This document shows positions 1-52,316 of a stretch of DNA of 52,316 bases, piece after piece (positions within the stretch are counted from its first letter, which is position 1; each line of letters begins with the position of its first letter). Below the pieces are notes generated by a model, which did no database searches, was not told the origin of the DNA, and saw nothing but the letters and a program-made list of their open reading frames with translations. This stretch comes from a bacterium. GTDB lineage: Bacteria; UBA10199; JACPAL01; GCA-016699445. The translations under genes were made by a program, and so were the position numbers. The stretch covers positions 1-52,316 of the forward strand of contig DATIGE010000017.1 in assembly GCA_035454885.1 (NCBI GenBank), written 5' to 3'.

Positions 1-876
1 ATGCGCGAGCAGCTGCGCGACGGACGCCTTGACGATCGCACCGTGGAGCTCGACGTACAGGCGCCCGCGATGCCCTCGTTCGAGGTGATCGCCGGGACGT
101 CGGTCGAAGAAATCGGCGTCAACTTGAAGGACATGATGGGCAACATGTTCCAGGGCCGGACGAAGTCTCGTCGCCTGAAGGTGCCCGAGGCGATGCAGCA
201 TCTCATTGTCGAGGAACAGAGCAAGCTCGTGGATATGGAATCGGTGGGCCGCGCCGCGGTGCAGCGCGTCGAGCATGCCGGCATCATCTTCATCGATGAA
301 ATTGACAAGATTGCCAGCCGCGATGGTCTGGCCGGCGGCGGCCACGGCGGCCCGGATGTCAGCCGCGAAGGGGTGCAGCGCGACATCCTGCCGATCGTCG
401 AAGGGACCACGGTGAATACGAAGCATGGGATGGTGAAGACCGACCACATCCTCTTCATCGCGGCGGGCGCCTTTCATGTCTCGAAGCCGTCGGACCTGAT
501 CCCGGAGCTTCAGGGGCGTTTTCCCATCCGCGTGGAGCTTCAGTCGCTCACCAAGGAGGACTTTTTGAGGATTCTGATCGAACCGCAGAACTCCCTGACG
601 CGTCAGTACGTGGAGCTTCTCAAGACCGAGGGCGTGAGCGTGGAGTTCTTGAACGAAGCCCTCGAAGAGATCGCGGGCTTCGCCGCCGCGGTGAACGAGC
701 GCATGGAGAACATCGGGGCCCGGCGCCTGCATACGATCATGGAAAAGGTGCTCGAGGAGGTCTCCTTCCACGCCCCGGACATGGGGGGGCAAGAGGTCAG
801 GATCGACGCCAAGTACGTCCAGGAAAAGCTCGCCGACATCGTAAAAGATGTGGACCTAAGCCGTTACATTCTGTAA
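1..876 (+). CDS. hslU: HslU, ATPase subunit of the HslUV protease (5' end cut off by window)
   Basis: Carboxy-terminal 291 residues of the AAA+ unfoldase that feeds substrates to the HslV peptidase in the cytoplasm. Visible are the Walker B segment [11 protein letters not shown] (about residues 95-105), the second-region arginine in GRFPIRVEL, the sensor-2 helix with [13 protein letters not shown], and the family-typical tail DLSRYIL that inserts into HslV. The Walker A part and most of the I domain lie upstream of the window, so the ATG at position 1 is an internal methionine. argB follows 15 bases downstream, so the gene leads into the arginine operon. Assignment is secure. Confidence 0.96.
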
Positions 877-1779
<903 letters not shown>

Positions 1780-1783
1780 TTTT

Positions 1784-3034
1784 ATGTCATCCCCATTATC
1801 CCAAGGCATCATCGAGTTGACCCAACAGTTCGTCATGAACACATACGCCCGGCTGCCCGTGGCCCTCGTGAAGGGCAAGGGGAGCTGGGCCTGGGACGCG
1901 GACGGCAAAAAGTACCTCGACTTCTTTTCGGGGCTGGCCGTCAACAACCTGGGACACGCCCACCCGCGGGTCCTCAAGGCCATGGTCTCGCAGGCGCGCG
2001 AGCTCATGCACGTGAGCAACGTCTTTTACACGGAGCCGCAGGCGAGGCTCGCGGAGTTGCTGGTCAAGAATTCCTTCGGGGACCGGGTCTTCTTCTGCAA
2101 CAGCGGGGCCGAGGCGAACGAGGGCGCCGTGAAGCTCGCCCGGAAATGGGCCAAGAAAAAGCACGGCCCCCAGAAATTTGAAGTCATCACGATGCGGAAT
2201 TCCTTCCACGGACGGACGCTCGCGATGATCGCGGCGACCGGGCAGGAGAAATATCAAAAGGGCTTCGAACCGATGCCGGCCGGTTTCAAGTACGCCGAGT
2301 TCGGCGACATCGAATCGCTCAAGGCCCAGGTGACCGACGCCTCCTGCGCCGTCCTGATCGAACCGATCCAGGCCGAAGGCGGGGTGCGGATGGCGTCCCC
2401 CGAGTACTTCCGGGCGCTGCGGGCCCTTTGCGACGAAAAGGGCTTGTTGCTGATCTTCGACGAGGTCCAGGTCGGCATGGGCCGCACGGGAAAACTGTTC
2501 GCCTACCAGCACTATGGGATGGAACCCGACGTCATGACGCTGGCCAAGGCCCTCGCCTCGGGATTGCCGATCGGAGCCGTCGTCGCCAAGGAGTCCGTCG
2601 CCAATGCCTTTGAGCCCGGCGACCACGCCTCCACCTTCGGCGGCAATCCCCTCGTCGCCGCCGTCGGACGGGCGACCGTCGAAACGATGCTGGAAGAGGG
2701 ATTCTTGGACGAAGCCGCGAAGAAGGCCGCCTCGTTTCAGGCCCAGTTGAAAAAGCTCAAGAAGAGATTCCCGATGATTGTGGAGGTGCGGGGATTGGGG
2801 TCGATGCTCGCCCTCGACCTGGACCAGCCCGCCAAGCCCATCGTCCTCAAGTGTCTGGAAAAGGGCCTCCTCATCAATGCCGTGCAGGAGAGGACGCTGC
2901 GCCTCTTGCCGCCGCTGACGGTGAAGAGGGCGGAGCTGAAGGAGGCGGTGGCCATCCTCGCCCAGGTCTTGGAGGAGACGGCGCACGGGCAGGGCGTGAT
3001 CGCCGGCGCCCCGCAAATGGCGGTGACGCCGTGA
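1784..3034 (+). CDS. argD: Acetylornithine aminotransferase
   Basis: PLP-dependent class III aminotransferase that converts N-acetylglutamate semialdehyde to N-acetylornithine. The 416 residues include FCNSGAEANEGAVKLAR (PLP phosphate contact), the FDEVQVGMGRTGKLFA segment with the cofactor-binding Asp, and the Schiff-base lysine in MTLAKALASGLPIGA. Some members also serve as succinyldiaminopimelate aminotransferase in lysine synthesis, which cannot be excluded. The stop codon overlaps the GTG start of argF by four bases (GTGA), indicating translational coupling. Confidence 0.96.
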   Translation: MSSPLSQGIIELTQQFVMNTYARLPVALVKGKGSWAWDADGKKYLDFFSGLAVNNLGHAHPRVLKAMVSQARELMHVSNVFYTEPQARLAELLVKNSFGDRVFFCNSGAEANEGAVKLARKWAKKKHGPQKFEVITMRNSFHGRTLAMIAATGQEKYQKGFEPMPAGFKYAEFGDIESLKAQVTDASCAVLIEPIQAEGGVRMASPEYFRALRALCDEKGLLLIFDEVQVGMGRTGKLFAYQHYGMEPDVMTLAKALASGLPIGAVVAKESVANAFEPGDHASTFGGNPLVAAVGRATVETMLEEGFLDEAAKKAASFQAQLKKLKKRFPMIVEVRGLGSMLALDLDQPAKPIVLKCLEKGLLINAVQERTLRLLPPLTVKRAELKEAVAILAQVLEETAHGQGVIAGAPQMAVTP

Positions 3035-3939
3035 AGAGAGACCTCTTAAGCCCCCTGGATCTGAGCGCCGTCGAGATGAAAAAAATCTTCGAACGCGCGG
3101 CCTGGCTCAAAAAAACGCGCAAGCGGGGGAGGGTCCCGGCGACCCTCAGGGGCAAGACCCTCGGGATGATCTTCGAAAAGCCCTCCACCCGCACCCAGGT
3201 CTCCTTCGACGTCGCCATGTGGGAGCTGGGCGGGCATTCGGTGTCGCTCAACGCCTCTTCGAGCCAATTGGGCCGGGGGGAGACCTATGCGGACACGGGC
3301 CGTGTCCTCTCACGCTACGTGCATGGGATCATGATCCGGACCTTCGCCCAGGCCCACTGCGAGGAATTGGCGCGGGCGGCTTCCGTCCCCGTCATCAATG
3401 GATTGACGGACGAACATCACCCCTGCCAGATCCTGACGGATCTCTTTACAATTCAAGAACTTAGGAAGGATTTGCGGAAGACCGTCATCGCCTACGTCGG
3501 GGACGGCAACAACATGGCCAACTCCTGGATGGAGGCGGCTCTAGTCCTTGGATTTCCTTTAAGAATCGGGACACCTGCCGGTTTCGAACCCTCGGGGGAC
3601 GTCCTCAAAAGGATTGACAGAAACAAGGCCCGCACTATTGTCCTCACCCGCGATCCGATCGAAGCGATCTCGGGGGCCGATGTGGTCAACACGGACACTT
3701 GGTTCTCGATGGGGCAAGAGGTTTCTGAAGAAAAGCGCAGGGCTTTCGAGCCCTTCCAGGTGAATGCCCGCCTCTTGAAGCACGCCAGGAAAGACGCCGT
3801 CGTCCTCCACTGCCTCCCGGCCCACCGGGGCGAGGAGGTGACGGATGAGGTCATGGACGGTCCCCAATCGCGCGTATTCGATCAGGCCGAGAACAGGCTT
3901 CACGTTCAGAAGGCAATTTTGGAGATGCTATTAAGATGA
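3031..3939 (+). CDS. argF: Ornithine carbamoyltransferase
   Basis: Makes citrulline from ornithine and carbamoyl phosphate. Motifs are the carbamoyl-phosphate loop [11 protein letters not shown] (about residues 49-59), the HPCQILTDL segment, and the ornithine-binding [11 protein letters not shown] near the C terminus. I chose GTG at 3031, which overlaps the argD stop and gives 302 residues, the normal family length. The open frame continues upstream to 2851, but that extension lies inside argD and has no family similarity. The stop overlaps the ATG of argG (ATGA). Confidence 0.95.
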
Positions 3940-5213
3940 CCCCTGCCAAATCGAATTTAGCCAAGAAACCGGCACCGGTGTCTGCGAGTGTCGTCAAGCT
4001 CCCACCCAAGGTGCCGGCCCACAAAATGAAGGTGGTGCTCGCGTACTCCGGCGGCCTCGATACCTCCGTGATGGTTCGCTGGCTCATTGAAAACTACCGC
4101 TGCGAGGTCATCGGCTTCGTCGCCGACCTGGGCCAGGAAGAGGATTTGGAGGCGGTCCGGATCAAGGCCGTCAAGACGGGCGCCTCGCGGGCCTACGTGG
4201 CGGACCTCAAGGAGGAGTTTGTCCGCGACTACATCTTTCCCATGCTGCGGGCCAATGCCGTCTACGAAGGGACCTATCTCCTGGGCACGTCCATCGCCCG
4301 GCCCCTGATCGCCAAGAAGCAGGTGGAGGTCGCCCTCAAGGAAGGCGCGGACGCGGTCGCGCACGGGGCGACGGGGAAGGGGAACGACCAAGTCCGCTTC
4401 GAGCTGACGTATTACGCCCTGAAGCCCGACATCAAGGTCATCGCGCCCTGGAAGACGTGGGAGCTCAAGTCCCGGACCGACTGCATCGCTTACGCGCAGA
4501 AGTTCGGCATACCCGTCCCGGTCTCGAAGGCCAAGCCCTACAGCATGGACCGCAACCTCTTTCACATCAGCTTCGAGGGCGGCGTACTGGAAGACCCGTG
4601 GCGGGAGCCGCCCAAGGACATGTTCGTCATGTCCAAAGACCCCCTGGAAGCGCCGTCGACGCCCGCCTACGTCGAAGTCTCCTATGAAAAGGGAAACCCC
4701 GTCGCCTTGAACGGCACGCGCCTCTCGCCCGCGAACCTGCTCGGGAAGCTCAACCGGATCGCCGGGGAGAACGGCATCGGGCGCGTGGACGTGGTGGAGA
4801 ACCGCTACGTCGGGATGAAGAGCCGGGGCGTTTACGAAACGCCGGGCGGAACCGTCCTTCACGTGGCCCATCGGGCGCTCGAGGGGCTCACCATGGACCG
4901 CGAGGTCATGCACCTCCGCGACTCGCTCATCCCGCGTTACGCCGAGATGATCTACTACGGTTATTGGTTCGCGCCGGAGCGAGAGATGTTGCAGAAGCTC
5001 ATGGACGAGGCGCAGACGCACGTCACCGGCACGGTCCGGCTCAAGCTTTACAAGGGGAATTGCATCGTGGTCGGACGCAAGTCCCCGAAATCGCTCTTCC
5101 ACAAGGACTACGCGACTTTCGAGCAGGATACGGTCTACAACCAGAAGGACGCCGAAGGATTCATCAAGCTGAACGCGCTTCGCCTCAAACTCCGCCGTCT
5201 GACCCAAGGATGA
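3936..5213 (+). CDS. argG: Argininosuccinate synthase
   Basis: ATP-dependent ligase joining citrulline and aspartate in arginine synthesis. The PP-loop AYSGGLDTS follows residue 35, and the family signatures [13 protein letters not shown] and [15 protein letters not shown] are present. From ATG 3936 the protein has 425 residues and carries a lysine-, alanine- and proline-rich extension of about 30 residues before the conserved [10 protein letters not shown]. An internal ATG at 4026 would give a standard 395-residue protein. GGAG at 3921-3924 and the ATGA overlap with argF favour 3936. Function is secure; the start is less so. Confidence 0.95.
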
Positions 5214-5236
5214 TTAAAGATGATCGAAGGACGACT

Positions 5237-6373
5237 ATGAACAAGTACCGCTTATTCGCACCCGGCCCCACCCCCGTCTCCGAAGAGACCTCTCTGTCGA
5301 TGGCCAGCCCCATCATCCACCACCGGACCGAACCGTTCGAGAAGATCGTCGCGGAGGTGAGAGATGGCCTGAAATGGCTCTTCCAGACCAAGAACGAGGT
5401 CTTGATCCTGGCCTCATCCGGGACCGGCGCCATGGAAGGGGCCGTCGTGAACACCCTGAGCCGGGGCGACAAGGTCGTCGTCGTCGACGGCGGCAAGTTC
5501 GGGGAACGGTGGTGGAAGATCTGCAGGTCTTATGGCGTCGAAGCGGATGTCATCCAAGTGACCTGGGGTCAGGCCGTGGACGTGAAGGAGATCAAGTCCC
5601 GCCTCGACCAGGGCGGGGTAAAGTCCGTCTTCGTCCAGGCCTCCGAGAGCTCGACGGGCACGTATCATCCCATCCGCGAGATCGCGGAACTCGTGAAGAC
5701 CAAGGCCGACTGCCTCTGCGTCGTCGACGCCATCTCGGCCCTGGGGGCCATGAATCTCCCGATGGACGCCTGGGGGATCGACGTTCTCATCACGGGTTCC
5801 CAGAAGGCGCTGGGACTCCCCCCGGGGCTCGCCATGGTCGCGCTCTCGGACAAGGCCTGGAAGGCCGCCGAGACCTCGACGTTGCCGAAGTTCTATTTCG
5901 ATTTCAAAAGGGAGCTGAAGAACGTCCAGCAGAACACGACGGCCTTCACCCCGGCGATCAGCCTGATCGTCGGCCTCGCGCAGGTGCTGCGCGAGTTCAA
6001 AAAAGAGGGTTTGGAGAATCTCTTCGCCCGCCACGCGCGCCTGGCCGAGGCGACGCGCCAGGCGATGAAGGCCCTGGGCCTGCAGCTCTATTCGAGCTCA
6101 CCGGTCAATTCGCTCACGGCGGTCAAGACGCCCGAAGGCATCGACGCCCAAAAGGTCTTCAAGATCCTCCAGACCAAGTACAACATGACCATCGCCGGAG
6201 GCCAGGACGCGGCCAAGGGCAAGATCTTCCGGCTCGCCCATCTGGGCTATTACGACGACCTGGACGTGGTGACGGTGGTCGCCGCCGTCGAATGGGCCCT
6301 GGCCGAGCTGGGCCACAAATTCACCATGGGTGCCGGCGTCGGCGCCGCCATGAAGGCTTTACGGGGACTCTAA
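5237..6373 (+). CDS. Class V aminotransferase, probably phosphoserine or alanine/serine-glyoxylate type
   Basis: 378-residue PLP enzyme of the alanine-glyoxylate/serine-pyruvate aminotransferase group. It begins with the typical NKYRLFAPGPTPV, has SGTGAMEGAVVN as phosphate-binding region, the cofactor Asp in CVVDAISALGAM, and the Schiff-base lysine in TGSQKALGLPPGLA. The enzyme sits between argG and serA, two bases before serA, and no classical serC is seen here, so I infer that it transaminates 3-phosphohydroxypyruvate for serine synthesis. Serine or alanine-glyoxylate activity is the alternative. ATG 5237 is used; the longer frame from 4964 overlaps argG. Confidence 0.88.
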   Translation: MNKYRLFAPGPTPVSEETSLSMASPIIHHRTEPFEKIVAEVRDGLKWLFQTKNEVLILASSGTGAMEGAVVNTLSRGDKVVVVDGGKFGERWWKICRSYGVEADVIQVTWGQAVDVKEIKSRLDQGGVKSVFVQASESSTGTYHPIREIAELVKTKADCLCVVDAISALGAMNLPMDAWGIDVLITGSQKALGLPPGLAMVALSDKAWKAAETSTLPKFYFDFKRELKNVQQNTTAFTPAISLIVGLAQVLREFKKEGLENLFARHARLAEATRQAMKALGLQLYSSSPVNSLTAVKTPEGIDAQKVFKILQTKYNMTIAGGQDAAKGKIFRLAHLGYYDDLDVVTVVAAVEWALAELGHKFTMGAGVGAAMKALRGL

Positions 6374-6374
6374 G

Positions 6375-9977
<3,603 letters not shown>

Positions 9978-9988
9978 ACGGTGACTCT

Positions 9989-11914
9989 ATGAACGAAATC
10001 GTTTGGAGACCCTACGGCGATTACATCGAGAAAAGCAACATCACCCGCTTCATGCGGAAGCACGGGATCAAGGATTACGACGACCTGATCCGGCGCTCGA
10101 CCTCCGAGATCGAGTGGTTCTGGGACGCGGCGCTGAAGGACCTGGGCGTCGAGTGGTATCAACCCTACACGAAGGTCGTCGAAGGCGGCATGCCTTGGGC
10201 CAAGTGGTTCACGGGCGGCAAGCTGAACCTCATCCACAATGTCCTGGACCGCCACGTGCCGTCACGCGCGTCCAAGGCCGCCCTCATCTGGGAGTCCGAC
10301 GACGGCAAGTCCCGCACGCTCACCTACGGCGAGATGAACGCGGCCGTCACGCGGGCGGCCTCGGCGCTCAAGTCCCTGGGCGTGGCGAAGGGCGACCGGA
10401 TCGGGCTCTATATGCCCATGGTCCCCGAGATGGTCGTGGCGTTCCTGGCCACCCTCAAGATCGGCGCCGTCATCGTCCCGGTCTTTTCCGGTTTCGGGGC
10501 CCAAGCCCTGGCGGCCCGCCTCCGCGACGCGGAGGCCAAGGTCCTCTTCACCGCCGACGGGTCGCTTCGACGGGGCAAGACCGTGGAGATCAAGAAATCC
10601 GCGGACGAGGCCGTCCGGGAGGTCCCGAGCATCCGTCACGTGGTCGTCGCCCGCCGGACGGGGGACGACGTTCCCATGAGGCTCGATCGCGATCTTTCCT
10701 GGGACGACTTCATGGCACGGGGGCCCGCACCCGTCGAGACGGAGCGGACCGAGGCGGAGGACATGTCCCTGGTCATCTATACTTCCGGCACCACGGGGAG
10801 GCCCAAGGGCACCGTCCACACCCACGCGGGTTGCCAGGCCCAGATGGCCAAGGAGCTGGGGTATTCCTTCGACGTCAAACCGAACGACGTCTTTTTCTGG
10901 GTCACCGACATCGGCTGGATGATGGGCCCCTGGGAGATCCTGGGCGTCATGACCTTCGGCGCGACCGTCGTCATCTTCGAGGGGGCCCCGGATTGGCCTC
11001 AATCGGACCGGCTCTGGGAGATCGTCGAGAACCACCGCGTCACCCACCTGGGCATCTCTCCGACGGCCGTGCGGCTTCTGATCAAGTCCGGCGTCGAGTG
11101 GACCAAGCGTCACGATCTGTCGTCGCTCCGTTACCTGGGTTCGACCGGCGAGACCTGGGATCCGGAGTCCTACGCCTGGTTCTTCGAGCACATCGGCGGC
11201 AGGCGCTGTCCGATCATCAACATCTCGGGCGGCACGGAGATCGTCGGTTGCCACCTGGCGCCGCTTCCCATCACGGCCCTGAAGCCCTGCACGCTCCGCG
11301 GCCCCGGCCTCGGGATGGACGTGGACGTCTGGAACGAGGAGGGCCGGTCCGTCCGGGGGGAGGTGGGTTACCTGGTCTGCAAAAAGCCGGCGCCCTCCAT
11401 GACGAAGGGTTTTCTGAACGACCCAGAGCGTTACCTCGAGACCTATTTTTCCAAATGGCCGGGCGTCTGGAACCACGGCGACTGGGCATACGTGGACAAG
11501 GACGGTTTTTGGTTCCTTCGCGGGCGAGCGGACGACACCATCAAGGTGGCCGGCCGCCGGACGGGTCCCGCGGAGATCGAGGCGGTTCTTCTGGAGCACC
11601 CGGCGGTCTCGGAGGCCGCGGTGATCGGCGTCCCGCATGAAGTGAAGGGCGAGGAGGTCGTCGGTTTCGTCGTCCTCAAGCCGTCCCACGCGCCCGGGGA
11701 AAGGTTGAGACAGGAGCTGAAGGATCAGGTGGTGAAGGGGATGGGCAAGACGCTGACTCCCAAGGACATCCGGTTCGTCAAAATGCTGCCCAAGACGCGC
11801 TCGGCCAAGATCGTGCGCGGCGCGATCAAGAAGAAATTTCTCGGATTGCCGTTGGGCGACGTGTCGTCGGTGGAAAATCCGGATGCGCTCGAAGAGATAT
11901 CGAAATCAGTTTAA
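9989..11914 (+). CDS. AMP-binding acyl-CoA synthetase, acetyl-CoA synthetase-like
   Basis: Activates a short-chain or unidentified carboxylic acid to acyl-CoA via acyl-AMP. The 641 residues carry an acetyl-CoA-synthetase-type N-terminal segment (EIEWFWDAALKDLGVEW), the P-loop [14 protein letters not shown], the adenylate motif STGETWDPESY, the hinge GRADDTIKVAGRRTGPAEIE and a C-terminal lysine in KTRSAKIVRG. The residue before that lysine is Ala rather than the usual Gly. ATG 9989 is preferred over an in-frame TTG at 9971, which lies in the trmJ start. The exact acid is unknown. Confidence 0.88.
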   Translation: MNEIVWRPYGDYIEKSNITRFMRKHGIKDYDDLIRRSTSEIEWFWDAALKDLGVEWYQPYTKVVEGGMPWAKWFTGGKLNLIHNVLDRHVPSRASKAALIWESDDGKSRTLTYGEMNAAVTRAASALKSLGVAKGDRIGLYMPMVPEMVVAFLATLKIGAVIVPVFSGFGAQALAARLRDAEAKVLFTADGSLRRGKTVEIKKSADEAVREVPSIRHVVVARRTGDDVPMRLDRDLSWDDFMARGPAPVETERTEAEDMSLVIYTSGTTGRPKGTVHTHAGCQAQMAKELGYSFDVKPNDVFFWVTDIGWMMGPWEILGVMTFGATVVIFEGAPDWPQSDRLWEIVENHRVTHLGISPTAVRLLIKSGVEWTKRHDLSSLRYLGSTGETWDPESYAWFFEHIGGRRCPIINISGGTEIVGCHLAPLPITALKPCTLRGPGLGMDVDVWNEEGRSVRGEVGYLVCKKPAPSMTKGFLNDPERYLETYFSKWPGVWNHGDWAYVDKDGFWFLRGRADDTIKVAGRRTGPAEIEAVLLEHPAVSEAAVIGVPHEVKGEEVVGFVVLKPSHAPGERLRQELKDQVVKGMGKTLTPKDIRFVKMLPKTRSAKIVRGAIKKKFLGLPLGDVSSVENPDALEEISKSV

Positions 11915-11916
11915 TT

Positions 11917-12360
11917 TCATCTATTCCCGAAATTATCGTCGTCGAACCCGCCTCCGCTGCCGCCTCCTCCTCCGCCCCGGCCTCGGCCGCGTCCGTAGCC
12001 GCCCGCTCCTCCGCCCCCGCCGGCTGCATCCCTGAAGTTTCTGCGTCCGCTGTTTCCGCTGTCGCGCCGGTCGTCATACCCTCCGCCCCCTCCGCCCCGC
12101 GGGGCCCTCGGCTGTTCGGGACGGGCCTCGCTGACCGTCAGGGCCCGACCGCTCAAATCCTTGCCGTTCAACCCGTCGATGGCCTTTTGCGCCTCTTCCT
12201 CCGTCGCCATTTCGACGAAGGCGAATCCCTTCGAGCGCCCCGAGAACTTGTCGGTGATGATGCGAACGGACTCGATCGCGCCATGGGCGCCGAAGGCGTC
12301 GCGCAGGTCCGTCTCCGTGACGCTGTAGGGCAGGTTGCCCACGTAGAGTTTTTTGTTCAT
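11917..12360 (-). CDS. RRM-domain RNA-binding protein with glycine-rich tail
   Basis: One RNA-recognition motif (residues 1-80) with RNP2 LYVGNL and RNP1 KGFAFVEM. An Arg/Gly-rich tail of about 60 residues ending in repeated GGG and RGRGRGGGG runs follows. This is the layout of the cyanobacterial and bacterial Rbp proteins, often cold-induced, that bind RNA through the RRM. On the minus strand ATG 12360 is preceded by AAGGAGACCCC. It converges on the acyl-CoA synthetase with a 2-base gap. Function beyond RNA binding is not readable. Confidence 0.9.
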   Translation of the reverse strand: MNKKLYVGNLPYSVTETDLRDAFGAHGAIESVRIITDKFSGRSKGFAFVEMATEEEAQKAIDGLNGKDLSGRALTVSEARPEQPRAPRGGGGGGYDDRRDSGNSGRRNFRDAAGGGGGAGGYGRGRGRGGGGGGSGGGFDDDNFGNR

Positions 12361-12411
12361 GGGGTCTCCTTATACATGGATGACGCGGGGATTGACGGGC
12401 GGCTCGAACAT

Positions 12412-13116
12412 CTAATCGGATTCTAGCAAAATCGGGGGTGGTGTTGAAGGGTCTTTTTCAGTCGACGGACGGGCGGTCAGACGTTGATTGAGGACCCGGT
12501 AGAGATAGGCCGAGGCGATCGTCGTCACGAACCATGCGGGGATGACGCCGATGACCAGGAGGAGAAAGCCGCCGAAGACAAGCCCGACCGCGGCCAGAAA
12601 ATACACGAAGAGGGGGCCGGTCATCCCCCGGGTCGCCTCCCAGCTGTTCCGGAGCGCCTCAATCGGGTCGTTTTTCTGCTCGACGATGAAGTACGTGCAC
12701 TGGCTCAGGCGGATCGCGAGATAGATTCCCGGAAAGATCAGGAGGAGAAACCCCGCGACCAGAATGGTTCCCACGAGGAAGAGCTCCAGGAGAAAAAAGA
12801 GGAGGGTCCGCCCGTCGCAGAGGAAATCTTCCAGCCGGGGCTTGAGTCCGTCGCAGATCTTGAGCGCAATTGCGGCCGTCCCGGTGGGGAGGATGACGTT
12901 GGCGACCAGGTTGACCAACATCCCCAGCCCCGCCGCGAGCTGTTCGTTCGCCTCGGAGAGGAAGGTCAGTGCGATGGCCGCCCCGAACTGGATGAGATAG
13001 AAGAGGAGGTGGACCCACAGCAGGAACCAGAAGTTCTTTTTCGTCCCTTCCCAGCCGAATCGTAGGGCGTCGCCGATTGGAAGCACCCCGTGAATATCGC
13101 ATATTGGTCTTTCCAA
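12412..13116 (-). CDS. Multi-pass membrane protein of unknown function
   Basis: 234 residues with about five hydrophobic segments (FWFLLWVHLLFYLIQFGAAI, GMLVNLVANVILPTGTAAI, FLLELFLVGTILVAGFLLLI, FVYFLAAVGLVFGGFLLLVI and others). The overall look, including the motif SWEATRGM between helices, resembles the broad family of YciC- and glycerophosphodiesterase-membrane-domain proteins. I cannot name a function. The open frame starts at TTG 13116. GTG 13086, just before LPIGDALRFGWE, is an equally plausible start. A -10-like TAAAAT (13128-13133, minus) sits just upstream, and a DnaA-box-like sequence overlaps its spacer. Confidence 0.7.
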   Translation of the reverse strand: MERPICDIHGVLPIGDALRFGWEGTKKNFWFLLWVHLLFYLIQFGAAIALTFLSEANEQLAAGLGMLVNLVANVILPTGTAAIALKICDGLKPRLEDFLCDGRTLLFFLLELFLVGTILVAGFLLLIFPGIYLAIRLSQCTYFIVEQKNDPIEALRNSWEATRGMTGPLFVYFLAAVGLVFGGFLLLVIGVIPAWFVTTIASAYLYRVLNQRLTARPSTEKDPSTPPPILLESD

Positions 13117-13140
13117 GTGAAAACGTAATTTTAGGCGATT

Positions 13141-13259
13141 TTATCCACAACCAGGCTGCCAACGGGCCACAGGGGGATTCCGCGGCCATCCAGACCCCAT
13201 CCCTGCGCGATTTGCCGACCGTCTTTGTGTGATATCAGTTATCCACAGGCTGTGGATGA
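13141..13259. promoter_or_regulatory. Cluster of DnaA-box-like sites
   Basis: Perfect TTATCCACA occurs at 13141-13149 and 13239-13247, and an inverted near-match (TCATCCACA on the minus strand) at 13251-13259. The last two form a dyad ATCCACAG-G-CTGTGGAT at 13241-13257. Such boxes bind the initiator DnaA. The sites could mark DnaA control of the flanking genes or part of an origin. No dnaA, dnaN, rpmH or gidA gene is in view, so origin status is not claimed. Confidence 0.45.
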
Positions 13260-13321
13260 AAAAAGCCTCAAAGGGAATCCTCAAGGGTTTCGCTTTCTTG
13301 AAAATTTCTGATATTCTGACG

Positions 13322-13350
13322 TTGAGCTTTCCGAGACTCTGTTGTTTAAG
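13322..13350 (+). promoter_or_regulatory. Predicted sigma-70 promoter for the structured RNA
   Basis: TTGAGC at 13322-13327 and TTTAAG at 13345-13350, 17 bases apart, are the best promoter-like pair upstream of the structured RNA. They place the transcription start near 13357, about 33 bases before the 5' arm of its closing helix. Assigned by eye and by position only. Confidence 0.4.
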
Positions 13351-13356
13351 CGTTTT

Positions 13357-14023
13357 CAGCGAGGGAATCGCTAAAGGTTCTTTGAAAATTCAATCGATCG
13401 TCAGGCAGGCGCGGTCCGAACGGCTTCTTCGCGGCGCTAGCAAGCCGGCTCGAATCCATCCGAATCTGCGGGAGGTCTCACCGTAAGGCGAGGTCACCGT
13501 GGAGGGTCCGGAACCAGGGTGGACGGTTCGGCTGAACGCGGAGGAAAACGCGGGCACAAAGGTTAGAGGGGGAGGCGTGGACGAAAGAAAGCGTCACATC
13601 CCGGCCCAACGCAAAACTCTCAGGATCATCCGAAGGGCACCCCGAAAGGGAGGCCGTAAGGAAAGATCGAAAGAGGAGGGACCTGGAAGCGGGTTCCAGG
13701 GGGGCGGGAGAAAACCCCAGAAACTTGGAAATCCCACAGGAGGACAGATAACCAAAGGCTTCGCACTCCAAGGAGCCAAAAGTTGTCGACTCTCATGGGC
13801 GGTAAAATCCTCGAAACCGAGGCGGCCGGGTTAGACCTTGGGTTTCCGCTCAAGCCATCCGGAGCAACCAACGGCAAGGGGGAATGGGACCTCCGACAAG
13901 GAGAATCCGCCATCCATGAGGATTTTGATACTCCAGAGGGACGGTAAGCCGCCTCCGGACGGTCGATTGATTCACAAGGCCCGGGTCGTCTTCGCAAGAA
14001 GACGCCCGGGCCTTCGTGTTTTT
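13357..14023 (+). ncRNA. Candidate large structured noncoding RNA, class unknown
   Basis: No credible protein fits here, but the sequence folds well. The ends pair over 13 bp with one U-G pair: 13390-13402 (TCAATCGATCGTC) with 13958-13970 (GACGGTCGATTGA). Enclosed hairpins include 13421-13426/13442-13447, 13477-13482/13487-13492 capped by GTAA, 13526-13529/13534-13537, 13537-13540/13549-13552, 13641-13643/13648-13650 capped by GAAA, 13682-13688/13694-13700, 13809-13813/13818-13822, and 13841-13851/13862-13869. The strand is purine-rich and ends in a strong terminator. Size and long-range closure recall large bacterial RNAs such as OLE, ROOL or GOLLD, but I recognise no signature of these, nor of RNase P RNA, tmRNA or group I/II introns. 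Confidence 0.6.
13976..14023 (+). terminator. Strong intrinsic terminator after the structured RNA
   Basis: Hairpin of 13976-13985 with 14005-14014 (AAGGCCCGGG/CCCGGGCCTT) plus 13987-13993 with 13998-14004 (CGTCTTC/GAAGACG). There is one bulged T and a GCAA tetraloop, 17 bp in all, followed by TGTTTTT at 14017-14023. The T-run is only on the plus-strand side, so it terminates rightward transcription, meaning the RNA element. It abuts the stop codon of the convergent deaminase gene. Confidence 0.9.
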
Positions 14024-14519
14024 AGCCGTTGTAGATGCGTCCCCCGGCCCTCTTGTAGGACGTGAGGATGCGGATGGCCGCCGTACGCTCGACCCCGGTG
14101 ACGACCGGGATGCCGCGGACCTGGAGGGCCTTTTTCCAATCGCGGGGCTTGAGACCCTCGTCGAAGCCGATCGCCTCCACGTCCTCCGTCGTCGCGGCGC
14201 AAACCACCCGCGAGATGCCCGCCCACACCAGGGCCGTCAGGCACATGCCGCAGGGCTCCGCGCTCACGTAAATCCCCGCCCGGATGCCCTTCTCCTTGAA
14301 GCTGAAACCCTTAAGACGCCTGGCCGCCATGCGGACCGCGAGGATCTCGGCATGGGCGGTGGGGTCGTGATCCCTTTCGACGCGGTTGACGCCTGCCCCG
14401 AGGAGGCGTCCCGTGTCGAGGTCGAAGACGGCCGCGCCAAAGGGGCCTCCCCGGCCCCGGTGGACGTTGTCCCGGGCCAGGCGAAGCGCAATCCGGATTC
14501 TCGTGAGATCGCTCTTCAA
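14022..14519 (-). CDS. Guanine-deaminase-like nucleobase deaminase
   Basis: Zinc-dependent deaminase of the cytidine/deoxycytidylate family, closest by eye to bacterial guanine deaminase (GuaD). It has the zinc and catalytic HAE in TAHAEILAVR and PCxxC in SAEPCGMCLTALVWAG, with GRGGPFGAAVFD at the N terminus. The frame opens at GTG 14570 inside the Usp gene without a ribosome-binding site. TTG 14519 lies 5 bases after the Usp stop, follows AAAGGG, and matches where family members begin (165 residues), so I use it. It is the last gene of the radical SAM-Usp operon. Substrate is inferred. Confidence 0.82.
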   Translation of the reverse strand: MKSDLTRIRIALRLARDNVHRGRGGPFGAAVFDLDTGRLLGAGVNRVERDHDPTAHAEILAVRMAARRLKGFSFKEKGIRAGIYVSAEPCGMCLTALVWAGISRVVCAATTEDVEAIGFDEGLKPRDWKKALQVRGIPVVTGVERTAAIRILTSYKRAGGRIYNG

Positions 14520-14524
14520 GGGAA

Positions 14525-15385
14525 TCAGCCCTTTGCCAGACGGCCCGGCCGGAAGGAGAGGACGCTGCACGGCGCGTGGCGGATGACCTGTTCGGTCACG
14601 CTGCCCAGGAGCCAGCGCGCCGCCCCGGTGAGGCCGTGGGTGGGCATGAGGATCATGTCCGAACCGGTCCTTGCGGCCGCGAGACAGATTTCATGCGCCG
14701 CCTGACCGACGACCGCGTGCGGGACGAGGGACAGGGACGCGTGGCGGGAGGTGATCTCCCGGAGCTTCGCGAGGGCCGTCATGACGGCCGCATCCGGGTC
14801 GAAGGGGGGCAGGGCGATCACCGCCTCGGGCACGTACGAGATGGCCTGAGGGGGCTCGGTCACGTGGAGTAGCTCGACGGAGACACCCAGGGTGCCGCGG
14901 AGTTCGGAAGCCGCCAGGAGGGATTCCTCGTAGGCCGCGTCCTCGAAGGAGACGGGGATCAAGAGGCTGCGCGGCGGCCATGCGCCCCCCCGCTTGACGA
15001 CCAGGGTCGGGGACGGCGAATGACGCACGATCTTTTCGGCGACGCTGCCCAGGAGCACGTGCAGGAGGCCCGTCTGTCCGTGGGTCCCCAAGACCACGAG
15101 GTCCGGGGCATCGGCCTCGATGGAGGCGATCAAGGTGTCGACGGTGCGGCCCGAATGGATGTGCACGGAGACGGAGGCCGGCGGACGTCCCTCGCCGAGA
15201 CGCCGGATCTTGAGGTCGATTTCCGCCTGGATCCGGCTCTCGGTCTCCGGGCCGTCCTCCCGGCGGGAAAGGGCGTGGATCACGCCGAGGGAGGACCCGA
15301 AGCGGCTCGCCAGATGGACGGCCCATTCCAGGGCCTGACGCGAAGTCCAAGAAAAATCGAACAGGACGGCGATTTTGCGGAACAT
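14525..15385 (-). CDS. Tandem universal stress protein (two Usp domains)
   Basis: 286 residues, two UspA-type domains. Each ends in the ATP-binding signature G-x2-G-x9-G-S/T: GTHGQTGLLHVLLGSV in the first half and PTHGLTGAARWLLGSV in the second. Tandem Usp proteins of this kind are cytoplasmic and typically induced in anoxia, starvation or stationary phase. The gene starts 10 bases after the radical SAM gene and precedes the deaminase, so it should be transcribed from the dyad-bearing promoter at 16514-16561. Confidence 0.93.
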   Translation of the reverse strand: MFRKIAVLFDFSWTSRQALEWAVHLASRFGSSLGVIHALSRREDGPETESRIQAEIDLKIRRLGEGRPPASVSVHIHSGRTVDTLIASIEADAPDLVVLGTHGQTGLLHVLLGSVAEKIVRHSPSPTLVVKRGGAWPPRSLLIPVSFEDAAYEESLLAASELRGTLGVSVELLHVTEPPQAISYVPEAVIALPPFDPDAAVMTALAKLREITSRHASLSLVPHAVVGQAAHEICLAAARTGSDMILMPTHGLTGAARWLLGSVTEQVIRHAPCSVLSFRPGRLAKG

Positions 15386-15395
15386 GTGTCCTCCC

Positions 15396-16499
15396 TCAAG
15401 CCGCGGCGTACTCCTTCATGTAGACCGACTGTCTCCGGTTGCCCCAATGGCCGGGTCGCGCCTCGAAGACGCCCGGCAGGACGGTCCCGCAGGACGGGCA
15501 GCTTCCGTCGTCCTTCAGGCGCCAATCGACGACGGCGTAGCGGCGGCGTCCGATCAGGCTCTTCTTGCAGGAGGAGCAAAAGGTGTCCTCGCCGTCCACG
15601 TGCGGGATGTTGCCCACGTAGACGTGATGGAGGCCGTTCTTGACCGCGATCTCCCGCGCACGGATCAACGTCGCGGGCGGTGTCGGCGGCGTGTCGGTCA
15701 TCTTCCAATCGGGGTGAAAGGCGGTGAAATGCACGGGCACGTCCGGCCCCAGGTTCTTCATGATCCAACCCGTCATCTCGTCGGTCTCTTTTTCCGAGTC
15801 GTTCAGGCCCGGGATCATGAGGTTGGTGATCTCAAACCAGCACTTCGTCTCCCTTTTGAGATAGACGAGGGTGTCGAGGACCGGTTGGAGATGGCCGATC
15901 GTCACGTCGTGATAGAATGTCTCCGTAAATCCCTTGAGATCGACGTTCGCGGCGTCCATGTGGCGGTAGAGTTCCTCGCGGGCCCCGGGCTCGATGTAGC
16001 CGGCGGTGACGGCGACGGCCTTCAACCCCTCCTCGTGACAGGCCTGCGCGACGTCCACGGCGTATTCCAGGAAGACGGTCGGGTCGTTGTAGGTGAAGGC
16101 GACGCTCCGGCAACCCATGTCCTTGGCGGCCCGGGCGATCGCCTCGGGAGAGGCCTGATCGGCGAGGGTGTCGGTCTCGCGGGACTTGGAGATGTCCCAG
16201 TTTTGGCAGAACTTGCAGGCCAGGTTGCATCCCGCCGTTCCAAAGGAAAGGATGGGCGTCCCCGGCAGGAAGTGGAAGAGGGGCTTCTTTTCCACGGGGT
16301 CGATGCAGAAGCCGCTGGAACGGCCGTAGGTCGTGAGGACGATCTGGCCGCCCTCGCGCATGCGCACGAAGCACATCCCCCTCTGGCCCTCGTGAAGGCG
16401 GCAAAAGCGGGGACAGACGTCGCACTGAATCCGGCCGTCGTCGAGCGGATGCCAATACCGGCCGGGGACGACAGGCCCCGCCGGAAACCGTGATTCCAT
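15396..16499 (-). CDS. AmmeMemoRadiSam-system-type radical SAM enzyme
   Basis: About 367 residues resembling pyruvate formate-lyase activases, and specifically the AmmeMemoRadiSam radical SAM group. The cluster motif Cx3Cx2C is in AGCNLACKFCQNWDIS, preceded by an N-terminal Cys-rich segment CDVCPRFCRLHEGQRGMC. A second zinc-like pair of motifs, CSSCKK and CPSCG, closes the protein. The usual partners AMMECR1 and Memo are not in the window and the reaction is unknown. I choose ATG 16499, which has AAAGGAAG 4 bases upstream, over GTG 16514, which coincides with the predicted transcription start. Confidence 0.85.
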   Translation of the reverse strand: MESRFPAGPVVPGRYWHPLDDGRIQCDVCPRFCRLHEGQRGMCFVRMREGGQIVLTTYGRSSGFCIDPVEKKPLFHFLPGTPILSFGTAGCNLACKFCQNWDISKSRETDTLADQASPEAIARAAKDMGCRSVAFTYNDPTVFLEYAVDVAQACHEEGLKAVAVTAGYIEPGAREELYRHMDAANVDLKGFTETFYHDVTIGHLQPVLDTLVYLKRETKCWFEITNLMIPGLNDSEKETDEMTGWIMKNLGPDVPVHFTAFHPDWKMTDTPPTPPATLIRAREIAVKNGLHHVYVGNIPHVDGEDTFCSSCKKSLIGRRRYAVVDWRLKDDGSCPSCGTVLPGVFEARPGHWGNRRQSVYMKEYAAA

Positions 16500-16513
16500 G
16501 AGCTTCCTTTTCA

Positions 16514-16561
16514 CCGTCTTATTATAATCACGATTTCCGGCTCCGTCATGACATCCGTCAT
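16514..16561 (-). promoter_or_regulatory. FNR/CRP-like dyad promoter of the radical SAM-Usp operon
   Basis: Dyad ATGAC-GGAT-GTCAT (16548-16561, read on the minus strand), a 21-base gap, then a perfect -10 TATAAT (16526-16521). The predicted start is at about 16514, placing the dyad centre near -40.5. It is a perfect 5-4-5 palindrome and the cleanest of the eight such promoters in this window. Confidence 0.75.
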
Positions 16562-16622
16562 TTTCTTGGCCGCCGGAGCAAGGCGCGGGAATTACTGAGC
16601 AATAACGACGCCCTTCCGCCGT

Positions 16623-16883
16623 CTAAAATTGCTGGTGTGCCACGCGCTTGAGGTCCTGCCAGGACCTCTTCAGCTCGGAGCGGAAGGTGCGGAGGGCATT
16701 TTTCCCCACGCCTCTCAGTTTCCTGAGGTCCCGTTCTGCCGCGTTGGCGATGGCGTCGAATTTGCGGACGTTGGCCTCGATCCCCTTGGCCGCCAGACGG
16801 TTGGCGTTTTTCATCTTGGCCCGCAGCCGCTTCATCTGCGCGTCCAGCGACGGGGTCCGGCCGTTTCCTCGGATGGTTTTCAT
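16623..16883 (-). CDS. Small basic helical protein of unknown function
   Basis: 86 residues, very rich in Lys and Arg and predicted almost entirely helical (AQMKRLRAKMKNANRLAAKG... RSELKRSWQDLKRVAHQQF). No membrane segment or signal is seen. The start ATG 16883 follows a good AAAGGAGTGACCC site, and the gene has its own dyad-type promoter, shared in form with Usp, Hsp20 and ftsH units. I infer a small stress-induced, possibly nucleic-acid-associated protein. No family is recognised. Confidence 0.7.
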   Translation of the reverse strand: MKTIRGNGRTPSLDAQMKRLRAKMKNANRLAAKGIEANVRKFDAIANAAERDLRKLRGVGKNALRTFRSELKRSWQDLKRVAHQQF

Positions 16884-16903
16884 GGGTCACTCCTTTTGAT
16901 TGT

Positions 16904-16952
16904 GCGTCGCAGACTACCGGAAAGCGGACGAGGGGGCCATGACAAAGGTCAT
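16904..16952 (-). promoter_or_regulatory. FNR/CRP-like dyad promoter of the small basic protein gene
   Basis: Perfect dyad ATGAC-CTTT-GTCAT at 16939-16952 (minus), a 22-base gap and a weak -10 TAGTCT (16916-16911). The predicted start is near 16904, dyad centre at -41.5. The poor -10 fits an activator-dependent promoter. Confidence 0.7.
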
Positions 16953-16972
16953 ACCTTCGTGCCTCGGGGATC

Positions 16973-17278
16973 TTAATTTGTCCGGTTCATTTCCCTCCGG
17001 TAGAACTGCTCGAAGAGCCAATCGTTTCGTCTGGGTTGTTGGTTTCGCTCCCTCTCCGCGTTCTCGTACTCCTGCCGGGTCCTTTGCTCGAAGCGGTAGG
17101 AGCCTTCTTCCTGGCGGAGGGGTTTGAAATCCTTCGAGACGCCCGGTCCGATGCCGGGGCCCAGGATTTCGGAGAGCATCGTCCAGGCGAGCAGGGCGCC
17201 CGAGGCCGACTTCCGCAGACGGGCCGTTAACCGGCTGAGTCTCTGATGGGGAACGGATCGCACGCCATTTGGACACAT
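16973..17278 (-). CDS. Hypothetical small protein
   Basis: 101 residues. It has a basic N terminus (HQRLSRLTARLRKSASG), a short hydrophobic glycine/proline segment (ALLAWTMLSEILGPGIGPG), then a highly charged Arg/Glu-rich half ending in RRNDWLFEQFYRREMN. No family is recognised. AGGA lies directly before ATG 17278, and an in-frame GTG a few codons later is an alternative start. It is isolated between the small basic protein gene and the START-domain gene on the same strand. Coding status is likely but not certain. Confidence 0.5.
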   Translation of the reverse strand: MCPNGVRSVPHQRLSRLTARLRKSASGALLAWTMLSEILGPGIGPGVSKDFKPLRQEEGSYRFEQRTRQEYENAERERNQQPRRNDWLFEQFYRREMNRTN

Positions 17279-17314
17279 TCCTGCGAATGCTTGGGAAATA
17301 GGATCTTATTCCCG

Positions 17315-18010
17315 CTACTCAGGGGATTGGCTTAACGTCGCCGATTCCCGCCGGATCACTTTCATGGCCGCCGGGAGGCTCTTTTTGACTCCGTACTTGA
17401 GGAGAAATCGCGGGATGGGCGAGCCGAGGTCCACCTTGGTGCGATAGGTCAGGCGGGTCTTGGACGGGCCTTCGAATGGTTCGAGGAGGAGTTCCCCCGT
17501 GACGGAGCGGACGTTGCCGGCCCGGCTCTCCCAGCGGGTCTTATAAATGCCCTCCCGGCTCCGCGCCTCGTCCGCGAAATTCTGGATGATGTACCACCGG
17601 TTGGCGACCGGCCAGGGCATGTTGAAGTATTGAAAGGTGTAGTTCGTCCACTCCGAGCGGACGGCCCGAGGCTCCAGGGGGTCGATCACGCGGTCACCCA
17701 AAATCTTATAAACGTCTTCCACCTTTTTCTTGTCGCGCGCCTCGTTCAGGACATTCCCGTCGACGGCCCGGCAGTCGATCAGGTGGGGGAAATCGTAACC
17801 CTTCCATTCGTTGGCGCGGATGAAGAGACGCCAAACGACCTCCGGCGGCGCGTCGACGATCCCCTCCATCGTTGCCCACACGCCCTTCTTGAGGGCCCCT
17901 CCGTCCGTGAGGACCTCGCCTTGACGCAGGCGGTGAAGGGTTTCTTCATCCGCAGCGGCGGAACCGATAAAGACCAAAAGAAGGACCAACAGGCATTTGC
18001 GCGTCGTCAT
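17315..18010 (-). CDS. Exported START/polyketide-cyclase-like (SRPBCC) protein
   Basis: 231 residues with an N-terminal signal peptide (RKCLLVLLLVFIGSAAA, cleavage probably after the last Ala). A START-like lipid-binding fold follows: GIVDAPPEVVWRLFIRANEW, then YFNMPWPVANRWYI, then TRLTYRTKVDLGSPIPRFLLKYGVKK. Proteins of this type bind hydrophobic ligands in the periplasm or outer envelope. It ends the run of genes ABC ATPase, FtsX-type permease, HlyD adaptor, with 22 bases to the adaptor gene, so a role in lipid or hydrophobic-compound export is a reasonable inference. Confidence 0.75.
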   Translation of the reverse strand: MTTRKCLLVLLLVFIGSAAADEETLHRLRQGEVLTDGGALKKGVWATMEGIVDAPPEVVWRLFIRANEWKGYDFPHLIDCRAVDGNVLNEARDKKKVEDVYKILGDRVIDPLEPRAVRSEWTNYTFQYFNMPWPVANRWYIIQNFADEARSREGIYKTRWESRAGNVRSVTGELLLEPFEGPSKTRLTYRTKVDLGSPIPRFLLKYGVKKSLPAAMKVIRRESATLSQSPE

Positions 18011-18032
18011 CGTTTATGTCCTGCCGTTCATT

Positions 18033-18917
18033 TTATTTCAACGGCCTGACCCGCGTCCCGTCCCGGATCCTGTCGCCGGGGTAGAGGATGACGGTCTCGC
18101 CGGCCGTGAGCCCCGAGGCGACGACGGCCTGGACGGGGTTGCGCGATTCGATCCCGACCAGGCGTTTGCGCGCGCGGCCTCCCTCGACCGCGAAGACCGC
18201 CCAGGAATCGTCCTCGCGGAAGAGGGCGCCGGTGGGAACGGTGAGGGCGTCCGCAAGCGAGGCCACGACGATGTGGCAAACCACGCGGTACTTGTCGCCG
18301 AGCCCCTTCCATTCCTCCGGAGGGGAGACGAAGTCGATCACCACGTTCACGCGCTGTTCCTCCACGCCTAGGGCGGAGGTCTTCTCGAAGGCCGACGGTT
18401 CCACGATCCGGACCTTGCCCTCGAGGGGCCGGGGGCCTCCCCAGCCCTCGATCTTCACGGAGGCGCCGGGACGGATCCGGACGGCGTCCGTCGTCAGGAC
18501 GTCGGCGACGATTTCCAGGGACATGGCGTCGGCGATCTCGATGACCGTCTGGCCCCGTTCGATGGGGCCCGCGCTCTCCCGGACGACGCGGAGGATGAAG
18601 CCGTCCACGGGGGATCGGAGAAACCTCGGCTCGTCCCATTCGATCTCCGCCACGGCCTCGCCCGCCTTCACGCGGTCCCCGGCGTGGCGCGTGACGCGTT
18701 TCAGATTGCCCGAGACGTCCGCGGCGACCGTGAAGATCTCCTTGGCGCGCGTGACCCCGTCCTCGACGACCGTCAGCTCATAGGGCCCGCGGGCGACGCG
18801 CCCGAGCTCCACGGGGAGGGGACGCGGGCGGAGGGCCCAGAGGGCCGCCGCGGCGACGCCCACGCCCGCCGCGATCAACAAAGTCCGTTTGAAGGCCTTA
18901 TAGCGGTCGGTGTCCAT
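18033..18917 (-). CDS. HlyD-family periplasmic adaptor (membrane fusion protein)
   Basis: 294 residues with one N-terminal membrane anchor (TLLIAAGVGVAAAALWAL). The two halves of a biotinyl-lipoyl-like hairpin domain follow, flanking a short spacer, and then beta-barrel segments. It links an inner-membrane ABC transporter to the outer envelope. The coiled-coil hairpin is very short compared with MacA or DevB, so direct docking to an outer-membrane channel is uncertain. It directly abuts the permease gene (18917/18918) and precedes the START-domain gene. Confidence 0.88.
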   Translation of the reverse strand: MDTDRYKAFKRTLLIAAGVGVAAAALWALRPRPLPVELGRVARGPYELTVVEDGVTRAKEIFTVAADVSGNLKRVTRHAGDRVKAGEAVAEIEWDEPRFLRSPVDGFILRVVRESAGPIERGQTVIEIADAMSLEIVADVLTTDAVRIRPGASVKIEGWGGPRPLEGKVRIVEPSAFEKTSALGVEEQRVNVVIDFVSPPEEWKGLGDKYRVVCHIVVASLADALTVPTGALFREDDSWAVFAVEGGRARKRLVGIESRNPVQAVVASGLTAGETVILYPGDRIRDGTRVRPLK

Positions 18918-21278
18918 TTATTCGGGTACCTTGAGGGCCGCCACGAGATCCATCCGGTTGATGATGCGTCTAATGATGACCGTGCTCAGGACGCTCGCGA
19001 TCACGACGACGGCGGTGGCATAGAAGAGGGTGACCGGCTCCAAATACATCGGGATCTGCATCTCCTCGGTATGAATCAGCGCGACCATGAGACGGGCGAA
19101 CCAATAACCCAGGAACCAGCCCAGGGGAATGGCGAAGATCGTCAGGATCGCCGCCTCGCCCGCCAAGATGCGGAAGACCTCGTTCCGCGTGAATCCCAGG
19201 ACGCGCAGGCTCAGGAGCTCCCAGGTCCTTTCGGAGAGGGAGACGCGCGCGGTGTTGTAGACCACGCCCACGGCGATGATGGCCGCGAATCCGGTCAACA
19301 CCGCCGCGTAGACCAAAATGAAGCTCGCCATCGTCTTTTCGAACATGCGGATCGCCGTCGCCTTGACGTTGACCGCCCCCACGCGGGGGAGTTCGCGAAG
19401 TTTGAGCAGGAGCTCATCGCGGTGCGCGGAGTCGATCTGAAGCGAGGCGGACGAGACGACATCCTCGCCCATCAGCCGGTTGATCGCCGCGAGGTCCATC
19501 GTGACGAAGCTCCCCACCCAGCTGTCCACGATCCCGGCGCAGAGGATCCGGTGCGTCGGGCGCTTGCCTTCCAAGACCTCCGCGTCGAAGGATTCGCCGG
19601 GCCGGATGCCCAGGCGCTCGGCGAGATTCCGGCTGAGGATGGCCCCTTCCGGCGGGAGGGGGACGCGTTTCATGTCCTCATCGCGGATCTCCCGGAGCCG
19701 CGCCCCCGCGGGGATCGCGAAGAGACCGGTCTGTTCGCTCGCCTGGCCGTGCCGGATGCGGATGGGAAGGGTCCGGTAGCCCTCGACCGCCATGACGCCG
19801 GGGAGATGGGCGATTTCCTGGAGGGCGTCTCCGGCGGTTTTTTCGGTGAAGGAGAGGGAGATGTCGTCCCGCTGCAGGATGGAGAACTGATGGTAGACGA
19901 TGTAGGCGACGGAGTCCTTCCAGAAGAGCCCGAGCATGAGGATCATGAGGGCGAAGGAGATGCCGACGATCCCGAGGCCCGAGCGCAGCGGCCGGATGGT
20001 GAGGTTCCGGAAGATGATGCGTCCGGTGGTCGAGAGATACCGCGAGACCCCCAATTTTTCCGCGAGCGTCCGGTGGAACATCAGCGGCACGGGCGGGCGC
20101 ATGGCCTCGGCGGGGGCGAGCCTGAACACGCGCCGGAGCGCCCCGTAACCTCCCGCGGCCGCCGAGAGAAAACTCACGCCCAGGCCCAGCGCGGCTTGGA
20201 GGGGATTCAGCCGCGAGATGAGCAGGGGGAAGTGAAAAAAGCCGGTGTAGACGACCGTCAGTTGCCGTCCGATCCAGATGCCGGCCGCATAACCGATCGC
20301 GGCGCCGATGAGGACGATGACGCTGATCATCTTCAGGTAGTGGAGGGAGATGGTCCAATTGCCGTAGCCGACGGCCTTGAGGGTCGCGATCTGCCCCCTC
20401 TGAAGCCCGATCAGGCGGCTGATGACGACGTTCAGGAGGTAGGCGGAGACCGCCAGGAAGACGGACGGGATGAGGATGGCCGAGACCCTCTGCTGTTCGA
20501 TCTCGTCCGAAGTGAAACGGTGGGAGAGCTGGTCCTCGCGGTCGTAGGCCCCGAAGCCCCCGTAAGGCGCGAGGATCCGGTCGATCGCCTCGAGGACCCG
20601 GGGCTTGTTCGCCCCCGGGGCGAGGGTCAAGGTCACGCTGTTGAAGGCCCCTTGCATGTCCAGGGCCGAGGCGAGCGTTTCCTCGGAGACCCAGAAGATG
20701 CCGAACTCGCGGTCGTTGGGGAGGGCGGTTCCCGCTCGGATGGCGTAGATGTATTCGGGAGAAAGGGCCGTCCCCGTGATGTGAAGCTTCTTGTACTTTC
20801 CCTCCAAGATCGCGACGATCTCGTCCCCGGGCTTGAAGCCGTTCGCCGTGGCGAAGCCCTCGCTCAGAAGCACCTCGTCGCCCTTCTTCGGATCGATCAT
20901 TCGCCCCTCGCGGACGTAGATACGGTTGAGTTCGAGCCGCCCGTCCTCGGGGACGGAGAGAAAACGCCCCACGGCCGGATCGACCCGGTTGGGGATCTCC
21001 AGCAGGGCCTCCTGGACGACGCGTGTCTCGAGGCTCGCCACGCCGTCGATCTTCCGCAGCTCCTCCCGGACCGGCAGGGGGGCGCGCTTCAACTCGGCGA
21101 AGACGTCCGCGAAACGGCCCTGGCTGTAAAAGGCCGCCTGGGCGAGCTTGAGGGAGTCGTGGGTGATGAGGGAGGCGACGAGGGCCGAGATGCCGCTCGC
21201 CACCACGAGGGCGATGGTGATCACCTGGGCCTTCATGCCGCGCAGGTCGCGCAGGACCTTGAGGTCGAGTTTTTTCAC
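18918..21278 (-). CDS. FtsX-type ABC transporter permease with duplicated core
   Basis: 786 residues. There is a membrane segment at 10-32 ([19 protein letters not shown]), a large periplasmic domain, then a first FtsX/MacB core of three helices ([55 protein letters not shown]). A second cycle follows with [20 protein letters not shown], a second periplasmic domain, and three C-terminal helices. This is the type VII ABC superfamily layout of the long DevC/LolC-like permeases. It overlaps the ATPase gene by 4 bases and abuts the adaptor gene, forming one export system. The cargo is unknown. Confidence 0.92.
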
Positions 21279-21991
21279 CAGGACAGCTCCCCGGGCGTGA
21301 GTTTCTTCGTGTTCACGTTCACCGAAACGATCTTCCCGTCGCCCAGGCGGATCACCCGGTCGGCCATCCCGGCGATGGCGGCGTTGTGGGTGATGACGAC
21401 GGTCGTCGTCCCGAGTTCCTCGTTCACCTTCCGGATCGCCTCCAAGACGAACTTGCCGGTCGCGTAGTCCAGGGCCCCCGTCGGCTCGTCGCAGAGGAGC
21501 ACGTCCGGCCGCTTGGCGATGGCGCGGGCGATGGCGACCCGCTGTTGCTCGCCGCCCGAGAGCTGCGAGGGGAAGTGGTTCTTCCTCTCGTCGAGACCCA
21601 CGAGCTTCAGGGCCTCGTCGGGAGGCATCGGCCTCTCCGCGATCTCCGTGACGAGCGTGACGTTCTCGAGGGCGGTCAGGCTGGGGATCAAATTGTAGAA
21701 CTGGAAGACGAAGCCGATGTGCTCGCGCCGGTAGCGGGTGAGGGCCTCCTCGCCCGCCTCGAGGAGGTTGTGGTCCCGGTAATGAACGACGCCGCCGGTC
21801 GGGGCGTCGAGCCCTCCGAGGATGTTCAGCAGCGTTGACTTCCCGCTGCCCGAAGGTCCGAGGAGGACGACGAACTCGCCTTCCTGGAGGTCGAGATCGA
21901 CGCCGCGGAGCGCCGGCACCTCGACCTCGCCCATCTTGTAAACCTTCGTGAGGTCCTTCGCGACGAAGACGGCCTGTCGATCCCCCGCCAT
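21275..21991 (-). CDS. ABC transporter ATP-binding protein (MacB/LolD type)
   Basis: 238 residues. Walker [15 protein letters not shown], signature [14 protein letters not shown], Walker [13 protein letters not shown] and the H-loop in [10 protein letters not shown] are all intact, so it should be an active ATPase. The LolD/MacB type is shown by the N-terminal [22 protein letters not shown] 21991 is chosen; the open frame runs on upstream to 23311, but that part is antisense shadow of formate dehydrogenase. It powers the FtsX permease encoded just downstream. Confidence 0.95.
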
Positions 21992-22029
21992 GCCGGCCTT
22001 ATGACATGGAGGCGCGTCCTCCGCCAGCC

Positions 22030-24708
22030 TCATCGGGTCTTTCCCGCCGCCGTCTCGAGGCGCACGGCGGTCACCTTGTATTCGCAGGCCTTGACGAAGC
22101 GGTCCCGGTGGGGGCTGGTGACGAGGTTGACCTCCGCCTCGGGGGTGTGGAAGGTCGCAAACAGCTCGCCGGGTTTGACGGACGGCGTGATGCGCGCCGG
22201 CAGCTTGATCCGGCCGTGCCGGCTCACGACGGAGACCGTTTCCCCCTCTCGAATTCGAAGCCTCTCGGCGTCGGCCGGGGCGATCTCCAGCAGGTCCCGG
22301 GGGCGGAGGAGGGCGTTCGGGGTCCGCAGCGTCATCGTGCCCGCGTTGAACTGGTAAAGCGTCCGGCCCGTCGAGAGGAGGAACGGGAAATCGTCCGTCG
22401 TCGTTTCCTCGGTGGGCCGGTAGTCGATCCGGCGGAGGGCGGCGGTCGTCCCCGAGGCGAAGACGCCTTCGTGGAGGATGGCCGTGCCCGCGTCGTCCTC
22501 CGTGGGGCAGGGCCACTGGATGCCGTGGTCCTCGATCCGCCCGTAGCTGATCCCCGCCCCGGCGGGCCACACGCGGCGGATCTCGTTCCAGACCTCTTCG
22601 GAAGACCTCTGGGGCAGGATCTCCTCCGCGCCCAGGGCCTTGGCAGCCAAATACAAGACCTCGAGGTCGGTCTTGGAATCGCCGACGGGCTCGATCGCCT
22701 TGCGGACCTTCTGAATCCTCCTTTCGGCGTTCATGAACGTGCCGTCCTTCTCGTAGGAAGACACGACGGGCAGGAAGACGGTCCCGAACTCGCGGGCCGT
22801 CTCGTTCAGGAAGAGGTCCTGGATGACGACCAGGTCCATGGCGGCGAAGGATTTCCGGGTCTGGGTCAAATTCGCGTTGCTCAGGAGGACGTCGTAGCCG
22901 ATCACCCACAGGGCCTTGAAACGGCCGGCGTCGGCGGCATCCATCATGTCCAGGAGGTTCAGCCCGCGTGTCTCGGGGATCTTCGCGCCCCAAACGTTTT
23001 CGAAACGTTCGCGGTTGTCCTTGAGGGACACGGCGCCGGTCAGGATTCCGGGGTCGCAGCCCATGTGGGCCGCGCCCTGGACGTTGTTCTGGCCCCGCAA
23101 CGGATTGATCCCCGCGCCGGGCCGGCCCAGGTTTCCGGTCAGCAGGGCCAGGTTGATGAGGGCCATGACGCCCTCCGTGCCTTGCACGTGTTCGGTGAGC
23201 CCCAGGCCGTGGAAGCTCATCGAGGGCCGATCCGTCGCATAGTGGCGTGCGGCCTCGCGGATCTTGGACGCATCGACGCCGCAGATCCCCGCGGAGCGCT
23301 CGGGCGTCCATTCCGCGATGAAGTTCCGGAACTCCTCCAACTCCGTCACGCGGGCCTTGAGAAACCCGGTGTCCGCAAGCCCCTCCGCCAGGAGGACGTG
23401 CGCCATCGCGTGGAGCAGCGGGATGTTCGTCCCGGGCCGGGGCGCGAGGTGGATACGGGCGTAGCGGGCGAGCTCGGTCTCCCGCGGATCGATGACGATG
23501 AGGTTCGCCCCGGTCTTGAGGACGTGCTCCTTGATCCGGGCCCCCACGACGGGATGGTTCTCCGTCGCGTTCGTGCCGACCAGGAGGAGGGTCTTGGAGA
23601 GCTCGATGTCATCGAAGGAATTCGTGGAAGCCCCGGTCCCCAGCATCCACTTGAGGGCGGCGGCGGACGGGGTGTGGCAGACGCGGGCGCAACAATCGAC
23701 GTTGTTCGTGCCCAACACCGCGCGGGCGAATTTCTGCGCGACGTAGTTCTCCTCGTTGGTGGCGCGGGCGGATCCCAGGACGCCGATGGCGTCGGGCCCG
23801 TGCGCCTTCCGGATGCGTTGGAGGCGAGCGGCGGCAAAAGAGAGGGCCTCGTCCCAGGTCGCCGGCCTCCAATCCCCGTTGTCCCGGATCATCGGGGAGG
23901 TGATCCGGTCCTCGGCATGGACGAATTCGTGGGCATAGCGTCCTTTGACGCACAGGTGCCCCTTGTTGACGGGCGCGTCGAGGACCGGACGTGCGGTGAC
24001 GACCTCCGGACCGATGGTCCCCAGTTCCATCTCGCAGCCCACGCCGCAGTAAGGGCAGGTCGTTCGCGTCCACCGCTCCGGGACTCCCTTCTTGAGGATG
24101 CCTTGGTCCTCCAAGGCCCCTGTGGGGCAGGTGTCGACGCACGCCCCGCAGGCGACGCACGAGCTCTCGAGGAGGTTTGTGCCGGAGTCGGGGACGATCG
24201 TCGTGGCGTCCCCGCGCTCCCAGGCCTTCCAGACGAATTGTCCCTGGACCTCCTCGCAGATCCTCACGCACCGAAAGCAGGTGATGCATTGGGACATGTC
24301 GGCATGAAGGTAGGGGTGGGAGTCGTCGCCCCGCGGGGCGTGGGGAGGGCCCGAGGCCTGAACGCCGTACTGGGCCAAGAGACGGTGAAAGGGTTTTTGC
24401 GGAAAGGCCTCGAGGGGTCCCGCGGGATAATGCTCCGCGAGGAGCTTGAGGAGGGTCCGGCGATCCCGCTCCAGATCGGGGCTGTGGGTGGTCACCGTCA
24501 TGCCGTCGGCGGCGACCGTGTTGCAGGCCGTGACGGGACGGGCGGCGGAGGCGATCTCCACCACGCAGAGGCGGCAGGCCCCGCTGGGCTCGAGCCGCGG
24601 ATCGTCGCAGAGCGTGGGGATCGTGATGCCCAGCCGGGAGGCGGCGGCCAGCAGGGTGGTGCCCTCCGGGACCTCGCAGGACTGCCCGTTGATGGTCAGG
24701 CGAGGCAT
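22030..24708 (-). CDS. fdhA: Formate dehydrogenase catalytic (alpha) subunit, cysteine type, NAD-linked
   Basis: 892-residue molybdenum/tungsten bis-MGD enzyme oxidising formate, or reducing CO2. In order: [2Fe-2S] ferredoxin domain (C34, C45, C48, C62), NuoG-like region including C141-x2-C-x2-C-x3-C, a further 4Fe-4S motif C184-x2-C-x2-C-x3-C, then the catalytic domain with its own cluster C218-x2-C-x3-C and C253. The active site ARVCHTPS has Cys344 where many homologues have selenocysteine. The C-terminal MGD-binding domain is complete. ATG 24708 overlaps the beta-subunit gene by 13 bases. The frame upstream of it is shadow. Confidence 0.95.
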
Positions 24709-26114
24709 CGCGCGAGCTCCTTCGGGTAATGGCGCGAGAGGCTCTTGGCGAATTCCGCGAGCCCGCCGCCCAGGCCGCAGAGACTGGTCCTCCCCAGGGC
24801 GGAGACGATGTCCTCCCAATCCGCGCGGGTCAGTTCGCCGCGTTCCAGGGCCCTTTCGATCCGGCGGCTTCCGAGGCGGCAGGGCGTGCACTTGCCGCAG
24901 GACTCGTCCGCGGCGAAGGCGAAGACGTGCAGGATCAGATCCTTGAGGGAGGTCCGCTCGTCGAAGGCGACGACCCCGCCATGGCCCACCGCCGCCCCGG
25001 CGGCGGCCAACTCCTCGAACGCGAAGGGCGTCTCGAACAGCGAAGGCGGGAGGACGCCGGCCAGGGGGCCGCCGATCAAGAGGCCTTGGATCGCCCCCTC
25101 CGCGAGCCCGCCGCCCAGGTCCTCGACGATCCTCCGGACCGGGAGGCCGAATTCGACCTCGTAGAGACCCGGGCGCCGGAAGAGGGAGTTGAGGGAGACC
25201 GCCTTGGTCCCCCGGCTCTTTCCGATGCCCATCGCGTGATAGGCCGCTCCGCCGTTTTGGACGATCCACGGGATCGAGGCGAGGGTCTCCACGTTGTTGA
25301 CCAGGGTCGGCCGGTCCAAGAGGCCGCGTTCGGTCGGGTACGGAGGCCGCGCCAGGACCTCGGGCCGCTCGTCCTCGATGGAACGGATGAGGGCCGTCTC
25401 TTCGCCGCACACGTAGCTCCCGCGCCCGACGACGAGCTCGAGGTCGATCGGGTGGCCCGTCTCGCGGCGAGCCTCCTCCAACGCGCCCTCGAGGATCGAT
25501 CGCGCCGCCGGGTATTCCTGCCGGAGATAGATCAGCCCCTTCGTCGCGCCCACGGCGCAGGCGGCGATGGCCATGGCCTCGATCAACCGGAACGGGTCGT
25601 CCTCCATCAGGAAGCGGTCGATGTAGGCCCCGGGATCGCCCTCATCGGCGTTGGCGACGACGAACTTGTCGCCGTCGGCGGAGGCGGCCTGCGCGACCAT
25701 GCGCCACTTGCGTCCGGTGGAAAAGCCGGCGCCGCCGCGGCCGCGGAGCCCGGAGGCCTCGACCTCGGCGAGGATCGCCTCCGGTCCCAGGCCCAAGGCC
25801 CTCTCGAGGGCCCGGAACCCCCCGCGGCGTTTGTAATCGCGGACCGTCCGGCAGGGACCTTGAAGGAGACCCTCCAAGACGACGGTTGTCCGCGCGTCCG
25901 ATCGGATGAGCGGCCGAAGCCCCGGCTCCGGCGCCGCGGGCGCGGCGAAACACTGGCCCAGACAGTAGAGGGCGCGCCCCAGGCAGGCCTCGCGCCAGCG
26001 TTCCGGATTCACATGGCGGGCGACAAAGCAGGCGGCCCCGCGGCAGGGCCGTCCCTTCTCGTCGTTCTCCTCGAGTCCGTAGAAGGACGCGATGGGGTCG
26101 GGAATGGTTTTCAC
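24696..26114 (-). CDS. fdhB: Formate dehydrogenase beta subunit: NuoE-like cluster fused to NuoF (NADH/FMN)
   Basis: About 472 residues. A short N-terminal segment keeps the four cysteines of a NuoE-type [2Fe-2S] domain (C24-x4-C29, C51-x3-C55) but lacks the NuoE helical bundle. The rest is NuoF-like: NADH site GRGGAGFSTGRKW, FMN site NADEGDPGAYIDRFLMEDDPF, and 4Fe-4S ligands ESCGKCTPCRLG with distal CGLG. It passes electrons between FdhA and NAD. An upstream ATG at 26165 lies inside the promoter dyad, so GTG 26114, beginning KTIPDPIASFYG, is preferred and would be nearly leaderless. Confidence 0.92.
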   Translation of the reverse strand: MKTIPDPIASFYGLEENDEKGRPCRGAACFVARHVNPERWREACLGRALYCLGQCFAAPAAPEPGLRPLIRSDARTTVVLEGLLQGPCRTVRDYKRRGGFRALERALGLGPEAILAEVEASGLRGRGGAGFSTGRKWRMVAQAASADGDKFVVANADEGDPGAYIDRFLMEDDPFRLIEAMAIAACAVGATKGLIYLRQEYPAARSILEGALEEARRETGHPIDLELVVGRGSYVCGEETALIRSIEDERPEVLARPPYPTERGLLDRPTLVNNVETLASIPWIVQNGGAAYHAMGIGKSRGTKAVSLNSLFRRPGLYEVEFGLPVRRIVEDLGGGLAEGAIQGLLIGGPLAGVLPPSLFETPFAFEELAAAGAAVGHGGVVAFDERTSLKDLILHVFAFAADESCGKCTPCRLGSRRIERALERGELTRADWEDIVSALGRTSLCGLGGGLAEFAKSLSRHYPKELARCLA

Positions 26115-26116
26115 TT

Positions 26117-26165
26117 TTCGGAGAGAATACCCCCGGACCCCCCATGGCACCATGGAGAAAATCAT
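26117..26165 (-). promoter_or_regulatory. FNR/CRP-like dyad promoter of formate dehydrogenase (degenerate)
   Basis: ATGAT-TTTC-TCCAT at 26152-26165 (minus), a 22-base gap, then -10 TATTCT (26129-26124). The predicted start is near 26117, with the dyad centre at -41.5. The right half-site is imperfect (TCCAT for GTCAT), but the spacing matches the other members exactly. Its position argues against translation starting at ATG 26165. Confidence 0.5.
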
Positions 26166-26173
26166 GCGAGGTT

Positions 26174-26223
26174 ATGACGTCTGTCATGGTCGGTCAAAGA
26201 CCGTCCGGCGTATAAGAAAACAA
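26174..26223 (+). promoter_or_regulatory. FNR/CRP-like dyad promoter of the small-protein/Hsp20 operon
   Basis: Perfect dyad ATGAC-GTCT-GTCAT at 26174-26187, a 23-base gap, -10 TATAAG at 26211-26216, predicted start 26222-26223. It lies 8 bases from the divergent formate dehydrogenase dyad, so two regulator dimers may sit side by side in this 120-base intergenic region. Confidence 0.7.
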
Positions 26224-26233
26224 AAGGAGATTT

Positions 26234-26416
26234 ATGGCGAAGTCGTCGAGGCAGAAGGCCGCGTCGCACAAACGCGGGGACAAGAGAAACGAGATGGCGA
26301 TGAAGCACCGAAAGACGGTTGGGAATTTTAAACAATCGAAGGACGTCCGAGAGGACCGGGGACGGAGGCAGACGAAGCTCGGTGGCCCCAAGCAGGGCTC
26401 CTTCGGGCGCCGGTAA
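26234..26416 (+). CDS. Small lysine/arginine-rich protein
   Basis: 60 residues with very high Lys, Arg, Ser and Gln content (AKSSRQKAASHKRGDKRNE... GGPKQGSFGRR), likely disordered and nucleic-acid-binding. No family is recognised. An excellent AAGGAGA site at 26224-26230 precedes ATG 26234, and the gene is first behind a dyad-type promoter in an operon with another small protein and Hsp20. That setting, rather than the sequence, suggests a stress role. Confidence 0.75.
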   Translation: MAKSSRQKAASHKRGDKRNEMAMKHRKTVGNFKQSKDVREDRGRRQTKLGGPKQGSFGRR

Positions 26417-26430
26417 ACAAGGAGTGGCCT

Positions 26431-26685
26431 ATGAGACGAAAAACAAAATCGCCCCGGGCGGCCCGCCGCGTGGCCCTGAATGACCGCATGGAGGCCCTCT
26501 TGAAGGAGTTCCTCACCAAGGTGACCGAGGCCTCCTACCAGGTCGCCCTGAAGACCGGCTTTCGAGGTTCCTTCATGACGTTCTTGTCGGACCTCCAGGA
26601 CGCCCTGGATCAGGTGGTTCACAAGGACCGGGAGCTCGCGCGCCGCCTGGGCCACATCCCGACCGCGCAAAGGGCGGTTCATTAG
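26431..26685 (+). CDS. Small hypothetical protein
   Basis: 84 residues: a basic N terminus (RRKTKSPRAARRVALNDR), then a predicted helical body (MEALLKEFLTKVTEASYQVALKTGF... FLSDLQDALDQVVHKDRELARRLG). ACAAGGAGTGGCCT precedes the ATG. It lies between the 60-residue basic protein and Hsp20 in one transcription unit. No family is recognised. It could be a co-chaperone or a stress-ribosome or nucleoid factor, but that is only a guess from position. Confidence 0.72.
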   Translation: MRRKTKSPRAARRVALNDRMEALLKEFLTKVTEASYQVALKTGFRGSFMTFLSDLQDALDQVVHKDRELARRLGHIPTAQRAVH

Positions 26686-26731
26686 GGAGGATGGGTCCGT
26701 CCGTAACCTGCAAGAATAACGGGGAGGTTCT

Positions 26732-27217
26732 ATGGCGAACGAAAAAAATCCGGCGGTGCCAGCGGAGAGAAGGCCCGCCACGCGCGGTCTGTGGCCCGTG
26801 CACGAGGCGATCGACCGCATGTTCAACGACTGGTTCGGCGACGTGGGGCTGGAGCCCCTTCTGCCCCGCGCGGCGGCGGCGCTGCAGATCCCGAGCACCG
26901 ACGTGGCCGAGACGGAGAAGGAGGTCCTCATCACGGCGGAACTCCCGGGCATGGACGAGAAGGACATCGAGGTCAGCCTGAACCACGACCGCCTCGTCAT
27001 CAAGGGGGAGAAGAAGGAGGAGCAGGAGGAGAAGCGGAAGGACTACTACCGCAAGGAGCGGCGCTTCGGCTCCGTGTACCGCGAAATCCCTCTTCCCTGC
27101 GAGGTGGTGACGGACAAGGTGAATGCGACGTTCGCGAAGGGCGTTCTGAAGATCTCGCTCCCGAAGACGCCCCAGGCGCAGAAGGCGACGGTCAAGATTC
27201 CGATCAAGGGCGCCTGA
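26732..27217 (+). CDS. Hsp20-family small heat shock protein
   Basis: 161 residues with the alpha-crystallin domain (about 50-145). It starts at IPSTDVAETEKEVLITAELPGMDEKDIEVSL and ends with ATFAKGVLKISLPKT. The N-terminal arm has the family pattern HEAIDRMFNDWFGD. An I-x-I motif (VKIPI) is present in the tail, as used for oligomer assembly. It is an ATP-independent holdase for unfolding proteins in the cytoplasm. GGGGAGG precedes the ATG. It is third gene of the dyad-controlled operon; no CIRCE or ROSE-like element is seen. Confidence 0.95.
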   Translation: MANEKNPAVPAERRPATRGLWPVHEAIDRMFNDWFGDVGLEPLLPRAAAALQIPSTDVAETEKEVLITAELPGMDEKDIEVSLNHDRLVIKGEKKEEQEEKRKDYYRKERRFGSVYREIPLPCEVVTDKVNATFAKGVLKISLPKTPQAQKATVKIPIKGA

Positions 27218-27261
27218 AGGAACCGTCTGGAGATCTTGGGCGAGCTGGAACGGCGTCTGTC

Positions 27262-28287
27262 CTAGCGGCCGCACCACTCCCGGATCTGGCGGTACACCTT
27301 CATGTTTTTCATCAAGTTGTAGTGAGAAATGCCGGGGAAGATCCTGCTGTGGTCCGCCCGGAAGGGGATCTTGCTCGATGGAAGCAGGCCCTTGCCCGTT
27401 CCGCTCCCCGGATGGACCATCCCGTCCCCGAACAGGCGCCCGACCGTCGAATCCAGGGACTTCGCGATGGTCCCGCAGAGGAGGTAATGATCGGCCGTCT
27501 CCAGGAGCGGAGTCTTGTTCTGGTGGACATAGAAGAGATCATCGGCGTGCGGGCGCTGCCAATCCCTGTGGGTCAGGAAGCCGTGACGCAGATCCTTGAT
27601 GCCCGCGCTGCGAAGGTCGATGAACGCGGCGATGGCCTTCGTGGGCAGGGTGGGGATGAGCCGAAGGACGGTCGTCGTCAACTTCCCGAATTTCTCGAAA
27701 TGGGTCCCCCAGTGGGGGGATCCCACGTAAAATATCTTTTTGACCCGCCGCACCCATTCCTTGTTTTCCTTTTGCCCGTAGAAGCACGCGCTTCGGAAGA
27801 CGAGCCCCCCCATGCTGTGACCGAGCAGGACGATCTCCTTCACCTTGACGGGATTGTTGCGGACCAGCCTTTCCAACAGGCCGGAGAGCCGCTTGCCGTT
27901 CGTCGATATGTGCAGGCCCGTATTGTAGCGAAGGTAGATGGGGAAAAACCCAAGATCCGCCTGGAGAAGGGAACCGAAATCCTTGGAGGGATCGCCGCGA
28001 AACCCCCAATCCTTCTCGGAATTGCAGCTCCCGTGGGCCAACACGCAGACCGTTCCGCCGTCCGGAAGCCCAAGACCTTCGAGGGAACCCTTCGTCAGGG
28101 AGAGGCGTTTCCCGCCGGTGTAGAATGCCATCGGAATCGCGAGGCGGCTCTTTCGTTCTTCCAGCATGTCTCCGATGATCCCGTTCGCGATGCAGAGATA
28201 TCCCAGCCGGTCTCCGCTCAGAGACACGATGCCGTCGTGAACGGCGAACAGGCCGTCTTCGAGCCGATGAAGCATGGTTTGAAGCAT
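27262..28287 (-). CDS. Alpha/beta-hydrolase, lipase/PGAP1-like
   Basis: 341-residue serine hydrolase. The nucleophile elbow is LLGHSMGGLVFRSA (G-H-S-M-G). The oxyanion region is CVLAHGSCNSEKDWGF, followed by YLRYNTGLHISTNGKRLSGLLERL, a layout common to esterases of the PGAP1/lipase-2 group. Histidine SHYNLMKN near the C terminus is a candidate catalytic His. No signal peptide is seen. It starts where the upstream exported-protein gene ends (TAATG-type overlap), so the two are coupled. The substrate is unknown. Confidence 0.82.
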   Translation of the reverse strand: MLQTMLHRLEDGLFAVHDGIVSLSGDRLGYLCIANGIIGDMLEERKSRLAIPMAFYTGGKRLSLTKGSLEGLGLPDGGTVCVLAHGSCNSEKDWGFRGDPSKDFGSLLQADLGFFPIYLRYNTGLHISTNGKRLSGLLERLVRNNPVKVKEIVLLGHSMGGLVFRSACFYGQKENKEWVRRVKKIFYVGSPHWGTHFEKFGKLTTTVLRLIPTLPTKAIAAFIDLRSAGIKDLRHGFLTHRDWQRPHADDLFYVHQNKTPLLETADHYLLCGTIAKSLDSTVGRLFGDGMVHPGSGTGKGLLPSSKIPFRADHSRIFPGISHYNLMKNMKVYRQIREWCGR

Positions 28288-28844
28288 TAGTCTCCTTTGG
28301 AGCCCTCAATCAAGAACGATCTGAGAAAGCGCGACACCCGTTCGGGATCGATGGGGCGTCCTCCGGACAGCATGGCGTGCAGGACGTAGATGCGCCCGCC
28401 CCGGAGGTAGAACCGCGCAAAGCCCATGACGCCGGGATTTTCGTCGACATGGCCCACGTAGCTGAGCTCGGCCCGGTCGTCCCCCTTTTTGCGAAGGAGA
28501 CGGAACGTGAGTTCGTCGCCCCGGACGTCCTTGAGGAGGGCTTCCTTGGCCTCCTTGAGGATCGTCGCCGGGCCGGCCAGGGCCAGCGCGAGGCCCGGGA
28601 GGTCCGAATATTCGACGGTGAATTCCTCGAAGGGGAGAGCGACCGTGAAGAGATGGTTCGTCACGCTGCCGACAAAAGTCTTGTCGACGGATTCGGAGAA
28701 CGCCGGTTCGCCAGGCGTCTCCACCTGAAAACCGCCCGCCTCCGAATGAAAGAGGCGCCAGCCGTCCGCCGCGCCGGCGGCCTTCCCGACGGCGGCCGCG
28801 GCCAGGCACCCCACGAGCATCGCGAACCGGATCGTCTTCCCCAC
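28287..28844 (-). CDS. Exported protein of unknown function
   Basis: 185 residues with a signal peptide (IRFAMLVGCLAAAAVGKAAGAA) and a compact domain containing FHSEAGGFQVETPGEPAFSES. It ends in FARFYLRGGRIYVLHAMLSGGRPIDPERVSRFLRSF, a pattern found in periplasmic PsbP/DUF1795-like proteins. Family assignment is tentative. The GTG start has a -10-like TATGAT ending 6 bases upstream, so the message could be leaderless. It overlaps the lipase gene by one base. Confidence 0.72.
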   Translation of the reverse strand: MGKTIRFAMLVGCLAAAAVGKAAGAADGWRLFHSEAGGFQVETPGEPAFSESVDKTFVGSVTNHLFTVALPFEEFTVEYSDLPGLALALAGPATILKEAKEALLKDVRGDELTFRLLRKKGDDRAELSYVGHVDENPGVMGFARFYLRGGRIYVLHAMLSGGRPIDPERVSRFLRSFLIEGSKGD

Positions 28845-28885
28845 GACGGAATCATAACATGGATGGGGCGCCTGAGCCGAATGTG

Positions 28886-28915
28886 TTGACCCCCGCGAGG
28901 CTTATCCCGCATACT
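28886..28915 (+). promoter_or_regulatory. Predicted sigma-70 promoter for the glycine-rich protein gene
   Basis: TTGACC (28886-28891), an 18-base spacer and CATACT (28910-28915), 41 bases upstream of ATG 28957, which has AAAGGACAG as ribosome site. There is no dyad, so this is an ordinary constitutive-looking promoter. Confidence 0.45.
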
Positions 28916-28956
28916 GGCCACGACCCTTCAACGCAGCCACACAAAGGACAGATCCC

Positions 28957-29436
28957 ATGAAAGCCGTCACGGAATTTCCGAGTCATCTCTTAGCGCGGGG
29001 CCTCGAAGCCAAGGCCGCGCTCACCGCCGAGGGCAAGAACCCCGAGGAGATCCAGGCGGGCCTGGGAGAAACATTCAAGCTGGAAGGCGACCGGCTCAAG
29101 CACTTCGTCAACTCCCTGGACATCGCGGCCAAGAACGCGGGCCTGGCCCGGATGATGGTGATGAGCCTGGCCGAGGGCGAAAAGGCCCCGCCGAAGGCCG
29201 TTCAGATCGAAGAGCATTATTACGTGCCGGAATTCCGGGTGCTGGCCCAACCCCAGCAACCCGGCCGCGAGGGCCGGGGCGGCCACGGCAAGGGCCGTCA
29301 CGGACGTGGCGGAAGTGGCGGCGGGGGAGGACGCGGTGGTGGCGGCGGCGGTGGCGGCCGGGGAATGTCCTGGGGAAACCCGCCTCCCCCAAAAGGCGGT
29401 AAAAAGGGCGGCGGCAAGGCTCCGGGCGGCGCTTAG
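28957..29436 (+). CDS. Hypothetical protein with glycine-rich C terminus
   Basis: 159 residues. The first 85 look folded (EFPSHLLARGLEAKAALTAEGKNPEEIQAGLGETFKLEGDRLKHFVNSLDIAAKNAG). The rest is low complexity, with repeats of GRGGHGKGRHGRGG and long glycine runs ending in KKGGGKAPGGA. The basic RG/KG tail suggests RNA or nucleic-acid contact. No family is recognised. Codon use agrees with neighbours and the gene has its own promoter. Confidence 0.7.
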   Translation: MKAVTEFPSHLLARGLEAKAALTAEGKNPEEIQAGLGETFKLEGDRLKHFVNSLDIAAKNAGLARMMVMSLAEGEKAPPKAVQIEEHYYVPEFRVLAQPQQPGREGRGGHGKGRHGRGGSGGGGGRGGGGGGGGRGMSWGNPPPPKGGKKGGGKAPGGA

Positions 29437-29504
29437 GGGGGCCTTCGTTCGGGTCAAAGCTGGGAATCGACGGGTTGATCCGATCCGTCGGCGAAGCGGC
29501 GCTT

Positions 29505-30191
29505 TCAGTTCGAGTCGTTGGCATGATTTTCACCTCCCGCGCCGGCTTCCGGATAATGGCCATGAACCCGGCCTTGGGCCGCCTCGTGCATCCGCTCCAC
29601 GTAGTGAATGAACTCCACGTAGTCCTTCACGTACTCGCGACCCGCCTTCACGTGATCGGCATTAAAATTCTTTTTTGCCAGAACCCGCATAAAATGCGCC
29701 TCGATCCCTTCCCGGATCTCGTCCGTCAGGAGGTTTATCAAGTCCCTATCGGAGCCGTTCTCGATCGCCTTGTCCGCCGCCGGTATGGCGGGGCCAAGAT
29801 CGCGACCCGCGGGCTTGAGACCGGTGAAGGCCTCTCCTTCCCCGGATCGATGGATGCGGACCACGGTCTCGAAGAAATACGTGTCCGCGAGATCCCGCGC
29901 TTCCGGGCTGACTGTCCGGACGGCGAGCGTTTTCCGAAAGGCGTCCTTGATCTCAGTCTCGTCGTTTTTCCGGACCCAAGGGAGAACGAAGTTCACGTTT
30001 CCGCTCTCCAGGGCCTTTCGAGCCGCCTGGACGACCGGGCCGTCCAAGCCATCGCAGTGCGCCAAAGTTTGCTTGTTGGGGAAAAAGAGGATCGCGAGCA
30101 GAACAAGCGAAATCAGCGAAAGTCTGGCCATCCGCAATGCCATGACGAAATAATCGCGGCTTTCGACGGGAAGAACCATGATCTTGCTCAT
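29505..30191 (-). CDS. DUF6448 family protein
   Basis: 228 residues. A hydrophobic segment at about 20-38 (LSLISLVLLAILFFPNKQTLA) is probably a signal peptide or anchor. The conserved DUF6448 domain follows: HCDGLDGPVVQAARKALESGNVNFVL, ARDLADTYFFETVVRIHRSGEGE, TGLKPAGRDLGPAIPAADKAIENG and FIHYVERMHEAAQGRVHGHYPE. The His and Glu pattern is striking (HCDG, RIHR, HGHY), suggesting a metal site, which is my inference. The function of the family is not known to me. Confidence 0.85.
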   Translation of the reverse strand: MSKIMVLPVESRDYFVMALRMARLSLISLVLLAILFFPNKQTLAHCDGLDGPVVQAARKALESGNVNFVLPWVRKNDETEIKDAFRKTLAVRTVSPEARDLADTYFFETVVRIHRSGEGEAFTGLKPAGRDLGPAIPAADKAIENGSDRDLINLLTDEIREGIEAHFMRVLAKKNFNADHVKAGREYVKDYVEFIHYVERMHEAAQGRVHGHYPEAGAGGENHANDSN

Positions 30192-30311
30192 GCCAATGCC
30201 TGAGAATCGTTAAGGGTTACGGCTGGTCCGGAATTCTCTGACACGCCCGGCCCCGGGGAGCATCCAACTTAACAGGGGCAAAGTTCATCCCCACAAAAGG
30301 AGGTTCTCTTC

Positions 30312-30866
30312 ATGGAACAGGCAAATGTCATAAAGTATGCCCATCCGATCGGCGGCGTGGCCCAACCGGGGATTTCATTCCGGAAGGATCTTGCGGCGGC
30401 CGTTATCACCGGACAGCTTTCGGGTCTGATCATGGCCGTGGTCATGATGGCCGTCTTCACGATCTTCCTCGGCAAGGGGCCCCTTTATCCGGTTCAAGTC
30501 ATCGGGTCGTTTGTCTTCGGGGAGCCGGCCCTCCAGGGCTTCCACCTCCCGGCCTTTCTGGCCGGGCTCGGTCTTCATCAGTTCGGACCGCCGCTTTTTT
30601 GGAGCATCCTCTTTGGGAGCGCCGTCCATTCGCTCAACGTTCGCGGCGGGACCGGGCTGTTGATTCTGGGAGCGGCCATCGGCCTCTTGAGTCAAATCGT
30701 CGACGTGAATCTCATCATGCCGGCGGCGATGAAGGCCCTCCACGGCCATGACATCTGGGCCGAGCAGGTGCCGACTTTTTGGAGTTGGGCCGCGCACTTG
30801 GTGTTCGGGTTCGGGCTCTCCCTCTTTCCCCGCGTCGCCAATCGCTTATCGCGGCGCACGGCGTGA
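30312..30866 (+). CDS. Four-helix integral membrane protein of unknown function
   Basis: 184 residues with hydrophobic stretches at about 32-54 (AVITGQLSGLIMAVVMMAVFTIFL), 80-95, 110-140 (GTGLLILGAAIGLLSQIVDVNLIM) and 155-170. ACAAAAGGAGG precedes the ATG. No motif is recognised. It precedes an ECF sigma factor by 46 bases on the same strand, so it may be part of that signalling unit or merely adjacent. Confidence 0.75.
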   Translation: MEQANVIKYAHPIGGVAQPGISFRKDLAAAVITGQLSGLIMAVVMMAVFTIFLGKGPLYPVQVIGSFVFGEPALQGFHLPAFLAGLGLHQFGPPLFWSILFGSAVHSLNVRGGTGLLILGAAIGLLSQIVDVNLIMPAAMKALHGHDIWAEQVPTFWSWAAHLVFGFGLSLFPRVANRLSRRTA

Positions 30867-30912
30867 AGGGGTAGAATCCGATGGCGGTGTGCGGGAAGGG
30901 GACAGGTCCCTC

Positions 30913-31530
30913 ATGACGGCCGAAGATCGCGATCTTTCCACGATGACGGACGAGGCGTTGGTCGAACGGGCGCGATCGGGAGACGATGCCTCGTTCGACC
31001 TGTTGGTCCGGCGTTACCAGCAGAAGGTGTACGGGTTGGCCCTGCGTCTTGTCGGCGATCCCCGGGAAGCGGAGGAGGTCTTGCAGGAAACCTTTCTGCA
31101 AGTGTTCCGGAAGCTGGAAACGTATCGTGGCGACGCGAGGTTTTGGACATGGCTCTACCGGATCGGATCCAACGTCGCCCTCATGCGCCTGCGGTCGAAG
31201 AAGCGGGAACCGTCCCGGTCCCTCGAGGAGTACCTGCCGAGGTTCAATGAAGAGGGGCGCCTCGAACGGTTGGACCTCGATTACGGCCGCGTGGCGCGCG
31301 CCGATGAGCTGCTTGAACGCAAAGAACTGGCGCAGAAGGCCTTGGAAGCGATCCAGCGTCTTCCGGAAGCCTACCGGGCGCCGCTGGTGCTGCGGGATTT
31401 GGACGAACTCTCCACGATGGAAACGGCGAAGATGCTCGATCTCGAACCCGGCGTCGTTCGAACGCGCCTTCACCGGGCGCGCCTGATGCTGCGGGGGTAT
31501 CTGGGCCGTCTCTTGGGAGGTGAGGGGTGA
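30913..31530 (+). CDS. ECF-type RNA polymerase sigma factor
   Basis: 205 residues with sigma region 2 (ARSGDDASFDLLVRRYQQKVYGLALRLVGDPREAEEVLQETFLQVFRKL, then FWTWLYRIGSNVALMRLR) and region 4 (LPEAYRAPLVLRDLDELSTMETAKMLDLEPGVVRTRLHRAR). It redirects polymerase to a stress regulon and is coupled to a downstream zinc-binding anti-sigma gene. ATG 30913 is used. An in-frame GTG at 30889 lies just after a -10-like TAGAAT (30872-30877) and could start a near-leaderless, 8-residue-longer form. Confidence 0.92.
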   Translation: MTAEDRDLSTMTDEALVERARSGDDASFDLLVRRYQQKVYGLALRLVGDPREAEEVLQETFLQVFRKLETYRGDARFWTWLYRIGSNVALMRLRSKKREPSRSLEEYLPRFNEEGRLERLDLDYGRVARADELLERKELAQKALEAIQRLPEAYRAPLVLRDLDELSTMETAKMLDLEPGVVRTRLHRARLMLRGYLGRLLGGEG

Positions 31531-31763
31531 TGGGAAAAAAGACCTGTCAGGAAACTATTGAGCTTCTCATGGACTACCTCGAGAAAAGGCTTTCGCCGGA
31601 AGAGCATGCCGCGCTGAAGGAACATTTCGATGAATGTCCCCCCTGCCTCGACTTCGTGCGTTCTTACCGGGAGACCCCCCGCATTGTCCGTGAGGCCACC
31701 GCCGTGCAAATTCCGCCCGAGGTGGAACAGCGTCTCAAGGACTTCCTCCGGAAGAACCGCTGA
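31530..31763 (+). CDS. Zinc-finger anti-sigma factor
   Basis: 77 residues with the anti-sigma zinc-binding pattern His-x3-Cys-x2-Cys in HFDECPPC (about residues 33-40) and an upstream CQETIELLMDYLEKRLSPEEHAAL helix. It has no membrane segment, so it is a soluble regulator that probably senses redox or metal state in the cytoplasm. GGGAGG is 9 bases upstream. GTG 31527 would add one residue. It overlaps the sigma gene stop, indicating coupled expression. Confidence 0.88.
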   Translation: MGKKTCQETIELLMDYLEKRLSPEEHAALKEHFDECPPCLDFVRSYRETPRIVREATAVQIPPEVEQRLKDFLRKNR

Positions 31764-31770
31764 TCCTTGA

Positions 31771-32037
31771 TCAAGCCACCAGTTTCAGCAAGGCCAGATT
31801 GATCACCGTCTGATAACCGATGCCCCGGCGCTTTCCCTGGGTCTGGGCCCATTTGAGGATACGGGGGTCCAGGCGGATGGAGATTGGCCGGTACTTCATG
31901 TCTACCTCCTTCTGAGGTCTCCCCCTCGGAGGTCGCTTCACGCCAAGCTTTTCTTCGATGGCTCGTCGATACATTTCCGTTTCTCGTGGCGTTATTCTCC
32001 TGGCCCTATGAAAGGGAAATTCTCTGATACGCTTCAT
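31771..32037 (-). CDS. brnA: BrnA-type (CopG/ribbon-helix-helix) antitoxin
   Basis: 88 residues with a basic N terminus and a C-terminal ribbon-helix-helix-like domain (MKYRPISIRLDPRILKWAQTQGKRRGIGYQTVINLALLKLV). It should neutralise the BrnT RNase and repress the operon. The start ATG 32037 follows GAAAGGAAACTTT and lies inside the 3' end of brnT (32-base overlap), the usual brnT-brnA order. The frame upstream of 32037 overlaps the toxin and is not used. Confidence 0.87.
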   Translation of the reverse strand: MKRIREFPFHRARRITPRETEMYRRAIEEKLGVKRPPRGRPQKEVDMKYRPISIRLDPRILKWAQTQGKRRGIGYQTVINLALLKLVA

Positions 32038-32299
32038 AAAGTTTCCTTTCTCTCCGACTGGCCGGTCGAGCACTGATGAGTCTCGTCGTGCCACAGCGCT
32101 CCGTAAAGACGACCGTGATCAGTAATCCCGAATCAACACAGCCAATGAGCCAATGGCGCTTCTCCATATCATTAGAATGCAGTTCATCCACCGTTATGAA
32201 AGCGTCCAGATCCTCAAAAGCAGTCATCGCCTCTTCAAACGATACAGCGTGCTTGTGAAGGTTTATCGCTGCCTTCTTTGGATCCCATTCGAACTTCAT
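32006..32299 (-). CDS. brnT: BrnT-family ribonuclease toxin
   Basis: 97 residues with the BrnT hallmarks MKFEWDPKKAAINLHKHAVSFEEAMTAF, the central HWLIGCVDSGLLITVVFTER and C-terminal RLISARPASRRERKLYE. It is a type II toxin with a RelE-like fold that cleaves RNA until bound by BrnA. The ATG lies only 4 bases after a -10 TATACT, so the message is probably leaderless, and the start codon overlaps an AT-rich dyad that would serve as operator. Confidence 0.92.
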   Translation of the reverse strand: MKFEWDPKKAAINLHKHAVSFEEAMTAFEDLDAFITVDELHSNDMEKRHWLIGCVDSGLLITVVFTERCGTTRLISARPASRRERKLYEAYQRISLS

Positions 32300-32332
32300 A
32301 TATAGTATATACCGTAATTAACGCCCCGCAAG
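32299..32332 (-). promoter_or_regulatory. brnTA promoter and operator
   Basis: On the minus strand, TTGCGG (32331-32326), 16 bases, TATACT (32309-32304). TATATA-G-TATATA at 32299-32311 (plus-strand reading) is a perfect 13-bp inverted repeat covering the -10 box and touching the start codon. This fits autorepression by BrnA. Confidence 0.6.
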
Positions 32333-32469
32333 GGTTCAGTGGGGCAATGCAGGGATAGCAAGTGGCATGCCAAGGGTTCCAATCGGGGCTCGACGCGCAA
32401 GGGTCTAAAAACTTGGACAGGTGAGGTTGAATTTCAGACTTTTCTGGACTTCGACTTAGGCTTGCCGAG

Positions 32470-34347
32470 TCACGTCCTGACGACGGCGACGGGGGGTTTT
32501 TTCTTGTCGTCCCCGGTCCCCAGCTCCTGCCACAGGGGCTGGAGTTCCTTTTGGTCGATGGTTTCGACCTCCAAGAGGCGCTTGGCGCCGGCCTCCAAAA
32601 ATTTACGGTTCCGCTCGATCGCCTGCGCGGCCCGCTGGTAGGCCTCGTCCAGGATCGACTTCACCTCGCCGTCGATGATCCGGGAGGTCTCCTCGCTGAT
32701 CTCCATCCTCCGGGAAGCGGTCGTCGCGCCCTGGAGAAAGGGCGAGCGCTCCACCTCGAAGGTGGCCAGCCCCAGCTTGCCGCTCATCCCGTACTCGGTC
32801 ACCATCGCCCGCGCGATGTTGGTCGCCTTCGTGAGGTCGTCGCCCGCGCCGGTGGAGACGTCGTCGAAGAAGAGGGTCTCGGAGGCCCGACCGCCCATCA
32901 GCACCGCGATCTTCCGGACGAGTTCCCCGCGGCTCATGAGATAGCGGTCCTCGGTGGGGCGCTGCATCGTGTAGCCCAGGGCGCCGATCCCGCGCGGGAT
33001 GATGCTCACCTTCTGGACCTGGACGAGCTCCCCTTCGGCCAGGGCGACGGTCGCATGGCCCATCTCGTGGTAGGCGACCCGCCGGCGCTCCTCGGGGTTC
33101 ATGAGGCGCTTGCGCCGCTCGAGACCGGCCACGATCCGCTCGATGGCGGCGACGAAGTCGTTTTCCTCGACCGCCGCGGCCTTCCGGCGCGTGCCGAGAA
33201 GCGCCGCCTCGTTGACCAGGTTCGCGAGATCGGCGCCCGAGAATCCGGGCGTCAGCCCCGCGACCTTTTCGGCCGAAACCTCGGAGGCGAGCTTCACCTT
33301 CTTCATGTGCACCTTGAGGATCGCCGCGCGCCCGTTCAGGTCCGGGTTGTCCAGGAGGATCTGGCGATCGAACCGCCCGGCCCGGAGGAGGGCGGGGTCC
33401 AGGATCTCCGGACGGTTGGTGGCGGCCAGGAGGATGATCCCCTTGGACGGATCGAAGCCGTCGATCTCGGCCAGGAGCTGGTTCAAGGTCTGCTGCATCT
33501 CCTCATGGGCGCCGCCGCTTAAGTAGCCCAGGGCGCGGGATTTTCCCACGGCGTCGAGTTCGTCGATGAAGAGGAGGCAGGGGGCGTTCGCCCGCGCCTG
33601 CTCGAAAAGGTCGCGGACGCGCGCGGCCCCCAGGCCCACGAACATCTCCACGAATTCGGAGCCGTTGATCGAGAAGAACGGGACGCTCGCCTCGCCGGCG
33701 ATCGCGCGCGCCATGAGGGTCTTGCCCGAACCCGGAGGTCCCACCAGGAGGATGCCCTTGGGGGCCCGCGCCCCCAACTGGGCGTAGCGCGTCGGGTCCT
33801 TGAGGAAATCGATCAGCTCGCGCACCTCTTCCTTGGCCTCCTCCACGCCGGCGACGTCGTCGAACGTGACCTTGACGTCCTTCTCCATGTAGACCTTGGC
33901 CTTCGACTTGCCGGCCCGCATGAGTCCGCCCTGGGGGCCTTCGGCCATGCGGCCCACCATGGACCTCCAGAGCCAAAAGAGGACGAGAAAGGGAAGGACC
34001 CAACCGAGAAGGGTCCACAGCGCGGTGTTTCGGGCCGTCCCCGCGAACGACACGCCCTTGGCGTTCAGGCGCTCGACCAACCGCTCGTCCGGGACCGGGA
34101 CGGTCGTGAATCGCCGGGGCTTTTCCCCCGCCGCGGCCTTGAGGGTCCCGGAGATCTGATCGGCCGAGACGGTCACTTCGTCGAGCTCTCCCTTGTCCAG
34201 CCGGTTGAGGAAGTCGCTGTAGGAGAGCGTCTCGGTCGCGCCCATCCACGCCGGGTTCTTGACAAGGTAGAGGTAGCCGCCCACGAGGAGGAGGATGAGG
34301 GCGATCCAGCCCCATTGACGCGTCAGCGGCGGTTTTTCTTCGATCAC
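32470..34347 (-). CDS. ftsH: FtsH, membrane-bound ATP-dependent zinc metalloprotease
   Basis: 625 residues. There are two N-terminal membrane helices ([16 protein letters not shown] and [20 protein letters not shown]) around a periplasmic domain. The AAA module follows with Walker A GPPGSGKT, pore residue in [19 protein letters not shown], Walker [12 protein letters not shown] and second-region [17 protein letters not shown]. The protease has HEMGH as zinc site and a distal Asp. It degrades membrane and regulatory proteins. The GTG start is one base from the predicted transcription start of a dyad-type promoter, so the message may be leaderless. Confidence 0.96.
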
Positions 34348-34396
34348 CTTAGAACTTTAAACCATCCGGGAGGGGCCTGCGTATGAGATTTATCAT
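34348..34396 (-). promoter_or_regulatory. FNR/CRP-like dyad promoter of ftsH
   Basis: ATGAT-AAAT-CTCAT at 34383-34396 (minus), a 22-base gap, weak -10 TTAAAG (34360-34355), predicted start 34348. The dyad centre is at -41.5. Two half-site deviations from the perfect palindrome; spacing is exact. Confidence 0.6.
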
Positions 34397-34405
34397 GAGA
34401 CTTGA

Positions 34406-35149
34406 TCAGGGGGGGAGGAGGGGGATCGGATCTTCATACGGAAGGACGGTGACCGCCGTTCCTTGGAAGCCGTTTTCCTCGGCCGGGGCCTCGGCAAAGA
34501 CCTCGTTCAACCAGCGCGCGTCCGGCGTAAAGAGACGGACGCAGCCGTGGCTGGCGTTGTAGCCCGGGACCTCGGGCGAGCCGTGAAGGGCGTATCCGCG
34601 GCGGAAGAACAGGCAGTACGGCATCGGCGCCCCGCCGCGGCCGATGGGGAACTTGCGGGACCGGCATTTGGGGCTCCCCTTGGAGAGGACGTAAAAATCC
34701 CCGCCGGGGCTCCGGCATCGGCTCCTCACGTCCGGGCACCATTTCTTTCCCCCGGACGCGGGGCCCCAAAGGACCAGCTTGCCGTCCTCGTTGTAGGCCC
34801 CCCAGGCGAGCAGGGAGAGATCCACGACGATGAGTTTTTCCCCGCCCGAGTCGCGCTTTTTCGGGAAAGGAGAGAGGTCCATCAACGAAATGCGCTTGAG
34901 CTTCTTGGGAACGGCCAGGATCATGCCGGGGCGGAGCCGCACGTTCATCCGATTGACCCGTTGGACCAGATCCCGTTCGCCGTCGTCGCTCCAGAGCGTC
35001 TGCCAGGTCTCTGCCTCGGCGATTTCCCGGCACTCGTACCCTTTTTGGGTGCAGAGGATTTCTCCGTAACGGGTCTCGGACGCGGCGGGCAGCGGCGCGC
35101 CCAGGAGAATTTCGGTCAAGACAAGAATTCCTGAGAAGAACTTCTTCAA
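34406..35149 (-). CDS. Exported L,D-transpeptidase (YkuD domain)
   Basis: 247 residues with a signal peptide (FFSGILVLTEILLGAPLPAA). A LysM-like segment follows (about 55-85, ending MNVRLRPGMILAVPKK), and then the YkuD catalytic domain with active-site signature HGSPEVPGYNASHGCVRL. The Cys forms the acyl-enzyme for 3-3 peptidoglycan crosslinks or for attaching envelope proteins. Extra cysteines before it (CPDVRSRCRS, CRSR) may form disulfides. It is the last gene of the Usp-Usp operon, overlapping the preceding stop by four bases. Confidence 0.93.
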   Translation of the reverse strand: MKKFFSGILVLTEILLGAPLPAASETRYGEILCTQKGYECREIAEAETWQTLWSDDGERDLVQRVNRMNVRLRPGMILAVPKKLKRISLMDLSPFPKKRDSGGEKLIVVDLSLLAWGAYNEDGKLVLWGPASGGKKWCPDVRSRCRSPGGDFYVLSKGSPKCRSRKFPIGRGGAPMPYCLFFRRGYALHGSPEVPGYNASHGCVRLFTPDARWLNEVFAEAPAEENGFQGTAVTVLPYEDPIPLLPP

Positions 35150-36042
35150 GAGGGCTTCTTCGGGGGAAGCGTGAGAATGGAGCAGGGCGCATGGCGGACG
35201 ACGCCGGTCGCGACGCTTCCCAGGACCAGGCGGGCCATCCCGCGGCGCGCGTGCGTCGGAATGACGATGAGATCCGCGCCCAGCGAGCGGGCGGAGCGGC
35301 AGATCGCTTCCGCGGGCGATCCGGTCAGGGCGTGAAGACCGGTGGAAATCCGTGATGGCACGAGTCCGGCCGCGAGTCGTTCGAGCCGCTTTTGAGCCCG
35401 TTTTCGCAGGTCCCCCGTGAGATTGGGCGGAAAGTAGGCGCGCATTTCGGGGAAGGGCGCCATGTTCTCGACGGCGGGGCTCACGTGCACGATCTCCAAT
35501 CGGGCGGAAAACATCCGGGCAAGCTCGGAGGCGGCGCGTACGGCCGGGCGCGAGGCGTCATCGAAGTCGACCGGAACCAAAATGCGCTTGGGAGGCAACC
35601 GGCGCGGCTTGCGGAAAACCCAGACCGGCGCGGGAGAGCGGCGGACGACCCCCTCGGCGACGCTCCCCATGAGGATATGGCCGAGACCCGTGCGTCCATG
35701 GCTCCCCACGACCACGAGGTCCGGCCGTTCGTCGTTGATGACGCGCGCGATCGCGGCCTTGGGCTCCCCCGCGGCCAGGATGCCCCCGACCGACCGGGGA
35801 CGGGACTTTCCCTTCCTCTTCGAAAGTCTCTGGACCTCCCGAAGGAGCTTCCGGTTGAGGATGTTCTGCAGGGGCTCGGCCTGGTGCCCCCAGTCCCGGA
35901 ACAGGTAGGTCGGGCCGATCTCCCAGACGTGTACGATCCCGAGCCTTGACCGGAATCGGGAGGCCAGCGCCTCCGCAAAATGCAGGGCCGCCCGGCTCGG
36001 GGCCGAATAGTCGTAGAGGGAGAGGATTTTTCCGAATTTCAT
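35146..36042 (-). CDS. Tandem universal stress protein
   Basis: 298 residues, two Usp domains. The ATP-binding pattern is GSHGRTGLGHILMGSV in the first and PTHARRGMARLVLGSV in the second, both with the downstream PxxV/L strand. It differs clearly from the neighbouring Usp protein, so the two are an old duplication or separate acquisitions. It overlaps the upstream Usp gene and the downstream L,D-transpeptidase gene by four bases each. Confidence 0.92.
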   Translation of the reverse strand: MKFGKILSLYDYSAPSRAALHFAEALASRFRSRLGIVHVWEIGPTYLFRDWGHQAEPLQNILNRKLLREVQRLSKRKGKSRPRSVGGILAAGEPKAAIARVINDERPDLVVVGSHGRTGLGHILMGSVAEGVVRRSPAPVWVFRKPRRLPPKRILVPVDFDDASRPAVRAASELARMFSARLEIVHVSPAVENMAPFPEMRAYFPPNLTGDLRKRAQKRLERLAAGLVPSRISTGLHALTGSPAEAICRSARSLGADLIVIPTHARRGMARLVLGSVATGVVRHAPCSILTLPPKKPS

Positions 36043-36983
36043 GGTTCAGCCTCCATCCATTCCGTCGCGACCTTTTTCCGGTACGGGGCCGCCTTCGACG
36101 GGCAGACGCTTAATACGGAACAGGGGGCGTAGCGCACGACCTGTTCGGCGACGCTCCCCAAGAAAAATCGCCCGACACCGGCGCGGCCGTGCGTCGGCAT
36201 GAGGATGAAATCCGACTGGAACTCCTCGGCGGCGTGACCGATCTCCGCCGCCACGGGGCCGGACGCGAGATGCGGGGTCAGGCCGAGCGCCGGATACCGT
36301 GCGGCGAGGGCCTTCAGCGCGTCGAGGGCCTTCCGTTTCAGGACGCGCTCGTCGACGGGGGAATAGCCGGCGAAGGCCTCGGGAAACGCCTCCATCAGAT
36401 CGGGGGAGGAGAGGACGCTCAAGAGGTCGACCCGGAAGGGGAGGGTCTCGCGGAGCCGGGTGGCCAATGCGAGGGCCTCGTCGGGCGGCTCCGCGACATC
36501 CGCCGGTATCAGCACCGCCTGCGGGGGCCATTGGGGGGCCTTTCGCGCGACAAAGACCGGCGACGGGGAATGGCGCACGACCTTTTCGGCGACGCTCCCC
36601 AAGAAGGCCCGGGAGAGGCCCTTGCGCCCGTGCGTTCCGACGAAGACGAGATCCGGCGAGCCGTCGAGGATCCTCTTGAGGATGATCGCGAGGGGACGTC
36701 CCGTCGCGATGACGACCTCCAGGCCGCCGAGTCTTCCTTCCGGCGCGCCGACCGAGCAGGCCCGCAGGTCCTTGTCGATCTCCGTCCGGATGAGGCGGGT
36801 CAGTTCCGTCAGTTGGTTCTCCGCGGGGCCCGTCCCGGAGACGCCCGGCGGAGGTCCGACGGGGGGGATCACCGAAAGGACGGTCAGCCGGGAGCGGAAT
36901 TGCTCCCCGAATCGCAGGGCCCATTGCAGGGCCCTTCTCGAGGACTCCGACAGGTCATGGAGGGCCAGCAGCGACCGGAACAT
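36039..36983 (-). CDS. Tandem universal stress protein
   Basis: 314 residues, two Usp domains with ATP-loop signatures GTHGRKGLSRAFLGSV and PTHGRAGVGRFFLGSV. By eye it is closer to the 14525-15385 Usp protein (shared starts such as MFRK/MFRS, LHDLSESSRRALQWALRFG) than to the next gene. It is first of three genes read from the dyad promoter at 37008-37056, with CGAGGAGGGACC before ATG 36983. Confidence 0.92.
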   Translation of the reverse strand: MFRSLLALHDLSESSRRALQWALRFGEQFRSRLTVLSVIPPVGPPPGVSGTGPAENQLTELTRLIRTEIDKDLRACSVGAPEGRLGGLEVVIATGRPLAIILKRILDGSPDLVFVGTHGRKGLSRAFLGSVAEKVVRHSPSPVFVARKAPQWPPQAVLIPADVAEPPDEALALATRLRETLPFRVDLLSVLSSPDLMEAFPEAFAGYSPVDERVLKRKALDALKALAARYPALGLTPHLASGPVAAEIGHAAEEFQSDFILMPTHGRAGVGRFFLGSVAEQVVRYAPCSVLSVCPSKAAPYRKKVATEWMEAEP

Positions 36984-37007
36984 GGTCCCTCCTCGGTTTG
37001 AGGATCA

Positions 37008-37056
37008 TTTTTGAAACCTACCGCGTTTCCCCCGGGTCGGCTGTGACGAATATCAT
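37008..37056 (-). promoter_or_regulatory. FNR/CRP-like dyad promoter of the Usp-Usp-L,D-transpeptidase operon
   Basis: ATGAT-ATTC-GTCAC at 37043-37056 (minus), a 22-base gap, weak -10 TAGGTT (37020-37015), predicted start 37008. The dyad centre is at -41.5. One mismatch lies in each outer half. Confidence 0.6.
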
Positions 37057-37082
37057 GTGGAGGCCTTTCGTAACTTCTCGCT

Positions 37083-37111
37083 TTGGGCTCCGCATCCATC
37101 TGTGATATAAA
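37083..37111 (+). promoter_or_regulatory. Predicted sigma-70 promoter of the sigma factor gene
   Basis: TTGGGC (37083-37088), a 17-base spacer and TATAAA (37106-37111). The predicted start is near 37118, leaving a leader of about 96 bases. That leader contains AGGAGG (37123-37128) not followed by any start codon. Confidence 0.5.
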
Positions 37112-37213
37112 GCCGCTTACATAGGAGGACGTTTTTTAAGTCCGGGCGTTGCAGTACCCTTTCTCCCTCGTAGTTCCGTCTGGGTCCCACCGGAAGTAAA
37201 AGCGTTGTAACAA

Positions 37214-38167
37214 GTGAAAACTACTCATGATTCTCCCATATGGGAGGAGGATATCCTCAACCCTTATTTGAAGGAGATGGGGGCGACGGCCCTGCTCACG
37301 CGCGAGGAGGAGGTCACCCTCTCCAAGCGGATGGAGGAGGGGCTCGCGCGGCTTCAGCGTCTCAGGGCGCAGCGACGGCGCTCGCCGAAGCGGAGCCTCG
37401 CGCGGAAGCTCGGCTGCGAGATCCGGAGGATCGAGGCCGACGTCGAAGAGGCCAAGCAGCGGATGATCCAGGCCAATCTCCGCCTCGTGGTCAGCGTCGC
37501 GAAAAGATACTCCCGGTGCGGGATGCCGCTGCCCGACCTGATTCAGGAGGGGAACATCGGCCTCATGCGGGCGGTGGAAAAATTCGATTACCGGCTCGGG
37601 AACCGGTTCGCGACGTACGCCGTTTGGTGGATCCGGCAGTCGATCACGCGGTCCCTCTCGGACCGGTCGCGGACCATCCGGATCCCCGTCCACATCATCG
37701 CGGAGCAGTCCAAGCTCGCCCGGACGTCCCGGACCCTGTTTCACACGCTGGGCCGGGATCCGACGCCCGAGGAGTGCGCGGAGGAAATGAGGACGAGCGC
37801 GGAACGGGTGGAGACCCTCTCCCAGATGGTGAGCCAGCCCGTGTCACTCGAGAAGCCCGTCGGCGAGGACGGGGACGCGCTCTTGGGCGACTTCGTCGCG
37901 GATCAAAGGACCCCCACGCCGGGCGATGCGGTGATGCAGCAGCACGTCTCCGAGCAAATCCTCAAGGCCCTGGCGACCCTGACCCCGCGCGAGGAAAAGA
38001 TCCTGCGGATGCGGTTCGGCATCGGGGAACCCTCGGAGCACACGCTGGAGGAGGTCGGACGCACGTTCCGCGTGACGCGGGAACGCGTGCGGCAGATCGA
38101 GGAGAAGGCCCTGAAGAAACTCAGCCGGGGCTTCCGGGGTCAGAGGCTCAAGGAAGTCATGGAGTGA
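37214..38167 (+). CDS. Sigma-70 family factor, RpoD/RpoS type
   Basis: 317 residues with region 1.2 (NPYLKEMGATALLTREEEVTLSKRM), region 2 with RLVVSVAKRYSRCGMPLPDLIQEGNIGLMRAVEKFDYRLGNRFATYAVWWIRQSI, region 3, and region 4 (LRMRFGIGEPSEHTLEEVGRTFRVTRERVRQIEEKALKKL). Region 1.1 is absent and the length suits RpoS-like or secondary primary-type factors. It starts at GTG 37214 with no clear ribosome site. CTCCCATATGGGAG at 37233-37246 is a perfect palindrome just inside the coding region and may affect initiation. Confidence 0.9.
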   Translation: MKTTHDSPIWEEDILNPYLKEMGATALLTREEEVTLSKRMEEGLARLQRLRAQRRRSPKRSLARKLGCEIRRIEADVEEAKQRMIQANLRLVVSVAKRYSRCGMPLPDLIQEGNIGLMRAVEKFDYRLGNRFATYAVWWIRQSITRSLSDRSRTIRIPVHIIAEQSKLARTSRTLFHTLGRDPTPEECAEEMRTSAERVETLSQMVSQPVSLEKPVGEDGDALLGDFVADQRTPTPGDAVMQQHVSEQILKALATLTPREEKILRMRFGIGEPSEHTLEEVGRTFRVTRERVRQIEEKALKKLSRGFRGQRLKEVME

Positions 38168-38181
38168 TTTCGAAGGCCCGC

Positions 38182-38670
38182 CTAGAACCAGGCGTCGGAG
38201 AACGGATCGGGGGACGGTTCGGTCCCGTGCGTCCCGGGTTTCTTTCGCGAGCAGATGGACCTTAACGTGTCGACGATCGCCTTCGCCGGAAGATCCTTTC
38301 CCGCGTGAATGGCGAAGTCGTCCATCGAGACGATGCCGGCCAGACGGCCGTTGGCGTCGACGACCACCAGTCTCCGCACCCGATGATGCGCCATGGTCTG
38401 GAGGGCCTTTTTGACGGCTTCCTCCGGCCGGCAGGTGAAAAGCGCCCCGGTCATGACGTCCCCCGCCGTGATTTCCGCCGCCTTGAGGGGCCGGGTGGCC
38501 GTCGCCATGCAAATGTCGCGGTCGGTGATCACGCCGACCGCCCTGCCGTCCGGCTCGACGACCGGCACGACGCCGCAGTCGTTGTGCCACATGATCATCG
38601 CCGCCTCGGCCAGATTGGTGGACCGGCCGCAGGTGCGAACGGTCCGGGTCATGATGTCCTGGACTTTCAT
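38182..38670 (-). CDS. Two-CBS-domain protein
   Basis: 162 residues: CBS1 (VQDIMTRTVRTCGRSTNLAEAAMIMWHNDCGVVPVVE through GVITDRDICM) and CBS2 (AGDVMTGALFTCRPEEAVKKALQTMAHHRVRRLVVVD through GIVSMDDFAI), plus a short tail. Such pairs bind adenine nucleotides and report energy state. The stand-alone type often appears in anoxic or stress regulons. ATG 38670 overlaps the GNAT stop by four bases. The longer open frame above it is antisense-like shadow of the GNAT gene. Confidence 0.92.
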   Translation of the reverse strand: MKVQDIMTRTVRTCGRSTNLAEAAMIMWHNDCGVVPVVEPDGRAVGVITDRDICMATATRPLKAAEITAGDVMTGALFTCRPEEAVKKALQTMAHHRVRRLVVVDANGRLAGIVSMDDFAIHAGKDLPAKAIVDTLRSICSRKKPGTHGTEPSPDPFSDAWF

Positions 38671-39191
38671 GAGTGCCTCCTTCGGCGTTTCCGCGTCCTG
38701 CGGGCCTTGCGCCTCTTTTTCGTGAGATCCTTGCCCATCAGGATCTGGTCCTCGCCGGGCCCGTACAGGTCCTTGAGCGTGCCTTCCCAGCGGAAGCCGT
38801 GGTCGGTGTAGAAGGAGACGGCGCCGCGGTAGATGGCGTCGCTGGAGGTCGAAAGAAAGAGCTTGCGCGCCTCCCGCCGTTTCAGGTCCTGGATGATGTA
38901 CTGCAGCAGCTGGCTTCCGACGCCGCGGCCCTGAAATTTGGGATGAATGAAGGTATAGCCGAGCCAGTAGATGCCCCGGGCCTCCTCGTTGTCGTAAAAA
39001 TAGCCCGAGACGCCCGCGAGCTTCCCCCGGTATTCCGCCAGAATGACCTTGTCCCATCCCTTGCCCCAGCGTTTGAAGTAGTCGCGGTAGTAGCGCCGCG
39101 CGTAGCGCGCGTCCTGGCCGTGATGCATCCGGATCAGGCGCAGCACGCGCTTCAGCTCGACCTTCTTCATCTCGCGGATCGAGCACTTCAT
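38667..39191 (-). CDS. GNAT-family N-acetyltransferase
   Basis: 174 residues. The acetyl-CoA pyrophosphate loop is FQGRGVGSQLLQYI (R/Q-x-x-G-x-G/A), with strand beta4 in IYWLGYTFIHP and the following FYTDHGFRWEGTLKDLYG typical of the fold. The last 20 residues are a run of Lys and Arg (KKRRKARRTRKRRRR), unusual and suggestive of nucleic acid or ribosome contact. It is preceded, with ATGA overlap, by the DUF302 remnant and so is driven by the remnant's promoter. The substrate is unknown. Confidence 0.9.
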   Translation of the reverse strand: MKCSIREMKKVELKRVLRLIRMHHGQDARYARRYYRDYFKRWGKGWDKVILAEYRGKLAGVSGYFYDNEEARGIYWLGYTFIHPKFQGRGVGSQLLQYIIQDLKRREARKLFLSTSSDAIYRGAVSFYTDHGFRWEGTLKDLYGPGEDQILMGKDLTKKRRKARRTRKRRRRHS

Positions 39192-39241
39192 GCCGGGTTG
39201 CAGGCGCCCAGGATCCGGTAGTTGCTGAAGGAGTAGCCCAT
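39188..39241 (-). pseudogene. DUF302 remnant: 17-codon fusion of start and internal segment
   Basis: Reads MGYSFSNYRILGACNPA and stop. The intact DUF302 gene at 44155-44544 starts MGYYFSK and later has NYRILGACNPPFA, so the 45 or so codons between have been deleted and the remainder is lost. At DNA level both segments match with about one change each. The remnant retains a good ribosome site (GGAGGG), a dyad promoter at the same distance as in the intact gene, and its TGA overlaps the GNAT ATG, so it now acts as a translated leader for gnat-CBS. Confidence 0.85.
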
Positions 39242-39257
39242 GGTTGCCCTCCTGATC

Positions 39258-39306
39258 CGCGCCTATTGTAGGTTCACCGCGGGGCGCCGGCCATGAGTTT
39301 CGTCAT
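39258..39306 (-). promoter_or_regulatory. FNR/CRP-like dyad promoter of the DUF302 remnant-GNAT-CBS unit
   Basis: ATGAC-GAAA-CTCAT at 39293-39306 (minus), a 22-base gap, -10 TACAAT (39270-39265), predicted start 39258. The dyad centre is at -41.5. From dyad to ATG there are 51 bases, exactly as at the intact DUF302 gene. Confidence 0.7.
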
Positions 39307-39399
39307 GCCGATGGCACTTTATTTGCTCTCTGAAATTGTCGCTGTCGGGGCGCAGAGGGATTGACGCCGGCATGAAGAACTCATAAGGAGGGCAGGCGA

Positions 39400-39696
39400 A
39401 TGACGACGGATGAGAAAATTGACGATCTACAGAAGCTCATCATAGAGCAGGCCGCGAAGAGCGAGGCCCGGGAGCACCAGCTACTCGTCCTCATCCAAGA
39501 ACAGGGTGAGTGCCACGAACGCCGTTTCACCCATATCGATGACCGCTTCGCCCAGGTGGATGCGAATTTCACGCGATTGGACGCCAAGATCGACAAGGTT
39601 TATGAGTCCCTTTCTCAAGACATCCAAATCTTCGCGGAGGATCTCCATCACCTCAAGCGGCGCATGACCCGCCTCGAGAAGAAGTCGCTCTCTTAG
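39400..39696 (+). CDS. Small coiled-coil protein
   Basis: 98 residues, almost wholly heptad-like (MTTDEKIDDLQKLIIEQAAKSE... RFTHIDDRFAQVDANFTRLDAKIDKVYESLSQDIQIFAEDLHHLKRRMTRLEKK). It contains a repeated (T/A)xxDxRFxQVDxxF-like unit seen in many small bacterial and phage-associated coiled-coil proteins. AAGGAGGGCAGGCGA precedes the ATG. Its role is unknown. TTGACG and CATAAG lie upstream but are poorly spaced. Confidence 0.75.
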   Translation: MTTDEKIDDLQKLIIEQAAKSEAREHQLLVLIQEQGECHERRFTHIDDRFAQVDANFTRLDAKIDKVYESLSQDIQIFAEDLHHLKRRMTRLEKKSLS

Positions 39697-39804
39697 CTTT
39701 TCTCGCATCGTCCGAGAATCCGCCCGACCCTATCCATCCTCCCTCGCCACCGCCACATCGCTCCCTTCCTCGGAATACGTGACCGTGATCAACGGGCGCG
39801 AGGG

Positions 39805-40401
39805 TCAAGGTGAGCGGAAGACGCGCGCCCCCTTGCGAACGGCGGCCAGGAAGACGCGGAACATCTTGGGGAGGATCCAAATGGCGAGACAGAGGAAGAG
39901 GACCAGGATCCCCGCCATGACGAAGGGCAGATAGAAGATGAACCAAAGGCCGGCGAGGACGAAGCCGTCCTCGGCGAAGGAGAGCAGCCAGTTGGAAAAG
40001 GGCTCCGGGCTCATGTTGACCATGGCGCGGACCCCCGCCTTGACCGCGTGAGAAGAGGCCGCGAGCGTTCCGCCCAACAGGCCGGCCGCCAGTTTCAGCT
40101 CCGGATCCACGGGGCCGACGACCGCATACGCCAGGACGGCCCCGCACGGGATGCGGATGAAGCTTTGGATGCCGTCCCAGAACGTGTCGAAGGCCGGGAT
40201 CTTGTCGGCGATGAATTCCACCGCAAAGAGAACGAGGGTGGTCACGAAGACGGCGGGGTGGGTGAGGACGTCCAGGCCCCCCGGGAGCAGGACCCAACCG
40301 ACCCGGCCGAAGAGGCCGAGGAAACCGATGGTCGCGTAGGCGTTGATGCCGCTGAGAAAGCTGGGCCCCATCAGCAGGCTGAGCTGGGCCACGACGTCCA
40401 T
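39805..40401 (-). CDS. DUF4126 integral membrane protein
   Basis: 198 residues with several membrane segments. The family hallmark is present: the N-terminal SGINAYATIGFLGLFGRVG, the DKIPAFDTFWDGIQSFIRIPCGAVLAY segment and the AASSHAVKAGVRAMVN motif. It ends with two adjacent hydrophobic helices (FVLAGLWFIFYLPFVMAGILVLFLCLAIWILP). The function of DUF4126 is not established. A -10 TATAGT (40413-40408, minus) lies 6 bases from the ATG, again suggesting a leaderless message. Confidence 0.88.
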   Translation of the reverse strand: MDVVAQLSLLMGPSFLSGINAYATIGFLGLFGRVGWVLLPGGLDVLTHPAVFVTTLVLFAVEFIADKIPAFDTFWDGIQSFIRIPCGAVLAYAVVGPVDPELKLAAGLLGGTLAASSHAVKAGVRAMVNMSPEPFSNWLLSFAEDGFVLAGLWFIFYLPFVMAGILVLFLCLAIWILPKMFRVFLAAVRKGARVFRSP

Positions 40402-40619
40402 GACGCGACTATAGAAAAGCCCTGGGGATGTGGCCAGGGGAAATTGTTTTCATGCCGGTGCGTATCTCAATGCCTGCGTCCAGAATGGCCTGAGTCCAAG
40501 TCGCTCTGTCGTCCACAAATCAAACCCTCCCGTCCGGCTCTCCGTCCTTTTTCCGTCTCCTCCCAGCATGATTTCACCGGCATTGGGCTTGCATAGGCCT
40601 TGGACGAGAGGAGAGCACC

Positions 40620-41165
40620 ATGTCGGATATCCAAGTGACTACCCCTATCGGGTCCATCGAGCGAAAAATCCTTTTCTTGCGCGGGCAGAAGGTGATGCTC
40701 GATGAAGACCTGGCAGGTCTCTATGAAGTTCCCACAAAGGTCTTGAATCAGGCGGTTAGGAGGAATCTTGGCCGGTTTCCGGGGGACTTCATGTTTCAAC
40801 TGACGGTTGGAGAGTACAAGTCTTTAAGGTCACGGATTGTGACCTTAGACAGCGCAAACGCGGGACGAGGCAGGCATCGAAAGTATCTGCCTTATGCGTT
40901 CACGGAACAAGGCGTTGCCATGTTGTCCAGCGTCTTGAACAGCGAGAGGGCCATTCGGGTCAATATCGAGATCATTCGAGCCTTTGTCCGTCTTCGTCAG
41001 GTTCTGGCGAGCAATAGGGCGTTGGCGCGTAAGATCGAGGAGTTAGAGAAGAAATGCGGCGAGCACGATGATCAATTCAAAAGCGTCTTCGACGCGATCC
41101 GGGAACTGATGGCCCCGCCGACCTCGAAACAACGCAAGATCGGCTTTAATCCTTCCGAAAAATAA
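40620..41165 (+). CDS. ORF6N-domain protein
   Basis: 181 residues. The N-terminal ORF6N domain ([49 protein letters not shown]) is followed by [38 protein letters not shown] and a C-terminal coiled coil. This DNA-binding module occurs in phage antirepressor-like proteins and in chromosomal accessory genes. The gene marks the start of the accessory stretch. GAGGAGAGCACC precedes the ATG. No phage structural genes are near. Confidence 0.9.
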
Positions 41166-41432
41166 CCCCCATGTTCCACCTTGCAACGCCCCTCCCGCCG
41201 CCCTTCCGTGGGGCTACTCTTAAACCTGTGCCGGTTGGGCCTCAGCCAGGGAACTTGAAATTTAGAACCTGGGACTTTGGCCTCCGTCCGGTGGATAAGA
41301 ATTCGCCGTACAAATATTTGCAGATTCGTTTTGCTTATACGAGGGAGAAGACCTAGTTTCGAAGAGCATCAGGCTCTCTATATTTTCTCTGTAATCGGAT
41401 GTAATTAACTTACAAACCCAGGGGGAAGATAC

Positions 41433-41753
41433 ATGGGGGGAACTAGCTACGGAATAGATGGCTTCCGAGGTTTGCGGCGTCTAGGAACGGACCGTTCAGG
41501 GAAAAACTTTTCCAAGGCGGTCGTTGATGCAGTGTGGGAGAAAGGGTTGATAGTGCCTGGCGTGGATCCTAATGTACGGCGCAGGGATCAGTACGGATCT
41601 TTGATTGATTACAGTCAATACGGCGCCACTGTGCAGAATGGAACTGGATGGGAAATAGATCATATTGTGCCTGTAGCAAAATGGGGAGCTGATCAACTCA
41701 GCAATTTGCAGCCGTTACAGTGGGAAAATAACCGTCGTAAAGGTGACAGTTGA
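41433..41753 (+). CDS. HNH endonuclease
   Basis: 106 residues. The C-terminal HNH motif is GWEIDHIVPVAKWGADQLSNLQPLQWENNRRKGDS, with catalytic His in IDHI, and Asn and Lys in the closing helix. The N-terminal half (VWEKGLIVPGVDPNVRRRDQYGSLIDYSQYG) recurs with this HNH type. It has no secretion or DNA-recognition domain, so it is either an intracellular nuclease or a detached toxin domain. The gene lies in AT-richer DNA and overlaps the next frame by four bases. Confidence 0.87.
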   Translation: MGGTSYGIDGFRGLRRLGTDRSGKNFSKAVVDAVWEKGLIVPGVDPNVRRRDQYGSLIDYSQYGATVQNGTGWEIDHIVPVAKWGADQLSNLQPLQWENNRRKGDS

Positions 41754-41944
41754 CTGAAATGTTTGTGTCAAAAGTCCAATCTAATAAGACTCACAGCAAC
41801 TACATCCAGGCACACCAAGAATTGCTAATCAGAAACAGAGCCCTTATTTGTTTGATTGATCCTGAACGTGCCTTCGGTGAGTTTCCAAAATCATTTATTT
41901 TTGAGATGGATATCGCTATTACTCAAAACAATGACCGCGACTGA
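41750..41944 (+). CDS. Small hypothetical protein in the HNH cassette
   Basis: 64 residues from TTG 41750, which overlaps the HNH stop (TTGA). ATG 41759 is an alternative start. No motif is recognised; the composition is ordinary for a soluble protein (NYIQAHQELLIRNRALICLIDPERAFGEFPKSFIFEMDIA). It ends 14 bases inside the following gene. The tight overlaps on both sides make it likely to be real. An immunity protein or nuclease partner is possible by position only. Confidence 0.45.
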   Translation: MTEMFVSKVQSNKTHSNYIQAHQELLIRNRALICLIDPERAFGEFPKSFIFEMDIAITQNNDRD

Positions 41945-43112
41945 AATCCTTGAGGGGTATTTCAGGACTCTCTCCGAGATTAAGTGGAAGTCACTTGACG
42001 ACCCCTCTCAAGAATCTCGCCAAAATCAAAAATCCGATGTGGCTAAAAAAGCCGATTATTTATTAACTCATGCGCGTGTAGGTGAAGCCGTAATCGAGTT
42101 TAAAGAAATGCTCGATACGGAGGAATTCCAGACGCAAAGGAAAATTGCATATAAGATCGAACGGGAACTAAGAGGACTCATCCCATCAATATCATTTTCA
42201 TGCTTCATGCCCTCCGACGAGCCGCCGAACGACGAATTGATGGCGAAAATCAAGAGATTTTTAAGGAACGTCTCTTCATCCGTGAAAGACCCGATAGAAA
42301 TCTATTTCCCGAGGGACAGCGACTTATCAAAAGGGGAGTTCGTAGAAATTCAACGGCTGTCTCTGGATGGCGACGTGCTGCGAAGGATCATATCGCCGCC
42401 GACTGTGTCAGGCAAATATCCTCTGACCTTTGGAAGTTTTGAAAACTCGCGACGGCCGAGCTTGCCCTGTAAGCTAATTCAAAATGGGAAGTACAGCAGT
42501 CTACGAGAGGCGGATTTGCTGTCGTCAGCTTCGCCGTTATTATCGCTACGGTCTATAGACTTAGAAGGAGGCCATATTCTCGGACCATCAATCGGCGGAT
42601 GGACAGATGAGCCAAAGCGGATTCGGGACAACATAGGAAAGGCGATAAAGCAACTAAAGCCTCACGAAGGTCTCAAGTGCCCCCTCGGCCTAATCACGTG
42701 TCACTTTGGTTTGATGAGGGCGGAATTCGAAGACTTGGGAGACGCCGTCATGGGTCAAAAGAGTATTGTTCTACCCGTGGGGGAAGGACGCAAGGTTAAG
42801 GAAGATGAAACAAGGCTTATTCACGGCCGAAATCGAGCCTGGCTACCAAACAAGAACACAACAATGAGCTTCGCGGGATGGCTCGATTGGGATGGGTCAA
42901 GGGGATTCTTGAAGATCATCCACAACGAGTTCGCGAAAGAGAAACTCGCATATGATTTCTTAACCTCTTCCTTGACGGAACAATATATTTATCAACTCAC
43001 GGATTCGAACGATCATGCTGATGGAACGCTAGAACAGGTATCATCGGAAGAGGAGCTTGAATCTATACGTAAGAGCAACAAGCCCGTATTAGAAAAGCTC
43101 GTTAAGTCTTAA
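41931..43112 (+). CDS. Uncharacterised protein with PD-(D/E)xK-like motif, HNH cassette
   Basis: 393 residues, no family recognised. Residues 39-60 read KKADYLLTHARVGEAVIEFKEM: Asp42 followed by Glu56-x-Lys58 at the end of a hydrophobic strand. This is the pattern of PD-(D/E)xK nucleases, so a second nuclease or nuclease-like fold is plausible. The C-terminal half holds LPVGEGRKVKEDETRLIHGRNRAW and FLKIIHNEFAKEKLAYDFL. Start ATG 41931 (MTATEILEGYF) overlaps the 64-residue frame; an upstream extension to 41856 is less likely. AT-rich codon use differs from the core genes. Confidence 0.75.
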   Translation: MTATEILEGYFRTLSEIKWKSLDDPSQESRQNQKSDVAKKADYLLTHARVGEAVIEFKEMLDTEEFQTQRKIAYKIERELRGLIPSISFSCFMPSDEPPNDELMAKIKRFLRNVSSSVKDPIEIYFPRDSDLSKGEFVEIQRLSLDGDVLRRIISPPTVSGKYPLTFGSFENSRRPSLPCKLIQNGKYSSLREADLLSSASPLLSLRSIDLEGGHILGPSIGGWTDEPKRIRDNIGKAIKQLKPHEGLKCPLGLITCHFGLMRAEFEDLGDAVMGQKSIVLPVGEGRKVKEDETRLIHGRNRAWLPNKNTTMSFAGWLDWDGSRGFLKIIHNEFAKEKLAYDFLTSSLTEQYIYQLTDSNDHADGTLEQVSSEEELESIRKSNKPVLEKLVKS

Positions 43113-43436
43113 CTAGACGCGAAGGTCTTGTTACCCAAAGGCATAGGGGACGTTCTTCACTAGATCAACTAACTCTGATGCGTAACCAGAATAGTGGTCA
43201 AGTCTTGACATGGCTCATCTGGCCTCCCCCCAAAAAGAAATTACACCACCGCCCCAAACGACCCAAGCAGCAGCGCCGGCACCGCGTACGGCCAAAAACC
43301 TCCCTTAGAGTCCAAATTCATTAAGACTTTCAATTATATAGATAATTTATTCTTTGAAGGCATATTGGTAGCACCTCATAGAGAGGGTCTACCGATAATT
43401 CCCTTGAGAGAATAGTCTCGATAGGGCATAATTCCT
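43113..43436. other. Intergenic stretch between HNH cassette and first HigBA pair
   Basis: No full gene. It holds a possible 26-codon minus-strand frame (43241-43321; see findings), an AT-rich run (43325-43370) and, at the right end, the toxin-antitoxin promoter. Base composition changes abruptly around 43225-43310, which looks like a GC-rich core fragment within AT-rich DNA. Confidence 0.5.
43404..43432 (+). promoter_or_regulatory. Promoter of the first toxin-antitoxin pair
   Basis: TTGAGA (43404-43409), a 17-base spacer, CATAAT (43427-43432). The ATG at 43437 is 4 bases beyond the -10 box, so the transcript should be leaderless. Repeated (G)ATAATTCC-type sequences at 43394 and 43428 could be operator half-sites. 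Confidence 0.6.
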
Positions 43437-43799
43437 ATGTCTTGGAACGTCGAATATACAAATGAGTTCAATGAATGGTGGGAGACCTTGGACGAAAGTG
43501 AGCAGGAGGACGTCGCAGCGTATGTTGAACTGTTGGAAGCGAGAGGGCCGAATTTGGACTACCCACACTCGTCGAAAGTAAATGGTTCCCGATTTGAAAA
43601 GATGAGGGAACTGAGACCGCAACATAAGGGCAGACCTTACAGAGTCTTTTATGCCTTTGATCCACGTAGGGCAGCGGTTCTACTCATCGGCGGAGATAAA
43701 ACGGGGGACGATCGATTTTACGAAAAGTATGTTCCCAAGGCGGATAAAATTTACGAGAGGCATTTAGAAGAAATTAGAAAGGAAGGTCAGGATGGCTAA
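43437..43799 (+). CDS. RelE/HigB-type toxin (Gp49-like)
   Basis: 120 residues. The family pattern is clear: a short N-terminal strand VEYTNEFNEWWETLDESEQEDVAAYVELLEARG, then SSKVNGSRFEKMRELRPQHKGRPYRVFYAFDPRRAAVLLIGGDKTGDDRFYEKYVPKADKIY. These proteins are mRNA interferases acting at the ribosome. The toxin precedes the antitoxin, as in HigBA. It overlaps the antitoxin gene by 8 bases. Confidence 0.9.
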   Translation: MSWNVEYTNEFNEWWETLDESEQEDVAAYVELLEARGPNLDYPHSSKVNGSRFEKMRELRPQHKGRPYRVFYAFDPRRAAVLLIGGDKTGDDRFYEKYVPKADKIYERHLEEIRKEGQDG

Positions 43800-44118
43800 G
43801 CCCTTTAAAACGCTGCTCAAGAAAATGAGTCCGGAATCCCAAAAGAGGATTCGAGAGAAGGCGGACACTCTTTTAAAGGAGATCTTGTTGAAAGAACTGA
43901 GAGAGACTCGCAAGATCACTCAGGAAGATGTGGCGGAAATTCTTCAGGTCAATCAGTCCAGTGTTTCGAAGATCGAAAATCGGGGCACTTCGATTTCCGT
44001 TGGAGTCCTAGAAAACTATATTCATGCTTTAGGTGGCGAGCTGGAGATGAGGGCCCGTTTCTCAGACACCATCCTCCCGTTTTCTGTCTCTAAGGATGAT
44101 GACGAGCAAGTCGCCTAA
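43792..44118 (+). CDS. HigA-type XRE antitoxin
   Basis: 108 residues with a helix-turn-helix (LRETRKITQEDVAEILQVNQSSVSKIENRG) followed by SVGVLENYIHALGGELEMRARF, the layout of HigA-like antitoxins paired with Gp49-type toxins. The N-terminal SPESQKRIREKADTLLKEILLKEL helix probably wraps the toxin. GGAAGGTCAGG precedes ATG 43792. It should repress its own promoter. Confidence 0.9.
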   Translation: MAKPFKTLLKKMSPESQKRIREKADTLLKEILLKELRETRKITQEDVAEILQVNQSSVSKIENRGTSISVGVLENYIHALGGELEMRARFSDTILPFSVSKDDDEQVA

Positions 44119-44154
44119 ATTCAAATTTCGGGTGATAGGCGTCCCCTAGATATT

Positions 44155-44544
44155 TCATGCCAGCAGTTCCATCGCCTGCGCGAGCCTTTCCCGGACCCGG
44201 TTGGCGATCTTTTCCAGGACGGGATTGTTGATCGCCTGCATGGACGCGGCGGGATCGACGGCGGCGACCTCGATCTTGCCGGGCGCCAGTTCCTGGACGA
44301 TCACGTTGCAGGGCAGCATCGTCCCGATCTTGTCCTCGGCGAGCAGGGCCTGGTGGGCGAAGGGCGGGTTGCAGGCGCCCAAGATCCGGTAGTTCCGGAA
44401 CTCGACGTCGAGCTTCTTCTTCATCGTCGCCCTGACGTCGATGTCCGTGAGCACGCCGAAGCCCTCCCGTTTGAGGGCCTCCACCGTCCGGTTCACCGCG
44501 TCCTCAAAGGTCGTCTTTAAGGTCTTGCTGAAGTAGTAGCCCAT
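44155..44544 (-). CDS. DUF302 family protein
   Basis: 129 residues. The DUF302 fold is recognisable: TFEDAVNRTVEALKREGFGVLTDIDVRATMKKKL, then YRILGACNPPFAHQALLAEDKIGTMLPCNVIVQEL, then VAAVDPAASMQAINNPVLEKIANRVRERLAQAM. The two conserved Cys (GACNP and LPCN) are present. The family is often stress- or sulfide-linked, but its reaction is unknown. ATG 44544 with GGGGAGG upstream is used; the longer frame crosses the promoter. A deleted copy leads the GNAT operon at 39188-39241. Confidence 0.92.
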   Translation of the reverse strand: MGYYFSKTLKTTFEDAVNRTVEALKREGFGVLTDIDVRATMKKKLDVEFRNYRILGACNPPFAHQALLAEDKIGTMLPCNVIVQELAPGKIEVAAVDPAASMQAINNPVLEKIANRVRERLAQAMELLA

Positions 44545-44560
44545 GGCGGCCTCCCCAATA

Positions 44561-44609
44561 GGCCTGGATCTTAACAATCGGGGCCGACCGCGTCCATGAG
44601 CGAGGTCAG
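44561..44609 (-). promoter_or_regulatory. FNR/CRP-like dyad promoter of the DUF302 gene
   Basis: CTGAC-CTCG-CTCAT at 44596-44609 (minus), a 22-base gap, -10 TAAGAT (44573-44568), predicted start 44561. The dyad centre is at -41.5. Weakest half-site match at its upstream edge, but the same 51-base dyad-to-ATG distance as at the remnant. Confidence 0.55.
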
Positions 44610-44657
44610 GTTGACCGATTGTACCATCCTGCGGCGTTCTTCACCGCCTCTGCTTGT

Positions 44658-45665
44658 TCATTCATTCGCCGCCAAGACCCGCAGGGCGTTTTCTCCCAGG
44701 ACGCCCCGGATCTCGTCCTCCCGCCAGGCGGCTTCCAGGAGCATCTGGGTGATCGCGGGGAGGTGCGACGCATCTTCCAAGCCGCGAACCGGCACGACGG
44801 CGCCGTCGAAATCGCTGCCCAAGGCCAGGTGCCTTGAGCCGACGAGACTCCGCACGTGCTCGAAGTGGGGGAGGAGGGACCGGAGATCCCCCCGGCCGTT
44901 ATTGCAGATGTAGCGCCAGGCAAAGATGATGCCGATGACGCCGTCCTTGTCCGCCACCGCCCGGATCTGCTCGTCGTCGAGATTTCGCCAGTGCGGGCGG
45001 GCCGCCGAGATGCCGGTGTGGCTCACGAGGACCGGCCGTTCGGAGAGCCGGGCCGCCTCAAGAAAGGCCCTCCGCCCCACGTGGGCCAGATCGACCATCA
45101 TCCCGAGCCGGTTCATCTCCCCGATGACCTCGCGCCCGAGCGCCGTGAGGGGGGCGTTCGCGTCGGCGCCGATCCCCCCGGACGGGGCGCAGAGCCGGTT
45201 CCGGGTGAAATGCGCCAGGCCCAGATAACGGACGCCGGCGCCGTAGAACCGTTTCACGTTGGCCGGGTCGTTTTCGAGATTATGCCCGCCCTCGACGCCC
45301 AAGAGGACAGCGATCCTTCCCCTTGCGCGGGCCTCGGTGATCCCGGCGGCCGTCGTGACGAACTCCAGATCGCCGGGATTCCGGGCGCAGGCCTTCAAGA
45401 TCATCTCCGCCTGCCGGAGGCACGAGCGGGCGCTGCCGGACTCGGGGTAGGGGAACGTCCCCAGGCCGATGAACTGGCCGCCATAACCCCCTTCCTTCCA
45501 GCGGGGGATGTCGCAGTGGAAAAACCCGAGCCTCCCCGGGAGGCCGGGCTCGTGTTTTTTTTCGATGCGGTAGCCCATCCACTTCATGGGGATGGTGGTA
45601 TCCGCGTGAAGATCGATCACCAGGGAGGACCGGTGCAGGGCGAGGGCCTGGTCCGACAGTTTCAT
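44658..45665 (-). CDS. Membrane-dipeptidase-family (M19) zinc peptidase
   Basis: 335 residues of the renal dipeptidase family. Metal ligands are visible as HADT near the N terminus, the bridging Glu in GVEGGHNL, and the distal His motifs in DLAHVGRRAFL and LVSHTGISA, with the Asp in LGSDFDGAV. It hydrolyses dipeptides, including D-amino acid or modified ones. There is no signal peptide, so it is cytoplasmic. ATG 45665 is preferred over TTG 45677. No partner genes nearby indicate the substrate. Confidence 0.93.
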   Translation of the reverse strand: MKLSDQALALHRSSLVIDLHADTTIPMKWMGYRIEKKHEPGLPGRLGFFHCDIPRWKEGGYGGQFIGLGTFPYPESGSARSCLRQAEMILKACARNPGDLEFVTTAAGITEARARGRIAVLLGVEGGHNLENDPANVKRFYGAGVRYLGLAHFTRNRLCAPSGGIGADANAPLTALGREVIGEMNRLGMMVDLAHVGRRAFLEAARLSERPVLVSHTGISAARPHWRNLDDEQIRAVADKDGVIGIIFAWRYICNNGRGDLRSLLPHFEHVRSLVGSRHLALGSDFDGAVVPVRGLEDASHLPAITQMLLEAAWREDEIRGVLGENALRVLAANE

Positions 45666-45731
45666 AACCAAGTACAAGTGGACCCGGTACGCGACGGACG
45701 CAACGAAAAATAAGCGGCGCGTCTTGAAGGA

Positions 45732-46127
45732 TCAGTGGGTGTGCCATCTTCCGGGGCGGCGGCCCCTCAACGCGTAGGCCGCTAGGGCGCGGGCGAAGAG
45801 AGCGGGGGAATCCTCGGGCTCCTGGTCGTCCAGGAAGACCGGTGCCGTCTGGAGATCGTAGTCTTTTTGTACGTGGTCGTCCGGATCGAGGACGGAGTCC
45901 TGAGCGGCGCCCTGGGATGAGCCTGTATCATTGGCGGTGCAATAGGCGAAGGCATCGCGGCAGTGGCCCGGGTCCTGTGCGGTGTTGCAGGAGTCGGGAT
46001 ACGTCACCGTGCAGTTCGATCCGTCGTCCCCGCAACGCCCGACGCCATTGCAGTTCTTGGCCTCCGCGACGAGCGCGGCGAGCAGAAAGAGAAAGAGGGA
46101 GAGGGAGAAGAGAAAAACCTTTTTCAT
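45732..46127 (-). CDS. Exported cysteine-rich protein
   Basis: 131 residues. A strong signal peptide (KKVFLFSLSLFLFLLAALVAEA) is followed by a Cys-rich segment with seven cysteines (KNCNGVGRCGDDGSNCTVTYPDSCNTAQDPGHCRDAFAYCTAN), probably disulfide-linked, and an acidic Asp/Glu/Gln-rich tail ending in RGRRPGRWHTH. No family is recognised. AGGAGGCCTCC precedes the ATG, and TACAAT on the minus strand lies further upstream. Confidence 0.75.
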   Translation of the reverse strand: MKKVFLFSLSLFLFLLAALVAEAKNCNGVGRCGDDGSNCTVTYPDSCNTAQDPGHCRDAFAYCTANDTGSSQGAAQDSVLDPDDHVQKDYDLQTAPVFLDDQEPEDSPALFARALAAYALRGRRPGRWHTH

Positions 46128-46261
46128 GGAGGCCTCCTGGTTGTCCCATTGTAGAGCAAATCCCGGGCCAAATTCTGTGGGGCGGGCTGGGTTCTAACTG
46201 GCTGAATTCATGGAGGCGGTTCGGCGCTAACCGTTCGACGCCGGGACTCGAGTGCTCAAAA

Positions 46262-46410
46262 GGTTAAGAGGAGGAAACAAGGCCCTCAACTCCTTCATCG
46301 CCCGTTCGAGGGCGGTGAGGCGTTCTCGGCAGATTCTTCCCCGCCCGGTTGATGCAGAAGTTCAGCAGCGACATGGCCCATTGGAGTGGCGACCAGTGCT
46401 GCCAGGTGTG
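46262..46410 (-). pseudogene. Frameshifted remnant of a DUF3175 gene
   Basis: On the minus strand one frame reads SPLQWAMSLLNFCINRAGKNLP, and after a frame change LTALERAMKELRALF. The intact protein at 47164-47448 reads TPLQSAMSMLNFYINRAGENLP then KVLERAKEELRGLF. The N-terminal half is not recognisable and no start is found. It is a dead duplicate, separated from the living gene by the second HigBA module. Confidence 0.8.
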
Positions 46411-46515
46411 GAGGCGATAAAGGGCTTGGCGGACCCATCGGGGCTACCTAATATTACTAAGAAATATCAATAGGTTAGAGTTCTTATGACAAACATCGCA
46501 ACCCATGCTTTCTAC

Positions 46516-46543
46516 TTGACGATATAACGAATAACGTTATAGG
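46516..46543 (+). promoter_or_regulatory. Promoter and operator of the second HigBA pair
   Basis: TTGACG (46516-46521), a 16-base spacer, TATAGG (46538-46543). TATAACG-AATAA-CGTTATA at 46523-46541 is a perfect 7-bp inverted repeat filling the spacer and -10, as expected for HigA repression. GTG 46552 lies 8 bases beyond, so the message is nearly leaderless. Confidence 0.72.
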
Positions 46544-46551
46544 GTTGTCCT

Positions 46552-46833
46552 GTGATCAAGTCGTTCCGGTGCGTTGAGACCGAAGGCGTTTTCAACCGGA
46601 GGTTCTCGCGGAGGCTGCCTCAAGACATTCAAAAGGGGGCGTATAAGAAGCTTTTAATGCTTAATAATGCCCAAACTTTGCATGATCTCAAGGTGCCCCC
46701 AAACAATAAGCTCGAGGCGCTTAAGGATGACCGAAAGGGGCAACACAGCATCCGGATAAATGACCAATGGAGGATCTGTTTCGTCTGGAAGGATAATGAG
46801 GCCTACGACGTTGAAATCGTGGACTTTCATTAA
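46552..46833 (+). CDS. higB: HigB toxin
   Basis: 93 residues of the RelE-fold killer family: MIKSFRCVETEGVFNRRFSRRLPQDIQKGAYKKLLMLNNAQTLHDLKVPPNNKLEALKDDRKGQHSIRINDQWRICFVWKDNEAYDVEIVDFH matches HigB throughout. Key features are the N-terminal T/VE...F element and the RINDQWRICF strand with the catalytic Arg. It is a ribosome-dependent mRNA interferase. It starts at GTG and precedes higA by 14 bases. Confidence 0.94.
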   Translation: MIKSFRCVETEGVFNRRFSRRLPQDIQKGAYKKLLMLNNAQTLHDLKVPPNNKLEALKDDRKGQHSIRINDQWRICFVWKDNEAYDVEIVDFH

Positions 46834-46847
46834 GAAAAGGAGATTTT

Positions 46848-47159
46848 ATGGCCAAGAAAATAGCGCCAGTTCATCCTGGAGAGATTCTCTTAGAAGAATT
46901 CATGGAGCCCATGGGTCTCAGTCAGAACCGATTGGGCAATGATCTCGGAGTCCCCCCGCGCCGGATCAACGAGATCATCCACGGTATGAGGAGCATCACG
47001 GCCGATACTGCGATCCGCCTTGCACTCTATTTCTCGATGTCACCGAAGTTCTGGCTCGGGCTCCAGGCGGATTATGACCTTGCCGTTGCAGAGGACCTCT
47101 CCGAGGCGAAGATAAGGCGAAGCGTAAAGGCGTATGACTCTGCGGCGGTCGGAGTATAA
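46848..47159 (+). CDS. higA: HigA antitoxin
   Basis: 103 residues with the HigA signature HPGEILLEEFMEPMGLSQNRLGNDLGVPPRRINEIIHGMRSITADTAIRLALYFSMSPKFWLGLQADYDL. It is an XRE helix-turn-helix protein that binds HigB and represses the operon through the dyad at 46523-46541. AAAAGGAGATTTT precedes the ATG. It ends four bases before the convergent DUF3175 gene. Confidence 0.95.
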   Translation: MAKKIAPVHPGEILLEEFMEPMGLSQNRLGNDLGVPPRRINEIIHGMRSITADTAIRLALYFSMSPKFWLGLQADYDLAVAEDLSEAKIRRSVKAYDSAAVGV

Positions 47160-47163
47160 GAAA

Positions 47164-47448
47164 TCATCTGCGAAACAGCCCCCTCAACTCCTCCTTCGCC
47201 CTCTCCAGCACCTTAAGTCTCTCCTTCGGCAGATTCTCTCCCGCCCGGTTGATGTAGAAATTGAGCATCGACATCGCCGACTGGAGCGGGGTGCCCTTGC
47301 GCCCCGTGCTTTCCTCCGCGGAGCGCTTGAGTGAGGCGGCGATCCGGCGTGGGTCGCTCCACGTAAAAACACCGTCCTCCAAGGCCAGCGCGTGGCTCTC
47401 GCGCGTGACCCGGCCCGACCAGCGGCTTATTTTTTTGGGAAGGCTCAT
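47164..47448 (-). CDS. DUF3175 family protein
   Basis: 94 residues matching DUF3175: RWSGRVTRESHALALEDGVFTWSDPRRIAASLKRSAEESTGRKGTPLQSAMSMLNFYINRAGENLPKERLKVLERAKEELRGLF. Small, basic and helical; role unknown. The ATG overlaps the acyl carrier protein stop by four bases, so it is the last gene of the 2-oxo acid dehydrogenase operon. A decayed copy lies at 46262-46410 beyond the HigBA pair. Confidence 0.9.
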   Translation of the reverse strand: MSLPKKISRWSGRVTRESHALALEDGVFTWSDPRRIAASLKRSAEESTGRKGTPLQSAMSMLNFYINRAGENLPKERLKVLERAKEELRGLFRR

Positions 47449-47708
47449 GACTTTGGCGTTTGGGCGGCCAGATACGCGACGATGTGATCGAGGGTATCGA
47501 GCTTGGCGTAATCCGCCTCAGGGACGTTGATCTTCAGGCCCTCGTAGAGGAGGGTGACGAAGCGCAAGAAATCCACGGAGTCGATCTCCGTCTGCTCGCG
47601 GAGGGGGAGGGCGGGATTCAATGCCTTGGGATCGATCTCGGGGGCGATGTCGCTCAAGTAAGAGAGGACCTTGGCGCGGATCTCATCGGCGGAAAGGTTC
47701 GGGCTCAT
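47445..47708 (-). CDS. Acyl carrier protein
   Basis: 87 residues with the carrier-protein fold. The phosphopantetheine attachment Ser is in EIDSVDFLRFV (usual motif DSLxxxE), with preceding LNPALPLREQTEIDS and following LYEGLKINVPEADYAKLDTLDHIVAYL. It needs a holo-ACP synthase to become active; none is in the window. It overlaps the E2-catalytic gene and the DUF3175 gene by four bases each. An ACP inside a 2-oxo acid dehydrogenase operon is unusual and suggests acyl transfer to ACP. ATG 47708 is used. Confidence 0.88.
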   Translation of the reverse strand: MSPNLSADEIRAKVLSYLSDIAPEIDPKALNPALPLREQTEIDSVDFLRFVTLLYEGLKINVPEADYAKLDTLDHIVAYLAAQTPKS

Positions 47709-48394
47709 CGGCCGGCCTCCAGGTCTTGAGGGAACTGCAGGGCCTTGGCGATGGCGTTCAGGAAGGCCGCGCCCTTGAGGCCGTCCGAGACCCGGTGATC
47801 GGCGGCGAGCGATGCCGAAACGATCCGGCGTGAAACGACTTGGCCCTTCTCCGAGACCGCCGCCTCGCGGATTGTTCCAAAACCCACCAGGGCCACCTGC
47901 GGCGGATAGATGATGCCGAAGACGCGGTCGCATCCCTCGTCGCCCAGGCTCGTCACGGTGATCGTCGGGTCCGTCAGCTCCGAGCCGCGCAGGCGGCCCG
48001 ATCGGACGCGCGTGACCAGGTCCGTGAGTCCCCGCGCGAGATCGGAGAGGGGCTTCGCCTGCACGTCGTGCAGGGCGGGGGCGAGGAGGCCGCCGCCTCG
48101 CAGGGCGATCACGACGCCGGTGTGCACGGCCTCCGCCGGACGGAAGCCGCCATCGACGTAGAGGCCGTTCATCTCGGGGAACTTCACCGCCGCGAGGGCG
48201 ACGGCCTTGAGGAATAAAACGACCGGCAGGAGGCGGTCCGGAGGGGCGCGACGCGCGTTCTCCCGGGCGAGCCAACTCAGGGCCGCGTCCAGGGGGATCT
48301 CCGTCTCGAGATAGTAGTGGGGGATCTCCCGATGCGACTTCTCCATGGCGGCGGCGATGGCCTGACGCATGAAGAGGGCCTTTTCGTCCTTCAC
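47705..48394 (-). CDS. E2 acyltransferase catalytic domain, without lipoyl or binding domain
   Basis: 229 residues, only the catalytic (chloramphenicol-acetyltransferase-like) core of a 2-oxo acid dehydrogenase E2. It starts RQAIAAAMEKSHREIPHYYLETEI, with ITVTSLGDEGCDRVFGIIYPPQVALVGFGTI and the active-site AADHRVSDGLKGAAFL (H-x3-D-G). It transfers the acyl group from lipoyl to a thiol acceptor. GTG 48394 follows GGAGGATGC and overlaps the lipoyl gene stop. The longer frame above is shadow. The peripheral subunit-binding domain is missing. Confidence 0.9.
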   Translation of the reverse strand: MKDEKALFMRQAIAAAMEKSHREIPHYYLETEIPLDAALSWLARENARRAPPDRLLPVVLFLKAVALAAVKFPEMNGLYVDGGFRPAEAVHTGVVIALRGGGLLAPALHDVQAKPLSDLARGLTDLVTRVRSGRLRGSELTDPTITVTSLGDEGCDRVFGIIYPPQVALVGFGTIREAAVSEKGQVVSRRIVSASLAADHRVSDGLKGAAFLNAIAKALQFPQDLEAGR

Positions 48395-48633
48395 GCATCC
48401 TCCAGGATCAGGGCGAGCGTCTTCCCCACGGGGAGCCACTCCTCGCCCGGTTGGACCAGGATCTTGTCGACGACGCCGCTGCGGAAGATCTCGATGTCCA
48501 CCGCGGACTTCCGCGTCTCGATCGTCGCGATGATGTCGCCCTTCGTGACCCGGTCGCCCGCCTTGACCTTCCACTCCACGAGCTTGGCGTCCTGCATGTC
48601 GGCCCCCAGGGACGGCAGCTTGAACTCATACAT
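48391..48633 (-). CDS. Free-standing lipoyl-domain protein
   Basis: 80 residues, a single lipoyl domain: [77 protein letters not shown]. The lipoylated lysine is in ETRKSAVDI (usual ETDKA). As a separate protein it would shuttle between E1 and the separately encoded E2 core. ATG 48633 overlaps the E1-beta stop by 8 bases. Lipoylation enzymes are not in the window. Confidence 0.9.
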
Positions 48634-49639
48634 GGCGCAAGACCTTTCTCGCGGCCGCGGTAATCGTTTCCGCCTGGGGGAGGGCCGCGTCTTCCAGGTG
48701 TTTGGCGTAGGGGATGGGGACCTCGACGGTGCAGACACGTTCCACCGGGGCCTTGAGCGTTGCGAAGGCGCCTTCCATCAGGCGGGCGGAGATTTCGGCC
48801 GAGAGGGACCCGCTCCGCCAGCCCTCGTCGACGACGACCGCGCGCCCGGTCTTGCGGACGGTCTTGAGGATCGACTCCGTGTCCAGGGGTCTCAAGACGC
48901 GCAGGTCCAGAACCTCCGCGGCAATCCCGTCCTTTTGAAGCGCGTCGGCCGCCGCGAGGGCCTTGAAGAGCAGGGCGCCGTAGGCGATGAGGCTCACGTC
49001 CTTTCCCTCGCGCCGGACGGCGGCGCCGGTCAAGGGCACCCGCCCCGCGTCCTCGGCGATCGCTCCGGTCATGTTGTAAAGGCTCGCATGCTCGAAGATG
49101 AGCGTCGGATCGGGGTCCAAGAGGGCGGCCCCGAGCATCCCGCGGGCGTCCTCCAGGACGGCGGGGGCGAGGATCTTGAGGCCGGGGATGTGGGCGTACC
49201 AGCCCTCCAGGCTGTGGGAATGCTGGGCGGCGAGCTGGCGTCCCGCGCCGGTCGCCATGCGGATGACGAGGGGCACGCTCAACTGGCCTCCCGACATGTG
49301 GCGGATCGTCGCGGCCACGTTCATGATCTGGTCGAGGCACAGCAGGCTGAAGTTGACCGTCATGACCTCGACGATCGGCCGCATCCCGCCCAGGGCCGCG
49401 CCGATCCCGGCCCCCACGAAGGCCGATTCCGACAGCGGCGTGTCGCGGATCCGCTCCGGCCCGAACTCCTTTAACAATCCCAGGCTGACCGCGTAGCTCC
49501 CGCCGTAGCGGCCCACGTCCTCGCCCATGAGGAAGACGCGCGGGTCGTTTGCGAGCGCCTCCCGATGGGCGGCGCGCAGGGCCTCGCGGTAGGTGGTGGC
49601 CGCCTTCCTAGCCGGTGATGTGGGGCGTGACGACGTCAC
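48626..49639 (-). CDS. 2-oxo acid dehydrogenase E1 component, beta subunit
   Basis: 337 residues of the transketolase-like beta subunit: [68 protein letters not shown] and the C-terminal [23 protein letters not shown]. It contributes to the TPP site and is required for decarboxylation of pyruvate, a branched-chain oxo acid or acetoin. The specific substrate is not readable. Start GTG 49639 with GGAGG 9 bases upstream overlaps E1-alpha by 32 bases. Confidence 0.93.
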
Positions 49640-50579
49640 GGGTCAAATCCTCCAGGGGTTCGAGGGTCCCTTCCTCGGCGTAGCGGACCGAGGCCTCGAC
49701 CTCCGCGTCGATCGCGCGTTTCATCGAGGCGGACAAACCCTCATCGAGCCAGCCCTGGCCCTTGAGAAAGGCCTCGAAGGCCGGCAGGGGGTCCTTCTTC
49801 TTCCACTCCTCGACCTCCTTCCTGTCCCGGTACAGGTCGGGGTCGAACATCGAATGGGAGCGGAACCGGTAGGTGCGGCATTCCAGAAAATACGGGCGGA
49901 CCTCCCCGCGGACGATGCGGATCGCCTTCTCCGCGGCGTCGGCCACGGCGAGGGGGTCCATGCCGTCGACCGTCTCCGCCTCGACGCGGTAACTCCGCGC
50001 CTTGAGCTCCAAGTCGAGCTCCGACTCGGAGCGGGCGATGTGCGTCCCCATCGCGTAGAGGTTGTTCTCGCAGACGAAGAGGACCGGTAGTTTCCAGAGC
50101 GCGGCGAGGTTCATCGACTCGTGGAACTCGCCCTCCGCGACGGCGCCTTCGCCGAAAAAACAGGCGGTCACGTTCTTCCGCCCCTGCATCCGGTCGGCGA
50201 GGGCCAGTCCCACCGAGAGCGGAAGCCCGCCGCCCACGATGGCGTTCCCTCCGTAGAATCGCCGCTGGGCGTCGTAGAGGTGCATCGACCCGCCCCGTCC
50301 CTTGCTGCAGCCCTCGATCTTGCCGAACATCTCGGCCATGACGGCGTCCATGGGCGTCCCGCGCACGAGGATGTGGCCGTGCTCGCGGTACGTGGCGACG
50401 ATCGCGTCCTCGGGCCCGAGGAGGGGGATGACGCCGGAGGCGACGGCCTCTTCGCCTATATAAAGGTGGAGAAAGCCGCGGATCTTGGCCTCCGTGTAGA
50501 GCTCGGCGCAGCGCTCCTCGAAGCGCCGGATGCGGATCATCTGCCGGAGGATGTCCAGGCAGTCCTCGCGCGTCCTCAT
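49608..50579 (-). CDS. 2-oxo acid dehydrogenase E1 component, alpha subunit
   Basis: 323 residues with the TPP-binding signature [33 protein letters not shown] (G-x-G-A ... N-N, here GEGA in place of GDGA) and phosphorylation-loop-like segment [23 protein letters not shown]. The N terminus [36 protein letters not shown] is typical. It forms the decarboxylating E1 with the beta subunit. ATG 50579 overlaps the acyl-CoA synthetase stop by four bases. By gene context it acts on a 2-oxo acid or acetoin. Confidence 0.93.
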
Positions 50580-52309
50580 GGCGCCTCCTCCAGCGTGGAG
50601 AGATCCCCCTCGGGGAGGCCGAGCTCCCGGGCCTTGAGGAGGCGCCGGAGGATCTTCCCGCTCTTGGTCTTCGGGAGGCCTGTCACGAATTCGATCTCCT
50701 TGGGGGCGACCGCCGGCCCCAGCCTTTGCCGGGCGAATCCCAAAATATCCTTCCGGAGCCCCTCGCTGGGCCCGGCGTCCGCCTTGAGACCGACGAAGGC
50801 CTTCACCGTTTCGCCGATCAGGGGGTCGGGCTTGCCGATGACTGCGGCCTCCGCGACGGACGGGTGTTCCATGAGGGCGCTCTCCACCTCGAAGGGGCCG
50901 ATCAGGTGCCCCGCCGATTTGATGACGTCGTCCGAGCGGCCGACGAACCAATAGTACCCGTCCGCGTCCCGGCGCGCCAGGTCGCCGGTGAAATACCAGC
51001 CGTCGGCGAAGCATTTTTGAAAACGTTCCGTTTCGTTCAGGTAGCCGCGGAACATCGAGGGCCATCCCGCCTTGAGGACGAGCTCGCCCTGAACACCCGG
51101 TTCCTCGAGGACCTCGGCGCGCCCGTCCGCCGTCCGGCGCGCGACGGCGGCGGTGATGCCGGGCAGGGGACGACCCATCGAGCCTGGCCGTATGTCCATC
51201 GAGGCGTAGTTGGCGATCATGATCCCGCCGGTCTCCGTCTGCCACCAGTTGTCGTGGATCGGGAGGCCGAAGGCCGCGACGCCCCAGAGGACGGCCTCGG
51301 GGTTCAAGGGTTCGCCCACGCTCGCGATGAATCTCAGGCGTGAAAGATTCCTTTGCCTCGGCAGGTCCGTCCCGCCGCGCATCATCATGCGGACGGCGGT
51401 GGGGGCCGTGTACCAGACGGTCACGGCCTGTTCCTCGAGGACGCGGTACCAGCGCCCGGCGTCGAACTCGCCCTCGTCCACGACCATCGTCACGCCGTTG
51501 GTGAGCGGCGAGACGATCCCGTACGAGGTCCCGGTGACCCAGCCGGGGTCGGCGGTGCACCAAAAGACGTCGTCGTCGTGAAAATCGAGGGCCAAGAGGC
51601 CCGTCACGTGGTGCGCCACGACCGCCTCGTGCACGTGAACGGCCCCCTTCGGCCGCCCCGTGGTCCCGCTGGTGAAGTGGAGCAGGGCCACGTCCTCCGG
51701 ATTCGTCGGCGGGATCTCGAAGTCCGGGGAAGCGGCCTCCAGGAGCCCGTCCCACGAAGCGCCGGTCAGGATCACCTCGCGAAGCATCGGGAGCTCGGCG
51801 CGGATCGGGGCGACCTTGCGGGCTTGGAAGGCCTCCGTCGTGACCAGGACCTTTCCCTCGCCGAGGGTCAGCCGGGTCTTCAGGGGCTCCGGTCCGAAGG
51901 CCGAGAAGAGGGGACAAAGGACGGAGCCGTTCTTGAGCGTTCCCAACGCCGCGACGAAGAGCTCGGGCGTCCGGCCGAGGAGCGTAAAGACCCGGTCGCC
52001 CCTTCCGACGCCGAGTTTTCTCAGGACGTTGGCGAAGCGGTTGGAGGCCCGGTCGAGGGCCCGGTAGGTCCAGTCCTCGGTGCGGCCGTCCTTTCTGAGG
52101 AATCGAATGGCGGTCTTGTCCGCCTTGGGCCCGCGGGCGTGCCGGACGACCGCCTCGTGGGCGATGTTCAGTCCGCGTCCTCCCGGCAACCCGTCCAGCC
52201 GCCTGCGGGCCTCCTCCCAGGAAAACTCGCGGACGGCCGCCGCATAGGACGTCAGGTTCGGCGGGACGCGAAGGCCATCGGCATTTTTTCGGATCGTCCG
52301 TTCCGCCAT
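50576..52309 (-). CDS. AMP-binding acyl-CoA synthetase, acetyl-CoA synthetase type
   Basis: 577 residues. Motifs: [17 protein letters not shown] (P-loop), [39 protein letters not shown], hinge [20 protein letters not shown] and the acetylatable Lys in [10 protein letters not shown]. It adenylates acetate or another short acid and loads CoA. It is the first gene of a seven-gene operon with a split 2-oxo acid dehydrogenase and an ACP, so it may recycle free acid formed there. Start ATG 52309 is nearly at the window edge, with AGGAG in front. Confidence 0.92.
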
Positions 52310-52316
52310 CGCTCCT

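Follow-up and report, generated by a model that had tools for sequence, protein, structure and literature searches.

This study was concerned with the question of what is encoded by positions 13357 to 14023 of the window (the whole stretch of DNA that was analyzed, 52,316 nucleotides). A preliminary description, made from the letters alone, had proposed a structured RNA of roughly 590 bases that belonged to no recognized class. It is rare for a new class of large structured bacterial RNA to be found, and no function has yet been agreed on for OLE, ROOL and GOLLD. The elements of the locus that are used throughout this analysis are listed below, with the evidence for each.

13141-13149, plus strand: distal perfect DnaA box TTATCCACA, at -237 from boxA (sequence and enrichment across loci)
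13239-13247, plus strand: proximal perfect DnaA box TTATCCACA, at -139 from boxA (sequence and count across loci)
13251-13259, inverted: copy of the DnaA box with one mismatch, TGTGGATGA, following the proximal box
13376-13389, plus strand: boxA-like antitermination element GGTTCTTTGAAAAT (same place in nearly all homologs; motif present in the host's own rrn leader)
13390-13402, plus strand: 5' strand of the closing (leader-trailer) helix, TCAATCGATCGTC (covariation; 12 held-out sequences)
13390-13970, plus strand: predicted core of a large structured RNA, about 580 nt with 27 consensus helices (covarying fold; no Rfam match)
13722-13892, plus strand: most conserved 3' domain (GGAAAUC..GAGGACAG..ACCAAAGG; GCCAAAAGU; ACCAACGGCA..GGGAAUG), from which models R1 and R2 were built
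13958-13970, plus strand: 3' strand of the closing helix, GACGGTCGATTGA (sequence; covariation)
13976-14023, plus strand: intrinsic terminator, with a hairpin at 13976-14014, a GCAA loop and a T-run at 14019-14023 (sequence and fold)

Homologs, reading frames and fold

Homologs of the element were collected in two ways. BLAST searches of 60 related genomes found it in 11, full-length in most, at 64-80% DNA identity. R1, a covariance model of the 3' domain, matched in 24 of the 46 species examined of the window's class, with E-values from 4e-53 to 2e-11. The species that carry the RNA are known from metagenome-assembled genomes. A protein-coding gene was rejected as an explanation of the locus, because the reading frame is not conserved and most indels are not multiples of 3. 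The open reading frames vary among the homologs with no frame in common, and the indel lengths leave a remainder of 1 in 149 cases, 2 in 60 cases and 0 in only 39 cases when divided by 3.

The folding energy of the plus strand was -282.8 kcal/mol (z = -3.96 from 20 shuffles), and the minus strand scored nearly the same (z = -3.70). Since both strands have z near -3.8, folding energy by itself is not decisive. A consensus fold was therefore not judged by energy but by conservation. RNAalifold, applied to a 14-sequence alignment that was not fitted to structure, gave a fold of 137 pairs in 27 helices, in which 93.4% of cells were paired, compared to 37-50% when partners were slid by 1-3 columns and 74% when shuffled. 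Two-sided changes occur at 105 of the 137 pairs, and none of 500 shuffles reached such covariation. As an independent test, 12 diverged sequences that were unused in deriving the fold were aligned by MAFFT; 78% of their cells were paired, compared to 36-48% for the slid versions. These covarying pairs and the retention of the fold in held-out sequences settle the presence of a structured RNA on the plus strand. Thus, comparative sequence analysis confirmed 13390-13970 as encoding a large structured RNA of about 580-600 nt, predicted to be closed by a long-range helix.

With one exception, the coordinates given from the single sequence proved correct. The 13-bp pairing of the ends, 13390-13402 with 13958-13970, was correctly placed and consists of 12 Watson-Crick pairs and one G-U pair. 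Compensatory changes in this helix are two-sided at 10 of 11 scored pairs; 97.4% of its cells are paired across the homologs, and it is also kept in the 12 held-out sequences. Two of the outcomes that the preliminary description had named as evidence against itself, a significant Rfam match and a lack of covariation at paired positions, were looked for, and neither was observed. The terminator, with its T-run on the plus side only, was likewise found as described, with its hairpin and its T's at 14019-14023; a simple terminator scan did not list this hairpin. One element was drawn incorrectly. The 7-bp hairpin proposed at 13682-13700 is not the conserved pairing, which is instead a covarying hairpin shifted by a few bases (helix 15, with a GAAG loop at 13686-13689 and 99% of cells paired).

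The boxA and DnaA elements upstream

The motif TTCTTTGAAAA or TTCTTTGACAA lies directly 5' of the closing helix in nearly every homolog. The boxA motif is also present in the rrn leader of the window's genome (CGCTCTTTGAAAACT; CGCTCTTTGAAAACTAAATAG) and of its relatives, and thus, judged against the host's own rrn leaders, the motif upstream of the RNA is a boxA. In E. coli, boxA is necessary and sufficient to recruit the rrn antitermination factors, and tethering through boxA has been proposed to favor leader-trailer pairing (PMC10250234). In about half of the loci the pairing extends outward through boxA. The leader-trailer energy was -11.0 kcal/mol for own trailers versus -5.8 kcal/mol for swapped trailers (permutation p about 2e-4); the window's own extension through boxA is weak, at -3.4 kcal/mol, and no better than the swapped controls.

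The locus is similar to precursor rRNA in that the same boxA that is found in the host's rrn leaders is followed by a helix closing a long structured RNA. It is also similar in the arrangement of two tandem arrays from a single family, in which every unit carries its own boxA. One array contains four diverged units spaced 617-634 nt apart (L065, G041:C341) and the other contains two diverged units (L064, G044:C184). DnaA boxes are present only ahead of the first unit of each array. Terminator pattern scans gave no clear terminator either between the units or after the last one. The arrays resemble an rRNA-style operon of RNA units. However, the RNA differs from precursor rRNA in having no Rfam rRNA match and in not being universal in the class. 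In addition, the RNA gene is preceded by DnaA boxes, whereas of the six rrn leaders that were checked a single one had such a box within 1.5 kb.

Of 22 loci, 17 have a perfect TTATCCACA box in the 320 nt that precede boxA, compared to about 0.06 expected. The commonest position is -115 to -146 from boxA, with a second box at -223 to -290. Counted over larger regions, there are 26 perfect boxes in 7 kb of upstream sequence versus 2 in 239 kb of flanks. The remaining five loci are without a perfect box. Two of them carry a candidate that has one mismatch or is weaker, and in just one of these two does it lie near the usual position. One explanation is that the boxes belong to a replication origin or to a DnaA-titration site of the datA/DARS type, and that the RNA is either incidental or a local replication RNA. 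The one to three perfect boxes upstream of most loci would fit this explanation, and there is a precedent in the Caulobacter cell-cycle RNA CcnA, which sits in the replication origin (PMC8959179). CcnA is a noncoding RNA tied to replication control, as is proposed for the window's RNA, but CcnA is short, lies within the origin and is under CtrA, whereas the window's RNA is large, is preceded by DnaA boxes and is encoded at a great distance from the origin.

The oriC reading was rejected on the basis of GC skew and the position of dnaA. In G002 the RNA is located at 240 kb, about 505 kb from dnaA and the GC-skew minimum, which are both near 745 kb, and in G388, which is a single contig, about 1.77 Mb separate the RNA homolog and the dnaA gene. 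Furthermore, the distance from box to boxA is nearly fixed despite differing neighbors, which a promoter element fits better than an origin or a titration site. An origin or titration site is, for these reasons, a doubtful explanation; a titration role is still conceivable. Because the locus is not an origin and its neighbors are not common beyond the family level, the boxes resemble promoter elements that serve the RNA gene. We infer that DnaA may bind these boxes and regulate the RNA gene, a reading that rests on a 9-mer. A scan of the window found no consensus sigma-70 promoter.

Perfect DnaA boxes were also observed near the dnaA gene in several genomes (L084, L087, L088, L089, L091 and L095), which is consistent with DnaA autoregulation.

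Known RNA classes and distribution of the RNA

The Rfam 15 covariance models were searched at both gathering and permissive thresholds, the latter giving only chance matches. No match at gathering was found in the window, and 13200-14100 gave none even with E allowed up to 10; the related loci are also without an Rfam match. The preliminary description saw no signature of RNase P RNA, tmRNA, SRP RNA or 6S RNA, and the corresponding Rfam models were indeed unmatched. These are standalone structured RNAs like that of the window, which differs from them in lacking such a match. For RNase P RNA, a separate gene was located in the window's genome, with an RF00010 match in G000 at C1:8974-9328, and it is also separate in 11 of 12 relatives tested. 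The window contains no tRNA, and ARAGORN likewise found no tmRNA.

A second explanation is that the RNA is a member or distant relative of OLE, ROOL, GOLLD or HEARO and acts likewise. Its size, long-range closure, standalone gene and lack of a known function are similar to those of the known large ornate classes. ROOL and GOLLD, for example, are also standalone RNAs of bacteria, about 500-900 nt in size, with elaborate folds and without a known function, and OLE RNA is about 600 nt with extensive secondary structure. However, most ROOL and GOLLD RNAs come from phages or prophages and are found near tRNAs (PMC12286853), whereas the window's RNA is chromosomal, comes from a lineage known from metagenome-assembled genomes, has boxA and DnaA boxes upstream and has no tRNA island in the window. 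Searches of phage records (50,697) and plasmid records (72,556) gave no match to it, and neither did a pattern search of viral contigs. It differs from OLE RNA in its lineage, in having no Rfam match and in having no conserved membrane-protein neighbor of the OapA type. The window's neighboring membrane protein is GPDPase_memb/UPF0259-like, is encoded on the strand opposite to the RNA and is not common to the other loci. OLE, ROOL and GOLLD are the closest in kind to this RNA, yet none of the membership features examined by sequence was found in it, and membership in a known large ornate class is very unlikely. The preliminary description had left open whether the RNA was a member of these classes or a new one; membership did not stand, and the second choice is favored. 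No description of such an RNA was found in the open-access literature, in which few preprints were covered. Judged against Rfam 15 and that literature, the results favor a new RNA family, which would count as a new class among the large ornate RNAs if that broad grouping is used.

The distribution of the RNA in its class is patchy (24 of 46) and not universal, because the weak R2 matches seen in the other members of the class show none of the further features; neither a boxA, nor a DnaA box, nor a match to the family accompanies them, and they are attributed to chance. Several other candidates were rejected. Pattern matches in Acidobacteria and Lachnospiraceae (L054, L058, L059 and L063) were without the closing helix and the remaining RNA, a weak model match in G120 (L156) lies within coding sequence, and short BLAST matches in G061, G111, G114, G121 and G390 lie in coding sequence or lack the features of the RNA. 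A class-wide comparison found no gene neighbor common to the loci beyond the family level. Neighbors are common within family f6, which suggests vertical inheritance.

Patchiness in the class and the lack of common neighbors at depth would be expected if the RNA belonged to a mobile element or to a guide-RNA, retron or defense system. However, the RNA gene is single-copy in the window's genome, the neighbors in f6 suggest vertical descent, the proteins checked beside the RNA included no reverse transcriptase, TnpB/IscB or Cas protein, and the RNA is absent from the phage and plasmid records. An element of this kind is extremely improbable. Lastly, a cis-acting leader or riboswitch-like element of a neighboring gene, as might be proposed for a structured intergenic RNA, has a negligible probability, since both flanking genes in the window are on the strand opposite to the RNA gene, the RNA has its own terminator, no downstream gene is common across the class, and arrays of two and four units would make no sense for a leader.

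A gene for a small protein with an RNA recognition motif (RRM) was observed at 11917-12360 on the minus strand of the window, about 1 kb from the RNA gene; it is absent beside the other loci.

Proposed role and probable relatives

The reading that we prefer, and consider probable, is that the locus encodes a standalone, trans-acting large RNA of a new class, which is transcribed in the manner of rRNA and whose synthesis is tied to DnaA. A trans-acting RNA is indicated because no neighbor is common beyond the family and because of the orientation of the window's flanking genes. Judging from sequence, the RNA gene is presumably transcribed. DnaA would bind the upstream boxes and regulate the promoter, and RNA output would thereby track replication initiation or growth. 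NusB/S10 on boxA would keep RNA polymerase processive along the long untranslated RNA. The NusB/S10-loaded boxA would also keep the 5' strand close to the exit channel, such that the trailer could pair with it and the molecule could close, as has been proposed for pre-16S rRNA. The finished RNA might then serve as a scaffold, either by itself or together with proteins. The purine-rich stretches that are invariant and unpaired would serve this function, and the role would be linked to growth or replication. The role after transcription, as a scaffold or ribonucleoprotein, is a guess.

An rRNA-type boxA and DnaA boxes are regulatory clues that OLE, ROOL and GOLLD lack. Because these elements accompany the RNA, its expression, folding route and timing are directly testable. 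If control by DnaA is true, this would be a large noncoding RNA governed by the replication initiator. In addition, a boxA and leader-trailer helix outside of rRNA would provide a second natural case for how antitermination complexes aid the folding of long RNAs.

Model R2 found one more locus in another lineage, in G223 (E = 1.3e-6). The RNA of this locus (L155:930-2010, minus strand; G223:C61:226915-227995) is intergenic and measures about 1,040 nt. It is preceded by a perfect DnaA box and closed by a long helix, and internal-loop modules that follow the pattern AAA-C-Y-C-U-G-A-A-G are repeated many times within it. Collinear matches to the family profile occur at three places (positions 154-381, 429-564 and 549-594). 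GC-rich RNAs of about 1 kb were also found in G217 (L158:800-1900) and G388 (L160:1250-2700); these have a mutual identity of 77% and are related to the G223 RNA (nhmmer E = 4e-19 in a small set). Each is preceded by a DnaA-box-like site just upstream, TTATCCACA or TTATCCACC. Homology of these 1-kb RNAs to the window's RNA is probable, not proven. A broader proposal, which we put forward tentatively and consider possible at best, is that all belong to a superfamily of giant RNAs, ranging from about 580 nt here to about 1 kb in at least two other lineages, that would be switched by DnaA, transcribed like rRNA and act as a replication-coupled machine or scaffold linking chromosome replication to growth in bacteria that have mostly been seen through metagenomes.

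One other region of the window stood out in its composition. Between 40000 and 44500 the GC content drops from about 0.63 to about 0.47, and an HNH-like protein is encoded there. An adjacent pair of genes, Gp49-like (HigB-type) and HTH, lies at 43437-44118 within this low-GC stretch, which is probably an island carrying a toxin-antitoxin pair.
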